Source of the DNA: Chlamydiota bacterium
Lineage (GTDB): Bacteria > Chlamydiota > Chlamydiia > Chlamydiales > Rhabdochlamydiaceae
DNA length: 64,000 bases
Assembly (NCBI GenBank): GCA_021772335.1
Contig: JAJFMD010000007.1
Span: 248,001-312,000, forward strand
Direction of reading: 5' to 3'
In this document: one piece after another, positions 1 through 64,000 of the stretch
Layout of the letters: each line of letters starts with the position of its first letter
How positions within the stretch are numbered: position 1 is the stretch's first letter
Notes under the pieces: generated by a model
Told to the model about the DNA's origin: nothing
The model's input: the letters and a program-made list of their open reading frames with translations, nothing else
The model's database searches: none
Program-made: the position numbers and the translations under genes

Positions 1-923
1 GCGAAATGAAAAAAGAAGGCGCCTATTTTGCACACGCTCATGACGGATTAAAAGGATCTATCATCAACTTAAAATTTCCCTCTATTGGGGCAACAGAAAA
101 CTCAATTTTAGCAGGATGTCGCGCTAAGGGACAGACGATCATTAAAAATGCTGCTGTAGAACCAGAAATTATCGACCTCATTCTCTTTCTGCAAAAACTC
201 GGGGTCATTATCTCAGTAGATACAGACAGAACAATCCGCATTGAAGAAACTCGCCAATTTTACGAGACAACACACACGGTTATACCCGATCGTATCGAAG
301 CCGCGTCTCTTGGCATGGCTGCTATCGCAACGCGCGGCCGCGTCTTTGTTAAAAATGCGCCGCATCAGCATATGATCACTTTTCTCAATGCATTGCGTCA
401 GATCGGTGGAGGATTTCAGGTTAAAGAAAATGGAATCGAGTTTTTTTATCAAGGCGCCTTAAAGGGCGGTATTCAAATTGAAACCGATGTACATCCGGGA
501 TTTATGACTGATTGGCAACAGCCTTTTGTTGTTTTGTTATCTCAAGCAACGGGATATTCGATTGTTCATGAAACAGTCTATGAAAATCGTTTTGGTTATA
601 CAGAGGTATTAAAAAAAATGGGTGCAGATCTCGAACTTTTTACACATTGTCTAGGTGGCAATCACTGTAGATTTGCTTCTTGTAATTTTCATCACAGCTT
701 AATTGTAAAAGGACCCACGCCACTTACAGCATCTTCTATAAATATTCCTGATCTTCGTGCTGGCTTTGCCTATGTAATGGCAGCGTTAATAGCTCCTGAA
801 AAAAGCGAAATCTCTGGACTGCATTATCTAGACCGTGGCTACGAGCTCGCTGTTGAAAAACTCTCTAATCTCGGAGCCCAAATCAAACGGACCTGCCCCT
901 CTGAAGAGCTCATATTGACTTAA
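1..923 (+). CDS. murA: UDP-N-acetylglucosamine 1-carboxyvinyltransferase, C-terminal part
   Basis: This is the 3' part of MurA, the enolpyruvyl transferase that begins peptidoglycan precursor synthesis in the cytosol. About 306 residues are visible against a family length of roughly 420. The frame is open to the window edge, so the ATG at 6 is internal. Family landmarks are visible: NAAVEPEIIDLILFL near residue 45, PDRIEAAS near 95, HETVYENRF near 190, the DLRAG segment near 248 and DRGYE near 276. The N-terminal domain with the catalytic Cys (replaced by Asp in some chlamydiae, which gives fosfomycin resistance) lies outside the window and cannot be judged. epmB follows 48 bp downstream on the same strand. 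Confidence 0.93.
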   Translation, partial: EMKKEGAYFAHAHDGLKGSIINLKFPSIGATENSILAGCRAKGQTIIKNAAVEPEIIDLILFLQKLGVIISVDTDRTIRIEETRQFYETTHTVIPDRIEAASLGMAAIATRGRVFVKNAPHQHMITFLNALRQIGGGFQVKENGIEFFYQGALKGGIQIETDVHPGFMTDWQQPFVVLLSQATGYSIVHETVYENRFGYTEVLKKMGADLELFTHCLGGNHCRFASCNFHHSLIVKGPTPLTASSINIPDLRAGFAYVMAALIAPEKSEISGLHYLDRGYELAVEKLSNLGAQIKRTCPSEELILT

Positions 924-971
924 TCGCTTCTTATCCTATAGAATATCAGACCTTTTTGAACTATTTATACA

Positions 972-1940
972 ATGAATCTCTCTTGTTGGAAGACAATTAA
1001 ACGCACCAATTTTACAAATTGGGAAAAACTATTTGATTATTTAGAGCTCGACGATCATCTAGCCTCTGAAATTGTCAAAAAGCCCCGTTTCACCTTAAAT
1101 CTCCCCCTGCGTCTTGCAAAAAAAATCGCCAAAAACGACCTTAATGACCCCATTCTTAGACAATTTTTACCATTGAAAGAAGAACTATTAGAAACTAACG
1201 GATTCTCCCCTGATCCAACAGAAGAAAAGAACTTCCGTCGTACGCCTCGTTTGATTCAAAAATATCAGGGCAGAGCTCTACTGACCGCTACAGCGTGTGC
1301 GATGCACTGCCGCTACTGTTTTAGACAAAATTTTCCCTACGAATTTGAAGATAGCTTTAATAAAGAACTCGAAGAGCTCAGAAATGACTCATCGATTACG
1401 GAAATCATTTTAAGTGGCGGAGACCCTCTTTCTCTTTCTAATCGTATATTGAAAGAACTCCTATTCAATCTAGACCAAATTCCCCATATACAGCGCATCC
1501 GTTTTCATTCACGCTTCCCTATTGGTATTCCTGAAAGAATCGATCAAGAACTAATTACAATCCTCAAACAGCTCCAAAAACGCATTGTTTTTGTCATTCA
1601 TGCGAATCACCCACGAGAATTTGACCATGAAGTCATTAAACACCTCAAAATGCTCTCAAATTGCCAAATACCTCTCCTTCATCAAGCTGTTTTGCTTAAA
1701 GGGATAAATGACGATTATACAACGCTTTTTGAGCTTTTTGAATTGCTCATTAATAATGGAATTCTACCTTACTATTTACATCAGCTTGATAAAGTTTCAG
1801 GAACGGAACATTTTGAAACGCCGCAGGAACGCGGCGAAGAACTCATAGCCCAGCTTGCCAAAGTACTTCCAGGATATGCGGTTCCGAGATTTGTCAAAGA
1901 AGAAGCGGGCAAGCCTCATAAGACTTTAATCCTAAACTAA
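972..1940 (+). CDS. epmB: EF-P beta-lysylation radical SAM enzyme EpmB (lysine 2,3-aminomutase family)
   Basis: 322 residues, the length of short EpmB/YjeK proteins rather than the clostridial KamA. The radical-SAM cluster motif CxxxCxxC is at Cys109, Cys113 and Cys116 (TACAMHCRYCFRQNF), followed by the SAM-binding GGDP near 150. The C-terminal segment EEAGKPHK holds a Lys (about 314) in the position of the PLP lysine. By family knowledge it converts alpha-lysine to beta-lysine, which EpmA attaches to elongation factor P; epmA is not in this window. Its last 9 bases overlap the 3' end of the convergent minus-strand gene. No strong Shine-Dalgarno is seen, and the start is chosen by the family-like N-terminus. 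Confidence 0.9.
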   Translation: MNLSCWKTIKRTNFTNWEKLFDYLELDDHLASEIVKKPRFTLNLPLRLAKKIAKNDLNDPILRQFLPLKEELLETNGFSPDPTEEKNFRRTPRLIQKYQGRALLTATACAMHCRYCFRQNFPYEFEDSFNKELEELRNDSSITEIILSGGDPLSLSNRILKELLFNLDQIPHIQRIRFHSRFPIGIPERIDQELITILKQLQKRIVFVIHANHPREFDHEVIKHLKMLSNCQIPLLHQAVLLKGINDDYTTLFELFELLINNGILPYYLHQLDKVSGTEHFETPQERGEELIAQLAKVLPGYAVPRFVKEEAGKPHKTLILN

Positions 1941-4007
1941 AGGAGCCATTTGTCTTAAAGACTTAATATTGCGAATCTGGCTACTAAGTTGCTCTCTACT
2001 ATTTAATAATTGATCCAATTCAATAAGCTTTTGGCGGTGGGTTTGCAACTTAACAATCATATCTGCATCCAATACGGGAGAGTCTGAGCATTCAATTTCG
2101 TTAATAACATCTTCAAATTCAACCAAAATATTCTCTTTATAGCCCACTAGCATATGCACAAGATGATCTTTCATTTCTTTGATCGCTAATTCAGTTAATC
2201 CATCTAAAAGAGGACCTGTTGGATCTCTTGAATCAATAGCATTTAGAATAGGTCTTGTAGATTTTTCACGAAGGAGCTTTTCTAGCACAGCAATATTATC
2301 GACAATAAAAACATCGAGATTTATACGAAATGCATTCAATTCAGTTTTTAAATCCGCAACAACTCTAGTTTTGTCATCAGTAGAATCACCATTGATTGCG
2401 ATCAAATTATCATATTGATTAATCATACCTTGATTCAATTTAGCAAGAGTGTCCAAGCCCGTTTGAATCCGCTCATGCTCTCGATGTATCATCGCTAATG
2501 TCTGATCATCTGCAGATTCTAAAACCATATTAGCAGCTTGTGTCCAAATTTCCATGTGCAGATCAATTGCTTTCTCAGGACTGATCAATCCTACAAGCGA
2601 GTTTGCAAGAGCAATAAGAGCATAGTAAATCGCATTGTAATAACCCTCGCCTCCTAACGCAAAATACATTATTGGCAAGAAAGCTAATAAAATTAGCGTA
2701 TGTAATAAAGAGGTTCCCAGAGATTCGAGGTAACGCAAGCGTGTTTTAACGACCCTTTCAATCGTATTAAGAATACCAGGCTGAGAATATTTTAAGGTTT
2801 GAATATTCTTTAAATTGACTAATGTCGTTGTTACAAAAGGACCTGAACCAAATAGGCGGCCAAATTGATTTTCAATAGCTTCAAAAGCAGGATGATCTAA
2901 AGGCAAAATTTCTACAAGCGAACCAATAGCTGAACCTTCATTATTAGGATTTACAAACTCAAGAATATCCTTGAACAAAGACTGAACATCGTCGAGATTT
3001 TGCATCTCCTCAGCTTTTGCGACTAAAATTTTGCTAAGATGCGCGCGCAGTGTTTCGACAGAATTAACATTATCAACATCCAACATCTGTTCTAAAGAGA
3101 GCAGTTGAGGATCGTCATTTAAAAATCCAACAATAGAATTCATTCGATTAACAGTTTTATCTAAAGCTAATTCATAGATTTCCTGAGTGACAAAACCCAT
3201 TTGGCGCTCTAATGACGCTATGACATAAGGAGTCATATGAGAAACCAGAGGATCATTAGAACTAAAATCTCTAACAGTTTCTTCATTATGAAGATTTTCA
3301 AAGAGCTGTTTCATCATTCCGCGCGAATCTTCAAGCAATCGATCAAATTCACTCTGTATCTCCTCACTACGCGCTTTTAATTGATTTGCTAAAGCTTTCC
3401 GACTATCTAACAAGTTTTTCATTTGGAGAAATTTTTCAACGACATCATCGAGTTCACCAGTAATCAGTTTCTGATTGATGTTACTTAAATATGACTTCGC
3501 AAAAGCAACGATTGCTTCCTCATTCTCTTTACTTTTAAAGCTCAGAATTTTCATCCAGGTGCGATATGTATGGTCAATCGCAGCTTTAGGACTCACGATC
3601 CCTGTGCCTGAAATACGCAATGCGATCCCTGTGCTTATCAAAGCCCGGGCTTGATCTTTTAATAATTCGACATCAAATTCTCTAGTAAAGGGAATTTTTA
3701 TAATAAAATAGGCAACTGAAGCAACAGCTATGATCACTTTTTCGACGAGTGTGAGCAAATCAGCGATAAATGCACCAAGATAGCGTCCTCTAGCAAGAAG
3801 CTCTTTTTTGACTTGCATGACATTATTGGACGAATAGAGTTTATGGTTTTTCATACTGACTAGCGACGTTGATAAGAAGGCGGTAGATGTTGCCAATTTT
3901 TGGACACGCGCTCTCGTCTTATCAAAATGATCACTGTCTTTGTCGACAGAAGCCATTGCAAGATAATGCAGAGAAGCAACAGATTTAGATAAAGCTAATT
4001 GACGCAT
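1932..4007 (-). CDS. Uncharacterised 691-residue membrane protein with an internal duplication
   Basis: I do not recognise a named family. Two halves resemble each other. Residues about 45-215 hold a hydrophobic stretch (82-107), then GTGIVSPKAAIDHTYRTWMK (134-153), then a helical region ending in LLDSRKALANQLK. Residues about 390-685 hold a hydrophobic stretch (430-475), then LVGLISPEKAIDLHMEIW (471-488), then a helical region ending in LLNSREQLSSQI. The rest looks like long helices and probable coiled coil. There is no signal peptide; the two bilobed hydrophobic segments recall chlamydial inclusion-membrane proteins, but that is inference only. The gene stands alone, with an AT-rich 109-bp gap upstream towards argS and a convergent overlap with epmB. 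Confidence 0.8.
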   Translation of the reverse strand: MRQLALSKSVASLHYLAMASVDKDSDHFDKTRARVQKLATSTAFLSTSLVSMKNHKLYSSNNVMQVKKELLARGRYLGAFIADLLTLVEKVIIAVASVAYFIIKIPFTREFDVELLKDQARALISTGIALRISGTGIVSPKAAIDHTYRTWMKILSFKSKENEEAIVAFAKSYLSNINQKLITGELDDVVEKFLQMKNLLDSRKALANQLKARSEEIQSEFDRLLEDSRGMMKQLFENLHNEETVRDFSSNDPLVSHMTPYVIASLERQMGFVTQEIYELALDKTVNRMNSIVGFLNDDPQLLSLEQMLDVDNVNSVETLRAHLSKILVAKAEEMQNLDDVQSLFKDILEFVNPNNEGSAIGSLVEILPLDHPAFEAIENQFGRLFGSGPFVTTTLVNLKNIQTLKYSQPGILNTIERVVKTRLRYLESLGTSLLHTLILLAFLPIMYFALGGEGYYNAIYYALIALANSLVGLISPEKAIDLHMEIWTQAANMVLESADDQTLAMIHREHERIQTGLDTLAKLNQGMINQYDNLIAINGDSTDDKTRVVADLKTELNAFRINLDVFIVDNIAVLEKLLREKSTRPILNAIDSRDPTGPLLDGLTELAIKEMKDHLVHMLVGYKENILVEFEDVINEIECSDSPVLDADMIVKLQTHRQKLIELDQLLNSREQLSSQIRNIKSLRQMAPLV

Positions 4008-4116
4008 TTTAATTAAATGTTATTGTTTTAAAAAAATATTATAACATTTATAGCATTAATAATCAATTATTTAATATATAATAAAGTTCTTAGCTAATCA
4101 ATTGATGCTTAAGGAA

Positions 4117-5886
4117 TTACATTCTTGGAAGCAATTTTATGCCGAGAAGATTGAGACCTTTTTCGAGAATACGGGCTGTAAGCTCGCAAAGAAGAAGTCT
4201 ACTAGATTCATATTCACTACCTTGAACACGGCAATCTCTGAAAAAAGCGTGAAAGCATTCGGCCACCCCATATAGGTAGTCCGTTAGCCTGTTCGGAAGC
4301 AACTCATTTTCAATGTCTTGAAGAACATCGGGAAAGCGCCTTAGTGTAAGTGCTAATTCAATTTCTGTTGGATCATGCAGATCAATATGCTCGCTTTCCA
4401 TAATGGAGGAAAGATCCTTATCTACCTTGCGCTTAATCCCTTGCACCCTAACATAGGCATAGAGCATGAAAGGAGCCGTATTGCCCTCAAAACGCAACAT
4501 GCGATCATAGCTAAAGACATAATCTCTTAAACGATTTGAAGAGAGATCGGCATACTTTAAACTATCAATGCCTAGAATATTGGCAAAACGGCTTAGTTCA
4601 CTCTCTGAGAGATCGGGCATACGCTCTTTCAAGACACTTTTTGCGCGGTCGACACCTTCTTGGAGCAAATCAATCAAACGCTCTGTCTTTCCGCTGCGTG
4701 TTTTAAACTTCTTTCCATCGGGTCCTAAGACAACACCAAAGGGAACATGGGTAAAGAGCGTTTTATGAGGATCAAGATATCCCGCACGTTCAGTTGCTTT
4801 AACAAGCATCTCAAAATGTTGTTTCTGCCCAGCATCAGTTAATACGATAATTCGATCAGCACGCTCAATATCAACGCGATGCCGCATTGCAGCTAAATCA
4901 GTTGTGGAATAATTAAATCCACCATCAGATTTTTGTACGATCATTGGGAGAGGTTCTTTATCACGTGTATAAAATCCATCGAGAAAAATACACTTTGCAC
5001 CATCAGAAATCTCGATTAATCCCTTTTCAGTAAGATCATCAACTATTTCGTTTAAATGGGGATTATAAAACGATTCCCCTCTTTCAGTTAACTTGACATC
5101 GAGTAAATCATATATTTCCTGATAAGCTCTACGGGAGATTTCACAGATTAGCTCCCATGCATTGATCATTTGAATATCTTTACTCTGCAAGCGTACAACA
5201 TTTTCCTGTGATGCTTTTTTAAAATGCTCATTAGCATCAAACTCTTTTTTCGAATCGCGATACCATTGCATCAAATCAGGAAGAGCGGCTTTACGTTTGC
5301 CCGTAAGGACATCAGGTTGAAATTCTTGCAGGTAAGTGATCAACATGCCAAACTGAGTTCCCCAATCACCAATGTGATTAAGGCGCAAAACATTATGACC
5401 GAGAAATTCAAAAATACGTGCAATGCTGTCGCCAATAATTGTTGAACGAAGATGTCCAACATGCAGTTCTTTCGCAACGTTGGGAGAGGAAAACTCTACA
5501 ATAACTTTTTGAGGGCATTCTGGCAGAGGGACACCAAGACGATCGTCGCGCAATTGACGATCAACCTCATTGGAGAGATAAGAGTGATTAAGATAAAAAT
5601 TAATGAATCCTGGACCGGCAATTTCCACTTTGCTCATCATCGCCTCTCCCTTTGAATCCAAACGATTGAATTCAGAGAGAATCTTCATAGCAACTTCTCG
5701 AGGGGGCTGCTTTAACTCTTTTGCTATACGCAAAGCATTATTGCACTGATAATCACCAAACTTTCGATCCGCTGTCTGCTTAATATCAGCGAACCTAGAG
5801 GAAGATTCGCTGTCTAAAGCTTGTCCGAAAGCGCGTTCAATAGCAGTTGCTGTTTTATTCCTAATGACAGAACTGATCGTCTGCAT
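4117..5886 (-). CDS. argS: Arginyl-tRNA synthetase
   Basis: 589 residues, the usual bacterial ArgRS length. The order is an N-terminal Add1 domain (about 1-110), then the catalytic Rossmann core with the class I HIGH signature as HVGH at 142-145 (SSPNVAKELHVGH), a KMSKS-equivalent FKTRSGKT segment, and the C-terminal DALR anticodon-binding domain with ALTLRRFPD. It charges tRNA-Arg in the cytosol. The start lies 3 bp after the stop of the upstream leucine dehydrogenase gene, so the two are almost certainly cotranscribed. Nothing essential is missing. Confidence 0.97.
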   Translation of the reverse strand: MQTISSVIRNKTATAIERAFGQALDSESSSRFADIKQTADRKFGDYQCNNALRIAKELKQPPREVAMKILSEFNRLDSKGEAMMSKVEIAGPGFINFYLNHSYLSNEVDRQLRDDRLGVPLPECPQKVIVEFSSPNVAKELHVGHLRSTIIGDSIARIFEFLGHNVLRLNHIGDWGTQFGMLITYLQEFQPDVLTGKRKAALPDLMQWYRDSKKEFDANEHFKKASQENVVRLQSKDIQMINAWELICEISRRAYQEIYDLLDVKLTERGESFYNPHLNEIVDDLTEKGLIEISDGAKCIFLDGFYTRDKEPLPMIVQKSDGGFNYSTTDLAAMRHRVDIERADRIIVLTDAGQKQHFEMLVKATERAGYLDPHKTLFTHVPFGVVLGPDGKKFKTRSGKTERLIDLLQEGVDRAKSVLKERMPDLSESELSRFANILGIDSLKYADLSSNRLRDYVFSYDRMLRFEGNTAPFMLYAYVRVQGIKRKVDKDLSSIMESEHIDLHDPTEIELALTLRRFPDVLQDIENELLPNRLTDYLYGVAECFHAFFRDCRVQGSEYESSRLLLCELTARILEKGLNLLGIKLLPRM

Positions 5887-5889
5887 AAT

Positions 5890-7008
5890 TTACTTCAATT
5901 TTGCCGCAGGGAAATAAACTGGATTATCTTCAGTTCTTTTTCCAACACCGTATTTTACACGATATTCAGCAAGCGCATTAGCCGCTTGATGAGTTGAAGA
6001 TCCATTTTGCTCAGCAACCTTGTACACATTGAGTAATTGGTCATAAATTTTATGGATTTCTTTGCGTACTGTGGCTGAGTTATAGCCCTCGGGATGTAGT
6101 TCTGCAACGCAATTGTATAATCCGCCAGAATTGATGACAAAATCTACAGCGTACAAAATGCCACGCTTCATTAAGAGATCAGCATCTTGATCATTCAAAA
6201 GTTGATTGTTTGCAGAACCAGCAATAGCTTTACAACGAAGGTTAGGAATTGTTTTAGCATTAATAATCCCGCCTAAAGCACAAGGAGCTAAAATATCACA
6301 CTCTACGCTCAAAATCTCATCAGGCGAACAAGTCTTTGCACCAAACTTTTTAGCCATCTGCTCAGCTTTATTTTGATTTATGTCGCAAAGAACGAGTTTT
6401 GCCCCTGCCCAAAATAATATTTCAGCAAGGCGCGAGCCAACATTCCCTAGCCCTTGAACAGCCACAGTTTTTTCAGACAATGAATCAGAACCAAAAAGTT
6501 TTTTTAATGTCGCCTGAATACCGCGAAAAGTTCCCCAAGCAGTAAAAGGAGAAGGGTCTCCACTTCCTTTTTCGCCAGCCAAGCCCGTTACAAATGGAGT
6601 GATATTACTTATGAGCTGCATATCACTCGGAGTACTACCAGAATCTTCAGCGCAGATATACTGACCTTTTAAAAGATCAACAGCTTTAGCAAAAGAACAT
6701 AGCATTGCGGCAGTTTTTTCTTTTGGATCAGCGATAATGACACTTTTCCCCCCACCCATTGCAACCTGTGCAATAGATGACTTATAAGTCATTCCTTTAG
6801 AAAGACGGAGCACGTCAAATAAAGCTTCCTGAAATGTTTCATAAGGATATATGCGAGTTCCCCCAATAGCAGGGCCTAAAGTCGTATTATGTATTGCAAT
6901 AATAGCTTTTAATCCAACGCGACTATCGGTGACTTTATAAATTGCCTCATATCCATTAACGAACATTTTCTCTAATCGCAATGATTCCTGCTCTAAAACT
7001 GGACTCAT
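5890..7008 (-). CDS. ldh: Leucine dehydrogenase-type amino-acid dehydrogenase (Glu/Leu/Phe/Val family)
   Basis: 372 residues from the ATG at 7008, which is preceded at 8 bp by AGGAG. A longer reading from 7050 adds 14 residues with no ribosome site and is not preferred. The catalytic Lys lies in GGGKSVI (K88), with a second Lys in SKGMTYKSS. The NAD-binding domain carries GLGNVGSRLAE. Length and motifs fit the octameric leucine dehydrogenases, which oxidatively deaminate branched-chain amino acids with NAD; valine or phenylalanine preference cannot be excluded from sequence alone. It forms a two-gene unit with argS 3 bp downstream. In an obligate intracellular lifestyle it could feed host-derived amino acids into central carbon or build branched-chain precursors (inference). 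Confidence 0.9.
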   Translation of the reverse strand: MSPVLEQESLRLEKMFVNGYEAIYKVTDSRVGLKAIIAIHNTTLGPAIGGTRIYPYETFQEALFDVLRLSKGMTYKSSIAQVAMGGGKSVIIADPKEKTAAMLCSFAKAVDLLKGQYICAEDSGSTPSDMQLISNITPFVTGLAGEKGSGDPSPFTAWGTFRGIQATLKKLFGSDSLSEKTVAVQGLGNVGSRLAEILFWAGAKLVLCDINQNKAEQMAKKFGAKTCSPDEILSVECDILAPCALGGIINAKTIPNLRCKAIAGSANNQLLNDQDADLLMKRGILYAVDFVINSGGLYNCVAELHPEGYNSATVRKEIHKIYDQLLNVYKVAEQNGSSTHQAANALAEYRVKYGVGKRTEDNPVYFPAAKLK

Positions 7009-7350
7009 ACTATTTCTCCTGTTGAACCCTTGATTTAATGCAAAATGCAAAAACTGGGTTTATTAAATATAATTTTTTCATTTAAATGGCAAGCATCTGC
7101 CCTGCCCACAAAAATATAATTAAAAAATTATATAATATATTACTTGCTGAAAACCATACATGTTATCAAAATTACACCCTTAAAGCAATATTTAAAAAAA
7201 TTTGATTTACATCATTTAGAGCACTAGATAAATGCAGCTTGAACAATATTCTAAAAATAAGCTATTCTTCTTTTCCAATTTACGCTGAACTTCTCTAGCG
7301 GAATTATTTATACAAAAAATTGGAAGTTTTTATATTATTTTGAGGAAGAA
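7009..7350. other. Divergent intergenic region, 342 bp, very AT-rich
   Basis: This lies between the minus-strand ldh-argS pair and the plus-strand DUF2709-like gene. It contains long A/T runs and no supported ORF. The only structure I would name is a possible plus-strand promoter at 7239-7268. A TTTACATC octamer at 7206 matches one arm of the dispersed palindrome, but its partner arm is absent. Confidence 0.6.
7239..7268 (+). promoter_or_regulatory. Possible sigma66/sigma70-type promoter
   Basis: TTGAAC and TATTCT are separated by 18 bp, 83 bp before the DUF2709-like start at 7351. The match to consensus is moderate and the region is AT-rich, so chance is a real alternative. Confidence 0.35.
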
Positions 7351-8097
7351 ATGGCCACAATTGTCATTAGTGATACATTAAAAGACGAGCTCAAAGAATT
7401 TCTTAAAAAAAATCGCAAAGCCGATTTGATTACCACCTACCTTTTCTTTTTGAGTAAAAAATTTAATATAGAGCCAATCCTCTTTATCAAAGAAAAAACG
7501 ATCTATCGTGGGGTTGACGAATTAGTCAAACTGCTTGAAATGAATAATAAGCTATGGAGAGAGACCGAAATTAAAATTAGTTTTGGTAAAGAAAGCGTCA
7601 ATGAAGCGACAAAAAAAATCTATATCTGCCCTTTCACAGGCAAAGTTTTTGGTGATAATACCCACCCAAATCCTCAAGATGCCATTTATGACTGGGTATC
7701 AAAATGCCCAGAAAACACAGAACGGATTGGTGGATTGAAAGCAAAACGATTCTTCGTCTCTGAAGATCCTGAAGTGATGAGAAATTACATTATTAAACGC
7801 AAAGAACCGATCAAAAAAACTGTTTACTCATCTGTAATCACAGGCAAACTGTTTAATAGCAAAAAATCGGTTCTCAACGATTTCTTCAAAAATCATATCA
7901 AACCAGTTCCTTTGACGGATGTACCTCGACAAAATCGCTTTCAAATCGAAGATACTTTTCTTCAATTTATCCAAGATCAGCTTGAAGAAAGTCGCATAGG
8001 TAGTTTTATTGAAGCAATTTCCTCCCATGAAGATTTCGAAAAAAACGTCGATGCATGGCTTGTAGAAGAAAGCGAAGAGAGTTCTTCTGAGAGCTAA
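7351..8097 (+). CDS. Conserved chlamydial protein, DUF2709-like
   Basis: 248 residues, no signal peptide or membrane segment. The sequence is charged and lysine-rich, with a central segment YICPFTGKVFGDNTHPNPQDA and a repeat of the same theme further on (SVITGKLFNSKKSV), which looks like a pair of related small modules. The C-terminus is acidic with a serine-rich tail. From memory it corresponds to C. trachomatis CT538, next to tsaE (CT537) and dnaQ (CT536), and the same neighbours follow here. Function is unknown. The start has a GAGGAAG ribosome site just upstream. tsaE begins 11 bp after the stop. Confidence 0.85.
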   Translation: MATIVISDTLKDELKEFLKKNRKADLITTYLFFLSKKFNIEPILFIKEKTIYRGVDELVKLLEMNNKLWRETEIKISFGKESVNEATKKIYICPFTGKVFGDNTHPNPQDAIYDWVSKCPENTERIGGLKAKRFFVSEDPEVMRNYIIKRKEPIKKTVYSSVITGKLFNSKKSVLNDFFKNHIKPVPLTDVPRQNRFQIEDTFLQFIQDQLEESRIGSFIEAISSHEDFEKNVDAWLVEESEESSSES

Positions 8098-8108
8098 GGA
8101 TTAAAGCC

Positions 8109-8549
8109 ATGGCGCAAAATATACTCTTGTTTTCTTCTAGCTCGGCTGAAGAAACTTGCGCTATAGCTGAAAGATTTGCTACTCATTTATCTCCTAATAG
8201 TATTATCGCCCTTTCAGGGGATCTTGGCGCTGGAAAAACAACTTTTGTAAAAGGATTAACTCAACGAATCACATCAACGCCCATTGATGAAATCTGCAGT
8301 CCTACTTTTACATACCTCAATATTTACGAAGGGGAACGTACAGTATACCATTTTGATCTCTATCGCCTTAACAGACAAAGTCAATTTGTCTCCATGGGTT
8401 TTGATGATTATTTTGAAAAAGATGGGATTTGCTGTATTGAGTGGCCTGAACGAATCAATGATCTCCTGCCCCAGGAAACAATCACAGTTGATATCGCTTA
8501 TGCATCAGACCAAACACGTACCATTACTATAAACAACCTTAGCTCATGA
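8109..8549 (+). CDS. tsaE: tRNA threonylcarbamoyladenosine biosynthesis ATPase TsaE
   Basis: 146 residues, family length. The Walker A motif GDLGAGKTT is at residues 37-45, with the family segment SPTFTYLNIYEG near 60 and the conserved HFDLYRL near 80. TsaE is the ATPase partner of TsaB-TsaD that installs the t6A37 modification on ANN-decoding tRNAs. The stop overlaps the engB start as ATGA, indicating translational coupling. A long alternative frame inside 8284-8532 is a shadow. Confidence 0.95.
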   Translation: MAQNILLFSSSSAEETCAIAERFATHLSPNSIIALSGDLGAGKTTFVKGLTQRITSTPIDEICSPTFTYLNIYEGERTVYHFDLYRLNRQSQFVSMGFDDYFEKDGICCIEWPERINDLLPQETITVDIAYASDQTRTITINNLSS

Positions 8550-9145
8550 TTAATACACGCTCATTTTTACGCACCCGATTTCTTTTATCAGCAATGGTTA
8601 AGCCTGATTCACTCAGCCCGCTTGCAGAAGTTGCAATTTTTGGTCGTTCAAATGTTGGCAAATCATCGTTAATCAATCACCTGACAAAAAGGCGCAAATT
8701 AGCAAAGATTTCAGGGAAACCTGGAAAGACCCAAACGCTGAACTTCTATTCTGTAGACGACTCCTTTCATCTCGTTGATCTTCCAGGATTTGGTTACGCA
8801 AAAGTTTCATACAAAGAGCGCTCCGATTGGGGAAAGGCTGTAGAAACCTATTTAAAAAGCAGCGTCGAACTCAAAGCTGTTATTTGTCTCTTTGATTTCA
8901 AACGCGCTCTATCTACTGAAGATCTCAGCTTGCTTTCATGGCTTAAACTTAATCATTACAGTCTATTGATTCTCTTTACTAAAAAAGATAAACTTCATAT
9001 TCGCGAACACAGTAAACAACTCAATATTCATAAAGAGCAGTTAAGTACGGTTTTCGAAAATGAAATGCCCCCATTGCTTACCTATTCCAATCAGTCTGAA
9101 AAATCACGCCTTGAGTTGATTCATCTCATCGCTAAATTGGTTTAA
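8546..9145 (+). CDS. engB: Ribosome biogenesis GTPase EngB (YsxC/YihA)
   Basis: 199 residues, a single G domain as usual for the family. G1 is GRSNVGKSS (33-41), the G2 Thr lies in GKPGKTQTLN, G3 is DLPG (78-81) and G4 is TKKD near 146. EngB acts in assembly of the large ribosomal subunit. The start overlaps the tsaE stop by 4 bp, and the dnaQ-like gene begins 5 bp after its stop, so 8109-9900 behaves as one operon. Confidence 0.96.
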   Translation: MINTRSFLRTRFLLSAMVKPDSLSPLAEVAIFGRSNVGKSSLINHLTKRRKLAKISGKPGKTQTLNFYSVDDSFHLVDLPGFGYAKVSYKERSDWGKAVETYLKSSVELKAVICLFDFKRALSTEDLSLLSWLKLNHYSLLILFTKKDKLHIREHSKQLNIHKEQLSTVFENEMPPLLTYSNQSEKSRLELIHLIAKLV

Positions 9146-9150
9146 AATAT

Positions 9151-9900
9151 ATGGGATTACTAAGCGAAGAAGTTTTTATTTGCATCGATTGCGAGACCAC
9201 TGGTCTGGATTCAGCTCAAGATCGCATCATAGAAGTTGCAGCCGTTCTTTTCACTTTTTCTAATATTGAATCTACCTTTGAAACTCTAATTAATCCAGGC
9301 TGTCTAATCTCGCCCGAATCAATTCAAATCCACAATATTTATGACGAGATGGTTCAAGGAAAACCGGCTATTGATAAAATCATTCCTCAAATCCTCACTC
9401 TGATCGACAAACACGTTATTATCGGTCACGGAATTCAGTTTGATATAGACTTTCTCGCAGCCGAGGCTAAAAGGCACCGTATTCCCAATCAGCTAGATAC
9501 TTGCAGATCGATAGACACCTTGCGACTAGCACGTCTATATGGACAAAGCAGTACAAATTCACTGGAGAACTTACGTAAACATTTCAATATCCCCGAAGAA
9601 GGCGCACACCGTGCCATGAATGACGTCATGGTCAATATTGAGGTATTCAAGCACCTCACTAAAAGCTTTAAAACAACAGAAGATATTTTTAACCGCCTAA
9701 AAAAACCTATTTTGCTCAGAATCATGCCGTTGGGGAAATATAAAGGCCGACCCTTTTCCGAAATCCCTATTGAATACCTTTATTGGGGATTAAAAAAAGA
9801 TTTCGACCTCGATCTGACGTTTTCTTTAAAACACGAACTAAAAAGACGTCGTCAAAAAGGTCGTTTTGAAAATTCAGCCAATCCTTTTTCCGCTCTCTAA
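9151..9900 (+). CDS. dnaQ: DnaQ-type 3'-5' exonuclease with C-terminal DUF3820 module
   Basis: 249 residues. The DEDDh exonuclease domain covers about 1-180: ExoI DCETTG with D13 and E15, ExoII GHGIQFDIDF near 93, and ExoIII AHRAMNDV with the catalytic His and Asp near 151-156. A second small domain (about 190-245, MPLGKYKGRPFSEIPIEYLYW) matches the DUF3820 pattern often fused to such exonucleases. It may be the proofreading epsilon subunit or a separate repair nuclease; from memory Chlamydia has two dnaQ genes and this resembles the one beside tsaE. No good Shine-Dalgarno; the start is 5 bp after the engB stop. Confidence 0.9.
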   Translation: MGLLSEEVFICIDCETTGLDSAQDRIIEVAAVLFTFSNIESTFETLINPGCLISPESIQIHNIYDEMVQGKPAIDKIIPQILTLIDKHVIIGHGIQFDIDFLAAEAKRHRIPNQLDTCRSIDTLRLARLYGQSSTNSLENLRKHFNIPEEGAHRAMNDVMVNIEVFKHLTKSFKTTEDIFNRLKKPILLRIMPLGKYKGRPFSEIPIEYLYWGLKKDFDLDLTFSLKHELKRRRQKGRFENSANPFSAL

Positions 9901-9949
9901 CCCTAAAGTTTTTTACGACATAACTTCTAAGACACAAACATGTTAATCG

Positions 9950-9970
9950 GATGTAAAACAGCTTTACATC
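9950..9970. repeat. Dispersed palindromic repeat, copy 1
   Basis: 21-bp element with arms GATGTAAA and TTTACATC around the loop ACAGC. It lies between the dnaQ-like gene and pgk, with no T-run following. Identical arms occur at 35983-36003 (inverted loop) and 55504-55524. Confidence 0.8.
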
Positions 9971-10026
9971 TGAGATTTGTTGCATCACAAGATGCGAAGC
10001 AGTATATTTATGAAAAAAAAGGTTCT

Positions 10027-11229
10027 ATGAGTAAACTTCTCCTTTCTGATCTCAATTTTAGAGATAAATGCGTTCTTGTCCGAGTCGATTTCAATGTACC
10101 ACTCAATGAGAAAGGTGAAATCACAGATGCAACACGCATTCGTAAATGCTTACCAACAATTGAAACAATTCTAATGCGTGGCGGCAAAGTCATTTTAATG
10201 AGCCACCTTGGTAGACCCAAAGGTAAAAGAGACCCTAAATTTAGCCTTACTCCTTGCTATGAAGCATTAAAAAAACTGCTCCCCTGCGAAGTGTTCTTTT
10301 CTCCTGACTGCATTGGCAAAGAAGCTGAAACTCTTGCAAGTAGGCTCCAAACTTCTCAAGTGCTCCTTTTAGAAAATCTCCGTTTCCATGCAGCTGAAGA
10401 AAAACCAGATACTGATCCAACTTTTGCCAAACAACTTGCAAAACTCGGTGATCTGTATGTCAACGATGCCTTTGGAGCTGCGCATCGCAAACACTCCTCA
10501 ACAGCTACCATTACTCAGTATTTTCCTAATTGCGCAGGTATGGGCCTTTTGATGGAAGCGGAAGTGCGTTTTCTTACGCAAATCCTATCTGAGCCTAAAC
10601 GACCGTTTTATGCTCTGATTGGCGGAGCAAAAATTTCGTCTAAGATCGGGGTTTTAACCTCATTATTACAAAAAGTCGATGAGCTCTTTATAGGTGGAGG
10701 AATGGCCTACACTTTTTTAAAGGCACAAGGAATCAATATTGGCTCTTCTTTAGTTGAAAATGATTTAGTTCCTACTGCTAAAGATATTTTGAATTCGTCT
10801 GCTCAAAAAAATATTACCTTACATCTGCCTGAAGATCTAGTTATTGCCGACCGTTTTGCCAATGATGCATCGAAAAAAACAATTGCTGTATCTGATGGAA
10901 TCCCTCAAAAATGGGAGGGAATGGATATCGGACCTAAAACAGCACAAAAATGGTCCAAAGAATTTGAAAAATGTGCTACTTTTTTTTGGAATGGTCCTGT
11001 AGGAGTCTTTGAATTTCCAAATTTTGCAAAAGGAACGCATGTAATTGCCAAAGCCTTAGCAGAGAATCCTGCAACGACGATTGTTGGAGGTGGGGACTCC
11101 CTAGCTGCTGTGAATCAATTAGGAATCTCTCAAAAATTTTCTCACATTTCAACTGGTGGCGGAGCCTCTCTCGAATTTATTGAATTTGGGCATTTACCAG
11201 GAATCGACACTCTATCAAATAAAAATTAA
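10027..11229 (+). CDS. pgk: Phosphoglycerate kinase
   Basis: 400 residues from the ATG at 10027. An upstream in-frame extension to 9940 runs through the palindromic repeat and is not protein-like, so it is rejected. N-domain landmarks are RVDFNVP near residue 18, SHLGRPKG near 59 and the HRKHSS segment near 150. C-domain landmarks are the GGAKISSKIGVL strand, WNGPVGVFE and the nucleotide loop GGGDS. It makes ATP from 1,3-bisphosphoglycerate in glycolysis. It stands alone, and the next gene, an ATP/ADP translocase, has its own promoter. Confidence 0.97.
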   Translation: MSKLLLSDLNFRDKCVLVRVDFNVPLNEKGEITDATRIRKCLPTIETILMRGGKVILMSHLGRPKGKRDPKFSLTPCYEALKKLLPCEVFFSPDCIGKEAETLASRLQTSQVLLLENLRFHAAEEKPDTDPTFAKQLAKLGDLYVNDAFGAAHRKHSSTATITQYFPNCAGMGLLMEAEVRFLTQILSEPKRPFYALIGGAKISSKIGVLTSLLQKVDELFIGGGMAYTFLKAQGINIGSSLVENDLVPTAKDILNSSAQKNITLHLPEDLVIADRFANDASKKTIAVSDGIPQKWEGMDIGPKTAQKWSKEFEKCATFFWNGPVGVFEFPNFAKGTHVIAKALAENPATTIVGGGDSLAAVNQLGISQKFSHISTGGGASLEFIEFGHLPGIDTLSNKN

Positions 11230-11297
11230 TTTACTATGGAAGGAATTTCAAATTCTCTATATTTAAATTTTTTTCCCGAAATAATTTATTTCCTTCA

Positions 11298-11325
11298 TTG
11301 CTAAATAAGAAAAAATAGCTATAAT
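11298..11325 (+). promoter_or_regulatory. Promoter of the ATP/ADP translocase gene
   Basis: TTGCTA, 16 bp, then a perfect TATAAT at 11320-11325. It leaves an untranslated leader of about 130 nt before the translocase start at 11466, long enough to carry regulation, although I see no strong fold in it. Confidence 0.5.
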
Positions 11326-11465
11326 AAAGGCGTGTTTTACAGAGTAGTAGATTAATCTTCTCATAATTAACATTAAGGCCTAGATGAACTCCAAAGTTGA
11401 GTCCTTCTACATGATCTATTTCCCAAAGAAGCAGTTGAAATTAAACCCACACAGGTTAAAACCAT

Positions 11466-13031
11466 ATGTCTTCAAAGGAATTTAACAGATTCCAGGCCTT
11501 TTTTTGGCCTGTGCACCGCTGGGAATTGCGAAAAGTGGTGCCGATGTTGCTTATCTTTTTTCTCATTTGTTTTAATTATAACGTATTGCGCGCTGCTAAA
11601 GATGCGCTTGTTGTTACAGCGCCTCACTCAGGAGCTGAAGCAATTCCTTTTATCAAAGTGTGGGCTATTCTCCCTGCTGTCTTCTTGATGACCTTTCTCT
11701 ATACGCGCATCTGTAATAAGTTAAATCGTGAAAAGGTTTTTTATACTTTAACAACAATCTTTCTCGCCTTCTTCTTCCTTTTTGCTTTTGTTCTCTATCC
11801 AATGCGAGAGAGCCTACACCCACATGAATTCTGTGATCGTTTGCAAGAATCCTTGCCACTAGGCTTTCGAGGTTTTATTGCTATTTTCCGCAACTGGACC
11901 TATACAGCCTTTTATATCATGGCAGAAATGTGGAGCACCATCATGATGTCTGTGCTCTTTTGGGGTTTTGCCAATGAAGTGACCTCTGTAAAAGATGCAA
12001 AACGGCACTATGGCCTTTTTGCAATTAGCGCAAATTTCTCCGGAATCATTGCAGGAAAAATATCCTCTGTTCTTTCAGGAAAGACTTTTCGTCCCTATAT
12101 ACCTTTTGGAGAAGATGCATGGGGACAATCAATCATTCTAATTTCTTCTCTTGTCATTATCTGCGGATTTCTCTGCATGATTCTTTTCCGTTGGTTGCAC
12201 GTTCAAGGAGAGGGTTATAATAGTGAGTCCATTCGAGCAGAAGAAAAAATAATGCCAAAGATTAAAATGGGCATGCGAAAAAACTTCGCCTATCTCGCTA
12301 AATCAAACTATTTGATTTTGATCGCTGTTATCGTCATTATGTACAACATCTCGATTAATCTTGTCGAAGTTGTTTGGAAGGATCAACTTAAACTACTATA
12401 TCCAGATCCAAGTGATTACACCGCCTATATGGGAAAGATTCTCATGTGGATTGGAATTATTTCAACGTTCACTTCGATGTTTATTTCTGGGAATGTCATC
12501 AGACGCTTTAATTGGACAGCAAGCGCCATGATTGCTCCACTGATTCTCGCTGTTACAGGAATCTTCTTCTTCACCTTCATGCTTCTCCACAACACTTCTT
12601 TAAGCTCCGTAACCGCACTAATTGGAAGCACTCCTCTAGCAATTGGAGTGTTCTTCGGCTCATTACAGAACATCATGGCCAGAGCTTCTAAATATACACT
12701 CTTTGATGCAACAAAAGAGTTAGCTTTTGTCCCATTAGATAAAGAGAGCAAGCTCAAAGGGAAAACAGCGATCGACGGTGTTGGCTCGCGACTCGGGAAA
12801 TCCGGAGGATCCATTATCCACCAAGGTCTTCTAATGTGCTTCGGCACAGTTGCACAAAGCACGCCTTATGTTGGCCTACTATTAATTGGAACGATCGGCT
12901 CATGGATCATTGCCGTACGCGCTTTAGGGCACAGATTCAATGCGTTAATAGCTGCTCCAGAGACTGCGCAACAAGAACAATCTGTTGAAGTTGCAAAAAG
13001 CACAGAAGAGCACCATGTCACATCGGTTTAA
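11466..13031 (+). CDS. ATP/ADP translocase (nucleotide transporter family)
   Basis: 521 residues with about 12 membrane segments, the length of the Tlc/NTT family that exchanges host ATP for ADP or imports nucleotides and is typical of Chlamydiae, Rickettsiales and plastids. The N-terminal block RFQAFFWPVHRWELRKVVPMLLIFF and NYNVLRAAKDALVVTAP are family hallmarks, as is EVVWKDQLKLLYP near 305. Two related transporters are known in C. trachomatis, one of them close to sohB-polA as here. Transport specificity (ATP/ADP exchange versus nucleotide-proton import) cannot be read from the sequence. The C-terminus is a hydrophilic tail rich in Glu and Gln. Confidence 0.96.
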   Translation: MSSKEFNRFQAFFWPVHRWELRKVVPMLLIFFLICFNYNVLRAAKDALVVTAPHSGAEAIPFIKVWAILPAVFLMTFLYTRICNKLNREKVFYTLTTIFLAFFFLFAFVLYPMRESLHPHEFCDRLQESLPLGFRGFIAIFRNWTYTAFYIMAEMWSTIMMSVLFWGFANEVTSVKDAKRHYGLFAISANFSGIIAGKISSVLSGKTFRPYIPFGEDAWGQSIILISSLVIICGFLCMILFRWLHVQGEGYNSESIRAEEKIMPKIKMGMRKNFAYLAKSNYLILIAVIVIMYNISINLVEVVWKDQLKLLYPDPSDYTAYMGKILMWIGIISTFTSMFISGNVIRRFNWTASAMIAPLILAVTGIFFFTFMLLHNTSLSSVTALIGSTPLAIGVFFGSLQNIMARASKYTLFDATKELAFVPLDKESKLKGKTAIDGVGSRLGKSGGSIIHQGLLMCFGTVAQSTPYVGLLLIGTIGSWIIAVRALGHRFNALIAAPETAQQEQSVEVAKSTEEHHVTSV

Positions 13032-13097
13032 TTTTGAGCTTTTTACTTTACTTATAAATTCAATAGCAATAAATAAGAAATTAAAACGTATTAAGCT

Positions 13098-13757
13098 ATG
13101 ACTTTCATTACTAACTGGTTTCTTGAATACAGTAATATCGCTCATTGGGTTTGCTTTGGAGCAATCCTATTAGCAGGCCTTAATCTACCGGTTAGCATTG
13201 ACATTATTATGGTTACAGCTGCTGTACTCGCTGCTACAACCTTACCAGAAAAAACTTTCCACTTCTTTTTTGCTCTATTAATTGGCAGCTACTTTTCAGC
13301 ATGGCTTTCATATTGGTTCGGGCGCATTCTCGGTCAAAAGTTGCAAAACACCCGTTTTTTCAAAAGAATCCTTAATCCTAAAAAAATGGACAAACTTCGT
13401 AAATTCTATGAAAAGTATGGCCTTTGGACTTTGATTATAGGACGTTTTATCCCTTGCGGAGTACGCAACTGCCTCTTTATGAGTACAGGCATGAGTAAAA
13501 TGTCTTTTGGAAAATTTATCTTGCGCGATCTTCTCGCTTGCTCTCTTTGGGTTTCAGTTAGTTTTTATGCTTTCTTCACCCTAGGTCAAAACTACCAAGA
13601 GCTTTATAAATACATTAAAACTTTCAATATTTTAGTATTCATTGGATTGAGTGTGACGGTAATCGGTATTATCTGGTATAAGTTGAAAAAGAAAAAACAA
13701 ATAAAACCGGATGATAATCTCGTTGATGCCGACACCGCCAGTGAAGGAGAAAGTTGA
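13098..13757 (+). CDS. DedA/SNARE-associated family membrane protein
   Basis: 219 residues with hydrophobic segments near 15-50, 55-75, 145-165 and 175-195. Family landmarks are the re-entrant-like GxxxxxxxSYWFGRILGQ near 72 and the GRFIPCGVRN segment near 120, where DedA proteins carry the conserved Arg residues. DedA proteins are linked to polyprenyl-phosphate or phospholipid recycling across the inner membrane. The tail is hydrophilic and lysine-rich. The next gene is a phospholipid-synthesis enzyme 48 bp away, which fits a lipid-related role (inference). Confidence 0.88.
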   Translation: MTFITNWFLEYSNIAHWVCFGAILLAGLNLPVSIDIIMVTAAVLAATTLPEKTFHFFFALLIGSYFSAWLSYWFGRILGQKLQNTRFFKRILNPKKMDKLRKFYEKYGLWTLIIGRFIPCGVRNCLFMSTGMSKMSFGKFILRDLLACSLWVSVSFYAFFTLGQNYQELYKYIKTFNILVFIGLSVTVIGIIWYKLKKKKQIKPDDNLVDADTASEGES

Positions 13758-13805
13758 GATTTTTCGCTAGCGTAAATTTTTCTCTATAGTATATTTGGCT
13801 ATAAA

Positions 13806-14336
13806 ATGAGGTTCGCGATTTTGTCAGTTTTTAGCTTATCGAATTGCTTATCCTTTTCTCGTCTTCCTCTTGCTTTCCTATTTTTATTCGAAAATACCAC
13901 AATTCGCATCTCAGCAATTATACTCGCAATGATCACTGACAGCATTGATGGTTACTTTGCTAGAAGATCTAAAACAACAAGTCGTTTTGGCGCTGTTCTT
14001 GATCCTGCAATGGACAAATTCTTTGTTTATTTTGTACTAGGGGTTTTTCTTCTCGATAAGCAAATTGAACCGTGGCAAGCATGTGCAATGATTTCTCGTG
14101 ATTTCGCTCTTTGCGCTTTTGGAATTTATCTGTTTATTTCACAAAAATGGCGTCAATATGAAATTAAGCCAGTCAGTTGGGGGAAAATTACCACAGCAAT
14201 GCAATTTCTTGTATTGATTGGACTCACTGCTGGTTATGTATTTCCATGGTATATTTACGGATTATTTATCATTGCCGGAGCTTTAACTCTTTGTGAACTC
14301 TTCTTCACAATCGGCAATCGTCTATCCACTTTCTAA
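13806..14336 (+). CDS. pgsA: CDP-alcohol phosphatidyltransferase (phosphatidylglycerophosphate synthase-like)
   Basis: 176 residues, with the full family signature DxxDGxxARxxxxxxxxGxxxDxxxD starting at DSIDGYFARR near residue 45 and ending in GAVLDPAMD. The N-terminal SNCLSFSRLPLAFL helix and four or five further membrane helices fit PgsA, which transfers phosphatidyl from CDP-diacylglycerol to glycerol-3-phosphate. Phosphatidylserine or cardiolipin synthase activity cannot be excluded. The stop is only 2 bp from the stop of the convergent mechanosensitive channel gene, and there is no visible terminator between them. Confidence 0.88.
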   Translation: MRFAILSVFSLSNCLSFSRLPLAFLFLFENTTIRISAIILAMITDSIDGYFARRSKTTSRFGAVLDPAMDKFFVYFVLGVFLLDKQIEPWQACAMISRDFALCAFGIYLFISQKWRQYEIKPVSWGKITTAMQFLVLIGLTAGYVFPWYIYGLFIIAGALTLCELFFTIGNRLSTF

Positions 14337-14338
14337 AC

Positions 14339-15118
14339 CTATATATTTTGTAAGACCTTCTCTTGTTGCTTTGCACCCTCAGCATCCAATAATGCGATTA
14401 ACTCAATAAGTAATGTTGTACGCAATCTTCCAATGCGATCGCTTCCTGTTTCTAAAACATTAAATTCTATATTTAGCAACAAACTCTCTTGACAAACTTC
14501 ATCGATACAAATCGAAAAAGAACTAGTATGATCAACCTCTCGACGTTGTTTTAAATACCCACGTACACATGCAATTTTCTCATCGATACTTTTTATTGAA
14601 TCTCGAGAAAGGGAAAAACTTAGCTGCATTTTATGGCGCAATTTGCGTGATAAATTGCCAATAGGTTTATTACTAAGATAGCGATTAGGTATACGCAATT
14701 GACTGCCATCATCGCTAATCATCTCTGTAGAAATATAATCAATCCGCTTAACCTTACCTTTAAGCCCCTGCTCACACAGTTCTATTGTCTCCCCAACACG
14801 AAAACTGTCATGATAACATATTGAAATCCATGAGAGAATATCTGAAACATAACCTTTTGCCAATATGGATATTACTGCAATGAGTGCAAGAAGAGGAAGC
14901 GCTGAAATCCCCAATACCAAAACAATAGCAAGCGTTCCAAAAAATAGAGCTCCAAGCTGCTTGATTGCTTTGTTTTTCCGTACACTGGCTAATGTGATGT
15001 CTTTAGTCACTAACCTCTTCTTAAAATTGTACCATCCATAAACTCCAGCGATCAACAGCACACATCGAAGCGCGATTGTACTGAGCAGTACATAATCATA
15101 TTCGCTAAAGTTTATCAT
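14339..15118 (-). CDS. MscS-family mechanosensitive channel, short form
   Basis: 259 residues. Three membrane segments (about 9-28, 53-72, 75-95) are followed by the beta domain with GKVKRIDYISTEMISDDGSQLRIPNRYLSNKPIGN near 130-165 and an alpha-beta C-terminal domain. This is the core MscS architecture, with the pore helix in the third segment. The expected role is release of osmolytes under hypo-osmotic shock across the inner membrane, relevant to developmental changes in volume. A ribosome site GGGAGAAAGAG precedes the ATG. It is transcribed divergently from sohB. Confidence 0.87.
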   Translation of the reverse strand: MINFSEYDYVLLSTIALRCVLLIAGVYGWYNFKKRLVTKDITLASVRKNKAIKQLGALFFGTLAIVLVLGISALPLLALIAVISILAKGYVSDILSWISICYHDSFRVGETIELCEQGLKGKVKRIDYISTEMISDDGSQLRIPNRYLSNKPIGNLSRKLRHKMQLSFSLSRDSIKSIDEKIACVRGYLKQRREVDHTSSFSICIDEVCQESLLLNIEFNVLETGSDRIGRLRTTLLIELIALLDAEGAKQQEKVLQNI

Positions 15119-15233
15119 TTCTCTTTCTCCCTAAATTTGTATGTGTAAAAAGATAACGACTCTTTTAGCGAAAAATTCATGAAGGTGCAAGAAAAATTTA
15201 AAATAATTTTTTTACGCTATTTTTCGAGATTGT

Positions 15234-15262
15234 TTGTCATAAAAAATTTTATCACTTATGAT
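15234..15262 (+). promoter_or_regulatory. Strong sigma66/sigma70-type promoter of sohB
   Basis: TTGTCA, a 17-bp spacer and TATGAT, 25 bp before the sohB start. Both boxes match consensus at five of six positions, and the spacer is all A/T except two C. It probably drives the sohB-polA-coaE-rho group. Confidence 0.65.
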
Positions 15263-15287
15263 GAGCTAAACATTAAAAGTAAGTCGT

Positions 15288-16316
15288 ATGCCTCCACTGA
15301 AAGAATCGATTATAAAGAACTCAATCCGCTCCTTTTTTATTGCACTTAGTGCTCTATTAGGAGTTTTTGTAGCGATTTTTCTCGGGATGCTCGTCTTTGG
15401 CATCTTTTCAAAACCTGATATTACGCCCCCAAAGAGCAAAGTGACAATCGCACCAGATGCATTTGGCCACCGAACACCTCTTCCTGCATCAGCTCCTGTA
15501 ATTTTGCGCTTAAATATTACGGGCGTCATCGGAGAATTCGATCTCACTCAAGAGAAGTTTGAAAATCTTTTATACGACTCTCAAGGAGCTTCAATTGCTG
15601 CTGGTAGGGTGAAAGCGATTTTACTCTATATTAACACTCCTGGCGGCACAGCAACTGATAGCGATGGAATATACAGCTCTCTAAAAAGATACAAAGAGAT
15701 GTACAAAATTCCAATTCACGCCTATGTCAGTGGTTTATGCGCTTCAGGCGGCATGTTTATCGCCTCAAGTGCAGATTTCGTCTCTTCAAGCCCTGAAAGC
15801 ATGATTGGTTCTGTTGGAGTTCGCCTAGGGCCTGCTTTTAATTTTACAGGCACAATGGATAAATATGGCATCAAAGCTTTAACCTTAACTGAAGGTAAAG
15901 ACAAAGACGCCCTTAATCCATTTAGACCATGGAAACCAGACGAAGCTCAATCTTTTCGCAATAACATTGAAGCGACATATGAGCGCTTTGTCGATATTGT
16001 AACTGAGGCGCGTCCTGAACTTAGTAGAACAAAGCTAATCGAAGAATATGGCGCTCAGGTTTTCATTGCAAAAATGGCTGAAAAAATCGGAATGATCGAT
16101 GCAAGTGATGGAAATTATCCTCAAGCTGTGTATCACCTTGCTAATGAAGCTGGAATTCCTGAAAATCAACCCTATCAAGTTTTAGAGCTTAGCCCTTATC
16201 ACACTCTATTTGGTCAAGTCAACCTCAAGTCTTCTCCTCTATTCACTGGAAAAATTGTGCATTCTTTCGATATGAATGATGCAGAAAAACAGCGACAGTT
16301 CTACTATCTTTATTAG
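15288..16316 (+). CDS. sohB: Signal peptide peptidase SppA/SohB-type (peptidase family S49)
   Basis: 342 residues with one N-terminal membrane anchor (about 12-40) and a single S49 domain, the short SohB/bacillary SppA form. INTPGGTATDSD near 112, the nucleophile Ser in GLCASGGMFIAS near 152-156 and the SMIGSVGVR segment near 175 are visible, and a Lys in the following helix can serve as base. It would degrade signal peptides left in the membrane. It lies 35 bp upstream of polA in the same order as in C. trachomatis (from memory). Confidence 0.92.
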   Translation: MPPLKESIIKNSIRSFFIALSALLGVFVAIFLGMLVFGIFSKPDITPPKSKVTIAPDAFGHRTPLPASAPVILRLNITGVIGEFDLTQEKFENLLYDSQGASIAAGRVKAILLYINTPGGTATDSDGIYSSLKRYKEMYKIPIHAYVSGLCASGGMFIASSADFVSSSPESMIGSVGVRLGPAFNFTGTMDKYGIKALTLTEGKDKDALNPFRPWKPDEAQSFRNNIEATYERFVDIVTEARPELSRTKLIEEYGAQVFIAKMAEKIGMIDASDGNYPQAVYHLANEAGIPENQPYQVLELSPYHTLFGQVNLKSSPLFTGKIVHSFDMNDAEKQRQFYYLY

Positions 16317-16351
16317 CCTTAGTTTACTGACCTTCTTTTTTACACATCGTT

Positions 16352-19027
16352 ATGGATAAAATTTATATTGTCGATGCTCTGCATGTTCTTTTCCGGTCGT
16401 ATTATGCGATTCGTGGGATGACTAATCCTCAAGGAGAATCAACGAATGCTCTCTATGGATTTATCCGCTCAATCTATAAATTGATGAAGGATTTTTCACC
16501 TGAAGCATTGGTCATTGTCTTTGATGCTGAAGATAATAAGAAACGGCGTACAGAAATGTATGCTGAATATAAGAGTCATCGCAAACCGATGCCTGAAGAT
16601 CTCGTTCCTCAAGTGAGTTATGCTCATAAGTTTTGCGAATACGCTGGACTCCCTCTTCTCGCTATACCAGGAGTTGAGGCTGACGATACAATTGGCGCTA
16701 TTGCAAAATGGGCAACTTCAAAGAAAATCAAATCCTTTCTCTGTAGCGGAGACAAAGACCTCTGTCAGCTCGTTGATGACCATGTTAAAATGATTAATCT
16801 TCAAAAGGACAATTTACTCGTTGATGCTAAGAAAGTTAAAGAGATTTATGGTGTTACACCTGAGCAAATTATTGACTATCTCGCTATTGTCGGTGATGCT
16901 TCAGATAATATCCCGGGGTTAGAAGGTTTTGGACCAAAAACAGCATCAGCTCTACTTCAAAAACACCATACTCTTGATGAAATTCTTGCGCATCCAGAGA
17001 AAATCCCTGGACCCAAAAAGCAGGAGATCGCAAAGCGCGACAAAAAAATCGCTCTGCTCAGCCGAGAACTTGCAACGATTCACACGGATATAAAGATTCC
17101 TCATGATGAATCTTTTTACCATATTAAAGAACCGAACATCGAAAAATTACGCTCCTTCTATCAAGAAATGCACTTTATGTCTTTGTTGAAAGAACTTGGA
17201 GATAAACCCTCCCCAGAAAAACAACATATTAAAACAACCGATAAAAAAACTTCTTATGAATTGATTGATTCTCTTGAAGAGCTTGAAAAACTCGTTCATA
17301 CTCTAAGTGACAATCAAGAAATTTGTGTCGATACTGAAACAACTGGTATCGATCCAATGCGCGCAGAACTTGTCGGTATCGGACTCGGAACCTCTCCTGC
17401 TAAAGCATCCTATATTCCTCTCAACGGCTCAATTGAAAAACAAGATATCATCGATGTCCTAGAGCCTTTTTTTAGTAAAAAAAGCCTTTCTTTTTTTGGG
17501 CACAACATCAAATACGATCTACATATCTTACGCAATAGTGGGCTAGAAATTAGAAATGTCTGTTTTGACACACTCATCGCTTCGTATTTAATTACACCTC
17601 AAAACCCGCGGCACAATCTCAATGAACTTTCTCTCGAATACTTTGGAAAAGTCAAAACACCAATTAATGAATTGATTGGCAAAGGGAAAATGCAGCTTAC
17701 TATGGCTGATGTTCCTCTAGAAAAAATCAGCGCTTACTGCTGTGAGGATGTTGACTATACGATTCGCCTTAAAAATCATCTTGAGAAAGAACTCGATAAA
17801 AATGACTTAACTAAGATTTTTGAAAAAATCGAATTGCCTCTTCTTCCAATTTTGGCAAAAATGGAAGAGCGTGGCATTTATTGTGATTCAAAAAGCTTAT
17901 CAGGGCTTTCTTCTCAACTAGCCAAACAGATCAAAGAGCTTGAAACTAAAGTTCATCACCACGCTAAAGAAGAATTTAACCTCAATTCGCCCAAACAACT
18001 CTCCGATATCCTTTTCACTAAACTAAAAATTAAACCGATTAAAAAAACACAAACTGGCTATTCTACTAATGCTGATGTTCTAGAAATACTACGTGCAGAC
18101 TATCCCATTGTTGGAGACATCCTCGAATATCGAGGTTTGGAAAAACTGCGCTCAACTTATATCGATGCACTTCCAAATCAAATCAATCCTAAAACAGGAC
18201 GCATTCATTGCACCTTTAGTCAATCAACAACAGCAACTGGGCGCCTTGCATCACAAAATCCTAACTTGCAAAACATTCCAGTTAGATCTGCTCTTGGAAA
18301 AAAAATACGATCTGCCTTCAAACCTCAAGACCCTAAATGGAGTTTTCTCTCCGCCGATTACTCACAGATAGAATTAAGGCTGCTCGCTCACTTTAGTGAA
18401 GATCCTCTCTTACTTAAAGCATTCCACGCTGGAGAAGATATTCACGCATTTACCGCTTCAGAAGTCTTTGACATCCCATTAAGCAAAGTGACTCCTGAAA
18501 TGCGTCATAAAGCAAAAGCCGTCAATTTCGGCATCCTTTATGGACAACAAGCTTTCGGTCTTGCTCAAGGGCTCTCTATCTCTTATCGCGAGGCTTCTGA
18601 CTTTATCAAAACTTATTTTAAACGATATCAAAGCGTAAAGGAATATCTTGAATTTTGCAAAGAAAGTGCTCGCAAAACTGGAAAAGCCTATACGCTTACC
18701 GGAAGGCAGCGCCCAATTCCTGAAATCGATAGTAAAAACTCCATGATCCGCTCTGCAGCTGAACGACTTGCAATCAATACCCCTCTTCAGGGAACAACCG
18801 CTGATATTGCTAAAATGGCTATGATTGACATTGACAATCTTATGTGTGAAGAAAAAAATTTAGGATATATGCTAGTGCAGATTCATGATGAATTGCTTTT
18901 TGAAGCCCCTGATGACAAAATACAGCACCTAGCCTCTTTAGCAAAAAATACAATGGAAAATATAACCAAACTCAAGGTACCCCTTACTGTTAATATTTCT
19001 ATTGGAAAAAATTGGGGAGAGTGTTAG
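16352..19027 (+). CDS. polA: DNA polymerase I
   Basis: 891 residues with all three domains. The 5' nuclease covers about 1-290 (VFDAEDNKKRR; ADDTIGAIAKWA; CSGDKDLCQLV; GDASDNIPG). The proofreading 3'-5' exonuclease covers about 310-490 and appears active, with DTETTG near 327, GHNIKYD near 386 and the CCEDVDY segment near 465. The polymerase domain runs to the end, with SADYSQIELR near 668, the O-helix RHKAKAVNFGILYG near 713 and QIHDELLFEAP near 845. It fills gaps and removes RNA primers. The coaE reading frame begins before its stop, so the two are coupled. Confidence 0.97.
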   Translation: MDKIYIVDALHVLFRSYYAIRGMTNPQGESTNALYGFIRSIYKLMKDFSPEALVIVFDAEDNKKRRTEMYAEYKSHRKPMPEDLVPQVSYAHKFCEYAGLPLLAIPGVEADDTIGAIAKWATSKKIKSFLCSGDKDLCQLVDDHVKMINLQKDNLLVDAKKVKEIYGVTPEQIIDYLAIVGDASDNIPGLEGFGPKTASALLQKHHTLDEILAHPEKIPGPKKQEIAKRDKKIALLSRELATIHTDIKIPHDESFYHIKEPNIEKLRSFYQEMHFMSLLKELGDKPSPEKQHIKTTDKKTSYELIDSLEELEKLVHTLSDNQEICVDTETTGIDPMRAELVGIGLGTSPAKASYIPLNGSIEKQDIIDVLEPFFSKKSLSFFGHNIKYDLHILRNSGLEIRNVCFDTLIASYLITPQNPRHNLNELSLEYFGKVKTPINELIGKGKMQLTMADVPLEKISAYCCEDVDYTIRLKNHLEKELDKNDLTKIFEKIELPLLPILAKMEERGIYCDSKSLSGLSSQLAKQIKELETKVHHHAKEEFNLNSPKQLSDILFTKLKIKPIKKTQTGYSTNADVLEILRADYPIVGDILEYRGLEKLRSTYIDALPNQINPKTGRIHCTFSQSTTATGRLASQNPNLQNIPVRSALGKKIRSAFKPQDPKWSFLSADYSQIELRLLAHFSEDPLLLKAFHAGEDIHAFTASEVFDIPLSKVTPEMRHKAKAVNFGILYGQQAFGLAQGLSISYREASDFIKTYFKRYQSVKEYLEFCKESARKTGKAYTLTGRQRPIPEIDSKNSMIRSAAERLAINTPLQGTTADIAKMAMIDIDNLMCEEKNLGYMLVQIHDELLFEAPDDKIQHLASLAKNTMENITKLKVPLTVNISIGKNWGEC

Positions 19028-19626
19028 AATTGAAGAAGTTAGCAGTCACTGGTGGGTTAGGATCTGGTAAATCCACAGTTTGTCAGCTGCTACAAGAATA
19101 TGGCAATGCCTATATCGTCGATGCAGACGAAATTGTTCATAAGCTGCTCTCTTCTGATGTTGGTATTATTCAAAAAGTCATTAATTTATTTGGTTCGGAT
19201 GTCATCGTTAACCAAAAAGTAAGCCGCGAAAAAATTGCAGAAAAGGTCTTTCAAGATCAAGGGTTACTAAAAAAGCTAGAAGAATTGCTACATCCAGCAG
19301 TTTCAAAGGAAATAGAAGAACTTTATCAACGAGTCAAAACACAATCTAACTACTCTTTATTCGTAGCCGAGATCCCTTTATTTTATGAAAGTTCTACTCA
19401 TTTTCCCTTTGAAACAGTTATTGCAGTTGCTGCCGATGAAAAGATTCGCAAAAACCGCTATGCAAAAAGTGAAAATGAATTTGTTCTGCGATCTAACCGC
19501 CTTTTAAGTGATGATCAAAGATGTAGCTATGCTCAATACATTATTAAAAACAACAGCAGCCTAGATGATTTAAGTCGCGTTGTAAAAAATTTAATCTCAA
19601 ATATTACGGAGAATGACCTTCAATGA
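19021..19626 (+). CDS. coaE: Dephospho-CoA kinase
   Basis: The start is uncertain. The frame has TTG at 19012, GTG at 19021 and TTG at 19030, but no ATG before the P-loop. GTG at 19021 gives an N-terminus like other chlamydial CoaE proteins, while TTG at 19030 is better spaced from GGGGAG (19014-19019). About 200 residues. The Walker [10 protein letters not shown] lies at the N-terminus, followed by [11 protein letters not shown] and LHPAVSKEI, the CoaE lid and substrate regions. It phosphorylates dephospho-CoA, the last step of coenzyme A synthesis. It overlaps the polA end and overlaps rho by 4 bp. Confidence 0.93.
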
Positions 19627-20996
19627 ACCAAGAAGATACTAAGAAGTCAAGCCAAGGGCATGACAAACTTATTCCACCCCCTGAAACTCTTGTAGCTCCT
19701 GCTGCACCTCAAGAACCTAGTGAACCCCAAGAACCTCCGACAATTACTAAGATTGCTGATTTGCAACGCATGCATATCGACGACATCTCCCAACTCGCTC
19801 GCAATCTAGGAATTAAAAATATTGGAACAATGACCAAATCGCAAATGGTCTTTGAAATTGTTAAAACTAAAGCAACAAGTCCAAACGAAATTCTCGTCGG
19901 CGAAGGAGTTGTTGAAATTCTACCTGATGGATTCGGCTTTCTACGCTCTCCAAACTACAACTACCTGCCCTCAGCAGAAGACATCTATGTATCACCCGCA
20001 CAAATTCGCCGCTTTGATCTTAAAAAAGGAGACACGGTTTACGGCACTCTTCGATCTCCTAAAGAAAAAGAAAAGTATTTTGCTCTATTGAAAGTAGAGA
20101 AAATCAACAATGAGCCACCAGAAAAGGCACGCGAACGCATTTTATTTGAAAACTTAACGCCTTTTTATCCAGAAGAACGCCTTGTTATGGAGACCACTAG
20201 CGATAAACTAAGTATGCGCGTACTTGATCTCGCTTCTCCAATTGGTAAAGGACAACGCGCTCTTATTGTCGCCCCTCCTCGCTCAGGAAAAACCATCATA
20301 CTCCAGGATATTGCCAATTCGATTAAGACTAACAACCCCGATACAACTTTAATCGTATTGATGATTGGTGAGCGCCCTGAAGAAGTGACCGACATGATAC
20401 GTCACGTCAGAGGGGAAGTGATCTCTTCCACTTTCGATGAGCCACCTGAACGCCATGTTCAAGTCGCTGAAATGGTCATTGAAAAAGCGCGCCGCTTAGT
20501 TGAATATGGCCATGATGTCATCATTCTTCTCGATTCTATTACACGTTTAGCTCGCGCCTTTAATACAGTCGAACCTCATTCAGGAAAAATCTTGACTGGT
20601 GGTATTGATGCCAATGCACTCCACAAACCGAAACGTTTTTTTGGTGCTGCGCGTAATATTGAAAAGGGTGGTTCTTTAACAATTATCGGTACAGCTCTAA
20701 TTGATACTGGCTCTCGCATGGATGAAGTGATCTTTGAAGAATTCAAAGGTACAGGAAACATGGAGCTAGTCCTCGATAGACGCTTAGCTGATAGACGCAC
20801 TTTCCCCGCTATCGATCTAATTAAGAGTGGTACGCGCAAAGAAGAGCTACTTTACCACCCAAGTGAACTCGAAAAAATCTATCTGATGAGACAAGCTGTT
20901 GCCGATCTTAATCCGATCGATGCGATGCATCTCTTGTTAGGAAGGCTGAAAAAAACGAAAAACAATATCGAATTTCTTCTTTCAATGAAAGATTAA
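19623..20996 (+). CDS. rho: Transcription termination factor Rho
   Basis: 457 residues. A low-complexity N-terminal tail rich in Pro, Glu and Gln (about 1-42) precedes the Rho N-terminal helical domain ([12 protein letters not shown]). The OB-fold RNA-binding domain follows with [16 protein letters not shown] near 100. The hexameric ATPase carries APPRSGKT, the Walker B-region [11 protein letters not shown], and the Q/R-loop segment [23 protein letters not shown]. It terminates untranslated transcripts in an ATP-dependent way. It begins inside the coaE stop (ATGA), ending the polA-coaE-rho run. The tail is not a canonical Rho insertion and is probably disordered. Confidence 0.97.
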
Positions 20997-21068
20997 GATA
21001 TTGCTAAGATTCTGCTTTACGAATATAGTTCTCCAATTAGAAGATATACCTCTTCCAAGGAGGACTAT

Positions 21069-22685
21069 ATGAAGAAGCAGTTTCATGTTTTTTTTGTCTT
21101 ATTAATGATTGTTACAGCCTGCACAAATACCTCTTCAAAACCTCGTTCGAAAATCTTCAGGATGAATATCCGGATGGAGCCTCCAACGATGGATCCTCGT
21201 AAAGGAGGTGAAATTGTCTCATCCAGCTTACATTTCATTCTATTCGAAGGACTGACTCAACTTAATGAAGATGGAAGTGTCTCTCCAGCTCAAGCAGAAA
21301 CAATTGAAATTTCTGACGATCTAATAACATACACCTTTCATCTCAAAGAATGTTATTGGTCAAATGGAGATCGCGTCACCGCACAAGATTTTGAGAAATC
21401 CTGGAAAGACATTCTCTCTCCTGAGTTTCCTTCACGTAATGCTCATTTACTCTATCCAATCAAAAATGCCGAAGCTGCAAAACGAGGAGATCTCTCGCTA
21501 GATGACGTTGGAATTACCTCACTAAACGAAAAAACATTTGTTATTACTTTAGAAAAACCAACTTCATATTTTCTCAATTTAATTTCATTTTGCGTCTTTT
21601 TTCCCGTTAATTCTAAGGTCGATACTGAGCATCCAGATTGGATGTATAACCAAAGCGAACATTTTGTAAGCAATGGTCCTTTTAAACTGAAAAAATGGGA
21701 TCACAATAGCACAATCTTCGTTGAGCGCAATCCCCATTATTGGAATGCCGCTAATATCGATTTAGATGGAATCGAATTGCTGATGATTCCTGATGAAATG
21801 ACTGCATATCAAATGTATGAACAAGGAGAACTAGATTGTATTGGGGCCCCACTTTCAACAATTCCTATGGATGCTATTCCCAATTTAATCGCAACTAATC
21901 AGCTAAAAACCAATTCTATTCCTGGAACAATGTTATGCTCATTCAATGTTAATGAATTTCCTTTTCATAATAAAAATATCCGTAAAGCTTTTGGACTGTC
22001 TATAAATCGCCAAATGATCATTGATAACATCCTGCAATTGAATGAGTTCGTCGGCACTAGCATGATACCTCCTATGATAAAGACGGTTCAAGAACCACTA
22101 TTTTTTCGCGATCATGATATAGAAAATGCGCGCCAGCATTTTAAACAAGGTCTTGCCGAGTTAAATGTTTCGCAATCAGATTTAAAAAACCTGACGTTTA
22201 CCTACCCTTTCAATGAAATCAATCATCGTGTTGCTCAAACTTTCCAATATCAATGGAGAGAAGCACTTGGAATTGATGTTCAGCTCGAACAAGTTGACTT
22301 TAAGCTTATGTATGATCGAATTGCCAAAAGAGAACATCAGTTTGCTCTAACAAATTGGTATATGCAATATACCGATCCAATGAATATTTTAGAGCTCTAT
22401 AAGTACTCTCATAATGTTAAAAACACAACGGCTTGGGAAAACGAGAACTATATTAAACTTATCAATCAATCTTTCTATGATAAGACTGAAGAACAACGGA
22501 ATAAAACATTGACTCAAGCAGAATCATTTCTTCTTGAAGAAATGCCCGTAGCCCCTGTTGTTCATTTAAAAAGTTGTTATCTGACTAAACAACACGTCAA
22601 AGGCTACCAATTTATGCCTATCGGCAATCTATTCTATGGTAAAATTCGTATTGCTAAAGAGGATGAGGAACAATCCTCTGAATAA
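21069..22685 (+). CDS. oppA: Oligopeptide-binding lipoprotein, OppA-like copy 1
   Basis: 538 residues, extracellular solute-binding family 5. It has a lipoprotein signal MKKQFHVFFVLLMIVTAC with the lipobox Cys at 18, then the family-5 core: PTMDPRKG near 38, FEGLTQLNEDGSVSPAQAE, the YWSNGDRVTAQDFEKSW segment near 97, FVSNGPFKLKKW near 200 and a long C-terminal lobe. It would bind peptides outside the inner membrane and deliver them to an Opp permease that is not in this window. The ribosome site is a perfect AGGAGG. It is the first of three tandem paralogues. Confidence 0.92.
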   Translation: MKKQFHVFFVLLMIVTACTNTSSKPRSKIFRMNIRMEPPTMDPRKGGEIVSSSLHFILFEGLTQLNEDGSVSPAQAETIEISDDLITYTFHLKECYWSNGDRVTAQDFEKSWKDILSPEFPSRNAHLLYPIKNAEAAKRGDLSLDDVGITSLNEKTFVITLEKPTSYFLNLISFCVFFPVNSKVDTEHPDWMYNQSEHFVSNGPFKLKKWDHNSTIFVERNPHYWNAANIDLDGIELLMIPDEMTAYQMYEQGELDCIGAPLSTIPMDAIPNLIATNQLKTNSIPGTMLCSFNVNEFPFHNKNIRKAFGLSINRQMIIDNILQLNEFVGTSMIPPMIKTVQEPLFFRDHDIENARQHFKQGLAELNVSQSDLKNLTFTYPFNEINHRVAQTFQYQWREALGIDVQLEQVDFKLMYDRIAKREHQFALTNWYMQYTDPMNILELYKYSHNVKNTTAWENENYIKLINQSFYDKTEEQRNKTLTQAESFLLEEMPVAPVVHLKSCYLTKQHVKGYQFMPIGNLFYGKIRIAKEDEEQSSE

Positions 22686-22764
22686 CAAGCAACTAATCGT
22701 TTTGAATTAATGTGATTTTGTGTAATATATTTCACCTTAGAGTCTTAAGCCGAGGTCATCCTTC

Positions 22765-24336
22765 ATTTTAAAATATCTTCTTCCCGTTCTTTTACTTGTT
22801 GCTGCGTGCCAAAATCAGCAAAATTTTTCTGCTCCCGATAAAAAAATACTGCATGTAAATATTGTCCGAGATCCCCCAACTTTTGACCCTCGCAAAGGCG
22901 GTGATCTTATTTCATCTACAGTTCATTACCTTCTATTCGAAGGTTTGACGCGCCTAAACCCTGACTCTACTATAAGCCTTGCTCTCGCTCATTCCGTAGA
23001 TATCTCTGAAAATGAAAAAATCTATACCTTTACACTTCGGGAGGCATACTGGGAAAACGGTGATAAAATTACAGCATATGATTTTGAAAAATCGTGGAAG
23101 TCACTTCTTAGTCCTACTTTTCCCTCCCTCAATGCTCATCTTTTTTACCCAATTGAAAATGCTCAAGCAATTAAAATGGGAACTCTTCCCTCTGAAACTC
23201 TTGGAGTAGTATCACTCGATGAAAAAACCTTACAAGTCACTCTTGAATACCCCACTCCATATTTTCTTGAATTAACTGCATTCTGCTCCTTTTATCCTTA
23301 TAAATCTGGTCAAAACCTCTGTTTATCAAATGGCCCTTTTCGTATCAAAAGCTGGCAACCTCACAGAAAACTCCTCCTAGAGAAAAACCCCCAATATTGG
23401 AATCATAAGCACGTTGATCTTGATATAATCGATATGTTGATGATTGCCGATGAAACAACAGCTCTTCATTTATTTGAAAAAGGAGAACTCGATATTATTG
23501 GAGCTCCTTCATCACATCTTTCCAAAGACGCGCTCATTCATTTTTCTGATCAAATTCAGGCACATCCCTCAATAGCTACGATGCACTGCATGTTCAATAC
23601 AAAAAAATATCCCTTTAATAATCAAAACTTACGCAAGGCATTTGGGCTTTCAGTCAATAGAAGTGAAATTGTCAAACATCTCAGCCATCAAGCACAAACA
23701 CCTGCTCTTGAACTCGTTTCACCATTTCTTAATCCTTGTCCACAACAACCTCTTTTTACAGATCATTCTCTTGAAATCGCACGCGCGTATTTTGAAAGCG
23801 CTCTAAAAGAACTCAATATTGATAATCCTTCAAACCTCAAACTTACCTACCTCTATACTTCCAGTGATTTTAATAAGGAAATTGCCCTCATCCTTCAACA
23901 TCAGTGGCATCAAGCTCTAGGAATTTGGGTTAAACTTAAGCAAGTCGATTCCAAAATTATGATTGATAGATTAACCAGGGGTGATTTTCAATTTTCTCAA
24001 AGTACAATTTATCCCCAATACAACGATCCAATGAGTGTTTTAGAGCGTTTAAAATATGCGGATGTTCATAAAAACTATACTCAGTGGGAAAAAAAAGAAT
24101 ATATTGATTGCCTCAACAGCTCTTATTTCATTAAAAATAAAGAGCAACGGTTCCTTCAACTTAATCAAGCTGAAAAAATTGTATTAGACGAGATGCCATT
24201 ATGTCCTTTATTTCATCTAACTTATGCTTATATTGCTAAACCTCACTTGAAAAATCTTTTTTTTACACCTGTTGGCGGCATCTATTTCTCAACATTACAA
24301 ATCTCTTTAGATGATCAAAAAGAGAACATAAAATAG
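22765..24336 (+). CDS. oppA: Oligopeptide-binding lipoprotein, OppA-like copy 2, apparent ATT start
   Basis: The homology and the lipoprotein signal extend well upstream of the first conventional start codon (TTG at 22945). In frame from 22765 the sequence reads (I)LKYLLPVLLLVAAC, then a linker and HVNIVRDPPTFDPRKGGD, matching copies 1 and 3. No ATG, GTG or TTG exists between the in-frame stop at 22738 and 22945. A GAGG ribosome site ends 9 nt before ATT 22765, and ATT aligns with the ATG of copy 3 (MLKKYFLL). I therefore call 523 residues starting at ATT. ATT is a rare but known initiator (infC). Alternatively this is a start-codon mutation in a decaying copy; the rest of the frame is intact. 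Confidence 0.8.
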   Translation: MLKYLLPVLLLVAACQNQQNFSAPDKKILHVNIVRDPPTFDPRKGGDLISSTVHYLLFEGLTRLNPDSTISLALAHSVDISENEKIYTFTLREAYWENGDKITAYDFEKSWKSLLSPTFPSLNAHLFYPIENAQAIKMGTLPSETLGVVSLDEKTLQVTLEYPTPYFLELTAFCSFYPYKSGQNLCLSNGPFRIKSWQPHRKLLLEKNPQYWNHKHVDLDIIDMLMIADETTALHLFEKGELDIIGAPSSHLSKDALIHFSDQIQAHPSIATMHCMFNTKKYPFNNQNLRKAFGLSVNRSEIVKHLSHQAQTPALELVSPFLNPCPQQPLFTDHSLEIARAYFESALKELNIDNPSNLKLTYLYTSSDFNKEIALILQHQWHQALGIWVKLKQVDSKIMIDRLTRGDFQFSQSTIYPQYNDPMSVLERLKYADVHKNYTQWEKKEYIDCLNSSYFIKNKEQRFLQLNQAEKIVLDEMPLCPLFHLTYAYIAKPHLKNLFFTPVGGIYFSTLQISLDDQKENIK

Positions 24337-24429
24337 TTATATCTGAGAAAAACTATTGCACAAGGACCCTTCTATCTTTATAGTCGCTTATATTACTCTT
24401 TATCGGTTCTTTATTGAATAGAGGTTGTT

Positions 24430-26022
24430 ATGTTAAAAAAATACTTTCTCCTGCTTTTGATCCCAGCTATCTTCTTCTCAGCATGTAATAATAAACAACA
24501 GAAGAAAGAGCTTTTGCGCATTAATATCGTCCGAGAACCGATGACTCTCGATCACCGAAAAGCTCCTGATGTTTTATCTACCATGATGGGTTTTGTCTTT
24601 TTTGACGGCCTTATGCGCCTTGATAATACAGGGAAAACCTCTCCTGCTATTGCTAAATCTTATGAAATCTCTGAAGACCTTAAAACTTATACTTTTCATT
24701 TACGAGATACCTGCTGGTCAAATGGAGAGCCTGTTACCGCTTATGATTTTGAGAAATCTTGGAAAGATGTTCTAGATCCTGATTTCCCTGCCCCAAGCGC
24801 ACATTTATTTTATGTTATTAAAAATGGAGAACGCTCTAAACAAGGACTCGTCCCTCTTGAGGAAGTTGGCATCTATGCTCCAGATGAAAAAACCTTTGTT
24901 GTCGAGCTCGAACAACCAACACCCTTTTTTCTAGAGCTAACCTCCTTTAGCAACTTCTTTCCTGTCAATAGCGCTATTGATGCAACCAATCCCAATTGGA
25001 TGACCGAAGCAGGAAGCGACTTCATCTGCAACGGTCCTTTCGTATTAACAAAATGGACCCATGAAGACAAAATTGTAGCCGAGAAAAACCCTAATTATTG
25101 GAATCAAGACGAGGTCTCTTTAAATGGCATCGAAATGTTTATGGTCAATGATGAGATGACCGCCTTAAACATGTTTCAAAACCGCGAACTTGATATGATT
25201 GGAGCTCCCATGTCTCATATGCCAATCGATGCGATCCCGGAACTTCTCAAAACTAAACAGCTGAACTACTGCCCTTTGGCAAAAACAACATTTTGCAATT
25301 TCAATGTTAACCGTTTTCCATTTACCAATAAAAATATTCGCAAAGCATTTGCTTACGCCATTGATCGCCGTTCTATTGTAGATAATATCATGCAGCTCAA
25401 TGAACTTGTTGGAACAGGGCTCGTTCCACCCATTTTAAAAGGCAATCATTCTAACCAATTTTTTAAAGATAATGACAAGGAAAATGCCAAACTATTATTG
25501 AAAATGGGAATGGATGAGCTTGGCATCACACTATCTGATTTGCAAAACCTCACCTACTCTTATTTCCCCTATGAAGCAAATCATAACATTGCGCAAGCTC
25601 TACAACAGCGCTGGAAAAACGCTCTCGATATCAACGTCAAACTCGAACAAATCGACAAAAAAATCTTACTAGATATGTTGCGCCGTCGCGATTATGATTT
25701 TGCACAAACAACATGGCACGCCCAATATACCGATCAAATCAGTGTTTTAGATCGATTTAAAAAAGCAAATAATGTCAAAAACCATCCTCATTGGGAAAAT
25801 CGAGAATTTACACGCCTGATTGATCAATCCTACTATGATGCTACGATGGCAGATCGTGCTAAAACCCTAGAGCAAGCAGAGCAAGTCTTGCTTGAAGATA
25901 TGCCCTTAACGCCGCTCTTCCATATGATGTCAGCTTATATGCTCCAGCCTGAAATCAAAAACTTTGAGTACACACCAATCGGTTTCATTAATTTTAATAA
26001 AATTAAAATCGAACAACGGTAA
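24430..26022 (+). CDS. oppA: Oligopeptide-binding lipoprotein, OppA-like copy 3
   Basis: 530 residues with a lipoprotein signal ending in FFSAC and the same family-5 architecture as the two copies upstream: REPMTLDHRKAPD near 40, SYEISEDLKTYTFHLRDTCWSNGEPVTAYDFEKSW, DFICNGPFVLTKWT near 200 and PHWENREF near 457. The HRKAPD motif differs from the DPRKGG of the other copies, a sign of divergence in the ligand hinge region. GAGG lies upstream of the ATG. The next gene starts 3 bp after its stop, so it probably shares a transcript with the uncharacterised gene at 26026. Confidence 0.92.
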   Translation: MLKKYFLLLLIPAIFFSACNNKQQKKELLRINIVREPMTLDHRKAPDVLSTMMGFVFFDGLMRLDNTGKTSPAIAKSYEISEDLKTYTFHLRDTCWSNGEPVTAYDFEKSWKDVLDPDFPAPSAHLFYVIKNGERSKQGLVPLEEVGIYAPDEKTFVVELEQPTPFFLELTSFSNFFPVNSAIDATNPNWMTEAGSDFICNGPFVLTKWTHEDKIVAEKNPNYWNQDEVSLNGIEMFMVNDEMTALNMFQNRELDMIGAPMSHMPIDAIPELLKTKQLNYCPLAKTTFCNFNVNRFPFTNKNIRKAFAYAIDRRSIVDNIMQLNELVGTGLVPPILKGNHSNQFFKDNDKENAKLLLKMGMDELGITLSDLQNLTYSYFPYEANHNIAQALQQRWKNALDINVKLEQIDKKILLDMLRRRDYDFAQTTWHAQYTDQISVLDRFKKANNVKNHPHWENREFTRLIDQSYYDATMADRAKTLEQAEQVLLEDMPLTPLFHMMSAYMLQPEIKNFEYTPIGFINFNKIKIEQR

Positions 26023-26025
26023 GTT

Positions 26026-28215
26026 ATGATTAGTCAATATAGCGCTTGCCTACAAGATACATTTAAAAAAAGAAAGAAAGAGCCTCTTCTTTCAGAAAAC
26101 TCTTCATTACAGAAAGGGCCTTCTGATCTACTTAAAATTATCCCTTTTTTTGATCCAGATCTTCAAGAAGCTCCGCTATTTAGTCATTACATTTCTTTTA
26201 TTGAAAACCTTGTATTCGAACTACTCCCTCCACAACTTATGGAGAATCTTGAAAAAGCTAACTCTCCTCAAACAATTGGCCGCTGCTTCAACTCTCTCGA
26301 TCAAAATCTCCCTATTATTACCTGTTTCCCTCTCGATAAAACACCAAACACCTTCCGCTTTATTCTGCTCTGTAGCGCCGATTACACCTACGGAGTTGGA
26401 CGCTATATCTCGGATACCTTAAGCCGCTGGATGAATCCAGGCAAGCCTCTCCCTCTTTGTGCAGTACACTCTTTAAACTTCAGTTTTCGAGCGCGCCCAA
26501 AAAAAAGCTATTTCTTTCACCAATCCATTATGTGTGTCGAATCAGACAATGACCGTGAAACCATTATTAAAAATATTGAACAAATCATCCATGAAACCCG
26601 CCTTAATATCCTTTCTGTCTCTCATGCACGGAGTATTGTTGCGCTTAAAACCCTCTCATTTGATCAAAAAAAACTCGTTATAGAAGAAAATCTTGCATCA
26701 CTTCTCAATCGTTCCACCAAAGAAATTAAATCGAGCATCTTTGATCAAATGCATCAATTTCTTCTTAAACTCACTAGCGAAGATAAAATTGAACGCATCA
26801 AAAAAGAGTTTCATAGCCTGATCAATTCAAAACCCAATGTTTCCGATAAAGATATCTATTGCGAAGTCCAACATTTTATCGAACTCTTTGACGAATTCTT
26901 TACCGCCTACAGGCAACCACGCCATATCTCACGTCTGATCGCTTTTTGCTACCTCTTCCGCAAATCTATTCTTCGCGAAATCAAGCAAAATCCTAAAAAA
27001 AGACAGCACAGTATCAAACTTTTTAAATCGGAAATTCAAACCTCTTTAAACAAACGCCCTGTACTTGGCATCCTGATCACACTATCTCTTTTACAAGAAC
27101 ATGAGGTCTTTGAAGAAAAACATGCATTTGAAGCAGTGAAACATTGCCTGCCAAATGTCATCAAAATTGAAGGCTCTTTGATTATTGACCGTCGCGATCA
27201 ACACAGAATGTGTTTGCTTTATTTTGAAGTAGAAAAAAGCGATCAAAGTTCATTTGAACTCAGTGAACTCAAACAACTCCGTAACAAACTACCGCGTGAA
27301 ATCAAAGAAAGAATTGAAAACGTGATGCACCCAATTTTTATGCCACGTAACGAAGAAGAGATCATGCGCAATATCTTAATCCTCTCTGAACAACTCCAAT
27401 ACGTCAAAGATATACCTCAAGCGATGATCTCTTTCGAAAATCAATCTGCTAAAGAAATTGGGTTTACAATCATCCTACTTCGACTACTTAGCAAAAAAAC
27501 AACTCCCCTTAAAGAAGCGCTGCAACGCGCTAAATCATCTGTAAAATTTCAGGAATTTGAAGTTAAGAATGTCGGCATCATGCGCAAAAAATATATCAAA
27601 GAAGCAAATGTTTTTACCGTTAAAGTCGACAAAAAACCATTCTTGCGCAAAGACTATTCTCTAGACCTTTACAAAGCGCGTCAAATCGTCATGCAAGAAA
27701 TGTGCGCTGTCATTGGAGACATTCGCGATTTCAATGGAGGTATTCTTTCCAAACAACTCGAAGTTTTCCATGCCTTGAAAAACGCACTCTCTCCACTTAA
27801 AATCGACAATGATTTTCTTCTTGAAAACTATTTTTATTCCCTTACTCCACCTTTAAGCCGCAGTATTCTACCTCTCCATATTCTTAAAGATTTCTTTGTC
27901 ATGTTCTCAGATGTCAGTGAACACGACTTTAAAATGAAACGATATTTTTATAAAGAGCGCGCTGACGAAGAATTTTTGCTCATTGTTACAGCAACACCTT
28001 TCCCCATCATTCGTGAACAAATTTTCTCTGCTGTAAATAAAATCGAATTACCGTCTAATAACATTACCTTCTCCTTCGTTGACGTCTACGAATTCGCTTG
28101 TCTCGGCTATATCCTTCGCACAGAAGATTCCACCCAACGTTCTCGCCTTATCCAGGCGATTAAACACGTTCTTCATAGCTGTAATCATTTGACTAGCTCC
28201 CCTCCTCCAGAATAA
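26026..28215 (+). CDS. Uncharacterised 729-residue protein
   Basis: I do not recognise a family. The protein is large and soluble, without signal peptide or clear membrane segment, and rich in charged helices. An N-terminal third contains FRFILLCSADYTYGVGRYISDTLSRWM, which looks like a buried core. The middle (about 230-360) is helical. The C-terminal half has a strand-rich region HRMCLLYFEVEKSD near 400 and a module beginning YSLDLYKARQIVMQEM near 545 that includes DIRDFNGGILSKQ. The start is 3 bp after the third oppA stop, so it is cotranscribed with the peptide-binding genes. It may be chlamydia-specific (inference). Confidence 0.8.
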   Translation: MISQYSACLQDTFKKRKKEPLLSENSSLQKGPSDLLKIIPFFDPDLQEAPLFSHYISFIENLVFELLPPQLMENLEKANSPQTIGRCFNSLDQNLPIITCFPLDKTPNTFRFILLCSADYTYGVGRYISDTLSRWMNPGKPLPLCAVHSLNFSFRARPKKSYFFHQSIMCVESDNDRETIIKNIEQIIHETRLNILSVSHARSIVALKTLSFDQKKLVIEENLASLLNRSTKEIKSSIFDQMHQFLLKLTSEDKIERIKKEFHSLINSKPNVSDKDIYCEVQHFIELFDEFFTAYRQPRHISRLIAFCYLFRKSILREIKQNPKKRQHSIKLFKSEIQTSLNKRPVLGILITLSLLQEHEVFEEKHAFEAVKHCLPNVIKIEGSLIIDRRDQHRMCLLYFEVEKSDQSSFELSELKQLRNKLPREIKERIENVMHPIFMPRNEEEIMRNILILSEQLQYVKDIPQAMISFENQSAKEIGFTIILLRLLSKKTTPLKEALQRAKSSVKFQEFEVKNVGIMRKKYIKEANVFTVKVDKKPFLRKDYSLDLYKARQIVMQEMCAVIGDIRDFNGGILSKQLEVFHALKNALSPLKIDNDFLLENYFYSLTPPLSRSILPLHILKDFFVMFSDVSEHDFKMKRYFYKERADEEFLLIVTATPFPIIREQIFSAVNKIELPSNNITFSFVDVYEFACLGYILRTEDSTQRSRLIQAIKHVLHSCNHLTSSPPPE

Positions 28216-28286
28216 TAAAAGTCTATTCTTTTTAATTTAAAAGTTGTATACAGCGAAGTGTAGGGATTTACTCCCAAGGGATTTTT

Positions 28287-29123
28287 ATGCGCATCATTTC
28301 AACGATTATGTCATTTAGTGTTCTAGGTTATGGAGGATGGTGGCTCTATACCCACAACCCTGAAGTACGCTCAAAAGTAGAAGGAGTTGTCAATCGGGGA
28401 CAGTTCCATACATTAGAGCTTAACTACAGCGCTAGCCAAATCATGGAAACTCACCGCAAAGATCTTTTAAAAGACTCCCGCCATAAATATCTCGAGCCTG
28501 AACTTAAGTTCTTTCCTTATTTGCTAATGGAAGTCAAATACACAACAGAAGAAGATAAGACAAAAGAAGGAGTGATGCTCTGGGATCTCTCTGATGGAGA
28601 ACTACTCGTCAATACACGCGATTGGGAAAAAACACATGGCTTTGGTGATTTAATCAATGCCGATACCCAACCCCATGAATTTAAAATCATCACCTACTTA
28701 GCTAAAAAGGGAGGATCCACTGATCGTGAAAATTTATGCAATGCTCTACATTTAGAAAATGCTACCCTTGATGCTTGGATCGATAGCTGTAGACGTAAAA
28801 AACTGATCGTCCAATCTGGCAATCGCTACCGCATTCATCTACAAAATCCTAAATTGCATATGGTTCCCGAGACGAAGATCACCCAGTGGCTCGTTACTAA
28901 ACCTCAAAAAGATGCCCTATGCATTCCTTCCTGCTATTCTGTCTCACAAATCAGCCGTACTGCCAAGGCAGCGTTTGGTCAAGATTTTGCTATAGGTAAA
29001 ACAACCCATATCTATCTGCCAGTACACTGTATTGTCGTTGAAAATCCCGATGGTTCCATTAAAACCTCCCATTGGAACGCCCTCAATGGCAAAAAACTCT
29101 CCCGCAGCCACTATATCTACTAA
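28287..29123 (+). CDS. Uncharacterised membrane-anchored protein with a helical, winged-helix-like middle
   Basis: 278 residues. The N-terminal 25 residues form a hydrophobic anchor (TIMSFSVLGYGGWWLYTH). A middle region contains LMEVKYTTEEDKTKEGVMLWDLSDGELLVNTRDWEKTHGFGDLI. This is followed by a helix-turn-helix-like run EFKIITYLAKKGGSTDRENLCNALHLENATLDAWIDSCRRKKLIVQ near 130-175, which resembles a winged helix in pattern. I cannot name a family. A GGGATTTTT segment, not a strong ribosome site, precedes the ATG. It is separated by 71 bp from the gene upstream and is convergent with the minus-strand small ORFs. Confidence 0.78.
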   Translation: MRIISTIMSFSVLGYGGWWLYTHNPEVRSKVEGVVNRGQFHTLELNYSASQIMETHRKDLLKDSRHKYLEPELKFFPYLLMEVKYTTEEDKTKEGVMLWDLSDGELLVNTRDWEKTHGFGDLINADTQPHEFKIITYLAKKGGSTDRENLCNALHLENATLDAWIDSCRRKKLIVQSGNRYRIHLQNPKLHMVPETKITQWLVTKPQKDALCIPSCYSVSQISRTAKAAFGQDFAIGKTTHIYLPVHCIVVENPDGSIKTSHWNALNGKKLSRSHYIY

Positions 29124-29146
29124 TCAATCTTTTCCTTTTAGACTTA

Positions 29147-29530
29147 TCAATTCGAAAATCTAGATGGAGGGGCAATCTTTTTTAGTTTATTTTCAGTACT
29201 TTCTTCGGAAAGAGAATCTCCTGCATGTTCAATCATATCTTTTATACCATCAACTACTAAACCAGCACCAATTCCCCACGTAATTGGATGAGGAATTACA
29301 CAAAGCAATGCGCCACCTAAAGCTTTTACAAAACCCTTTGCAAATTCATCAGAAATTTTTAATTCCTTCTCATTTTTCTTTTTTTTCACTTCAAAGATTT
29401 TAAATTTTGAATGTTTCTTCACAGCATGAGAAAAAGAAATTTCATTTGTTATAGAGCCTTCTCTACTTAAAATTTCGTTATAAATATTTTCAATATCATC
29501 TTCATCAACTTCAATCTCATTTTTAAACAT
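29147..29530 (-). CDS. Small protein with one glycine-rich hydrophobic segment
   Basis: 127 residues: an acidic start (NEIEVDEDDIENIY), a lysine-rich middle and a hydrophobic hairpin-like segment GFVKALGGALLCVIPHPITWGIGAGLVVDGI near 70-100, then a short polar tail. No family recognised. There is no Shine-Dalgarno before the ATG, and its first 64 bp overlap the end of the upstream ORF in another frame, so translation by coupling is possible. Part of an accessory-looking minus-strand trio. Confidence 0.55.
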   Translation of the reverse strand: MFKNEIEVDEDDIENIYNEILSREGSITNEISFSHAVKKHSKFKIFEVKKKKNEKELKISDEFAKGFVKALGGALLCVIPHPITWGIGAGLVVDGIKDMIEHAGDSLSEESTENKLKKIAPPSRFSN

Positions 29531-29799
29531 AATTCACTAAGAGAAAGAACTTGATATCCTTTAGATTGTAAAGAAACTTTAAAGCATACTAAAAAATCCA
29601 CTACCTCATCAATTAATGTGTTATCATTTAAAGAATCAAAATAGCGAAGTACCCATTCATGTTCGCATGGACGAGGAGCAAACTCTTTTCTATCTTGATT
29701 TTCAAAAGCACTTAGAGGAAGAAATAAAAAAGTTATGATGCAAATGCTTTTATTAATACAGCAAGCAAAAATACGAGAATACTTGTGTAAATCCAACAT
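29467..29799 (-). CDS. Small putative secreted or membrane-anchored protein
   Basis: 110 residues with a hydrophobic N-terminus ending LPLSAFENQ that could be a signal peptide, then a Cys/His-containing segment PRPCEHEW. The ribosome site AGGA is 7 nt before the ATG, the best of the three ORFs here. The last 21 residues are read in the region shared with the 127-residue ORF and look unlike protein (KMRLKLMKMILK), so a frameshift near 29540 that once joined the two cannot be excluded. Confidence 0.5.
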   Translation of the reverse strand: MLDLHKYSRIFACCINKSICIITFLFLPLSAFENQDRKEFAPRPCEHEWVLRYFDSLNDNTLIDEVVDFLVCFKVSLQSKGYQVLSLSELCLKMRLKLMKMILKIFITKF

Positions 29800-29951
29800 T
29801 TTAATTTCCTGTTTTTTTTCACATTTATTCCCATTGCATCTAGTAATTCAAGAAGGCAATTCATTATTCCCCATCCTAAAATACCAGAAAGCAGGAAATA
29901 GAGAAGAATAGAAGATAAAATATCTTGAAACAACTTTTGCATATCATGCAC
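29733..29951 (-). CDS. Small two-span membrane protein
   Basis: 72 residues from GTG at 29951, or 69 from ATG at 29942. Two hydrophobic segments, SSILLYFLLSGILGWGIMNCLLELL and IYTSILVFLLAVLIKAF, are separated by a basic loop (NVKKNRKLKC). No ribosome site and no recognised family. It overlaps the next ORF by 67 bp. Confidence 0.5.
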   Translation of the reverse strand: MHDMQKLFQDILSSILLYFLLSGILGWGIMNCLLELLDAMGINVKKNRKLKCWIYTSILVFLLAVLIKAFAS

Positions 29952-30056
29952 ACTTTTTTAAATAAAAATGCTACTTAAAATTCGAATTGTAGACAATCCG
30001 ATAAATTTCAATTTCAGATCTTACCAAATAGATATATTGAAACTGTATTCTACTAG
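29952..30056. other. AT-rich gap between divergent genes
   Basis: This lies between the minus-strand trio and the promoter of the aldo/keto reductase. I see no supported feature here. Confidence 0.5.
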
Positions 30057-30106
30057 TTGCTAGAAATTCTCTATTTGCGCTAATACTTAATCCCTTTACA
30101 TAGAAA
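30051..30106 (+). repeat. Direct repeat A with promoter, upstream of the aldo/keto reductase
   Basis: About 55 bp resembling 31132-31187, at roughly three of four positions. Shared blocks are CTACTAGTTG, TAGAAAT, TCTAT, CGCTAA and CCCTTTA. The repeat contains a promoter: TTGCTA (30057-30062), 18 bp, TAATAC (30081-30086). Confidence 0.55.
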
Positions 30107-30123
30107 ACTTAGAGATAGAGCAA

Positions 30124-31065
30124 ATGAAAAAAATTGCAATTTTAGTATTAGGTGCCCTCATGAATTTATACTCTCATCCTATCGATATTAAGATTGAAGA
30201 GGGAATTTGCATAATTGATGGTGCAGAGCGTCCATTAATTGGATTTGGAACGTATCCTCTACAAGATTCAATTTGCACACAAGCTATTGAAAACGCAGCA
30301 AGATGTGGCTATCAGATTATTGATACTGCCACCTTCTATAACAACTTCAAAGCTATCGCTAAAGCTCTTAAAGGACAGAATCGTTCCGATTTTTATATTA
30401 TCTCGAAAGTTTGGCACGATATGCAATCTCCAGAAAACCTGCGTAGAGATTTAGATTCAACTTTAGAGCAACTTGAAACCGATTATCTCGATGCTTATTT
30501 GATACATTGGCCAAATAACCAAATTCCAATCGATCAAACTCTTTCTGAAATGGAAAAGTTAATACAAGAGAAAAAAATTCGCCATATCGGTTTGAGCAAT
30601 GTATCTGTTAATCACTTAAAAAAAGTTTTAGAATTTAACATTCCTATAACTTGGGTTCAAGTAGAAATGCACCCTTATTTTTACGATCATGAACTCCTTG
30701 AATTTTGCTTTGAGCATCCTATTACAATACAGGCCTGGAGACCTCTTGACTTAGGGCAAGTTCGCGAAGATCAAATACTACTAGAGATTGGCAAAAAATA
30801 TGACAAAACGGCTTGTCAAGTAGCATTGAGATGGATCATTCAGCATGGATGCCTTCCCTTGCCAGGAAGTCAAAATGAACAACATATTCTAGAGAATGGC
30901 AACATCTTTGATTTTTCTCTTTCAAGTAAAGAAATGGAAAAAATCGATCAAAGAGCCGTGAAAGGAAATCGTTGGAGATTAAAAGAAGAGACTGGCTTCG
31001 GCTTTACTGATGAATTTGACTTTTCTTATGAGGATTGTTGGCCTATATCATCTCTTAGTCGATGA
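30124..31065 (+). CDS. Aldo/keto reductase with an N-terminal signal-like segment
   Basis: 313 residues. After a hydrophobic start MKKIAILVLGALMNLYSHPID comes a standard aldo/keto reductase barrel: LIGFGTYPL near 38, the catalytic Asp and Tyr in DTATFYNN near 65-71, the Lys in IISKVWH near 96, the His in LIHWP near 130, and GLSNVSVNHL near 158. Such NAD(P)H enzymes are cytosolic; a signal-like N-terminus is unusual and would place it in the periplasm if used. Substrate cannot be deduced. The C-terminal coenzyme loop (LPGSQNEQHILEN) is present. Neighbours are accessory small ORFs on one side and tRNA-Ser on the other. Confidence 0.88.
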   Translation: MKKIAILVLGALMNLYSHPIDIKIEEGICIIDGAERPLIGFGTYPLQDSICTQAIENAARCGYQIIDTATFYNNFKAIAKALKGQNRSDFYIISKVWHDMQSPENLRRDLDSTLEQLETDYLDAYLIHWPNNQIPIDQTLSEMEKLIQEKKIRHIGLSNVSVNHLKKVLEFNIPITWVQVEMHPYFYDHELLEFCFEHPITIQAWRPLDLGQVREDQILLEIGKKYDKTACQVALRWIIQHGCLPLPGSQNEQHILENGNIFDFSLSSKEMEKIDQRAVKGNRWRLKEETGFGFTDEFDFSYEDCWPISSLSR

Positions 31066-31131
31066 ATAGGCAGAAATCTAAAAAATTCTTGAGAAATCTC
31101 TTCTATTTGATTTTCAAATCTTTTAGAAAAG

Positions 31132-31187
31132 CTACTAGTTGATAGAAATCATCTATAAACGCTAACATCTATCCCCTTTATAGGGAA
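31132..31187 (+). repeat. Direct repeat B with the tRNA-Ser promoter
   Basis: Partner of the repeat at 30051-30106. It holds TTGATA (31138-31143), an 18-bp spacer and TAACAT (31162-31167), correctly placed about 17 bp before the tRNA 5' end. Confidence 0.55.
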
Positions 31188-31270
31188 AGATGGCTGAGTG
31201 GCCGAAGGCACGTCCCTGCTAAGGACGCGTACCCTCACGGGTACCGTGGGTTCAAATCCCACTCTTTCCG
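31184..31270 (+). tRNA. tRNA-Ser (anticodon GCT)
   Basis: 87 nt with a complete cloverleaf. The acceptor stem is GGAAAGA with TCTTTCC, discriminator G, and CCA is not encoded. The D-arm is GGCTGAGTGGCCGAAGGC. The anticodon stem CGTCC with GGACG carries the loop CTGCTAA and anticodon GCT at 31218-31220. The long class II variable arm GTACCCTCACGGGTAC is typical of tRNA-Ser. The T-arm is GTGGGTTCAAATCCCAC. It decodes AGC and AGU. Confidence 0.97.
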
Positions 31271-31272
31271 AT

Positions 31273-31304
31273 AAGCCTTGAATGACACATTCAAGGCTTT
31301 TTTT
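31273..31304 (+). terminator. Rho-independent terminator of tRNA-Ser
   Basis: An 11-bp perfect stem (AAGCCTTGAAT pairing with ATTCAAGGCTT) around the loop GACAC, followed by a run of seven T. It starts 3 nt after the tRNA and explains why the in-frame extension upstream of dnaB is not coding. Confidence 0.9.
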
Positions 31305-31355
31305 ATTTTATCATTCGGTGTAAAAGAGAGTACACAACATAACCCTATAGCAAAT

Positions 31356-32795
31356 ATGGCAAAGAGCGATTTAAAAACGGTTACCCCTCCTCATTCTAAA
31401 GAATCTGAGATGCTCGTTCTTGGCTGTATGCTAACAAGCATAAATAGCCTAAATATTGCTGCCGATGCTTTAGATGAAAATGATTTTTACTACAGTGAAC
31501 ATAAAATTGTTTTTCAAGCGCTCAAGACTGCATTTCGATTAGATAAGCCCGCAGATATTCATCTAATTAGTGAACAATTAAAAAACCAAGATCAGCTCGA
31601 AGCAGTTGGCGGCATCAGCTATCTGACTTCACTAGTTCAATACGCAGGAACTTCTGCTCATATCGAACACTATGTCGAACTTGTCAAAAACAAGTCGATA
31701 TTAAGACAGATGATTAACAACTGCCACTTCGTTGAAAAAAATGCCTTAGATGAACCTGAAGATGTCCACACAGCATTAGACGAAGCACAGCAACGATTTT
31801 TCCAAATCAGTCAAAATGCGAATGTCCAAAGCGGCGCTATGATTGAGGAAATCTTATCAGGGGTTAAATCCGAAGAGAAACTACCTTATTTAGAAGAGCT
31901 ACAGAAACGACAAGAATCCTACCAAGAAAAAGGACCTGACGATCCAGGTATTACTGGAATACCCACTCATTTTATCGATCTCGATAAAATGATCAACGGA
32001 CTAGGAAAATCGAATCTGATCATTGTTGCCGGAAGACCAGCAATGGGTAAAACCGCATTTGGACTAAATATTGCTGAAAATGTTTGTTTTAAGAATGACA
32101 TGCCCGTCGGAATATTCTCCTTGGAGATGAGCGCGCAGCAGCTCTTGCACCGCTTGATTTGCTCACAAACAGGCGTTGAATCAGACAAGATCATACGAGG
32201 TTCATTGAGCGGAGTAGAGTACCAAAGGGTTGTCTCTAGCGTCAAGATGATGCAAAAGCATAAGATGATCATCGATGATCAGCCAGGTTTAAAAATCACC
32301 GACTTGCGAGCAAGAGCGCGCAGAATGAAAGAAGCTCATGATATTCAACTTTTATTTGTAGACTATCTTCAGCTTTTATCAGGATCGGGAACAGTACGCT
32401 CAATAGAGAGCCGGCAAAACGAGATCTCCGAGATTTCCCGTATGCTAAAAAATTTAGCACGAGAGCTTAATATCCCTATTATCTGCCCCTCTCAGCTCTC
32501 GCGCAAAGTTGAGGAACGTACGGGACACCGTCCAATGATGAGTGATTTAAGAGAATCTGGATCTATTGAGCAAGATGCAGACTTAGTAGTTTTTCTTTTA
32601 CGAAGAGAATACTACGACCCCTATGATAAACCGGGAACCGCAGAAGTGATTATTGGCAAAAACCGTCATGGCGGAGTTGGGACTGTTCAGATGGCCTATC
32701 GCAAAGAAATCGCTCAATTTACCAATTATACCCCTATATCCTCAGAAAACGAAGAAAGCAACGCAGCTTTTGCAGCTTTCTCTCCTAAAGAGTAG
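31356..32795 (+). CDS. dnaB: Replicative DNA helicase
   Basis: 479 residues from the ATG at 31356. The frame is open to 31278 but that stretch runs through the tRNA terminator. The N-terminal domain (about 5-110) binds primase: PPHSKESEMLVLGCML. The RecA-like ATPase has Walker A GRPAMGKTAF near 226, GIFSLEMSAQQL, Walker B LLFVDYLQLL near 335 and the arginine-finger region. The tail RHGGVGTVQMAYRKEIAQF is typical. It unwinds DNA at the replication fork. From memory dnaB-mnmG-lplA is also the C. trachomatis order. Confidence 0.96.
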   Translation: MAKSDLKTVTPPHSKESEMLVLGCMLTSINSLNIAADALDENDFYYSEHKIVFQALKTAFRLDKPADIHLISEQLKNQDQLEAVGGISYLTSLVQYAGTSAHIEHYVELVKNKSILRQMINNCHFVEKNALDEPEDVHTALDEAQQRFFQISQNANVQSGAMIEEILSGVKSEEKLPYLEELQKRQESYQEKGPDDPGITGIPTHFIDLDKMINGLGKSNLIIVAGRPAMGKTAFGLNIAENVCFKNDMPVGIFSLEMSAQQLLHRLICSQTGVESDKIIRGSLSGVEYQRVVSSVKMMQKHKMIIDDQPGLKITDLRARARRMKEAHDIQLLFVDYLQLLSGSGTVRSIESRQNEISEISRMLKNLARELNIPIICPSQLSRKVEERTGHRPMMSDLRESGSIEQDADLVVFLLRREYYDPYDKPGTAEVIIGKNRHGGVGTVQMAYRKEIAQFTNYTPISSENEESNAAFAAFSPKE

Positions 32796-32883
32796 CACTA
32801 TTCTTTGCTTTTTAGTCCTTAATATATTAAAGTATAGCTCACTTTTTTAAAAAAAATACACGACTTGTTTTAGAGGGCCTTAC

Positions 32884-32973
32884 ATGTCATCTGTTAAAAA
32901 GAAAAGAAAGCAAAAGATCGCCAAGCATAAAAGAAAGAAACGCAGACGGCGCGATCGGCATAAAAAGAAATAA
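32884..32973 (+). CDS. 29-residue basic ribosomal protein, mS38/bS22-like (AURKAIP1/COX24 domain)
   Basis: A very short gene reading MSSVKKKRKQKIAKHKRKK and continuing RRRRDRHKKK. The pattern KKRKxKIAKHKRKKRxRxxRHKKK is that of the AURKAIP1/COX24 peptides found in Bacteroidetes and relatives, which correspond to mitochondrial mS38 and to the small-subunit peptide bS22. It should sit near the decoding centre of the 30S subunit. GAGGG precedes the ATG by 8 nt, and mnmG follows 21 bp downstream. It has 18 Lys/Arg of 29 residues and no Cys. Confidence 0.85.
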   Translation: MSSVKKKRKQKIAKHKRKKRRRRDRHKKK

Positions 32974-32994
32974 TCATTACATTTCTCAAATCCT

Positions 32995-34866
32995 ATGTGG
33001 AACTATCCCGAACATTATGACTTAATTGTCATCGGTGGTGGCCACGCTGGCTGTGAAGCCGCTCATGCAGCGGCTCGCATTGGTGTGCGCACACTTCTTT
33101 TGACGATGTCGCTTGATACTATTGGAAAAATGAGTTGCAACCCTGCTATCGGGGGAACAGCTAAAGGTCATCTTGTGCGTGAAATTGATGCGCTTGGCGG
33201 CATCATGGGTAAAATTGCAGACCGCACAGCAATTCAAAAACGCATGCTTAATGCTTCTAAGGGTCCCGCTGTCTGGTCACCACGCGTGCAATCCGATCGA
33301 TTTGCCTATCAGCTAGCAATGAAAGAAGCTCTCGAGCTAATTCCCAACCTCTTTCTACTTCAAGGAACTATTGAATCATTGATCATTGAAGATGATCATG
33401 TCAGAGGAGTAAATACCCAAGAAGGGATGAAATTCACAGCTCCTACAGTAGTCATCACCTCAGGCACTTTTATGCGTGGGTTGATGCACATTGGAGAGAT
33501 CAATTTCCGCGGAGGAAGAGCCGGAGATAAAGCTTCTGTTGGTCTTTCTGCTTATCTAGAAAATCTCGGCTTTAAATTTGGAAGACTCAAAACAGGAACA
33601 CCTCCCCGCATCCATAAAAGAAGCATCGATTTTTCTCAACTTGAAGAGCAACATGGCGATCCTGAAGTGCGCTTCTCTTTTGATCCCTCTGACTATAATG
33701 ATTTACCACAAGTTCCCTGTCATATTACCTATACCACTGCTGAAAGCAAAAAAATCGTCAAGGACAACCTCAACCGCTCATCTCTATATTCTGGCAATAT
33801 TCAAGGAACTCCAACTCGCTATTGTCCTTCAATCGAGGATAAAATCGTCCGCTTTGCCGATAAAGAACGCCATCAAATCTTTCTAGAGCCTGAAGGTCTA
33901 ACGACCAATGAGTACTATGTCAATGGCATCTCTTCCTCTCTCCCTTTTGATATACAATATGCATTGATCCGTTCTGTTACAGGCTTAGAGAATGCCGAAA
34001 TTATGCGTCCTGCCTATGCAATTGAATATGACTATCTTCTCAGCGGACAATTAAAACCAACTCTTGAAAGCCGACAGGCAAAAGGGCTCTTCTTTGCCGG
34101 ACAAATTAATGGAACGACAGGATATGAAGAAGCTGCAGCACAAGGACTCATTGCAGGCATCAATGCCGCCAATCAAGTGCTCAATAAGCCCGATTTCTAC
34201 CTAACACGAGCTCAAGCATATATTGGCGTGATGATCGATGATTTAAGCACCAAAGAACTCGATGAACCCTATCGCGTTTTTACTAGTAGAGCTGAACATA
34301 GACTTCTACTCCGTCAAGACAATGCTGACTTACGCTTGAGAGAAGAAGGTTATCACCTTGGATTAATCTCAAAAGAGCAATATCAATACCTGATCGAAAA
34401 GAAACAACGTATGAAAAAAACTCAAGAATATTTTGACGTAACGCATGTTCCTTTTGAAAATAAATCAATCTCTCTCTCTCAGCTATTGCGCCGCCCAGAA
34501 ATCTCCTATCAAAAACTTCTTAATATCTATCCCGATAAGATCGAGAGCCTAGACGCTCAAGAACAGATCCAAATTGAGTTCGATTTCAAATATAGCGGCT
34601 ATATCAAAAAGCAAGAAAAAATCATCGAACGGATGCAAGAACTCGAACAAGTCTTCTTGCCATCTCATCTCAACTTCAAATTGATTAAAGGACTCCGTTT
34701 GGAGGCCCAAGACAAACTTGATCGTTTTCGACCTTTAACGTTAAGTCAAGCATCGCGCATAGCAGGAGTTTCCCCTGCAGATATTTCTGTTCTTATGATT
34801 TTCTTGAAAAACCCCACGCAACAGAGTATTCTCCAAACCTCAATCCAACCGGAGAAAAACCGATGA
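32995..34866 (+). CDS. mnmG: tRNA uridine-5-carboxymethylaminomethyl modification enzyme MnmG (GidA)
   Basis: 623 residues, full family length. The FAD-binding GGGHAGCEAA near 13-22, the family signature TIGKMSCNPAIGGTAKGHLVREIDALGG near 42-70, GRLKTGTPPRI near 198 and the C-terminal helical MnmE/tRNA-binding domain are all visible. With MnmE it forms the cmnm5U34 modification in split-box tRNAs. The two Cys used by the enzyme (CNPA near 48, and YCPSIEDK near 277) are present. It overlaps the next gene by 4 bp (ATGA). Confidence 0.97.
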   Translation: MWNYPEHYDLIVIGGGHAGCEAAHAAARIGVRTLLLTMSLDTIGKMSCNPAIGGTAKGHLVREIDALGGIMGKIADRTAIQKRMLNASKGPAVWSPRVQSDRFAYQLAMKEALELIPNLFLLQGTIESLIIEDDHVRGVNTQEGMKFTAPTVVITSGTFMRGLMHIGEINFRGGRAGDKASVGLSAYLENLGFKFGRLKTGTPPRIHKRSIDFSQLEEQHGDPEVRFSFDPSDYNDLPQVPCHITYTTAESKKIVKDNLNRSSLYSGNIQGTPTRYCPSIEDKIVRFADKERHQIFLEPEGLTTNEYYVNGISSSLPFDIQYALIRSVTGLENAEIMRPAYAIEYDYLLSGQLKPTLESRQAKGLFFAGQINGTTGYEEAAAQGLIAGINAANQVLNKPDFYLTRAQAYIGVMIDDLSTKELDEPYRVFTSRAEHRLLLRQDNADLRLREEGYHLGLISKEQYQYLIEKKQRMKKTQEYFDVTHVPFENKSISLSQLLRRPEISYQKLLNIYPDKIESLDAQEQIQIEFDFKYSGYIKKQEKIIERMQELEQVFLPSHLNFKLIKGLRLEAQDKLDRFRPLTLSQASRIAGVSPADISVLMIFLKNPTQQSILQTSIQPEKNR

Positions 34867-35267
34867 AAGCCCTACCTTTAATTATGGCATTACATCTTCC
34901 TTTAGCAGCACAAGTTAACAGCAACTTAATACCTAAAAATGAAGATCAGCCCAAAGCTGAAATGATGCAAGAACAAGCTGCTATCAAAGCAATGATCAGC
35001 TCGGATAAAAATGCCAAAAGCGTGATTACAATCCCTGTTGCTGATCGCGCAATGGACTACAAGCAAGCATTTGACAACCTAAGAAAAGAAAGACGTGCCA
35101 ACAAGGTGAATCTCGTGATGAGCAATGGAGAACTAGTTTCAAATGTTACAGAAATGACTCTTACGGCAAATAACACACTATTTCTTATCAGACAAACATT
35201 GGCAACCGGATCTCACTACATGGTTGTACCCGTTGAAAATATCGGCGGTATGCAATATCAGCCATGA
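34863..35267 (+). CDS. Small exported protein of unknown function between mnmG and lplA
   Basis: 134 residues. The N-terminus MKALPLIMALHLPLAAQVNSN looks like a signal peptide with cleavage near AAQ. A Gln/Glu-rich helix follows, then a compact part with RRANKVNLVMSNGELVSNVTEMTLTANNTLFLIRQT. No family recognised. It overlaps both neighbours by 4 bp (ATGA at both ends), so its translation is tightly coupled to a tRNA-modifying and a lipoate-attaching enzyme, although an exported product is hard to connect with either. Confidence 0.75.
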   Translation: MKALPLIMALHLPLAAQVNSNLIPKNEDQPKAEMMQEQAAIKAMISSDKNAKSVITIPVADRAMDYKQAFDNLRKERRANKVNLVMSNGELVSNVTEMTLTANNTLFLIRQTLATGSHYMVVPVENIGGMQYQP

Positions 35268-35989
35268 AGCTCAATTTCCTAGAGCTAAAAAATTACTCGA
35301 TTCTTGAGCAGCTGCAAATCGAAGAGGCTCTTCTTCGTCTTGATAAACGCAACTGGGTTATTGTCAATCAAGGATCAACTAAACGCTCTATTGTGATGGG
35401 AATCTCCTCAAAACCTGAGGAGCACATCAATCTTGGAAAAGCATCTCAAGACCAAATCCCCTTAATCAAACGTTTTAGCGGAGGAGGCACTGTCATTGTC
35501 GATGACGATACGCTCTTCATTACTCTAATCATTCAAAAAGAACACTCTCCCTGCACTCCTTTTCCTGAAAAAATTATGCGTTGGCTAGAAGCTCTATTTT
35601 CTCCTGCCTTCGATATACCCCAATTTGCTCTCTACCAAAACGATTTCGTTATTGGCGATCAAAAATGTGGTGGCAATGCGCAATATATACGCAAAGATAG
35701 TTGGCTACACCACGTCTCATTTCTATGGGATTATAAACAAGATTCGATGGATTATCTCCTCATGCCACCTAAAATGCCCAACTATCGCGCAAAACGCACA
35801 CATGATGATTTCCTCTGCAAACTGTGCGACTATGCCCATTCAAAGCCCCACCTCATCGAAAAACTGAAAAGAGAACTAGCTAAACGCTACACTCTTCAAA
35901 CTCAAGATCTCGATACGATCCTTCCATTACTGAAACAACCACATCGTCGTGCTACAACACAGCTCGAATTTGACTTAAGTCAGATGTAA
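35264..35989 (+). CDS. lplA: Lipoate-protein ligase A family protein
   Basis: 241 residues, short single-domain form. The ligase core is visible: NWVIVNQGSTKRSIVMG near 30, the lipoate-binding RFSGGGTVIVDDDTLF near 73-88, the catalytic Lys in IGDQKCGGNAQ near 132 and SWLHHVSFLWD. It attaches lipoate to E2 subunits of 2-oxoacid dehydrogenases, possibly scavenging host lipoate; an octanoyltransferase role is an alternative. The stop codon (TAA at 35987-35989) lies inside copy 2 of the dispersed palindrome, which therefore supplies the final Gln-Met codons. Confidence 0.88.
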   Translation: MKLNFLELKNYSILEQLQIEEALLRLDKRNWVIVNQGSTKRSIVMGISSKPEEHINLGKASQDQIPLIKRFSGGGTVIVDDDTLFITLIIQKEHSPCTPFPEKIMRWLEALFSPAFDIPQFALYQNDFVIGDQKCGGNAQYIRKDSWLHHVSFLWDYKQDSMDYLLMPPKMPNYRAKRTHDDFLCKLCDYAHSKPHLIEKLKRELAKRYTLQTQDLDTILPLLKQPHRRATTQLEFDLSQM

Positions 35990-36003
35990 AGCTGTTTTAC
36001 ATC
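35983..36003. repeat. Dispersed palindromic repeat, copy 2 (inverted loop)
   Basis: Arms GATGTAAA and TTTACATC around GCTGT, the reverse complement of the ACAGC loop in copies 1 and 3. The pairing extends to CA/TG outside, giving a 10-bp perfect stem over 35981-36005. It contains the lplA stop codon. No T-run follows. Confidence 0.8.
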
Positions 36004-36080
36004 TGCATAACGTATTGAATATTCTAAGATTGTGCTAAAAAAACTTTTTTATGTAGAAGCATAAAAAACTTGATCTTTAG

Positions 36081-36099
36081 AAAAAAACTGCCGTATGGG
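36081..36099 (-). terminator. 3' arm plus U-run ending the structured RNA
   Basis: CCCATACGGCAG followed by seven T on the minus strand. Stem partner at 36225-36236. The stem is long-range rather than local, which is unusual for a classical terminator, so termination here is an inference. Confidence 0.4.
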
Positions 36100-36240
36100 G
36101 TTAGATCGCTTCGTCTTTAACCTGATATATACAGGTGGTGCCGTTCCCCAACTACCAAAACTGATAGCGGCGTTATGGCTCCCTAATCGAAAATACGTCA
36201 AAGAGAAATTGCTGACCTAGGTATCCCATACAGCAGCAAG
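36081..36240 (-). ncRNA. Candidate ~160-nt structured RNA, 6S-like architecture
   Basis: Read on the minus strand, the 5' part CTGCTGTATGGG (36236-36225) pairs with the 3' part CCCATACGGCAG (36099-36088), about 11 of 12 positions, closing a single long-range stem. Inside, hairpins ACCTG/CAGGT (loop TATATAT) and GGTAGT/ACCACC are visible, separated by unpaired stretches. The 3' arm is followed directly by seven T (36087-36081) and the 5' end lies 7 nt from a good -10 box. Length, closed ends and internal bubble fit 6S RNA, but I cannot match a 6S consensus sequence. tmRNA, RNase P RNA and SRP RNA are rejected because their signatures are absent. Confidence 0.5.
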
Positions 36241-36246
36241 TCATCT

Positions 36247-36275
36247 ATGATAGCTTAAGACTTTGTATCGGGCAA
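36247..36275 (-). promoter_or_regulatory. Promoter of the candidate structured RNA
   Basis: On the minus strand, TTGCCC (36275-36270), a 17-bp spacer and TATCAT (36252-36247). It lies over the last codons of sdhB, so the RNA would have its own start independent of the sdh operon. Confidence 0.5.
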
Positions 36276-37022
36276 ATGTTTCCAATCTGAAATAGCTTGA
36301 CGAGTCGCTTGGGCGCCAATCACGGCGATCGACTCGGTTAAAGGAATATTTTTAGGACACACTTGGACACAATTTTGCGCATTGCCACAATCTGCGATAC
36401 CCCCTTTTTGTAAGAGAGGGCGCAGTCTTTTATGCTTTTGCAAGGCGCCAACAGGATGAGCATTGAAAAGACGGGCTTGAGAAATCGCCGCAGGGCCAAT
36501 GAATTCCGATTTGGGGTTGACTTGAGGACACGCCTCTGTGCAACATCCGCAGGTCATACAGGTCGAGAGAATGTAGAGAGATTCTTGGAGATTAGGACTG
36601 ATTTTCGGTCCATAGCCGCGGTCGAAAGAATCATCGCAGTCAATCCAAGCATTCACCTTTTTTAAATTTTCAAACATGCGATCACGGTTGACGATGAGAT
36701 CGCGAACAAGGGGAAATTTCGTTAAGGGAGCTACTGTAATTGTGTCACTTCCTGTTTGTTCGAGATACGTTGCAATAAGAGCTGTGCACGCCTGACGCGG
36801 ACGACCATTCACAAGCATTGAACACGACCCACATACTTCTTCTAAACATCCTTGTTCCCAAACAACAGGAGCAACCCGTTTTTCTTGACGATTAACGGGC
36901 TTTTTTTGAATCTCCATTAATGCTGAATTAACATTGAGATAAGGAAGTAAGGGAAGCTTGAACTCCTCCCAAAACTGATTACCTTTCTTGCCACGTAAAA
37001 CTTTCAAAAAAAATGTGCGCAT
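36255..37022 (-). CDS. sdhB: Succinate dehydrogenase iron-sulfur subunit
   Basis: 255 residues. The 2Fe-2S ligands are in EVCGSCSMLVNG, with the fourth Cys in RQAC near 77. The 4Fe-4S and 3Fe-4S clusters use CMTCGCCTEACP near 157 and CGNAQNCVQVCPKNIP near 213-228. It transfers electrons from FAD in SdhA to the membrane quinone. Last gene of the minus-strand tatD-sdhC-sdhA-sdhB group, 11 bp after sdhA. Its 3' end overlaps the promoter of the candidate RNA. Confidence 0.96.
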   Translation of the reverse strand: MRTFFLKVLRGKKGNQFWEEFKLPLLPYLNVNSALMEIQKKPVNRQEKRVAPVVWEQGCLEEVCGSCSMLVNGRPRQACTALIATYLEQTGSDTITVAPLTKFPLVRDLIVNRDRMFENLKKVNAWIDCDDSFDRGYGPKISPNLQESLYILSTCMTCGCCTEACPQVNPKSEFIGPAAISQARLFNAHPVGALQKHKRLRPLLQKGGIADCGNAQNCVQVCPKNIPLTESIAVIGAQATRQAISDWKHLPDTKS

Positions 37023-37033
37023 ATTTTCCCTTT

Positions 37034-38923
37034 CTAAATAGGCAACTTAATGTTTTTGGGAATGTTTTTCAACTCCGGAGCAACTTTTAATGCTTTGGTA
37101 TAGTCGCGTGGAAGAGGATCAATATGCGCGAGATCGATTTGGCGGTAGGTAATCTCGGGCTCATCTTTTTGATACGTTGCAATGGTCGACTTTAGCCAAT
37201 TTTTATCATCGCGATCGGGATACTCCGGCTTAAAGTGTGCACCGCGAGACTCATTGCGTAAAAGGGCAGATTTAGCCATTGCAAGAGACAACTCAAGCAT
37301 CGCACTAAATTGATGCGCAAAAACATAGGTTTGATTAGAAGCAGAGCTTTTATCATCAAGAGAAATGTGATGATAACGCTCACGAATTTCCTTAATTTTA
37401 TTGATTGCTTTAGCAAGGTCGGTGTTGTTTCTTTTGACGGTCACATGAGAGACCATCGTTTCAGCAAGCTCGTCATGCAACACATGCACGTTTTCTTTGC
37501 CATGACTACCGAGAAGATTGGTTTTAATCTGCTCTTCTTCTTGATGCGCACGATCAAAGATTGAGCTAGGGAGATTGCCATAACTGTGTTGGAGGTTATC
37601 AAGATAACGTGGAACTTCACCTCCAGTAACAAGACCTCCAAAAATACAAGAGAGAAGAGAATTGGCACCTAAGCGATTGGCACCATGATATTGAAACTCT
37701 GATTCTCCAACATTAAAGCAACCTGAAATGTTAGTCATCTGACGATACCGTTCAAGACGATCTTCTGCATCAGCAGCAGGCCAATCGACGTAAGCTCCAC
37801 CCATTGAATAGTGCACAGCAGGAAAAATCTTCATCGGTACTTTGCGCGGATCTTCATTAGTGAATTTTTGATAGATATCTAGCACAGCATCGAGCTTATG
37901 ATGAATTTCAGGTCTGAGATGGGAAACATCAAGATAAACCTGCATCTCCCCTTCAATACCAAGACCCATTTCACAGATGCGCAACACCTCTCGAGCTCCA
38001 ATATCACGAGGGACGAGATTACCAAAAGCAGGATACATTTCTTCTAAGAAATACCAGGGCTTACCTGTCTCTCCACAAGGAATCGTTCTGCCATCAGAAG
38101 TATCAATTGTTTTTGACGCATCACCGTAAACCCAAACACGACCACCTTCACCACGTGTGGATTCAGAGATTAGTCGCAGTTTGTCCGCGCCAGGAATTGC
38201 AGTCGGATGAATCTGTATGAATTCTGCATTTGCATACTGCACTCCCTGCATATAGAGTCTACCATTGGCAGCTCCGGTACAAAAAGTTGAGTTAGTCGAT
38301 TTTTTAAAAATAACACCCGGGCCTCCTGTTGCAACAACGACTGCATCAGCTTTGAGAACTTCGAGTTTGAGGTTAAGAAGGTCCATCATCACAACGCCAC
38401 GTGTTATTCCTTCATCATCTAGAACAAGACGTAAAAACTCATGATTCTCAAATTTTTCGACAACTCCTTGTGCTTCATAGCGGCGGACTTGTTCATCTAA
38501 GCTATAGAGAAGCTGCTGCCCCGTAGAGGCTCCACAAAAGGCTGTGCGGTGATAAAGGGTTCCTCCAAACCGGCGAAAGGCAATGTTGCCCTCTTCGGTG
38601 CGATTAAAGGCGCAGCCAAAACGCTCCATCATGCGAATAATCGAAGGTGCTGCAAGACACATCTCTAGCACAGGAGGTTGATCTGCTAAAAAGTCTCCTC
38701 CTTTAATCGTATCGTAAGCGTGAATGTACGGAGAGTCATCTTCACCTCTTAGATTCATTGCAGCGTTTATTCCACCTTGGGCACAAACTGAATGAGAACG
38801 CTTACATTTTGTAACGGATATAATGCGTACATGACATCCGTTTTCGGCAAGCTTCATTGCAGCAGATAAACCAGCTAGTCCTCCACCAACAACAATGACT
38901 TGTTTGCCTTGTCCTTTCATCAA
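37034..38923 (-). CDS. sdhA: Succinate dehydrogenase flavoprotein subunit
   Basis: 629 residues, the longer Bacillus/chlamydia type. FAD dinucleotide fold VVGGGLAGLSAAMKLAE near 10; the covalent FAD His in SHSVCAQGGINAAMN near 45; HPTAIPG near 243; the catalytic Arg in STRGEGGRVWV near 262; and the HRT/YHGANRLGANSLLSC segment near 405. It oxidises succinate to fumarate on the cytosolic face. Lies between sdhC (10 bp upstream) and sdhB. Confidence 0.97.
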   Translation of the reverse strand: MMKGQGKQVIVVGGGLAGLSAAMKLAENGCHVRIISVTKCKRSHSVCAQGGINAAMNLRGEDDSPYIHAYDTIKGGDFLADQPPVLEMCLAAPSIIRMMERFGCAFNRTEEGNIAFRRFGGTLYHRTAFCGASTGQQLLYSLDEQVRRYEAQGVVEKFENHEFLRLVLDDEGITRGVVMMDLLNLKLEVLKADAVVVATGGPGVIFKKSTNSTFCTGAANGRLYMQGVQYANAEFIQIHPTAIPGADKLRLISESTRGEGGRVWVYGDASKTIDTSDGRTIPCGETGKPWYFLEEMYPAFGNLVPRDIGAREVLRICEMGLGIEGEMQVYLDVSHLRPEIHHKLDAVLDIYQKFTNEDPRKVPMKIFPAVHYSMGGAYVDWPAADAEDRLERYRQMTNISGCFNVGESEFQYHGANRLGANSLLSCIFGGLVTGGEVPRYLDNLQHSYGNLPSSIFDRAHQEEEQIKTNLLGSHGKENVHVLHDELAETMVSHVTVKRNNTDLAKAINKIKEIRERYHHISLDDKSSASNQTYVFAHQFSAMLELSLAMAKSALLRNESRGAHFKPEYPDRDDKNWLKSTIATYQKDEPEITYRQIDLAHIDPLPRDYTKALKVAPELKNIPKNIKLPI

Positions 38924-38933
38924 TGCACTTCCT

Positions 38934-39929
38934 TTAAGATTTTAAATTGAGCCAATAGGTACCCCATACAGATGCTAATCCAAGAAAAGCGACGACGAAG
39001 ATCATAGCTATACAAAACGCAACCATAGAACGTTGAGATTTTACTTTAAATACCGCACCCCAAGTAATTAGAAAGGTCCAAAACCCATTAAAAGCATGAA
39101 AAGCGACGGCAAGAACAAAAACAGTATAGAGTCCAACATAGATGGGATATTTAAAAGTATTGCGCACAGACATTAATGAAGCTGTGCCAAAATCATCAGC
39201 AATAACAAGCACCTGACTCGGTTTGAGATGAAATTTATTTAATGCGTCGAGTCGCGCTTTATCGCTTTCTAATTCAAGTGCTTTCATAGCAACAGATCGA
39301 TAGTGTGGGTCATAATGATTTGATTGGACAAATTGAGGTGAATAGGTGCTATTATTTAACTTGCTCAAACGGTCATTTAAAGAACTCACTTCCTGCTCTA
39401 CTTCTTGTGAATTATAAAGCGTTACTCCAAGTTTCGGAGCAACAGTATATAACCCGCGATCAAAAGAGACACTTACGAGATATTTTGAAGTGCCGCTTTC
39501 ACGCATAGTTACAGGGTAATCAAGAAAACGAAATTTAACGACATGACCAATGATTAAAAACAGCAATATCCACGAAGTCATTCTCTGCCAAGTAAAGGCT
39601 CTATTGCGGCCATACTGAGGAAGAGAAGGCTTAGATCCATCGGTTGAGCGTGAATTGGATTTGCTAGTGCATAAGTAGACAACACCCCAATACATATGAA
39701 TGAGAAAGGGAATTCCAAGTAAGGAAATTTCAATCACTTCAAGGTAAGGAAGATTGTGAATTGCATTAACCATCCGAACAAATCCTTGACCATTTTCACC
39801 TAAAAGCAGCGCTGCTTGTGAATTAGTTAGAAGGTGTTCGATTAAAAACAAAACAAGCCATAGGCCTGTCAATGAATGCAACCTTCTCCAGATGAAGGCG
39901 CGAGGAACTTTTGGGATTGATAAAGTCAT
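38934..39929 (-). CDS. sdhC: Succinate dehydrogenase cytochrome b558 subunit with a large loop insertion
   Basis: 331 residues, against about 200 for Bacillus SdhC. Five membrane helices are visible near 15-40, 55-82, 112-140, 255-285 and 300-325. Candidate haem His residues are in LIEHLL, LIHMYWG, IIGHVVKF and AFHAFNG. A loop of about 110 residues (roughly 145-255) between helices three and four accounts for the extra length; C. trachomatis SdhC is also long, so the insertion may be chlamydial. It anchors SdhAB and passes electrons to quinone. Confidence 0.93.
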   Translation of the reverse strand: MTLSIPKVPRAFIWRRLHSLTGLWLVLFLIEHLLTNSQAALLLGENGQGFVRMVNAIHNLPYLEVIEISLLGIPFLIHMYWGVVYLCTSKSNSRSTDGSKPSLPQYGRNRAFTWQRMTSWILLFLIIGHVVKFRFLDYPVTMRESGTSKYLVSVSFDRGLYTVAPKLGVTLYNSQEVEQEVSSLNDRLSKLNNSTYSPQFVQSNHYDPHYRSVAMKALELESDKARLDALNKFHLKPSQVLVIADDFGTASLMSVRNTFKYPIYVGLYTVFVLAVAFHAFNGFWTFLITWGAVFKVKSQRSMVAFCIAMIFVVAFLGLASVWGTYWLNLKS

Positions 39930-39955
39930 GACCCATCTCTAATTGAAAAGTAGTA

Positions 39956-40738
39956 TTAAAGCGTGCGCTTCTGTTTTTCAAAAGAAAAAAAATCAGCAGC
40001 GTTTTGCGCCGTCACTTTGGCGAGCTCACCAAAGGAGAGTTCTTTGATCGATGCAATCATTTCTGCGGTTTCTTTGACAAAGGCTGGTTCATTGCGCTTT
40101 CCTCTATTGCTTTGAGGTGCTAGGAAAGGACTATCTGTCTCAATCAATATGCGATTGAGGGGCATTTCTTTGACAACATCGCGCAGTGCGGTCGATTTTT
40201 TAAAGGTAATAATCCCACTAAAGGAAATATACCAACCACGCTCTAATCCCGCTTTAGCTTCTTCTAGAGTGCCCGTAAAACAGTGCAAAATTGCGCGTGA
40301 GCCGATTTTTTCCTGGTCGGTTATAGCATATAGGTCATCAAAGGCATCGCGACAATGGAAAATAAGGGGAAGATTAAAACGCTTCGCTAGTTTTAAATAT
40401 CGAACCATAAACTGCTGCTGCACTTCTCGCGGCGCATGCTCATAAAAATAATCGAGACCGGTTTCTCCAATGGCAATCAACTGTTGATTTTCAGCAGCTT
40501 TTTCAACAAAAGGAAAAAAATACTCTCCATCGGCTACAACATCATGCGGTGTCGTTGCTGCTGTGAGATAAATTTCTTTGTGCCTCTTCGCAACTTCAAT
40601 TCCCTTCTCCAAAGTCTCTTGATCGGTGCAAATATTAACAATTTTTTCCACGCCATTCTCTTTTGCTCGAATCATCACCTGCTCAATGTCAGGAAGCATT
40701 TCAGTGGCGGTTAAATGGCAATGTGTATCGACTAACAT
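39956..40738 (-). CDS. tatD: TatD-family metal-dependent deoxyribonuclease
   Basis: 260 residues, full length. Metal ligands are visible: DTHCHLT at the N-terminus, the Glu in AIGETGLDYFY near 95, the His in LIFHCRDAFDDL near 128, HCFTGTLEEA near 154 and the Asp in ILIETDSPFLAPQ near 205. A 3'-5' DNA exonuclease role in repair or DNA turnover is known for the family. It is first in the minus-strand group 26 bp upstream of sdhC; from memory the same neighbours occur in C. trachomatis. Divergent from exbB. Confidence 0.94.
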   Translation of the reverse strand: MLVDTHCHLTATEMLPDIEQVMIRAKENGVEKIVNICTDQETLEKGIEVAKRHKEIYLTAATTPHDVVADGEYFFPFVEKAAENQQLIAIGETGLDYFYEHAPREVQQQFMVRYLKLAKRFNLPLIFHCRDAFDDLYAITDQEKIGSRAILHCFTGTLEEAKAGLERGWYISFSGIITFKKSTALRDVVKEMPLNRILIETDSPFLAPQSNRGKRNEPAFVKETAEMIASIKELSFGELAKVTAQNAADFFSFEKQKRTL

Positions 40739-40802
40739 TTATCTGATTACCTTGATTTAAAAATTCATCTATTTTGCTAAAAATCTACTCAAAAAGCTAT
40801 GC

Positions 40803-40808
40803 TACAAT
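40803..40808 (+). promoter_or_regulatory. Possible extended -10 element of the Tol-Pal operon
   Basis: TGCTACAAT: an extended -10 (TG, one base, TACAAT at 40803-40808) about 60 bp before the exbB start. No convincing -35. A TTGACA at 40815 has no -10 at the right distance. Confidence 0.3.
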
Positions 40809-40840
40809 CTCAACTTGACAAATAGCTTTCAGCTCGGCTA

Positions 40841-40854
40841 TCCCTACGTAGGGA
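40841..40854. promoter_or_regulatory. 14-bp perfect palindrome in the exbB leader
   Basis: TCCCTACGTAGGGA, a perfect 14-bp palindrome ending 15 bp before the exbB start and just upstream of its ribosome region. It has no loop, so it fits a dimeric protein operator better than an RNA hairpin. Confidence 0.4.
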
Positions 40855-40869
40855 AACTAGGTAAACCTT

Positions 40870-41613
40870 ATGAATTGTGCTCTTTATTTCGCCTTCCTTA
40901 CAACTTTTTCATCAGCCTATACAACCGCTGATCCATTTGGAAGGGCAATCTTTCTTTCACTTTTTTTATTATCAATGATTTGCTGGATTGTACTTGTTCA
41001 CAAAATTTGGCTCACGTCAAAAGTGGGTAAAAATGCCGCGCAGATCGAAAAATTCATTGTTAGCAACAAAGAGCCGCTCCTCTCTCTTAATCTACAAATC
41101 GATCGACGGATTAAGCAGCATCCCTTTTTGCAAATCTTTTTTATCTTCAAGCAAAAGGCAGTTGCTATGCTTGATAAAAACCTCTATTTTTTGCGTAAGC
41201 AGCAGGAAAATGCTGAAGAGATTTTTCTCTCGCGTACAGACATTGAAATTCTTGAAGCACATGTTTTAACTACGATCTCTTATCAGGTTAAACAACTCGA
41301 AAAAAACATGTTTATTTTGACAACGATTGTCACTCTCGCTCCTTTCCTCGGATTACTTGGAACAGTGTGGGGCATGCTGCTAACTTTTGGTGAATTGCAG
41401 CGAGGAGGAACCATCACATCAAACAGTGGAGTCCTAGGTGGCTTATCAACAGCTCTTGTCACTACAGTTCTTGGATTGATCATCGCAATTCCCGCGCTCA
41501 TCGCTCATAACTATTTAAAGACTAAAGTGCGTTTACTAACCTCTGATATGCGCGATTTTCTCGCAGAACTAATCTCAAAACTCGAACTGCAATACCGTCG
41601 CGTTGAGACATAA
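40870..41613 (+). CDS. exbB: TolQ/ExbB proton-channel protein
   Basis: 247 residues. Hydrophobic segments near 25-45, 140-165 and 180-205. The ExbB/TolQ core is plain: VTLAPFLGLLGTVWGMLLTF near 155 and GGLSTALVTTVLGLIIAIPALIAHNYL near 190, with the conserved Thr and Gly residues. With ExbD/TolR it forms an inner-membrane proton-driven motor. Because it begins an operon with TolB and Pal, it is best read as TolQ. exbD follows 2 bp after its stop. Confidence 0.92.
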   Translation: MNCALYFAFLTTFSSAYTTADPFGRAIFLSLFLLSMICWIVLVHKIWLTSKVGKNAAQIEKFIVSNKEPLLSLNLQIDRRIKQHPFLQIFFIFKQKAVAMLDKNLYFLRKQQENAEEIFLSRTDIEILEAHVLTTISYQVKQLEKNMFILTTIVTLAPFLGLLGTVWGMLLTFGELQRGGTITSNSGVLGGLSTALVTTVLGLIIAIPALIAHNYLKTKVRLLTSDMRDFLAELISKLELQYRRVET

Positions 41614-41615
41614 GC

Positions 41616-42038
41616 ATGAGAAATTTGCATTTAGAACATGATTTAGGCACTGAAGATGAGGGAATTAATCTTACTCCTCTAATTGATGTTGTTTTCCTAA
41701 TTTTAATTACTTTCATCCTTGTTGCGCCGATGCTCGATCTCGATCAGATAGACCTCGCTACTGGAGGAGGCAAAGCAACCAAAGAAATCGATATAGGAGA
41801 GAGTAACAATCCATTGCGCATTGAGATTCATCGCGATAATACAATTACACTAGGATCTAAAGTCCTCGACAAATCAAACTTATCAATCAAATTGAAAGAA
41901 GCTAGGCTAAATTATCCCCAAAATATACCTTTGCTTTATTGCGATAAGGGATCACATTTTGGAACATATCAAGAAGTAAAAAACGCTCTAGAAGATGCGG
42001 GTTTTATAGAACTCGATATCGTACTTAAACCACGATGA
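41616..42038 (+). CDS. exbD: TolR/ExbD biopolymer transport protein
   Basis: 140 residues: a short cytosolic start, one membrane helix (NLTPLIDVVFLILITFILVAPM, with the essential Asp in PLIDVVF) and a periplasmic domain. Partner of the channel upstream in the Tol motor. It overlaps the TonB-like gene by 4 bp. Confidence 0.93.
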   Translation: MRNLHLEHDLGTEDEGINLTPLIDVVFLILITFILVAPMLDLDQIDLATGGGKATKEIDIGESNNPLRIEIHRDNTITLGSKVLDKSNLSIKLKEARLNYPQNIPLLYCDKGSHFGTYQEVKNALEDAGFIELDIVLKPR

Positions 42039-42727
42039 ATAAAAAACCAATCAAAAGCCTACTTGCTGTTGTCCTTATCCACCTGTTTCTTGTCTCTATC
42101 ATAGTAAATAAGAAAGTGCAGCCATTTGAAATAAATAAGCAACGGATCTCTGTGCAAACCATAAAGTTGTCCCCACCAAAACTTGAAGTGGTAAAATCAA
42201 GTTCTTCAAAAAAAACAACTTCATCAACAAAACCTGCTGAAAAGAAACCTGCTGAAAAAAAATCTGTATCAAAAAAGAAAACACCGCAACCTTCGAAAAA
42301 AGGGAATAATCCCGTCAATGCTGCAATGATTAAAAAACTTCGGGAAGATATTTCAAATTTCGAGACTACACCTCCTAAACATAAATCTGATGCCAAACTC
42401 GCTGTTCCTAAGGGAATAACCACTTTACAAATCGATCAAGAAATCTCTTCTCAATCTCACTCAATTGAAGAAAAATATTATTGCGACAGCATCACCTCTC
42501 TTTTACAAAGCTCTTTGCAATTGCCTGAATCAGGAGCCGTTAAAATTGAGATTGAAATCGATAAAGAAGGGAAAGTGAAAAAGTTGATTTTTTTGCATAG
42601 CGACAGCAAAAAGAACCGCGATTATTTACAAGAGCGTTTACCCTTTTTATCTTTTCCAAAACCTGCTAAAAATCTTTCCGAGAACAAAAAACTATCCTAT
42701 GTGTTAACATTGTGTAATGAGATTTAA
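42035..42727 (+). CDS. TonB/TolA-like energy-transducing protein
   Basis: 230 residues. One N-terminal membrane helix (LLAVVLIHLFLVSIIV) is followed by a Lys/Pro-rich stretch with PAEKKPAEKK repeats (about 55-95) and a compact C-terminal domain ending in a strand-rich SYVLTLCNE. Position 3 in the exbB-exbD-X-tolB-pal order makes it the functional TolA equivalent, bridging inner and outer membrane. From memory it corresponds to C. trachomatis CT598. An antisense reading across the Lys-rich stretch is a shadow. Confidence 0.85.
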   Translation: MNKKPIKSLLAVVLIHLFLVSIIVNKKVQPFEINKQRISVQTIKLSPPKLEVVKSSSSKKTTSSTKPAEKKPAEKKSVSKKKTPQPSKKGNNPVNAAMIKKLREDISNFETTPPKHKSDAKLAVPKGITTLQIDQEISSQSHSIEEKYYCDSITSLLQSSLQLPESGAVKIEIEIDKEGKVKKLIFLHSDSKKNRDYLQERLPFLSFPKPAKNLSENKKLSYVLTLCNEI

Positions 42728-42740
42728 GAGAAGGTCCCAG

Positions 42741-44108
42741 ATGAAAAAAGTCCTATCTATTTTTTTCCTACTAGCAGCAATTTTCTGCCATACTAGCCTT
42801 TTTTCTGCTTCGAGTAGTGATGAACTTACTATCCATCTTCCTACTGATGATCGACTATCTCCACTTTATATTAGCAATGTTCATGTTGACGGTTGCGCCT
42901 TTTCTCCAGAGTATCTCGAGCGTTTAATCGAAGTGATGCAAAATGATTTTTGCTATAGTGGCTATACCCGTGTATTACCTAAAGATTCAGAAAAAGAAAT
43001 AACGTTAAGCAAAGAGAACACCTATGAAGTTTACAACATTCAACATTGGAAAAACCTCGGTGTCGCTTATATAATCAAGATCATTGCGCATAAAGAATCT
43101 CTAGATTTTCAGGTTTTTTCTACGCACACCGGCTCATTAAAACACTTTAAAGATATCGTTATTGAAGGACGCTTGAGCAAAGATCGCAGGCAAATTCATA
43201 AAGTTGTCGATTCAATTTTAGCCACGCTTTTTGATGCCTCTCCTTTTGCAGCCTATCGTATTCTCTATTCTCTACAAATCACTAACAAAGAATCCGATAA
43301 TATTAAATCGGAAATTTGGGAGTGTGATTGGGACGGAAAAAATGAAAGGCAAGTCACTCGTGAAAACAGTTGTTGTATCACACCGATTTTGATCCCCTCT
43401 CACCCAAAATTCAACAATGATCAATTCCTCTATGTTTCTTATAAACTCAGCCAACCAAAAATCTATCTCGCTTCACTAAAAGATGGCATAGGCAAAAGAT
43501 TAATCGATTTAAGGGGTAATCAACTTCTCCCCGCAATCTCACAACAGCGCGATAAAATCGCATTTATTTGCGACGCGGGCGGACGCGCAGATCTTTTCCT
43601 ACAAACTTTCGATCCTGTTACTCAACGCGTTGATAAACCTGTACAATTATATTCTTTCCCAAAAGCGACCCAAGCTTCTCCAACTTTCAGTCCTGATGGG
43701 AAGCAAATCGCTTTTGTTTCTGACAAAGATGGTCAGCCAAAGATTTATGTTATTCCAACAACTACTAGCGTTAAACGTTCCAATGCAATTCAGATCGGCA
43801 AGCAAGGTGGAGAAAACACCTCCCCTGCTTGGTCGCCAGATGGAAAAAAATTAGCATATAGTGTTAAAACAAATGGAATACGGCAAATTTGGATTTATGA
43901 TTTTGAAAACGAAGATGAATACCAACTCACAAGTGGTCCAGGAAATAAAGAAAATCCTAGCTGGGCACTAGATAATTTACATCTCGTATACAATACAAAT
44001 GATGGAAATAATGCCGAAATGTATATAGTAAACTTAACCCAATCGGAACCATTGAAAATCACAGAAGGCCCCGGCAAAAAACATTATCCTAGCTGGAGTA
44101 ATAAGTAA
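42741..44108 (+). CDS. tolB: TolB periplasmic beta-propeller protein
   Basis: 455 residues from the ATG at 42741, which has AAGG 8 nt upstream and a clean signal peptide (MKKVLSIFFLLAAIFCHTSLFSA). A start at 42717 would put charges before the signal and is rejected. The N-terminal domain (about 30-170) is followed by WD40-like TolB repeats: SPTFSPDGKQIAFVSDKDGQPKIY, SPAWSPDGKKLAYSVKTNG and PSWALDNLHLVYNT. It links Pal to the Tol motor. The next gene, pal, starts 37 bp downstream. Confidence 0.95.
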   Translation: MKKVLSIFFLLAAIFCHTSLFSASSSDELTIHLPTDDRLSPLYISNVHVDGCAFSPEYLERLIEVMQNDFCYSGYTRVLPKDSEKEITLSKENTYEVYNIQHWKNLGVAYIIKIIAHKESLDFQVFSTHTGSLKHFKDIVIEGRLSKDRRQIHKVVDSILATLFDASPFAAYRILYSLQITNKESDNIKSEIWECDWDGKNERQVTRENSCCITPILIPSHPKFNNDQFLYVSYKLSQPKIYLASLKDGIGKRLIDLRGNQLLPAISQQRDKIAFICDAGGRADLFLQTFDPVTQRVDKPVQLYSFPKATQASPTFSPDGKQIAFVSDKDGQPKIYVIPTTTSVKRSNAIQIGKQGGENTSPAWSPDGKKLAYSVKTNGIRQIWIYDFENEDEYQLTSGPGNKENPSWALDNLHLVYNTNDGNNAEMYIVNLTQSEPLKITEGPGKKHYPSWSNK

Positions 44109-44145
44109 TATATAAACTGTGATTTTTGTTTAAGAGGCTTTGAAG

Positions 44146-44829
44146 ATGAAAAATTTGTTAAAACTGCTTCCCATTTTTTCCCTATTGCTCGCAGGCAGCT
44201 CCTGTCAACAACGCAATAGCAAAGAAGATGAGAGCTTAGCAGCACGCTATATCAAAAACGTTAAATCGCTATGGAGCAAATCTGAGCAATCTCCTCTCTA
44301 TCGCGATCAAAATGAATTTCTTGGTCCTGAAGAAGAAGAATTTATTCCTCTTCAAGAAGAAGATCTTCACATCGCTTATATCGATCAAGCTATTCCCCAA
44401 TCTAGAGAAACTCCTGGAGAGCTTGGTTCCAGAATCCCAGGTATTGAACGATTCATTGAACCTACATCAGCTGAATACTCGGTATTTAAAACGCTCTATT
44501 TCAATACCAATGACCACACTTTACGTAGCAAAGAGTACATTCAGATCGCCTACCAAATCTCGACCTACCTTAAACAACATTCAGAAGTGTATCTCTTTAT
44601 TTCAGGACATTGCGACGAAAGGGGCTCCGAAGCGTACAACCTAGCTTTAGGCACGCGCAGAGCCAATCATGTGCGCACCTTGCTCGTACAAAATGGAGTT
44701 GATCCAGAAAGAATATTTACAATCTCCTATGGGAAAGACAAACCGGCAGCTTTCGGCCACTCACCTTTAGATTGGTCAAAAAATCGTCGTGCTGATTTTA
44801 AAATTCATAACCAATCAAAAAAACTATGA
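44146..44829 (+). CDS. pal: Peptidoglycan-associated lipoprotein
   Basis: 227 residues from the ATG at 44146 (AGAGG upstream; TTG at 44140 rejected). The lipobox is LAGSSC, then a 90-residue acidic linker, longer than in proteobacterial Pal, then the OmpA-C domain with FNTNDHTLRSKEY, the peptidoglycan-binding SGHCDERGSEAYNLALGTRRA and NRRADF. The DAP-contacting Asp and Arg are both present. This supports a real, if small, peptidoglycan ring in this organism. It overlaps the next gene by 4 bp. Confidence 0.95.
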   Translation: MKNLLKLLPIFSLLLAGSSCQQRNSKEDESLAARYIKNVKSLWSKSEQSPLYRDQNEFLGPEEEEFIPLQEEDLHIAYIDQAIPQSRETPGELGSRIPGIERFIEPTSAEYSVFKTLYFNTNDHTLRSKEYIQIAYQISTYLKQHSEVYLFISGHCDERGSEAYNLALGTRRANHVRTLLVQNGVDPERIFTISYGKDKPAAFGHSPLDWSKNRRADFKIHNQSKKL

Positions 44830-45491
44830 AAAAAGCTTTACTTTGCGTAGTTCCTATTTTTTGCTCACTCATTCAGACGAGCTGTTCTTCTACTCTAGCA
44901 GCTTTTAATGGACGCGATAAACAGCTTGAAATCGCTTTTAATGACATGCGTCTTGAGCTATCCGACATCAAGCATGAGATCAATGGGTATCAAGTCGAGC
45001 TACAAATCGTTGAAGACAAACTAAAAAATGTGCAACAAAATACAATCAATTCCAAAGGGACCTCTAATCTTACAACCCGTTTGGAAATGCTTGCTCAACA
45101 GATTTCTCTATTTGAAAAGAAATTACAAGGGATAGAAAATCTGCAGGAAAAAGTAGCTCTTGATATGCAAAGCCTAAAAGATCACGCCAATCAAACATCA
45201 GAATACTTAAGTCAATATAAACGCAAAATCGAATCATTAGAAGGCGATGTTGCTATCCATCAATCGCGCTTCAAAGAACTTGGAAATTTGAAATCAACGC
45301 TTAATTCTATTTCTTCAGCAATGGAAAAGCAAAATAAAGAAAATTGCGCGACTTATAAAGTCAAACCTGGTGATACACTAAGCCATATCGCTGCTGAACA
45401 TCACGTTTCTCTTGAAGCTTTGAGAAACAGCAATGGCAAAAGTGGCGATCAAATCTTTGTTGGAGAAGTCTTAAATATCCCTCATGAATAG
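44826..45491 (+). CDS. LysM lipoprotein with coiled coil
   Basis: 221 residues. A lipoprotein signal ending LIQTSC, a long coiled-coil region (about 30-170, repeated Leu/Ile/Lys heptads), then one LysM domain YKVKPGDTLSHIAAEHHVSLEALRNSN near 178-205. There is no peptidase domain. Its place directly after pal is where CpoB/YbgF sits in other bacteria, and the coiled coil recalls CpoB, but LysM gives it its own peptidoglycan contact. From memory it corresponds to C. trachomatis CT601. It overlaps murI by 8 bp. Confidence 0.87.
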   Translation: MKKALLCVVPIFCSLIQTSCSSTLAAFNGRDKQLEIAFNDMRLELSDIKHEINGYQVELQIVEDKLKNVQQNTINSKGTSNLTTRLEMLAQQISLFEKKLQGIENLQEKVALDMQSLKDHANQTSEYLSQYKRKIESLEGDVAIHQSRFKELGNLKSTLNSISSAMEKQNKENCATYKVKPGDTLSHIAAEHHVSLEALRNSNGKSGDQIFVGEVLNIPHE

Positions 45492-46302
45492 TCATTCTGA
45501 AGCGAGCATTGGAATTTTTGATTCTGGTGTAGGGGGTTTAACTGTACTACATGCAATAAAAAGGATTTTGCCACAGGAAAATCTAATTTATTTTGCCGAC
45601 TCTGCAAGACTCCCCTATGGATCCAAAAGCAATGAAACAATTTGTCAATATACGCTTGAAAGCGCTTTTTTTCTTCTCCAATACAACATTAAACTCCTTG
45701 TAATCGCTTGCCATACTGCTTGCACGGCTGCATTAAAAAGCTTAAGAACCCAGTTCAATATTCCCGTTGTCGCTATTACAGAAGCCGCTGTTGAACGTGT
45801 AAATGCAAATCAATCTTGGGAAAACATCGCCCTACTTGGAACAACAGCAACAATTCAATCTAAGTATTACCAAAACAATTTATCCAAATCAAAACAATTA
45901 TACTGTATCCCTTGCCCCCTATTTGTCCCGTTGATTGAAGAGGGATGCATAGATCATCCCCAAACAACACATGCAATTGAGCAATATCTAGACCCTATCA
46001 AAAACGCTCCAATTGACGCTCTACTGCTAGCTTGCACGCACTATCCTTTACTAAAAAATAAGCTGATGCAAGAGCTGAATAAATCAATCGATTTTATTGA
46101 TCCCGCAGAGGATTGCGCTCATCATATCAAAGCGATTTTAATACAGAATCACCTCATCAATGAGAACAATCCAAAACCATTCGAACGCTATTTTGTCTCA
46201 GATAATCCCTCAAAGTTCCAATCACTTAGCGAAGCACTCTTTTTAAATCCTATTGAGAAAGTTGAAGCAAAACTCTTGCAAAGATTGAATTTATTCGCTT
46301 AA
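45484..46302 (+). CDS. murI: Glutamate racemase
   Basis: 272 residues. IGIFDSGVGGLTVL at the N-terminus, FADSARLPYG near 37, the first catalytic Cys in IACHTACTAAL (C76) and the second in LLACTHYPLL near 181. The usual CNTA motif reads CHTA here, an Asn-to-His change next to the catalytic Cys. It would make D-glutamate for the peptidoglycan stem. C. trachomatis lacks murI and uses DapF instead (published), so a separate racemase marks this lineage as less reduced. The 8-bp overlap with the LysM gene ties it to the Tol-Pal operon. Confidence 0.92.
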   Translation: MNSHSEASIGIFDSGVGGLTVLHAIKRILPQENLIYFADSARLPYGSKSNETICQYTLESAFFLLQYNIKLLVIACHTACTAALKSLRTQFNIPVVAITEAAVERVNANQSWENIALLGTTATIQSKYYQNNLSKSKQLYCIPCPLFVPLIEEGCIDHPQTTHAIEQYLDPIKNAPIDALLLACTHYPLLKNKLMQELNKSIDFIDPAEDCAHHIKAILIQNHLINENNPKPFERYFVSDNPSKFQSLSEALFLNPIEKVEAKLLQRLNLFA

Positions 46303-46346
46303 CTTCTTAGAATCAGCATTTTTCTTACTTCTTTAAGGTCAGTTTT

Positions 46347-47066
46347 ATGAGCCAAAAAAAACGCATTTTGTTAATCGAAGACGAAGAAGACATTGCAGCA
46401 TTGATAAAGCTACAAGCAGAAGTGTCTAACTACAAACTCCATGTCGAAGTCGATGGAATCAATGGCTTTCGTGCTGTCGAGAGAGAAAAACCTGATCTTG
46501 TGATTATAGATATCATGCTTCCAGGCCAGAATGGGCTTGATGTATGCCGCAAAATTAAAAGTAATCAAGAATTAAAAAATATTCCCGTCATTATTCTCTC
46601 CGCAAGACAAGAAGAAATCGATGTGTTGCTTGGTTTAGAGCTTGGAGCTGACGACTATGTCGCTAAACCATTTTCTCCAAAAGTTCTTTTCTCCCGAATT
46701 CGAGCTGTTTTAAGACGTGGTAAAGACTCAGATAAAACACCAAATGTATTAACGTTTGGTAATTATATCCTTGAGGTTGACCGCTATCTTTTACGCACAG
46801 GAAATAAAATCATCCCCCTTACTCTCTCAGAATTTGGCATTCTTTGTCGCCTTCTTGGCCATAGAGGTCAAGTGCTTAGCAGGAATCAATTGCTCGATGA
46901 TGTCAATAATGATGATGCAATGATTGTCGATCGAAATATTGATGTTCATATCGCTTCTTTGCGCAAAAAGCTCGGTCCCAATTTTCAATGGATTGAAACA
47001 GTGAGAGGAATTGGATATCGCTTTAGGGAAGAGGATGCGGTTCTTTACGAAGAGCAACGCGTTTAA
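46347..47066 (+). CDS. Orphan OmpR/PhoB-family response regulator
   Basis: 239 residues. The receiver (1-120) has the acid pocket E11-D12, the phospho-acceptor D55 in IIDIMLPG, S85 and the conserved K107 in VAKPF, so it looks phosphorylatable. The winged-helix output domain (about 135-232) has LTLSEFGILCRLLGHRGQVLSRNQLL and DRNIDVHIASLRKKLG. No sensor kinase is adjacent. The chlamydial relative ChxR lacks this phosphorylation site, so this one is canonical. Its last 44 bp overlap the convergent rqcH gene. Confidence 0.93.
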   Translation: MSQKKRILLIEDEEDIAALIKLQAEVSNYKLHVEVDGINGFRAVEREKPDLVIIDIMLPGQNGLDVCRKIKSNQELKNIPVIILSARQEEIDVLLGLELGADDYVAKPFSPKVLFSRIRAVLRRGKDSDKTPNVLTFGNYILEVDRYLLRTGNKIIPLTLSEFGILCRLLGHRGQVLSRNQLLDDVNNDDAMIVDRNIDVHIASLRKKLGPNFQWIETVRGIGYRFREEDAVLYEEQRV

Positions 47067-48351
47067 ATCTCATAGGATCAAAACGCACACGTATTTTTTT
47101 ATGTTTCCCTAACCGCGCACTACCAGGCTTGCCCCCGCGCATTTTGTGAACTTCTTTACTTTTTGTCACAATGACGTCTGCCTCTTTTTCTCCTTGAGCT
47201 TTGCTGTAATGTACTGCAATTTGCATAGCGTCATCTAAAGTTTCCTTATCGACCTCATTAGAGCGTATGATGACATGGGAACCTGGATAATCAGCACAGT
47301 GTAGCCACGTGTCATTCCCCCTAGCAAATCGAAAAGAGAGTTCCTCATTTTGTTTAGCATTCATCCCAACATAAATTGCTAATCCACTCTCGCTATAATA
47401 ACAACGAAAAGGAACCTTTTGTTTCTTTACCTTTTTTATAGGTGATTTAACTTCAAAAGCATCCAAATCTTCCGCTTCTTCCACCTGCCTAATTTTCTGA
47501 GCAAGTAAATCAATTTCCTTTTGCGCCTGCTCCTTTAAGATAACAGCATGCTTTGCTCCCTCTTTTAGCTTGCGTACCTTTCGAAATTTTTTCTCTAGCT
47601 GTTTGGTTAAAGAAATATTCTCTTCAAGATCGATTTCCAAATCTTGACCTGTTTCCCAATCCAATAAAGATATTTTCTTCATTCCTGGTTTGATCTGATG
47701 AAAATGGCTTTGTAACAATTGAGCTTCTTTATAAATTTGTTCAGCCCGCTTGGGACCATTGAGCTGCTCTTCATATCGCTCCAGCAATTTCTTTAGTTTT
47801 TCTCTCTTCTGATCCAATCGCTCTAAAATCAATAATTTGCGCCTTTCAACATCACTCTTAAGAAACCGCTTCTCAATTTCTTGAGAAGTCACTTCTTGTA
47901 TGTTTATTTCCTGAGTGACTTTTTTCTCAGGAAAATCGTATCTTTTCCCCACTAAATGTGGTGTGCATAGTATGTGCTGATTTTCATCAATCAGAACGAT
48001 TTTTCCACGTCGTGGAATCAATTCGATGATAAGCCTCTTCTGTAGATTCCCTTTTATCAAAGATAAAACAACGATGCGATCAGAATTCATGAGATTCACA
48101 TCGTCTACTTGAAAATTGAGCAGTGATTTATTGAGACAGTTTGTAAAAGGTGTCACTGCACCTTGCTGCAACCCTTGAGATAGATGGATCGTTTCAAAAG
48201 GATATTTCAAAGCAATTATGAGCTTTTTCCCATCACTAAAAATCAGAACCCACTGTTTTTCTGAGATTTGTTTAACATCCAACAGCTTTTTTTCTTTGAG
48301 TTCGCGATCGATTTCACGAGAAAGAGAGGCAATTTCAGACAAACTCAACAT
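47023..48351 (-). CDS. rqcH: NFACT/RqcH-family ribosome quality-control protein, short form
   Basis: 442 residues from the ATG at 48351, with GGAG 6 nt upstream; the frame is open to 48456 but that part is not family-like. A shortened N-terminal NFACT domain (about 1-160), a long coiled-coil middle (about 165-310) and the NFACT-R domain with FRCYYSESGLAIYVGMNAKQNEELSFR near 330 and ARGNDTWLHCADYPGSHVIIRS. RqcH binds stalled 50S subunits and adds alanine tails. The N-domain is shorter than in B. subtilis, so some activities may be lost; a fibronectin-binding role is historic and doubtful. Confidence 0.88.
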   Translation of the reverse strand: MLSLSEIASLSREIDRELKEKKLLDVKQISEKQWVLIFSDGKKLIIALKYPFETIHLSQGLQQGAVTPFTNCLNKSLLNFQVDDVNLMNSDRIVVLSLIKGNLQKRLIIELIPRRGKIVLIDENQHILCTPHLVGKRYDFPEKKVTQEINIQEVTSQEIEKRFLKSDVERRKLLILERLDQKREKLKKLLERYEEQLNGPKRAEQIYKEAQLLQSHFHQIKPGMKKISLLDWETGQDLEIDLEENISLTKQLEKKFRKVRKLKEGAKHAVILKEQAQKEIDLLAQKIRQVEEAEDLDAFEVKSPIKKVKKQKVPFRCYYSESGLAIYVGMNAKQNEELSFRFARGNDTWLHCADYPGSHVIIRSNEVDKETLDDAMQIAVHYSKAQGEKEADVIVTKSKEVHKMRGGKPGSARLGKHKKIRVRFDPMRFKRVALRKEPHPLP

Positions 48352-48496
48352 TTTCTGCTCCAATAGTTTCAATAAGCTTAGGCAAATTAGGAAATATAAT
48401 TCACTAACTACTTGTTCAATTAAAAAAACCTTGCTAATCGACTTAACATAGTGCAAAAAATATTATACAGAAGCTAAGTAATAAATGAGGCTATAT

Positions 48497-48949
48497 ATGA
48501 AAAATGCAACAGTCTTTATTGGTTCTATCGCTCTACTACTTTCCTCTTGTGAAACACACACAGGAACAGGAGCCTTAGCCGGAGGAGCTCTAGGAGCCGG
48601 AACAGGTGCAATTATTGGAGGAGGGAAGGGAGCTGCAATTGGTGGAGCTGTCGGAGCTTTAGGCGGAGGGCTTGTTGGCGCAGCACTCGATGCACAAGAT
48701 CGCAAAATCATGGAGCAACAAAGCCCACAAACTCTAAATCGCATAGACAGCGCGCAACAATTATCGATAGCTGATGTCAGATCGATGCACGATGCTGGAT
48801 TAAATGAAAATGTCATTATCAGTCAAATTCAAGCAACAGGCAGCATCTACTATTTAAGCTCTCAAGAGATTATCGATCTCAAAAATGCTGGAGTGCCGCA
48901 AAAGGTGATCAACTACATGATTCAAACTGGTCAATCTGGCGGGTATTAA
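48497..48949 (+). CDS. Glycine-zipper lipoprotein
   Basis: 150 residues from the ATG at 48497 (GAGG 8 nt upstream; the ATG at 48485 overlaps that site). The lipobox is LLLSSC, followed by a glycine-zipper of the pattern GGALGAGTGAIIGGGKGAAI near 28-68, a helical hinge and a C-terminal half with DVRSMHDAGLNENVIISQI and DLKNAGVPQKVINYM, two copies of a short motif. Glycine-zipper lipoproteins sit in or near the outer membrane. The precise role is unknown. Confidence 0.82.
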   Translation: MKNATVFIGSIALLLSSCETHTGTGALAGGALGAGTGAIIGGGKGAAIGGAVGALGGGLVGAALDAQDRKIMEQQSPQTLNRIDSAQQLSIADVRSMHDAGLNENVIISQIQATGSIYYLSSQEIIDLKNAGVPQKVINYMIQTGQSGGY

Positions 48950-49026
48950 TCACAATGTATAGTTCACATTTCGCTTAAATTAGACATGCGTTAACATGAC
49001 GACACACCATATTTTGTCGTGAAATT

Positions 49027-50064
49027 ATGTTACCACCGCCTACACAAGAAACTATTGAACCCGAAAAGCTTCAGCAAGAGATTGAAGCGATATGTCAATA
49101 TACTTTAAAAAAAACACGTAAAACCCTGCTGTCTTACTCTTGTTTTCATCTCGGCGCATTTGCATTTCTTGCACTTCAACTCATTGCTGTTTTATTTTCG
49201 CTTGCAACATTTTCACAAAATATTTCTGCCGCTTTCTTCATCGCCTCGCTTTTTTTATCGAGCTTTTCCTACATGATTTTACTGTTTTATTTTCAGGCAA
49301 AAAAACCTGATCAATTTTTGCACCTGCAAAAGAACTATTTAGAACAAATTGAAAAAATCATTCCTTTTAGTAATGGTGACTCTGAATATCATATGGCGGT
49401 ATCTCAAGCGATCTATCGACTCGTCGAACGTTTAGAAAATAGCGAATACACCCTGTTCTTTTTTTCGAAAACAAAACGCTCCTCTTCAATATTCATGCAA
49501 AAACTCAGTGCCTTCTTACATTGGAAAGATCTGCTTAGAATCAAAGAGCTTCTTTTATCATCGTCAATCGAAGAGTTAATCCAACTTGTTAAATCAGAAC
49601 CAATAGATTTAGAAGCTCATGCTTCTTTAGCTGAAGCACACCTCAATTTAGGAAAAACATATCTCGATCCGCGTAAAAAACATCCCCATATTGATTTTCC
49701 TTGGATCCCCAAGGACTATGCCAATCCTTTAATGGAAAAAAAGTTTCGTTTTGCAGCGCAACGGGCTATTGAGGAATTTAAGATCCTCGATGAATATGTC
49801 CCACACGATCCTTGGGTTCATGCACAACTAGCAAATATCTATCACGATTTAGAAATGATTAAGCAAGAAATCGGAGAATATGAAAAAATTCTAGAAATTG
49901 CGCCTAATGACAAGCAGGTTCTATTTCGTCTTGGCATACTCTATTTTCAACAAGGTCATAATGCCAAAGGCTTGCATATCTATAGAAAACTCAAAGACAA
50001 TCAAGAAGATATTGCTGCTGAATTGATCTCTTACTATGGTGGCGCTCCGCTGTCTGTCGATTAA
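49027..50064 (+). CDS. Membrane protein with TPR-like C-terminal half
   Basis: 345 residues. Two close membrane helices (about 38-65 and 68-92) follow an acidic start. The rest is helical, with TPR-like units: EAHASLAEAHLNLGKTYLDP near 200, DPWVHAQLANIYHDLEMIKQEIGEYEKIL near 258 and DKQVLFRLGILYFQQGHNAKGLHIYRKL near 292. No ribosome site is visible before the ATG. A weak ACGACA/TGTCGT hairpin lies just before it. It appears to open a three-gene membrane module with the two large genes downstream. Confidence 0.82.
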   Translation: MLPPPTQETIEPEKLQQEIEAICQYTLKKTRKTLLSYSCFHLGAFAFLALQLIAVLFSLATFSQNISAAFFIASLFLSSFSYMILLFYFQAKKPDQFLHLQKNYLEQIEKIIPFSNGDSEYHMAVSQAIYRLVERLENSEYTLFFFSKTKRSSSIFMQKLSAFLHWKDLLRIKELLLSSSIEELIQLVKSEPIDLEAHASLAEAHLNLGKTYLDPRKKHPHIDFPWIPKDYANPLMEKKFRFAAQRAIEEFKILDEYVPHDPWVHAQLANIYHDLEMIKQEIGEYEKILEIAPNDKQVLFRLGILYFQQGHNAKGLHIYRKLKDNQEDIAAELISYYGGAPLSVD

Positions 50065-50143
50065 AAATCACAAAAATGATTTGCCCATTTCGTCTTCAAG
50101 ACTATAATTGCGAAAAACTACCAAAGAGATGAGGAAAAATAAC

Positions 50144-52957
50144 ATGAAACTCCCTGATAGATGCTCCTTTTTCGCTCAATTTTCTCGTAAATTTATTACG
50201 ACATCATGCCTTTCATTAACTTTAGTTTCGTTCACTTCTAATAAACACTCCCTAGCTGATGCCCATTTGCACATCCGCAGAATTATAGACTATTGGAAAG
50301 AAGGGGACTACAAAACAGCTAAAAGCCATATTCTTGACTTTTTTAACATCTATCCTCAAACAGAATTTACCGATGAACTATTAACAATGCTCGGCGACCT
50401 CTATTTTCAAGAGAGTGCCTACGATTTAGCAATCGATGCATATCAGAAAATTAAAGAGCCAAAATATCGCGAAAAATCATTCGTCAATTTGATGCAATCC
50501 TATTTCGAACTCAACAACTATCAACCAGTCATTGAAATGGGTCAGGATTATCTCAAGCAAGCGAAAAATAATGATTTAAATATCGAAAAAGTACGCTTTA
50601 TGTTTTCTCAATCTGCTTCAAAGCAGGCAGGAATCACCTCAGATAGCTTAGAACAGAAATCTCTAGCCGAGCTCGCAAGACCTCATCACCTTATGCTATT
50701 AAATTCCCGCTACCATGATTTTAGTTTAGCGCAGCTTGCAGAAACATACCGTCTTTTAGGCGAATATGAAGCCGCAGCAGAGCGCTATAAAGAACTTGCT
50801 GAAGCTCTACCAGAAAGAAAGGCAGAACTACTCATGCGCGTTGCGGATTTGCAAACGCACTTCAATCGCGATCTTGCGATTGATACCTTTGCCAAAATTT
50901 TTCCACTAGGAGGCGATAAAGCGCAACAAGCTGCATACAATCAAATGCTCTTACTTTATCAAAATAAAGAGTTTAAGCGCCTGATTGGCAAGAGAGACGA
51001 AATTGCTAAATATCTTAATGCAAAGGACAGTGAGATATTTGACTATTTGATTGGACAAAGTTATTTCCAAATTGATGAGTATCAAAATGCGATTACTCCT
51101 CTACTCAATTTTGCAATGAATAGTTCTTCATTGACTCCAGAAGTCAAAAATGCCCTTCTCTGTCTTGCATTGTGTTCTGAAAAAACAAGCGATGTCGATA
51201 CTTTAGAGCGCATATTAAACCAAATGCGCACACTATTTCCTAAAGACGAAGAATTTGCTCAATCTTTGATTCTTCATGCAAAACTTTGTCATCAAAGTAG
51301 CGATCTCTCCTCTGCTCAAAAAAGCTTAGAAGAACTTTTAGAAAAATTTCCAGATCACCCTAATCAAGACAATATTCTCTTTGACTACGCTCTTCTTTTA
51401 GCAAAAAAAGAAGCCTATGACGAAGGTAGATCAGCTTTTGCTCATTACTTAAACACCTATCCCGATAGCGCAAAGAGTCATCTCGCTTGGAAATACCTAC
51501 TAAACTGCTCAATTCAAGATCTCCAGAAAGCTGAGGAAAATAATATTGAAGAGAAAAAGAAACAGTGCATTTCAGATATGGCAGCGGTTCTCGAACAAAA
51601 AGAGGTTTTAACTGATCAAGAAAGAGCGCGATATCAATTTCTACTCTCTAAAAATCTCTATGAAACCGAAAACTACGCCGAAGCAATTGCCCAACTCAAA
51701 TATTATATTTCAAATTACTCTGAACATGAACACATTGCCGACGCCTATCTCCTTCTTGGGATGGCAAAACTCGATTCTAAAAAAGATTGGAAAGGTTTTG
51801 TCAATGACGCAGAAAAAGCGCTAACTCTTAATCCAGAGCTCAAAGAAAACCACCTCGTTCATCTACACTTATTCAATGCATACATTCAGTTGAAAGAAGA
51901 TAATGATGGAAAAGATGAGCAGTATGATGAAAACGCAGCACAGCACTTATTATCATCATTTTACACCAAATCTGCTCAGATTAAACCTTCAAATCTTTTA
52001 TGGCTCGCCAACTATTATTACGACCAATTCCAAACTTTCCGTATAGCAAATAGTGAGCTCTTTGTTAAGCCCTCTACAACAACAATGCCATATATCGAGC
52101 AAGCACTTGATATCTACAGCAGTTTATTTTCTTCTGATGCAGAAGGTTTAATGATTACTGCAGATACAAGCTACCTCGAAGAAGAAGTATTGAAGTTTAC
52201 AGAATTGCTAGAATATAAGGGGCAATTTGAAAAGAAACTACGCTGTCTTAGCGCTCTTGTAGCAACAGAAAAAGGATTGCCTGAAGCTGACTGGAAATTC
52301 CAACGTCACGTGCTCTTTGAACTGGGAAAAACCCATGAGAAACTTGGAAATATCAATGAAGCGATCGAAGCATATGATTTTTTAGTTGAATCATCTTCGC
52401 ACATCAGTTCATACCACGCTTACGCGGCCTGTTTGCATAAGAGCTGTTTACGATTGAAGCAAATCCCTGCAGGTGAATTTAACGAAAATAACTTGCAGGT
52501 CTTATCGACTCTCAATAGCTTCAAAGATCTACAAATTAAACGAAAGCTCCATTCTGAGCCAATTCATCTTGAAGCTGCGATTGAATATGTTGAACTTAAA
52601 GCAAAACTTACAGCTGTCGATGATCGACTAAAACGAACAATTGTGCTCTATCAATGCTTACAAAGCGATTTTCTAGCAGAAAATGATCCAATTTCAGCAG
52701 ACTATAATGCTGCAAAAAACTATTTTCCTGAAAAGGATGCTACTTTAAATGAATATATGACCTTTATCGATATGCAAATCGCTTTTCTCGAAGAGAAACG
52801 CGCTACAGAAAATAACCAAACAGATTTGATAGCAAAATTTAACAAAATTGCATGCTCTAAACTGGCAGAATTGCAATCAAAAGAAGCACATTTATCTCCT
52901 TATTTATTGACACGACTTCATCGAGTTGTTAAGGATCAAACAAATGACACGGATTAA
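50144..52957 (+). CDS. Large exported TPR-repeat protein
   Basis: 937 residues from the ATG at 50144 (AGGA upstream); TTG at 50108 and ATG at 50129 are alternatives. A signal-like segment FITTSCLSLTLVSF is followed by HSLADA, a plausible cleavage site. Many TPR units follow, for example EFTDELLTMLGDLYFQESAYDLAIDAYQKI, LAQLAETYRLLGEYEAAAERYKELAEALPE, NILFDYALLLAKKEAYDEGRSAFAHYLNTYPDS and AEAIAQLKYYISNYSEHEHIADAYLLLGMAKLD. TPR solenoids scaffold protein complexes; here probably in the periplasm. It ends 14 bp before the VWA gene. Confidence 0.85.
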   Translation: MKLPDRCSFFAQFSRKFITTSCLSLTLVSFTSNKHSLADAHLHIRRIIDYWKEGDYKTAKSHILDFFNIYPQTEFTDELLTMLGDLYFQESAYDLAIDAYQKIKEPKYREKSFVNLMQSYFELNNYQPVIEMGQDYLKQAKNNDLNIEKVRFMFSQSASKQAGITSDSLEQKSLAELARPHHLMLLNSRYHDFSLAQLAETYRLLGEYEAAAERYKELAEALPERKAELLMRVADLQTHFNRDLAIDTFAKIFPLGGDKAQQAAYNQMLLLYQNKEFKRLIGKRDEIAKYLNAKDSEIFDYLIGQSYFQIDEYQNAITPLLNFAMNSSSLTPEVKNALLCLALCSEKTSDVDTLERILNQMRTLFPKDEEFAQSLILHAKLCHQSSDLSSAQKSLEELLEKFPDHPNQDNILFDYALLLAKKEAYDEGRSAFAHYLNTYPDSAKSHLAWKYLLNCSIQDLQKAEENNIEEKKKQCISDMAAVLEQKEVLTDQERARYQFLLSKNLYETENYAEAIAQLKYYISNYSEHEHIADAYLLLGMAKLDSKKDWKGFVNDAEKALTLNPELKENHLVHLHLFNAYIQLKEDNDGKDEQYDENAAQHLLSSFYTKSAQIKPSNLLWLANYYYDQFQTFRIANSELFVKPSTTTMPYIEQALDIYSSLFSSDAEGLMITADTSYLEEEVLKFTELLEYKGQFEKKLRCLSALVATEKGLPEADWKFQRHVLFELGKTHEKLGNINEAIEAYDFLVESSSHISSYHAYAACLHKSCLRLKQIPAGEFNENNLQVLSTLNSFKDLQIKRKLHSEPIHLEAAIEYVELKAKLTAVDDRLKRTIVLYQCLQSDFLAENDPISADYNAAKNYFPEKDATLNEYMTFIDMQIAFLEEKRATENNQTDLIAKFNKIACSKLAELQSKEAHLSPYLLTRLHRVVKDQTNDTD

Positions 52958-52971
52958 ATCGAGCAAAGTAA

Positions 52972-54885
52972 ATGCAGAGCATCATCGCTTTATATCATAA
53001 GCTCAAGAGCAAATCGCTTTGGACAAAGTGCATACTTGTCTCGATTTGTCTGCACCTTGTGTTGCTTGCAATTTTTTTTAAGTTAAATGTTGATATGAAG
53101 GCTCCCAAGCCTACTTTATTTAATTCAAATCAGCTAACTTCTAACCCTACCTTGCCACAGCCAACTTCTTATCTTGTTGATAACAATAAGAAAATACACG
53201 ATTTCTTCAGCGAATTTGTCTCTCCTTCATCACAATTTCATCATCCTTATGATTATAAAGTGTGTTTATCAAAAGACCCTTGCAGGCCAACTCTAGAAGA
53301 GGCTCGTCAATGCGTACCAGAGCCTCTTGTTATTACTAAGTTTGACGAGCCTTGTGATCCAACTTTCTCATCCTCGCAACTTTCCTTAAGCACTACAGAA
53401 GAACATATTGATTATCACTCTTATCTTTATGAAGATATCTCTGAGCAACAGCCTCACATAGAAAAAGAAGATCGATGGCACAGTATAGCTGAAATTCTCT
53501 GTCAATCAGCATTTGTTCATGAAGAAGAAGAGAGCGAACCAATTCTTACCTTTGATCAAAGTTATCACTCTGAGCTGGAGGAAAGGATTGTTGGCACTCA
53601 TGAAACATTGCAAAACTTGGGTATTTTATCAGAGACTGAGAGTCTTTCATTGCCCGATATTGTGACGCAAGAAGATCCTTTTAATTCTCTTAATCCATCA
53701 CCAACTCTTCCGTTATTGCTCCCAGAAATTACACACGCTCTCTATACTTCTCTCGACACCCTGATTGCTGTCCATCACGAAAATGCGCATCTTCAAAAAA
53801 ATGGGATCGCTCTAAGCGCTAATCCTTACTCTATTAAGGATAAATTAGCTCTAGTAGGCTGGAACGATTACTTCTCTATTACACCCTATATCGGTGAAAA
53901 AAATGAGGAAGGGCGCTATCCCTTTGCACTCATTGTGAAACCAGCAAGCGACATGCAAGCCTTTGTAATGAAGCAAAACTTTTTGTTCTTAATTGACCGC
54001 TCTAATTCAATTGAACGCCATCGCTACAACTCATTTAAAAAGGCCGTTCTTAAGTCATTATCTGCACTTAGTGAAAATGACAATTTTAATATCTGCATCT
54101 TCGATGAGAAAATCAGTCGCCTAAGCGATGATTACCTTCCACAAGGAAAAAACTCGATTGCAATGGCAGAAAAATTTCTTGATAAACAAGCATATAAAGG
54201 CTACTTCTCAGCTACGGACATTTATGAATCACTCAATAAGCTCATTCAAACTGATTTTCCTGAAAATGAAGTGACAACTGTGATTTTAATCAGTGACGGC
54301 GATACCTTATTATCAAAAGAAAAACAAAGAGATACGATCAAAGGTTGGCTTGAAAACCACCACCACCGCATCTCTTTATATTCTGCTGCTATTGGAAGAA
54401 AAAATAATCTATTTCTGCTCTCTCTTCTCAGCAGTTTATGCCGTGGAAATCTTATTCATTCTGACACCCACTCCTCTTTTCCTCGCAAACTTTCAAAACT
54501 CATCACTGATCTTAGACATCCAATTGCATCAGAAGTATCTGCAACAATTGTCACCAACGAGCAAGCCAATACAATACTTTATCAAAGCAATGCCTATTTC
54601 CCTACACTGCACTACGATGAATCCTATATTCTCTATGGAGAAACCACTAATCCTTCTTCACAAACATTCATTCTTCAAGCAAAGCAAAATGGAAATTGGA
54701 TCGCTCTACAAAAGCAAATTGATTTTGAAAATGCCTCTCCACTAAGTCCTGGGCTTACAAAAGAAGCAAAAGCTTCTAAATCAACGCTCTTTTTTGATCA
54801 TTTTATTCAAGAAGGAAAACATAGCGCTCTTGATCAAGCGCAAAAAGTTTTACAATCAATCGATCACATCGCTACTAGAGACTAA
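52972..54885 (+). CDS. Membrane-anchored VWA-domain protein
   Basis: 637 residues: one N-terminal membrane helix (CILVSICLHLVLLAIFF), a 280-residue low-conservation acidic linker rich in Glu, Ser and Pro, then a von Willebrand A domain. The MIDAS motif DxSxS is present as DRSNS near 340, with the Thr in SATDIY near 415 and the Asp in LISDGDT near 440. A C-terminal beta-rich part follows. Such proteins bind partners through a metal ion. It lies 14 bp after the TPR gene and directly adjoins rsmD (the next base after its stop is the rsmD ATG). Confidence 0.86.
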   Translation: MQSIIALYHKLKSKSLWTKCILVSICLHLVLLAIFFKLNVDMKAPKPTLFNSNQLTSNPTLPQPTSYLVDNNKKIHDFFSEFVSPSSQFHHPYDYKVCLSKDPCRPTLEEARQCVPEPLVITKFDEPCDPTFSSSQLSLSTTEEHIDYHSYLYEDISEQQPHIEKEDRWHSIAEILCQSAFVHEEEESEPILTFDQSYHSELEERIVGTHETLQNLGILSETESLSLPDIVTQEDPFNSLNPSPTLPLLLPEITHALYTSLDTLIAVHHENAHLQKNGIALSANPYSIKDKLALVGWNDYFSITPYIGEKNEEGRYPFALIVKPASDMQAFVMKQNFLFLIDRSNSIERHRYNSFKKAVLKSLSALSENDNFNICIFDEKISRLSDDYLPQGKNSIAMAEKFLDKQAYKGYFSATDIYESLNKLIQTDFPENEVTTVILISDGDTLLSKEKQRDTIKGWLENHHHRISLYSAAIGRKNNLFLLSLLSSLCRGNLIHSDTHSSFPRKLSKLITDLRHPIASEVSATIVTNEQANTILYQSNAYFPTLHYDESYILYGETTNPSSQTFILQAKQNGNWIALQKQIDFENASPLSPGLTKEAKASKSTLFFDHFIQEGKHSALDQAQKVLQSIDHIATRD

Positions 54886-55416
54886 ATGCGCATTATCAGT
54901 GGAAAGTTTCGCAATCGCACCATTTTAGCTCCAAAAGGAAAGCAAACGCGCCCTACTCTCGCTTTAGTCAGAAAAGCCTTATTTGACATGCTACAAGGCT
55001 ATATCGAAGATTGTAATCTATTAGATCTCTTTGCAGGAAGTGGAGCAATCGGCTTTGAAGCGCTAAGCAGAGAAGCCCAACATGTAACCTTTGTCGAATC
55101 ACATCCTCTATCTTTGCGTTATATCTATGCTAACATTAAAGAACTCGATGTTGCCAATCAAACACACGTATTCAAAGGTAAAGCAGAATCGGCTCTTAAA
55201 AAACTTAAAGGTCCTTTCGATCTGATCTATATCGATCCCCCTTACGATTTCAATCCTCAAGGACTTCTCAGTCATTGTATCAATTTACTTGCGCCAGAGG
55301 GATTGCTCATTATCGAAAAACGTTTAAATAAAAAGCTCACTAAAATAGAGCATTTAACGCTTTGGAAATCACGTGATTTTGGGTTGACTTCTCTTGAAAT
55401 TTGGCGTGCTAACTAA
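54886..55416 (+). CDS. rsmD: 16S rRNA (guanine-966-N2)-methyltransferase
   Basis: 176 residues. MRIISGKFRNRTILAPKGKQTRPTLALVRKALFDML at the N-terminus, SAM-binding LLDLFAGSGAIGFEALSR near 45, and the catalytic motif DLIYIDPPYDF near 115. It methylates G966 of 16S rRNA in the 30S head. The ATG touches the stop of the VWA gene with no gap, so translation is coupled. Confidence 0.95.
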   Translation: MRIISGKFRNRTILAPKGKQTRPTLALVRKALFDMLQGYIEDCNLLDLFAGSGAIGFEALSREAQHVTFVESHPLSLRYIYANIKELDVANQTHVFKGKAESALKKLKGPFDLIYIDPPYDFNPQGLLSHCINLLAPEGLLIIEKRLNKKLTKIEHLTLWKSRDFGLTSLEIWRAN

Positions 55417-55503
55417 AAATCTGCTTTTGCCATTTTTTGTTGAATTTGAGCGATTTTCAAAAGTTTTTTTGCCTTAACTCTCACATGTAAAAAGCTTTAG
55501 CCA

Positions 55504-55524
55504 GATGTAAAACAGCTTTACATC
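55504..55524. repeat. Dispersed palindromic repeat, copy 3
   Basis: Same 21-bp element as copy 1 (arms GATGTAAA and TTTACATC, loop ACAGC), in the gap between rsmD and the MORN-type gene. A degenerate partial copy (ATGTAAAAAGCTTTA, 55485-55499) precedes it directly. Confidence 0.8.
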
Positions 55525-55561
55525 CACATATTAAAGTGTATCTCTATTTCAATATGTGGAT
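55522..55561. repeat. 11-bp inverted repeat next to palindrome copy 3
   Basis: ATCCACATATT (55522-55532) and AATATGTGGAT (55551-55561), a perfect 11-bp stem with an 18-nt loop. It lies between the convergent rsmD and MORN-type genes. There is no T-run, so it is not a standard terminator. Confidence 0.7.
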
Positions 55562-55574
55562 AGCTATCTGCGTT

Positions 55575-58172
55575 CTAAGAAGTTTTTTTGCCGTTTTTAA
55601 AACGCGTTTCGGTCATCTTGCCTTCCGTATTAAAGGCTTGTTTGAAACCATTGAGCTGATCATTTGAGTAAGTTTGAAGAAGCTTGGGTTTGCCATCATC
55701 GTAGTACTTATTAAATTTTCCTTCCCGTATGCCATCGACATATTCCCCTTCAAAAACAAGAACTCCATCAGTGTTCCACTGCTGACACAAACCATTCTTC
55801 AAGCCCTTACTATAGAGATTAATGCTTGCTAGAGATTCATTTTCAAAATAGGTTCTCTCCTCACCATCAAGCAAATCATTGTGGTAAGTTGACTGCATAA
55901 AGATTTTCCCATTAGGGTAATACTGTGTTTGACAACCTTCTCTTTTGTCGTTAACAAACTGAATTTCCATTACTGTTTGTTCTTGATTGTTGAAAACTTT
56001 GCCAACACCTTCTTTTAAACCGTTTTGATATTGTACAGTAAAAATGCGGTGGCCTGTTTCATTATACTCATTGAACTCACCCTCAGGCTTATCATTCACA
56101 TAGTTGACTTCTAATGCTTTTATCTGCCCATAAACTCCGTGTGGAGGATAAAAAATCTGATGTGGTCCATTTTTTTGGTTGTTTTGATAGTGGAAAATTA
56201 CTTCTCCTCCTGTTTGACTACGTTCAAAAAAGCGTCCATTGAGTTTGCCATTTTCATACCACGATTCTTCCTGCATATTCCCATTTTCATCCCAAAGAGC
56301 TTTCATTCCATGCAAATTACCATTCATATAACCCATAATCGTTTGCAAAACTCCATTGGGATAATAAGTTTTTTGATCTCCTTCTAAGCGACTTTCCTCA
56401 TCATAATTAAGCTTTTTCATAATACAAGAAGCTTCTTCATTCTTATTTTGCTTAGGATAGAATTCTAAATGCTCGCCTATAGGAAGCCCTTTTGAATAAG
56501 TCTTAATGAATAGAATATCTCCATTTTCATACCACGCTTCCACTTTTCCTTCTAAAAGATCATCGATGTAATATGCGCGTGATTTTAATTGTTCATTTGG
56601 AAAATATTCTTCATCAATTCCATTGCGTTTTCCATTTTTAAAATGAATCACTTCTTTGAGCCCAGCACCAGCATACCAAATCTTTACTTCATCATCTGGC
56701 TTCCCATTAACATATTTTCCTTCAAATAACAGTTTGCCTTCTTGACTCCACTCATAATGCATATCTTCCATCTCGCCGCCTATATAGCGACCGCTGTACT
56801 TCTTCTGCCCATTTTCGTACGTCAACTCAAACACGCCATCTAAGACATCTCCTTTAAATTCTTGCGAAGATTGAATCTGTCCATTGGGATACCAGCTGCG
56901 GCATAACCCTTCTTTTTTACCTTGAAGATATGATTCCTCTATTGAACTTTTCCCATCTTCATACCATTCGCAATAATCACCATCTTTCAAGCTATCGATA
57001 AAATTGACATAGCTTTTTCTTTGCCCAGAAGAATAGTATTCAATTTGTTCTCCATCAAACTTTCCTAAAAGATATTGTCTTTCGCACTTCAATTTACCAT
57101 CAGAGTAGTATTCAACATATCTGCCGTCATATTGATCTCCTATTAGAGAGTACTCACGAATTTTGCCTCCATCTATTGCATATTCAACAATGGGAGATAG
57201 CAAAATTCCTTGCTCATCATACTCAGCTAAATACTCAAGATTGCCATTAGAATAAAAACGAGAATGCTTCCCTTGTGGAATGCCTTTAGAGTATCTTCCT
57301 TCACCAATTGAATTTCCTTCCTGATCGTAAAAGTGCTCTATTCCTTCTTTCTTGCCATCTTTATAATTAACAACGTAACTCTGTTTCCCATTGGGATAGT
57401 ACATATAGTGATTACCAAAAGGTATATCGTTGATGTAATCAAGAACCTCTTCAATTTCTTGCGTCTCGCAATATGCGACATAGGCAGGATTTTTCCCATC
57501 AGAGTGCAGCTGTCCGTTTACGTAGTGTTTAGTCGCTTTTAGAATTCCGTTCTCGAACCATTCAAGAGCATTCCCTTCCTTTTTCCCAGAAACATATTTG
57601 ATTTGTGCGGCTTTATTTCCATTGGGATAATATTGATTGAGTTCACCTTGCAAAAGATCATCAACATACATTGATTCTTCAGCGACTGTGCCATCTTCGT
57701 AATAGGATATCCACTGTCCAGAGCTCTTCCCATGCTCGAAATTACAAACTCCTTGAGGTCTCTTTTCTGTATAATAAAGGTGCACTTGACCGTGTAGCTT
57801 TCCCTTATAGTATTCCGCTGTTTTTTCAATATCCCCATTCTCATAAGCAAAGATGCTCATTCCGTGAGGTATAACTGTATTATTCCATAGGCGATACTCT
57901 TCAGAATCTTCACTGACAACCATCAAATCCATTTCACATTTTAGCTGTCCATTTGAATAGAGAATCATTTGTTTTACCGGCTGCTCTTCATCCGGAGAAA
58001 CTTGCTTATAAAAGAAAATTTTCTGAGGAGTTCCTTCAGGATAAAACTCGATAATTTGTGAACGCCAATTTGGTTCTTGAGGTTTTAATTTGCTAATCTC
58101 TTGATTTAAATCAGCCTTCAAAGAGGTAAAAAACAAAAGAATAGAAACAATAGATAGAGATCTTTTTAACAT
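55575..58172 (-). CDS. Large MORN/YwqK-type repeat protein, exported
   Basis: 865 residues. A signal peptide (MLKRSLSIVSILLFFTSLKA) is followed almost to the end by roughly thirty repeats of 22-24 residues with the pattern YYPNGKxxxxxxYxxGKxxGxxxxW, for example HYMYYPNGKQSYVVNYKDGKKEG. Such MORN_2/YwqK modules form extended beta-rods; in bacteria they occur in effectors and surface proteins. The function is unknown. No other gene shares its transcript. The codon pattern is like its neighbours, so there is no sign of recent transfer. The repeat number could vary between strains. Confidence 0.88.
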   Translation of the reverse strand: MLKRSLSIVSILLFFTSLKADLNQEISKLKPQEPNWRSQIIEFYPEGTPQKIFFYKQVSPDEEQPVKQMILYSNGQLKCEMDLMVVSEDSEEYRLWNNTVIPHGMSIFAYENGDIEKTAEYYKGKLHGQVHLYYTEKRPQGVCNFEHGKSSGQWISYYEDGTVAEESMYVDDLLQGELNQYYPNGNKAAQIKYVSGKKEGNALEWFENGILKATKHYVNGQLHSDGKNPAYVAYCETQEIEEVLDYINDIPFGNHYMYYPNGKQSYVVNYKDGKKEGIEHFYDQEGNSIGEGRYSKGIPQGKHSRFYSNGNLEYLAEYDEQGILLSPIVEYAIDGGKIREYSLIGDQYDGRYVEYYSDGKLKCERQYLLGKFDGEQIEYYSSGQRKSYVNFIDSLKDGDYCEWYEDGKSSIEESYLQGKKEGLCRSWYPNGQIQSSQEFKGDVLDGVFELTYENGQKKYSGRYIGGEMEDMHYEWSQEGKLLFEGKYVNGKPDDEVKIWYAGAGLKEVIHFKNGKRNGIDEEYFPNEQLKSRAYYIDDLLEGKVEAWYENGDILFIKTYSKGLPIGEHLEFYPKQNKNEEASCIMKKLNYDEESRLEGDQKTYYPNGVLQTIMGYMNGNLHGMKALWDENGNMQEESWYENGKLNGRFFERSQTGGEVIFHYQNNQKNGPHQIFYPPHGVYGQIKALEVNYVNDKPEGEFNEYNETGHRIFTVQYQNGLKEGVGKVFNNQEQTVMEIQFVNDKREGCQTQYYPNGKIFMQSTYHNDLLDGEERTYFENESLASINLYSKGLKNGLCQQWNTDGVLVFEGEYVDGIREGKFNKYYDDGKPKLLQTYSNDQLNGFKQAFNTEGKMTETRFKNGKKTS

Positions 58173-58246
58173 AACTTAATACCAATTTGTTTGCGTGACC
58201 ATTGAGAATAAGCGAAGAGAAAGTTTGAAACAAGAAAAAGCGCTAA

Positions 58247-58621
58247 TTAGAAATAAGCTATTTTAACAAATATTGCGCCCCAAACGATTGATATAATGCC
58301 CCAAAGACAAATTATATTCTTTGTTGAGAGAAATAGCTGAAACATTATTCGAGGAAAAAAGAGAAGTAATCCACCACGAATTGCAAGAACCCAACCGAGC
58401 AGAGTTACAAAAATCGTAAGATTTCCAATCCAAATGTTATACATAGTGATGATGTATATACCGAGCAGAAGATTGAGCATTCCTGCTGTATAGAAAATCG
58501 GAGCATTTGTTTTAAAAGAACCCCACAAAGAAATGACTCTTTTAACACAAATGACGACCCATAATCCAGAAATCACTAAGAAGGGACCAAAAACCGAAGA
58601 AATTTCTTGAGCGTACGTCAT
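58247..58621 (-). CDS. Small four-span membrane protein, paralogue 2
   Basis: 124 residues with about four membrane helices. It shares with the next gene the start VFGPFLVISGLWVV, the middle LNLLLGIYIITMYNIW and the end LLFFPRIMF...LWGIISIVWG. AGGA lies 8 nt before the ATG. No family recognised. It lies just downstream of its paralogue, with a terminator in between, so it may be expressed separately or by read-through. Confidence 0.8.
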   Translation of the reverse strand: MTYAQEISSVFGPFLVISGLWVVICVKRVISLWGSFKTNAPIFYTAGMLNLLLGIYIITMYNIWIGNLTIFVTLLGWVLAIRGGLLLFFPRIMFQLFLSTKNIICLWGIISIVWGAIFVKIAYF

Positions 58622-58633
58622 GAAAATATCCTG

Positions 58634-58668
58634 TAAAAAAATAAAGTGCCGAAGGAAATCGGCACTTT
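58634..58668 (-). terminator. Rho-independent terminator of the upstream membrane gene
   Basis: On the minus strand, a 10-bp stem (AAAGTGCCGA pairing with TCGGCACTTT) with the loop TTTCCT is followed by A and a run of seven T (58641-58635). It sits 12 bp after the stop of the 132-residue gene. Confidence 0.9.
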
Positions 58669-58679
58669 AAAACTTGAAC

Positions 58680-59078
58680 TTATGCTGCAATCATGTAACC
58701 AACTTTGCAGATCAGTAAACCCCAAATGAAAGCAATGATACCCCATAGGCGTACAGATCCTTCATTTTTCATGATAAGTTTGTGCTCGAAATCAGGGAAA
58801 AAGAGGATCAATAAACCTCTAATTAGCAAAAACCAACCAAACAGAGTGATGAAAACTCCCATGTGGAGCTCCCATACGTTATAATTGCGCACGATAAAAA
58901 TACCGAGCAATAGCTGCATTAACCCAGCTAAATATAGTGTGCAGGCAGTTGTTTTAACATTTGCCCATACTTTACTAATTCCTTTAGCAAACACAAACGA
59001 CCAAACACCAATAACAGCTAAAAAAGGCCCGAAAACCTGTGCTATGGCATATAGGCTAGCCATCATATTTGATTCCAT
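58680..59078 (-). CDS. Small four-span membrane protein, paralogue 1
   Basis: 132 residues, with the same layout as the gene downstream: VFGPFLAVIGVWSFVF, LMQLLLGIFIVRNYNVWELHMGVFITLFGWFLLIRGLLILFFPDF and LWGIIAFIWGLLICKVGY. About 40% of positions agree by eye. GGAGGA precedes the ATG, a strong site. The function is unknown. The second gene probably arose by tandem duplication. Confidence 0.85.
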   Translation of the reverse strand: MESNMMASLYAIAQVFGPFLAVIGVWSFVFAKGISKVWANVKTTACTLYLAGLMQLLLGIFIVRNYNVWELHMGVFITLFGWFLLIRGLLILFFPDFEHKLIMKNEGSVRLWGIIAFIWGLLICKVGYMIAA

Positions 59079-59179
59079 GGTTATCCTCCAAGATACCTAA
59101 AATAAAAATAAATTTTGCCGACTGAAATACACTACAGTCAAGCATTGGTAACTAAAAGGTTAGCCTAGAATTAAAATAT

Positions 59180-59644
59180 TTATTTGTCAACTTTACCTCG
59201 CTCGTATCGCCCCAATAACTGAGCTTGATCAATGATATGTCCTTTCATTGCCTTCTCAACTTCTGTTTTAGTGCAGCCCTCCTTAAGATCCAATTTCGTA
59301 TCGAGAGCAAAAAGTTTAAATATATAGCGATGTTCTCGATCAGGAGGACAAGCGCCCTCATAACCTAATACACCACCTGTTGAAACTCCTACATTAGATT
59401 TTGGGGAATTATTTTCTGCAATTGCTGTTGTCGTTGGATCGATGTTAAATAAGGTCCAATGATCCCATATCCCATCCTTTCTTAGATTTTTTGGAACATC
59501 ATGATCATCCATAATAAGCACAAGACTTTTACTATTTTTTGGGACCTCTTGAAAAGAAATTGGTGGATTGATTCCCTGTCCATCACATGTGTATTTTGAA
59601 GGGATTTTTTCTCCATCTTTAAATGCCGAGCTTGTAATTTTCAT
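59180..59644 (-). CDS. YbhB/YbcL-type PEBP (Raf kinase inhibitor-like) protein
   Basis: 154 residues, no signal peptide. Family motifs: FKDGEKIPSKYTCDGQGINPPISF at the start, the ligand-pocket MDDHDVP near 46, WDHWTLFNID near 60 and GYEGACPPDREHRYIFKLFALD near 94-116. The usual DPD of the pocket reads DDHD here. The biochemical role in bacteria is unclear; ligand binding is assumed. GGAGG lies just before the ATG. Confidence 0.92.
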   Translation of the reverse strand: MKITSSAFKDGEKIPSKYTCDGQGINPPISFQEVPKNSKSLVLIMDDHDVPKNLRKDGIWDHWTLFNIDPTTTAIAENNSPKSNVGVSTGGVLGYEGACPPDREHRYIFKLFALDTKLDLKEGCTKTEVEKAMKGHIIDQAQLLGRYERGKVDK

Positions 59645-59691
59645 CTCTCCTCCCTTAATTGTTTCAACTGCAAATTATCTTAATTTGAATT

Positions 59692-60198
59692 TTATTTGGA
59701 AGGTTTTGTAGAGATCCCTTTGAGATTTCTTTCAAGAGGAATGGAATCAAGAACGACAGTGTTTATGTCTGTCTGAAGATCCAGACAAATTGTTTTATTA
59801 TCACTAGTAAAGGATATAATTCCCTGAGGGGAAAAATATCCCGTTGGAGAAAACTGTAAGCTCACACTATCAGAAGATTCTTGGTTGAATTTGAGGATTT
59901 TAATTGTGCTCAGTATTTTTTCTTTATGGTCAACTTTTCGTAGAGGTTCATCACAGGTAAAATAATAGACGAAATTCTTCTCTTTTTTTTCGATAAAGAA
60001 GTCAACTGTCGTATCATAGCTAGTGCTAAGCATACGCAGTAAGCGCATTTTATTTACGAGAGTTTCCACTTGATGTTTCATACGCTGTTCTTGAATAGCA
60101 TTGACTATTGGAAAACTAATAAACGTGGAGAATAGCGCAATTAAGCTTAAAGCAATGAGAATCTCAAAAAGGGTGAATGAGTGCTTTTTCTTACTCAT
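59692..60198 (-). CDS. Type II secretion pseudopilin, GspH-like
   Basis: 168 residues. The N-terminal prepilin-like helix is SFTLFEILIALSLIALFSTFISF with the conserved Glu at +5, but Ser replaces the normal Gly at the cleavage site. A beta-rich C-terminal part follows (SLQFSPTGYFSPQGIISFTSDN), like GspH minor pseudopilins. It overlaps gspG by 8 bp. From memory it lies where C. trachomatis CT568 does. Confidence 0.8.
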   Translation of the reverse strand: MSKKKHSFTLFEILIALSLIALFSTFISFPIVNAIQEQRMKHQVETLVNKMRLLRMLSTSYDTTVDFFIEKKEKNFVYYFTCDEPLRKVDHKEKILSTIKILKFNQESSDSVSLQFSPTGYFSPQGIISFTSDNKTICLDLQTDINTVVLDSIPLERNLKGISTKPSK

Positions 60199-60595
60199 TA
60201 TCTTCAGTTGAAGAATCCCCTAAAGTCATTTTACGTTTTGCCTTATATTTCTCTAATTGAGTAGAAGTGATTGTAATATCGTTATCATCAGTTGCTTCAA
60301 TAGCGTAGAGTTGACCCCAGCCATCTTTAATCATCTTTTGTGGGTTATTAACAAGGCCTGATGCAGCAAGAAACTTAGCTGGATCCTCAACGACTTCTTG
60401 TGCAGATCTACCATTGGCAACTTCGAGCAGCAATAAATCACGTAAATGAGAAGCTCCTTCTTCTGATTTAAATGCGCGTCCCTTATCGAGACTTCCCTTC
60501 ATATTATAGCCTATTACACCACTAATAAGGCCGATGAGGAAAATGACAATCATTATCTCTAAAAGGGTCAAAGATTTTTTTCTCTTTCTTTTCAT
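60191..60595 (-). CDS. gspG: Type II secretion major pseudopilin GspG
   Basis: 134 residues from the ATG at 60595 (the preceding GTG is an alternative). The prepilin helix reads SLTLLEIMIVIFLIGLISG, Glu at +5 present, but again Ser instead of Gly before the cleavage point. GspG-like features are the short loop region and KDGWGQLYAIE near 90. It polymerises into the pseudopilus of the type II machine. The gap to gspF is 67 bp, the largest in this operon. Confidence 0.88.
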   Translation of the reverse strand: MKRKRKKSLTLLEIMIVIFLIGLISGVIGYNMKGSLDKGRAFKSEEGASHLRDLLLLEVANGRSAQEVVEDPAKFLAASGLVNNPQKMIKDGWGQLYAIEATDDNDITITSTQLEKYKAKRKMTLGDSSTEDNE

Positions 60596-60662
60596 CACTA
60601 CACCTATTTGAAATTTAATGATAAAACTTTATAACACATTTAAATCCAAGTCAATTAAAAAA

Positions 60663-61847
60663 TTAAGACATAAAAGAACTTACATCAGTTAAAGGTAATA
60701 ATACGGCTAAAAGAATAAAGCCAACAATAATACCGAGCAATAGAAGCAGAGCGGGTTGTAATAGCGTAGTTAATTGCTGCAAATTCTTTTCCATTTCAGA
60801 CTCATAAATCTCGGAAACATTGATCAGCATGGAGCCTAGATTTCCTGTTTCTTCTGCTGTTTTGATCATTCTAATCATCAGAGCAGGGATTAAGGGGCTA
60901 TCTATCAATCCATCACTCATTCGCTTTCCTTCGATTAAATGCTCCTCTACGCGTGTAATCAATTGACTATACACCTGAAAATGCATCATGTTTTTAGCAA
61001 GTTGCACACCGCGCAGCAAAGGAACCCCTCCAGATAGCAAAATTGCTAAGCTGCGACTAAACCGAATGAGACTGGATTGCATACAAATGGTTTTGATAAA
61101 GGGAAGATGTAGAACGATCTTTTGCAAAAACATCTTTCCCTTTTCTCGTCTGCAGGCTGAAATAATCAGAGAAACTGAAGTGAATAGAAACAGAGCAAGA
61201 TAAACAATATTGCCGCGCAGCCAATCGCTTAGAGATAATACAAATTGAGTCATAGGATGAAGAGCGCGACCTTCAAAAAGCTCTTGCATTGAAGGCACAA
61301 TATAAAATAGTAAAAGCCCAACGACAATCAAGCAGAAACAGCCTAGAAAAGCAGGATAAAGCATCGCTGAGGAGAGTTGCTTTTTTAATGCCTGCCTCTT
61401 ATTTAATAAAATGGTGAGTTGATCAAAAACATCTGCAAGGGCTCCGGTCGCTTCTGCAGCTTCAACCATCGAAATATAAACTTCATCAAAAGTTTTTGGA
61501 TAACGCTTTAACGCTACGGATAGACTACTACCACTTTTTAATTGATCGCAAAGATCTAAAAGAAGGGAGTGAGCTTTGTGTTTGACATACTTCTCTTCAA
61601 TACTTTGTAAGCATTGGTATAATGGAAGTCCTGCTTTGAGTAGCTGAGCTAAGTCACGAGAAAAATTAAGTAGATGAAATGCTGAAAGAGCTATTTCTTT
61701 TGTCGATTTTGTTTGAAGAATTAATGATTTAATCAGAATCTGCTGCTTTTTTAAGCGCTCTTTAGCAAGTTCGTAGGAATCTGCTTCAACAATTCCTTCA
61801 AATTTTTTTCCAACTTGTGAGTAAGCAGTATAACGGTAAAGTGGCAT
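60663..61847 (-). CDS. gspF: Type II secretion inner-membrane protein GspF
   Basis: 394 residues. Two copies of the GspF domain: about 58-180 (FSRDLAQLLKAGLPLYQCLQSIE) and about 260-385 (FSRSLAILLSGGVPLLRGVQLAK), each followed by a membrane helix, plus one helix in the middle. The N-terminal MPLYRYTAYSQVGKKFEG is typical. It works with GspE at the base of the pseudopilus. It is 5 bp downstream of the gspE stop. Confidence 0.95.
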   Translation of the reverse strand: MPLYRYTAYSQVGKKFEGIVEADSYELAKERLKKQQILIKSLILQTKSTKEIALSAFHLLNFSRDLAQLLKAGLPLYQCLQSIEEKYVKHKAHSLLLDLCDQLKSGSSLSVALKRYPKTFDEVYISMVEAAEATGALADVFDQLTILLNKRQALKKQLSSAMLYPAFLGCFCLIVVGLLLFYIVPSMQELFEGRALHPMTQFVLSLSDWLRGNIVYLALFLFTSVSLIISACRREKGKMFLQKIVLHLPFIKTICMQSSLIRFSRSLAILLSGGVPLLRGVQLAKNMMHFQVYSQLITRVEEHLIEGKRMSDGLIDSPLIPALMIRMIKTAEETGNLGSMLINVSEIYESEMEKNLQQLTTLLQPALLLLLGIIVGFILLAVLLPLTDVSSFMS

Positions 61848-61852
61848 CGTAT

Positions 61853-63436
61853 TTAGCCCTCCTCACAACCACGAGTCACCCTAAGCACTTCGCAGCTCGT
61901 TGTAATCCCTTTTTTTGCAAGTAAGGCGCCTTCTCGTCTAAGATTTGACATCCCTTCTTCTAAAGCGCATTTTTGCAACTCAAGTGCATCTGCACTGGTG
62001 TTGATCTGCCTTTTAATGCGATTCGAAACTCGCATTAATTCATAAATTCCGTGACGCCCTTTATAGCCTGAATCAAAACAAGCTTCGCATCCTTTACCTG
62101 AATGGAGTTGATCACACTCTTCTGGATTGAGCCCAATCTCTAGAAGCTCTTCTTCAGAAGGAGTATAAGCATAGCGGCAATGGGAGCAAATCGTTCGCAC
62201 TAATCTCTGCGCTAGCACAGCGACAACTGAAGAGGAAAGCAAATAAGGCTCAATACCCATATCAACTAAGCGCGTTAAAGCCGAAGGAGCATCATTGGTA
62301 TGGAGTGTGCTTAGAACAAGATGTCCTGTTAATGATGACTGAATCGCAATTTCAGCAGTTTCTGGATCGCGTATCTCACCGATCATAATTACATCAGGAT
62401 CTTGGCGCAAAATATGACGCAGACCACGTGCAAAAGTAAGCTCGATCTTAGGATTCACACCAATTTGAGCAATCCCTGGCAATTTATACTCAACAGGATC
62501 TTCAATCGTCATGATATTCGCTTCAGAACTATTAATTTCAGAAAGTGCGCTATAAAGCGTTGTAGTTTTACCACTACCAGTTGGTCCTGTGACAAGAATG
62601 ATCCCTTCAGTTAATGAAGAAAAATATCTAATCTGTTTGAGAAGCTCATCACGAATTCCGATATGTTCAAGACCAAGCACAATATTCCCCTTATCAAGGA
62701 TACGCAAAACAACACGTTCACCATATACAATAGGAATAGTACTCACGCGAAAATCAATCTCTCTACCTGAAAGACGCAATTTTATACGTCCATCTTGAGG
62801 AAGTCTATGCTCAGCGATATCGAGCTGAGCCATAACTTTAATACGAGTAATTAGTTGAGATTGATACTCTTTGGCAGGCGAGTGCCTCTGTTGTAGCACA
62901 CCATCAATGCGATACCGTACTTTCAATCCTAATTCTCTAGGTTCAAAATGTATGTCAGAAGCTCCTTGTTGAATCGCTTCACGCAAAATCATATTGAGCA
63001 TTTGAATCACTGGAGAATCGACATTCTCATCTAGAAGATCGTAACCATCACTCTCAGAACGCAGATCAATAATTCCCGAATTTCCGATTTTAGCAATCGC
63101 TTCTGCTGCTGCATCTTGCTTTTGTTGATAGCACTGCTCAATGGCCAATTCAAGATGCTCTTGAGAAACAAGGATTTCTTTTAAAGAAAGCTCTGTCAAA
63201 CAACGGAGGTTTTCTAACGATTTTAGGTCGAAGGGGTTTGCGACAGCAACAACTAGAGTATCTCCATTTTGTTCGAGCGGGAGCAATCGATGCATTTTGC
63301 AAAATTGATAAGTAACTTTTTGGATCTGATTTTTTACAAAATCATATTGAGATAAATCCGTTGCAATTGCCAATCCAAAACGATTGGCAATGAGCTTGAG
63401 ATTTTCCTGATCTGAGAGAGTCGAATCAATAATCAC
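61853..63436 (-). CDS. gspE: Type II secretion ATPase GspE
   Basis: 527 residues from the GTG at 63436 (no ribosome site seen; it overlaps gspD by 11 bp, so coupling is likely). The N-terminal MshEN-type domain covers about 1-140. ATPase: Walker A GPTGSGKTTT near 282, the Asp box near MTIEDPVEYKLPG, Walker B VIMIGEIRDPETAEIA near 352 and the His box. The Zn-binding tetracysteine is CSHC and CEAC near 425-460. It powers pseudopilus assembly. Confidence 0.96.
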   Translation of the reverse strand: MIIDSTLSDQENLKLIANRFGLAIATDLSQYDFVKNQIQKVTYQFCKMHRLLPLEQNGDTLVVAVANPFDLKSLENLRCLTELSLKEILVSQEHLELAIEQCYQQKQDAAAEAIAKIGNSGIIDLRSESDGYDLLDENVDSPVIQMLNMILREAIQQGASDIHFEPRELGLKVRYRIDGVLQQRHSPAKEYQSQLITRIKVMAQLDIAEHRLPQDGRIKLRLSGREIDFRVSTIPIVYGERVVLRILDKGNIVLGLEHIGIRDELLKQIRYFSSLTEGIILVTGPTGSGKTTTLYSALSEINSSEANIMTIEDPVEYKLPGIAQIGVNPKIELTFARGLRHILRQDPDVIMIGEIRDPETAEIAIQSSLTGHLVLSTLHTNDAPSALTRLVDMGIEPYLLSSSVVAVLAQRLVRTICSHCRYAYTPSEEELLEIGLNPEECDQLHSGKGCEACFDSGYKGRHGIYELMRVSNRIKRQINTSADALELQKCALEEGMSNLRREGALLAKKGITTSCEVLRVTRGCEEG

Positions 63437-64000
63437 TAGTAAAAAAGAATTTTAAGCTTTCTTGGAAAAATTTCTTGCGCTCTTTTTTGCGCGCTTCTAC
63501 AAGGCGTTCTAAAAAGGGAGGGATATCACCAGGTCTCTTACGCAGCTCTTCATTTCGAATACGCTCAAGTTCGTCACGTGAATCCACAACAATTTTTGGA
63601 GTAATAAAAATAAACATTTCGGTGTTATCTGAGGTCATGCGTGTTGAGCCAAACAATTTCCCAATTCCGGGAATCTCACCTAAAAATGGGATCTTATCTT
63701 GTTCACTACGGGCTGCTTTGCGTCGCAATCCCCCTAAAATGACTGTTTGTCCATCTGTAACACGCACCTCATTTTCAACTTTGCGAGTATCGACATCCGG
63801 CTGATCAGCACTGCCTGATCTTGGCTTAATTGTTTGAAAAGAGATATCCGTTTTCAAAGTGATAAAACCTTTAGTCTCTTCGTCATCATCGCAAAAATCG
63901 GGCATATGCACGGTAGGTGTGAAGGTAATCGTAATTCCATATTGCTGACGACTAAATGATTTTATAAAAGTAAGATCTTTATTTGTATCAACAGGAGCCG
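63426..64000 (-). CDS. gspD: Type II secretion outer-membrane secretin GspD, C-terminal part
   Basis: The frame is open from 64000 to the stop at 63426 and gives about 190 residues, cut by the window edge. The secretin core is plain: QQYGITITFTPTVHM, KGFITLKTDISFQ, VRVTDGQTVILGGLRR and IPFLGEIPGIGKLFGSTRMTSDNTEMFIFITP. The VTDGQTVILGG and PGIGKLF motifs mark the secretin homology region. It forms the outer-membrane channel. A shorter start at 63911 is only an internal codon. It overlaps gspE by 11 bp. Confidence 0.94.
   Translation of the reverse strand, partial: APVDTNKDLTFIKSFSRQQYGITITFTPTVHMPDFCDDDEETKGFITLKTDISFQTIKPRSGSADQPDVDTRKVENEVRVTDGQTVILGGLRRKAARSEQDKIPFLGEIPGIGKLFGSTRMTSDNTEMFIFITPKIVVDSRDELERIRNEELRKRPGDIPPFLERLVEARKKERKKFFQESLKFFFTSDY

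Follow-up and report, generated by a model that had tools for sequence, protein, structure and literature searches.

To our knowledge, very few bacterial genes start at AUU, and gene finders are blind to such starts. In Escherichia coli, infC has an ATT start and is autoregulated by IF3 (PMC5472188), while the same gene starts at AUA in Staphylococcus aureus and at AUC in Streptomyces (PMC5472188, PMC13009471). The S. aureus genes cvfC1 (AUU) and ccpN (AUA) have working starts with a Shine-Dalgarno site, and in poor medium, reporters with the non-canonical sites reached about 10% of the yield obtained with AUG (PMC13009471). Switches from AUG to AUU are scarce in reconstructions, with one among the 61,358 ancestral AUG starts considered by Belinky et al. 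(PMC5622118). Our literature search found no paper joining Chlamydia with an ATT or noncanonical start codon, or with a CUG start of infC.

AUU starts, as in E. coli infC and S. aureus cvfC1, are already known but rare, and the gene described here, the second of three tandem oppA copies (copy 2) in a probable chlamydia-like bacterium, is a possible further case. It would share with infC a non-AUG start of the AUN type and an initiation expected to be curbed by IF3 (PMC5472188, PMC13009471). However, the rare start of infC serves autoregulation, whereas copy 2 encodes a nutrient-binding lipoprotein with no evident feedback and with ATG-started orthologues. With cvfC1 and ccpN it has in common a rare start accompanied by a Shine-Dalgarno site (PMC13009471), but in those genes the start is conserved between species, is demonstrated by ribosome profiling and shows extended pairing, while copy 2 has a five-base pairing, ATG-started orthologues and a start predicted from sequence. 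The GTC start of Streptomyces sigR is likewise non-canonical, misannotated by tools and repressed by IF3 (PMC5472188), but sigR is a regulator that strictly needs low expression, and no such need is evident for copy 2. Chlamydial OppA paralogue families also comprise several family-5 binding proteins, such as the 13 OppA of Rhabdochlamydia helvetica (PMC6490308), but nearly all the copies surveyed in this analysis have ATG and copy 2 does not.

The array occupies positions 21069 to 26022 of the window, that is, of the whole stretch of 64,000 nucleotides that was analyzed, and lies downstream of rho (Table 1). From their proteins, we take the frames ahead of it to be polA, coaE, and rho. A fourth family-5 gene is found on the same contig, ca. 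90 kb beyond the array. A TLC ATP/ADP transporter is also encoded within the window and, together with the gene set, suggests an obligate intracellular, chlamydia-like bacterium. The two ORFs that follow the array (26026-28215, 729 aa, and 28287-29123, 278 aa) had no match in Pfam or NCBIfam, and farther along, on the minus strand (55575-58172), there is an ORF of 865 aa with MORN_2 repeats. In 45 rho-downstream stretches of relatives, counting only the rho strand and with several stretches stopping at contig ends (one of 292 bases, from G058, was excluded), 10 had no oppA copy, 32 had one, three had two, and none had three. Copy 2 matches PF00496 (SBP_bac_5) with 231.2 bits, above the cut-off of 32.4. 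Against the NCBIfam OppA equivalog NF011684 (cut-off 947), copies 1, 2, and 3 score 216.1, 202.7, and 229.2 bits, all below the cut-off, so the name "OppA" is provisional as regards the substrate, and peptide binding is a prediction.

Table 1. Features of the oppA array and of the 5' region of copy 2 (positions in the window)
Feature	Position	Strand	Remarks
oppA copy 1	21069..22685	+	538 aa, ATG; lipoprotein signal MKKQFHVFFVLLMIVTAC; strong Shine-Dalgarno match AAGGAGG; PF00496
Promoter-like TTGAAT-18-TATATT 5' of copy 2	22702..22731	+	weak
In-frame TAG, 5' bound of the copy 2 frame	22738..22740	+	
GAGGT, Shine-Dalgarno-like	22752..22756	+	8 nt ahead of ATT; -5.4 kcal/mol with the consensus anti-Shine-Dalgarno sequence
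ATT, likeliest start codon of copy 2	22765..22767	+	
Copy 2 lipoprotein signal (M)LKYLLPVLLLVAAC	22765..22809	+	lipobox VAAC (LVAAC), Cys as residue 15
oppA copy 2	22765..24336	+	523 aa counted from ATT; family-5 solute-binding lipoprotein
TTG, earliest canonical start codon of the copy 2 frame	22945..22947	+	within conserved domain; no Shine-Dalgarno match; in hairpin
oppA copy 3	24430..26022	+	530 aa, ATG; Shine-Dalgarno match GAGGU; PF00496

The copy 2 frame runs uninterrupted from the upstream TAG to its stop at 24334-24336, and its first ATG, GTG, or TTG is the TTG at 22945, exactly 60 codons after ATT 22765. Read from ATT, the protein is ILKYLLPVLLLVAAC, with Cys 15 encoded at 22807-22809; the lipoprotein signal and the lipobox Cys are thereby present, and both are lost when reading begins at TTG 22945. 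In frame ahead of this TTG are the signal peptide with its lipobox and the segment VNIVRDPPTFDPRKGGDLISSTVHYLLFEG, for which there are matching homologues across the family. The alignment with OppA homologues begins near codon 20 of the stop-to-stop frame, a long way 5' of the TTG. The Pfam SBP_bac_5 match begins only at residue 70, so Pfam alone cannot reveal this upstream homology. An earlier note on this DNA had stated that frame, lipoprotein signal, and homology all reach 60 codons 5' of the first canonical start, and the raw sequence and the homologue alignments agree on this. TTG 22945 is therefore probably not the start of copy 2, and a standard start rule, by beginning the protein 60 codons late, would miss its nature as a secreted lipoprotein.

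To see how rare such a gene is, we surveyed OppA-like frames in which an upstream stop could be seen, drawn from part of the matches listed (L067 showed no such stop and was left unjudged). A canonical start 5' of the conserved motif was available in 110 of these 113 frames, as ATG in 107 and as GTG at best in three, although frames counted under ATG can have a likelier TTG start (e.g., L011). The three without one were copy 2 and one gene each from genomes G030 and G011, all of them rho-downstream copies, a pattern spotted post hoc. As a control, ORFs of 250 aa or more that had three or more homologues were screened in the stretches retrieved up to that point; three of 174 were flagged, the same OppA genes, against none of 122 non-OppA ORFs. 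Taken together, these counts indicate that random noise does not account for the lack of a canonical start. Only the 250-aa control was used as evidence: with a limit of 60 aa, 108 of 519 ORFs were flagged, mostly short or antisense, and with 200 aa, 17 of 222, the 14 non-OppA cases being read as the coaE frame run backwards over the end of polA.

Candidate starts were ranked by their pairing with the consensus anti-Shine-Dalgarno sequence, which had to be assumed because the 3' end of the genome's own 16S rRNA was not recovered (model positions 9-873 and 929-1335 of 1533 were matched). The GAGG site that the earlier note placed 9 nt ahead of ATT 22765 is located at 22752-22755, and no Shine-Dalgarno match was found at AGG 22753, AAG 22747, CTT 22744, or TTG 22945. 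When the 79-nt intergenic region ahead of ATT 22765 was put through 2,000 mononucleotide shuffles, only 0.55% (0.0055) of the shuffled sequences did as well. Copy 3 carries the same five bases, GAGGU, with a spacing of 4 nt instead of 8 nt. Lipobox start models were obtained for 75 homologues (14 of 89 OppA-like frames lacked one and were excluded, and the start chooser favors ATG). Of these 75, 24 had a Shine-Dalgarno match of -4 or better, and in 15 the match equaled or exceeded that of copy 2. The signal counted from ATT has 15 residues, within the homologue range of 14 to 24 (four of the 75 at 15 or fewer). The initiation region is unstructured (-3.8 kcal/mol), like that of copy 3. The promoter-like match carries no weight, as 20 such sites were found in the region against 16.0 expected in shuffles.

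Shine-Dalgarno match, spacing, and signal length thus support ATT 22765 well as the start position proposed in the earlier note, and we hold with good confidence that this is where copy 2 starts or, if the start has been lost, where it used to. Less can be drawn from the alignment of this ATT with the ATG of copy 3, which the note had also put forward, because copies 2 and 3 are ca. 41 to 43% identical and copy 3 groups with copy 1. Since the same match, spacing, and signal length would be expected after a recent loss or a miscall, they are evidence for the position and not for function.

Our favored reading, with a probability of roughly 0.45, is that the ATT of copy 2 is a working but weak start. 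Translation of an intact copy 2 would begin at ATT 22765, aided by the GAGGT ahead of it and the unstructured leader, and the initiator tRNA would read AUU as formyl-methionine, giving a protein beginning MLKYLLPVLLLVAAC-. Because IF3 rejects AUU, the predicted yield is low, a small fraction of that from AUG, and the level of the copy 2 protein would track IF3 activity. What can be observed directly is the frame, with its Shine-Dalgarno match and no ATG, GTG, or TTG ahead of the lipobox, and the conservation of the protein body, from which we infer initiation by the ribosome at ATT 22765, its low yield, and the link to IF3. The local sequence would be the same whether the AUU works as a start, the start was lost only recently, or the consensus is in error. 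If the favored reading is true, this would be a nutrient-uptake gene with its dose set by start-codon stringency; if it is not, copy 2 would illustrate either the ongoing loss of a redundant gene or an annotation altered by a wrong base.

The first alternative, a recent loss of the start codon that would make copy 2 a very young pseudogene or a gene being lost while the other copies suffice, appears somewhat unlikely to us. Redundancy speaks for it, since the genome encodes four binding proteins of family 5, three of them in tandem, and so does the size of an array that none of the 45 stretches from relatives equals. The history of the gene also fits. In a tree of 51 full-length proteins, copy 2 joined genes of G024 and G052, from one other genus (support 98/93), and copies 1 and 3 formed a separate pair (89/89). 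These nearest orthologues (L116 and L008) start with ATG, without a Shine-Dalgarno match at it, which indicates that the ATT is derived; judging from these sequences, ATG most likely gave way to another codon on the branch of copy 2. ATT was not kept in any orthologue found. The branch of copy 2 is the longest of the three array copies, at 1.13 changes per column; copies 1 and 3 have 0.70 and 0.73, and the two orthologues 0.76 and 0.84. The closest foreign match to copy 2 in all 61 family genomes searched, in which its own genus is not represented, had 47% identity; a peptide-pattern scan of named genomes gave six loci with 26 to 29% identity, and the plasmid records searched gave no match.

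Against a loss of the start stands the state of the protein body, since 523 codons with no stop or frameshift and with normal conservation mean that any loss must be recent. Deviations at conserved columns (those conserved in 90% or more of the 43 remaining core rows, after seven divergent rows of the 51 had been set aside) amounted to nine of 90 in copy 2, compared with six of 88 in copy 1, nine of 90 in copy 3, and eight of 90 in each of the two nearest orthologues. No relaxed constraint or frame damage was detected over the 523 codons. In simulations, a neutral frame stayed open with P of 0.66, 0.228, 0.025, and 0.001 at 0.005, 0.02, 0.05, and 0.1 substitutions per site, respectively. A shortened loop (20 residues compared with mostly 32) was considered as a sign of decay and rejected, because it is also short in the orthologue L116. 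The open frame and a conservation like that of the ATG-started paralogues make an old pseudogene or a long-dead copy 2 unlikely, but very recent silencing would leave no trace.

A second alternative, which we also judge unlikely, is a consensus or assembly error, in which the true codon is canonical and one base was miscalled. The sequence comes from a single assembly with a completeness of 92.26%, every feature of an ordinary start surrounds the ATT, and the prior for a real switch from AUG to AUU is tiny (PMC5622118). On the other hand, the assembly is contiguous (nine contigs, 1.82 Mb), the neighboring genes in the surrounding 5 kb have no frame damage, and a one-base indel in the adjoining T/A runs, checked by hand, would bring no ATG into frame. 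It is highly improbable that copy 2 starts elsewhere, either at the near-cognate AAG 22747 or AGG 22753, which would give signals of 21 or 19 residues, closer to the family mode than 15, or at TTG 22945, the first start acceptable to gene finders, as all three lack a Shine-Dalgarno match and the TTG would yield a signal-less protein that also lacks the conserved DPRKGG region of homologues and adjoins a hairpin of -8.8 kcal/mol.

The two other OppA-like genes without a canonical start differ from copy 2 in their details. The gene of G030 (L112, reverse strand, ca. 2719-2736 of the reverse complement) has an intact frame after its ATT. Its 5' end reads in frame ATG-AGG-TAG-GTC-ATT, with GAGGU 5 nt ahead of the ATT and no canonical start after the last in-frame stop. 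We accepted it only in part as a second ATT case, because ATG-AGG precedes the TAG and the genus sisters of G030 (G003, G059, and G065) have ATG starts; it may represent an early nonsense (amber) codon with re-initiation after it, or else a dead start or an error. The gene of G011 (L155, reverse strand, ca. 40-150 of the reverse complement) begins within the end of rho but in a different frame. There we found no lipobox, no canonical start, no good ATT candidate, and no Shine-Dalgarno match at any plausible near-cognate start. From the ATT with GAGGU in copy 2 and in G030, the G011 gene without ATG, GTG, or TTG, and the apparent CTG of some infC genes, one could argue that rho-downstream oppA genes in the family recurrently shift to non-canonical starts, with the stringency of initiation keeping an extra binding protein at a low dose that depends on IF3, but we consider this very doubtful.

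The infC genes of the family were surveyed at 31 loci, one of which could not be parsed. Five of the 30 parsed genes (L163, L170, L171, L180, and L182, from G056, G048, G047, G002, and G029, respectively) lack any ATG, GTG, or TTG from the upstream stop up to the conserved NREIR motif. All five have an in-frame CTG with GGAG 7 to 8 nt ahead of it, suggesting a CTG start for IF3 in these genomes. The infC of the window's own genome was rejected as a precedent for an ATT start, because it has a usable in-frame TTG where most relatives start. At this locus (L041, ca. 1475-1525), the start of infC, likely the TTG, overlaps the end of the upstream frame, which presumably is thrS, judging from its resemblance.

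Follow-up and report, generated by a model that had tools for sequence, protein, structure and literature searches.

6S RNA imitates a promoter and restrains RNA polymerase, and is a general brake on bacterial transcription. In Escherichia coli, the sequence CCGAU of this RNA is where the pRNA starts. In 6S RNAs of the E. coli type, pRNA synthesis unwinds the helix P2 beside the start, a hairpin forms in the 3' strand of the central bubble, and the polymerase is freed (PMC8876501). Other RNAs that bind RNA polymerase are also known (PMC11077062), such as the abundant Ms1/CoRP RNAs of actinobacteria, which associate with the polymerase, Ms1 binding the core enzyme. Within the chlamydiae, the abundant CPn0332 RNA of Chlamydia pneumoniae was tested as a 6S-like binder of the sigma28 polymerase, apparently without association (PMC3333780). 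Among the titles, abstracts and passages searched, we came across no description of 6S RNA from chlamydiae, and a tentative candidate in the distribution survey of Wehner 2014 is not excluded. 6S RNA appears to have gone unrecognised in Chlamydiota, where Rfam calls none in 234 genomes.

Here, we describe an RNA gene on the minus strand of a 64,000-nucleotide stretch of a Rhabdochlamydiaceae genome (hereafter the window), which is very probably the 6S RNA gene (ssrS) of this chlamydial lineage. This reading is based on structure, covariation, spread across the phylum and resemblance to 6S RNA, all of which are computed; polymerase binding, expression and the pRNA are inferred only. The gene lies in the 265 bp between the end of sdhB (36255) and the end of a convergent lplA-like gene (35989), a gap in which, as the original prediction had stated, no credible protein gene was found. 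Two inverted repeats lie close to the RNA. An AT-rich 12-bp repeat (AACTTTTTTATG / CATAAAAAACTT, 36042-36071) is located between the RNA and the lplA-like gene, and could be a second or two-way terminator. A perfect 10-bp repeat (CAGATGTAAA / TTTACATCTG, 35981-36005) spans the stop of the lplA-like gene and is without a T run.

The promoter that had been proposed from the sequence, TTGCCC-17-TATCAT overlapping the end of sdhB, is found at 36275-36247 on the minus strand. On its own it is weak evidence, because the stretch contains four promoter-like sites, compared with 1.2 +/- 1.2 in shuffled sequences. Upstream of the homologues described below, a -10-like box with at least five of six matches occurs in 47% of cases, as against 16% after shuffling, and a perfect TATAAT in 20%, as against 2% in mononucleotide shuffles. 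A start 6-9 nt past the -10 box would fall at about 36238-36241. The start motif of the original prediction is present, but not 7 nt past the -10 box, since its first base (36236) lies 10 nt past it. At the other end, the seven T expected after the 3' arm are in place, and a run of at least four T follows the RNA in 88 of 100 homologues. These are the features of a free-standing RNA with its own promoter and 3' end, established at the level of sequence only, in the absence of transcript data. The RNA would be about 160 nt long in the window, and the family median is about 174 nt.

The window RNA folds at -55.8 kcal/mol, compared with -39.5 +/- 4.4 kcal/mol for shuffled sequences (z -3.7), and none of 200 shuffles did as well. 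The paired arms that had been noticed 125 nt apart (36225-36236 and 36088-36099; 12 nt each, 92% complementary) lengthen to a closing stem of 13 pairs, whose 3' arm, together with the U run, may double as a terminator. The P2 duplex of the window RNA has an energy of -9.0 kcal/mol. Beside it, U36195 is the counterpart of the U in the conserved (A)ACGAUA. The two outer pairs of the 3' bubble hairpin take G36121 and U36120, which are also the first bases of P2, and hence the hairpin and P2 are alternatives. The window RNA departs slightly from the family consensus in having CGAUA without GA and CCC without one C. Its structure exceeds chance already in this single sequence, and the relatives put it beyond reasonable doubt. 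The features are listed in Table 1.

Table 1. Positions of the RNA, its predicted parts and its neighbours in the window
Feature	Position	Strand	Basis or remark
sdhB	36255..37022	-	upstream neighbour, same strand as RNA
-35 box TTGCCC	36270..36275	-	promoter scan; within end of sdhB
-10 box TATCAT	36247..36252	-	promoter scan; -10-like boxes also upstream of homologues
Probable 6S-type RNA gene	36081..36240	-	predicted ends: 5' at about 36238-36241, 3' within T run
Closing stem, 5' arm GCUGCUGUAUGGG	36225..36237	-	fold; homologous helices covary
P2 (downstream helix), 5' strand UUUCUCUUUGAC, predicted pRNA template	36197..36208	-	MFE fold, duplex energy, covariation
Predicted pRNA start (template U)	36195	-	inferred from position beside P2 and 6S mechanism in PMC8876501
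Central bubble, 5' strand, A/U-rich, ends UUA	36184..36194	-	alignment
Upper (internal) stem, 5' side GGGAGCC	36177..36183	-	alignment, covariation
Upper stem, 3' side GGCACC	36137..36142	-	alignment; family consensus GGACCC has one C more
3' bubble hairpin ACCUG/CAGGU	36120..36136	-	sequence; helix covaries
P2, 3' strand GUUAAAGACGAAG	36109..36121	-	MFE fold, duplex energy, covariation
Closing stem, 3' arm CCCAUACGGCAGU	36087..36099	-	fold; covariation
U7 run, predicted termination	36081..36087	-	sequence; T runs also in homologues
lplA-like gene (lipoate-protein ligase type)	35264..35989	+	convergent neighbour of RNA

Comparison with Rfam points to 6S, but below the curated threshold and not in every member tested. 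The 6S model RF00013 matches 36084-36239 from end to end (model positions 1-187) with 15.5 bits, compared with a cut-off of 46.4; this is its sole match in the whole genome, and 6S is the only family that the RNA resembles over its full length. In 234 Chlamydiota genomes, the same model gave five matches (L003-L007), none of which reaches the cut-off. The best (L003; 29.9 bits, E 2.8e-4) adjoins lplA, another (L004) sits between homologues of sdhB and lplA, a third (L005) lies behind sdhB, and a fourth (L006) is intergenic; these four are homologues of the window RNA. Thus, a weak model picked, in other genomes, the same place that had been chosen here from the sequence alone. The weakest match (L007, 16.1 bits) is false and lies inside a coding sequence. 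In a set of 40 genomes, the best RF00013 match (G085, 24.1 bits) is again at the locus given by the family model; the others (at most 16 bits) are elsewhere and look like noise. Several members of the family match 6S over the full length, but with 15-30 bits only. The cut-off of 46.4 bits is not itself a defining feature, since only four of the eight control genomes that give a match pass it. Three members detected by the family model R1 had been missed by Rfam. Among all 4227 Rfam families, 6S was the top match for two of them (L017, 24.7 bits, E 0.002; L026, 21.5 bits, E 0.011), and no 6S match was obtained for the third (L013). Matches to SNORD11B and to various miRNA families are due to chance or to simple hairpins. 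In L003, a long near-perfect hairpin of about 110 nt (1318-1427), located between the lplA homologue and the RNA, draws Rfam miRNA models and has the appearance of a mobile element or a repeat.

A DNA similarity search in 29 relatives returned no match because the sequence diverges too fast, and covariance models were needed. The model R1, built from the window RNA and L003-L006, gave about 106 strong matches in the 234 genomes, and the model R2, built from 100 aligned R1 matches, detects the RNA in 120 of the 234 at E <= 0.05 and in 116 at E <= 1e-10, in essentially one copy per genome. About half of the 234 genomes have no R2 match, several members of the window's own family among them. Of 80 named chlamydial lplA loci, which overlap with the genomes already scanned, 28 give an R2 match; among these 28 are loci from a Simkaniaceae chromosome (L152), Candidatus Protochlamydia (L180), Candidatus Rhabdochlamydia (L191) and Parachlamydiaceae (L195). 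Four records titled Aerophobetes, Verrucomicrobia or Acidobacteria (L203, L160, L200, L170) carry a chlamydial lplA, and their titles look wrong; the RNA is present in the first three. One genome (G102) has, besides its strong match, a second and weaker one (L126, 1982-2139, 31.9 bits) that contains CAACGAUAAUUUUUGAUUAG, possibly a degenerate second copy or a chance match. In another genome (G029, L132), the lplA-like reading frame contains one in-frame TAA.

The homologues provide the evidence for the structure. In the alignment of 100 sequences fitted to the model, 33 of 37 pairs, in six helices, have changed on both sides, with 762 compensatory cells versus 251 after shuffling and a score of 0.53 versus 0.21; structures slid along the alignment reach at most 0.11. 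Compensatory changes in the closing stem, the lack of which would have counted against the prediction, are present in the relatives. Since the main alignment was fitted to the model, two alignments made with MAFFT only were also folded. Double changes were observed in 20 of 37 pairs with five sequences and in 17 of 28 pairs with 18 sequences of one family, and the closing and upper stems recur in both de novo folds. Hence the closing stem, central bubble and internal stem that characterise 6S RNA are all found, with covariation. In the first RNAalifold structure, the region beside the bubble was left unpaired; P2 was spotted by eye, by comparing the consensus strands with the bubble-closing stem of Rfam, and was tested afterwards. 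The consensus GCUCAUCAAC faces GUUGAUggaGC, and this pairing is the counterpart of the 6S helix P2. Its six inner pairs are present in 80.8% of cells, and at one of these positions C-G (62) is replaced by U-A (24); the four outer pairs are present in only 57.5%, partly owing to alignment shifts. Own-strand duplexes have an energy of -6.90 kcal/mol, compared with -5.75 +/- 0.19 kcal/mol for permuted strands. P2 is immediately followed by CGAUA (G 73%, A 91%, U 74%, A 86%); AAC and then CGAUA are conserved beside the helix. In the consensus, the 3' bubble strand is able to fold into a hairpin (ACCU...AGGU). The two outer pairs of this hairpin take up the first G and the first U of P2, so that hairpin and helix compete. 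A P2 beside the pRNA start with a competing 3' bubble hairpin is the arrangement of E. coli-type 6S RNA. The upper stem is bounded by GGG/CCC in the family.

The chlamydial RNA thus resembles E. coli 6S RNA (SsrS, RF00013) in its length, closing stem, upper stem and single copy per genome, as well as in P2 beside the pRNA start (predicted for the chlamydial RNA) with CGAU/CCGAU, the 5' bubble strand rich in A and U, a 3' side with ACCCACCU and the 3' bubble hairpin competing with P2. It differs in a sequence too diverged to reach the Rfam cut-off and in its neighbours, which are sdhB and lplA/mnmG rather than ygfA/fau. With Bacillus subtilis 6S-1 RNA it has in common the general rod, the central bubble and, by inference, P2 unwinding (PMC8876501), but B. 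subtilis 6S-1 uses a central bubble collapse helix. Judged by pairing only, the chlamydial RNA looks closer to the E. coli type, in which the opening of P2 frees the 3' bubble hairpin.

The position of the gene raises the question of whether the RNA is merely a 3' element of the sdh operon, such as a terminator, an attenuator or an mRNA-stability structure. This is hardly tenable. sdhB does immediately precede the RNA, in the same orientation, in 36 of 100 copies (24 with sdhB only and 12 that also have lplA), but a further 17 have only the convergent lplA downstream and 47 adjoin neither, so the RNA is not always behind sdhB and is not part of sdh. -10 boxes are, moreover, enriched immediately upstream of the RNA, and several genomes keep sdhB and lplA without it. 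In six such loci (L127, L147, L149, L153, L171, L211), lplA and sdhB abut, with 11-21 bp between them, which can be read as clean loss or as an RNA-free state. Absence from close relatives had been named as a possible refutation; the region is indeed missing from some, apparently as clean losses with abutting genes, but others keep it in place. In being gained, moved or lost as a whole, the RNA behaves like an independent gene.

Two further explanations accept a conserved RNA and dispute its identity. It might be a chlamydial RNA that binds RNA polymerase without being of 6S descent, doing the same job from a separate origin, as the actinobacterial Ms1/CoRP RNAs do. In favour of such an origin, which we consider unlikely, every Rfam score is below the cut-off, R2 does not bridge to E. 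coli ssrS, and precedents exist; against it, 6S is repeatedly the top family, aligned over the full length with the same stems, and the layout of P2, pRNA site and 3' bubble hairpin agrees with 6S in detail. Still less probable is a conserved structured RNA with a different function, such as that of a base-pairing sRNA or of a sponge for a protein. No functional data exist to rule this out, and long-range stems alone are no proof of 6S, but the conserved unpaired stretches are those of the 6S bubble, and no family other than 6S comes up repeatedly in the Rfam comparisons. The 6S reading itself must be weighed against the lack of any member at the Rfam cut-off, the one in three tested members without a 6S match, the failure of R2 to find E. 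coli ssrS, the half or so of the genomes without a match and the weaker pairing in the outer half of P2. The suggestion that the RNA is either the lineage's own 6S RNA or a novel one is supported by its resemblance to RF00013, by a phylum-wide family model and by covariation.

If the RNA is 6S RNA, the following course of events may be proposed. An RNA of about 160 nt would be transcribed from its own promoter, as inferred from the sites described above, and would fold into a rod consisting of the closing stem, P2, the central bubble and the upper stem. By analogy with 6S biology, the bubble would mimic an open promoter and hold the polymerase with its primary sigma factor under nutrient scarcity. 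Once nucleotides return, the polymerase is predicted to begin copying the 5' bubble strand at the U of CGAU and to proceed into P2, yielding a pRNA with the consensus 5'-AUCGUUGAUGAGC (ACGUCAAAGAG in the window) and the expected start letters AUCGUUGA. Its synthesis would open P2, allowing the competing 3' bubble hairpin to form and the enzyme to be released. The natural stage for such a cycle in chlamydiae would presumably be the passage between elementary and reticulate bodies. A role in the chlamydial intracellular cycle is plausible because the 6S RNAs of Legionella and Coxiella rise inside host cells (PMC4228915).

One family (f7), comprising 22 Chlamydia-like genomes of 1.0-1.4 Mb, gave no match above 22.7 bits with the family model. 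The best hit (G042) is false: it falls within the gene for an ABC-transporter permease, and its fold is not more stable than those of shuffled sequences (z 0.18). With this genome size and the gene order mnmG-lplA-(5 bp)-ndk-ruvA-ruvC in G042, f7 is taken as Chlamydiaceae. Absence here means undetected by the family model, and a strongly diverged 6S RNA cannot be excluded. CPn0332 is an RNA of C. pneumoniae, and Chlamydia-like genomes show no match to the present RNA family.

Chlamydiae alternate between dormant infectious and growing forms, and it is an open question how they bring transcription as a whole to a halt and set it going again. We tentatively suggest, as a conjecture more doubtful than secure, that 6S RNA is ancestral to Chlamydiota and unrecognised there, that it stops primary-sigma transcription in elementary bodies until pRNA synthesis frees the polymerase once the host supplies nucleotides, and that the Chlamydia-like family has lost it and switches otherwise. 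A conserved 6S gene, carried by about half of the sequenced species, could help to explain how these intracellular bacteria change from one form to the other. The Chlamydia-like family, which appears to have lost the gene, provides a natural comparison, and such a gene with its predicted pRNA start makes the question of a global switch directly testable in amoeba-grown relatives.
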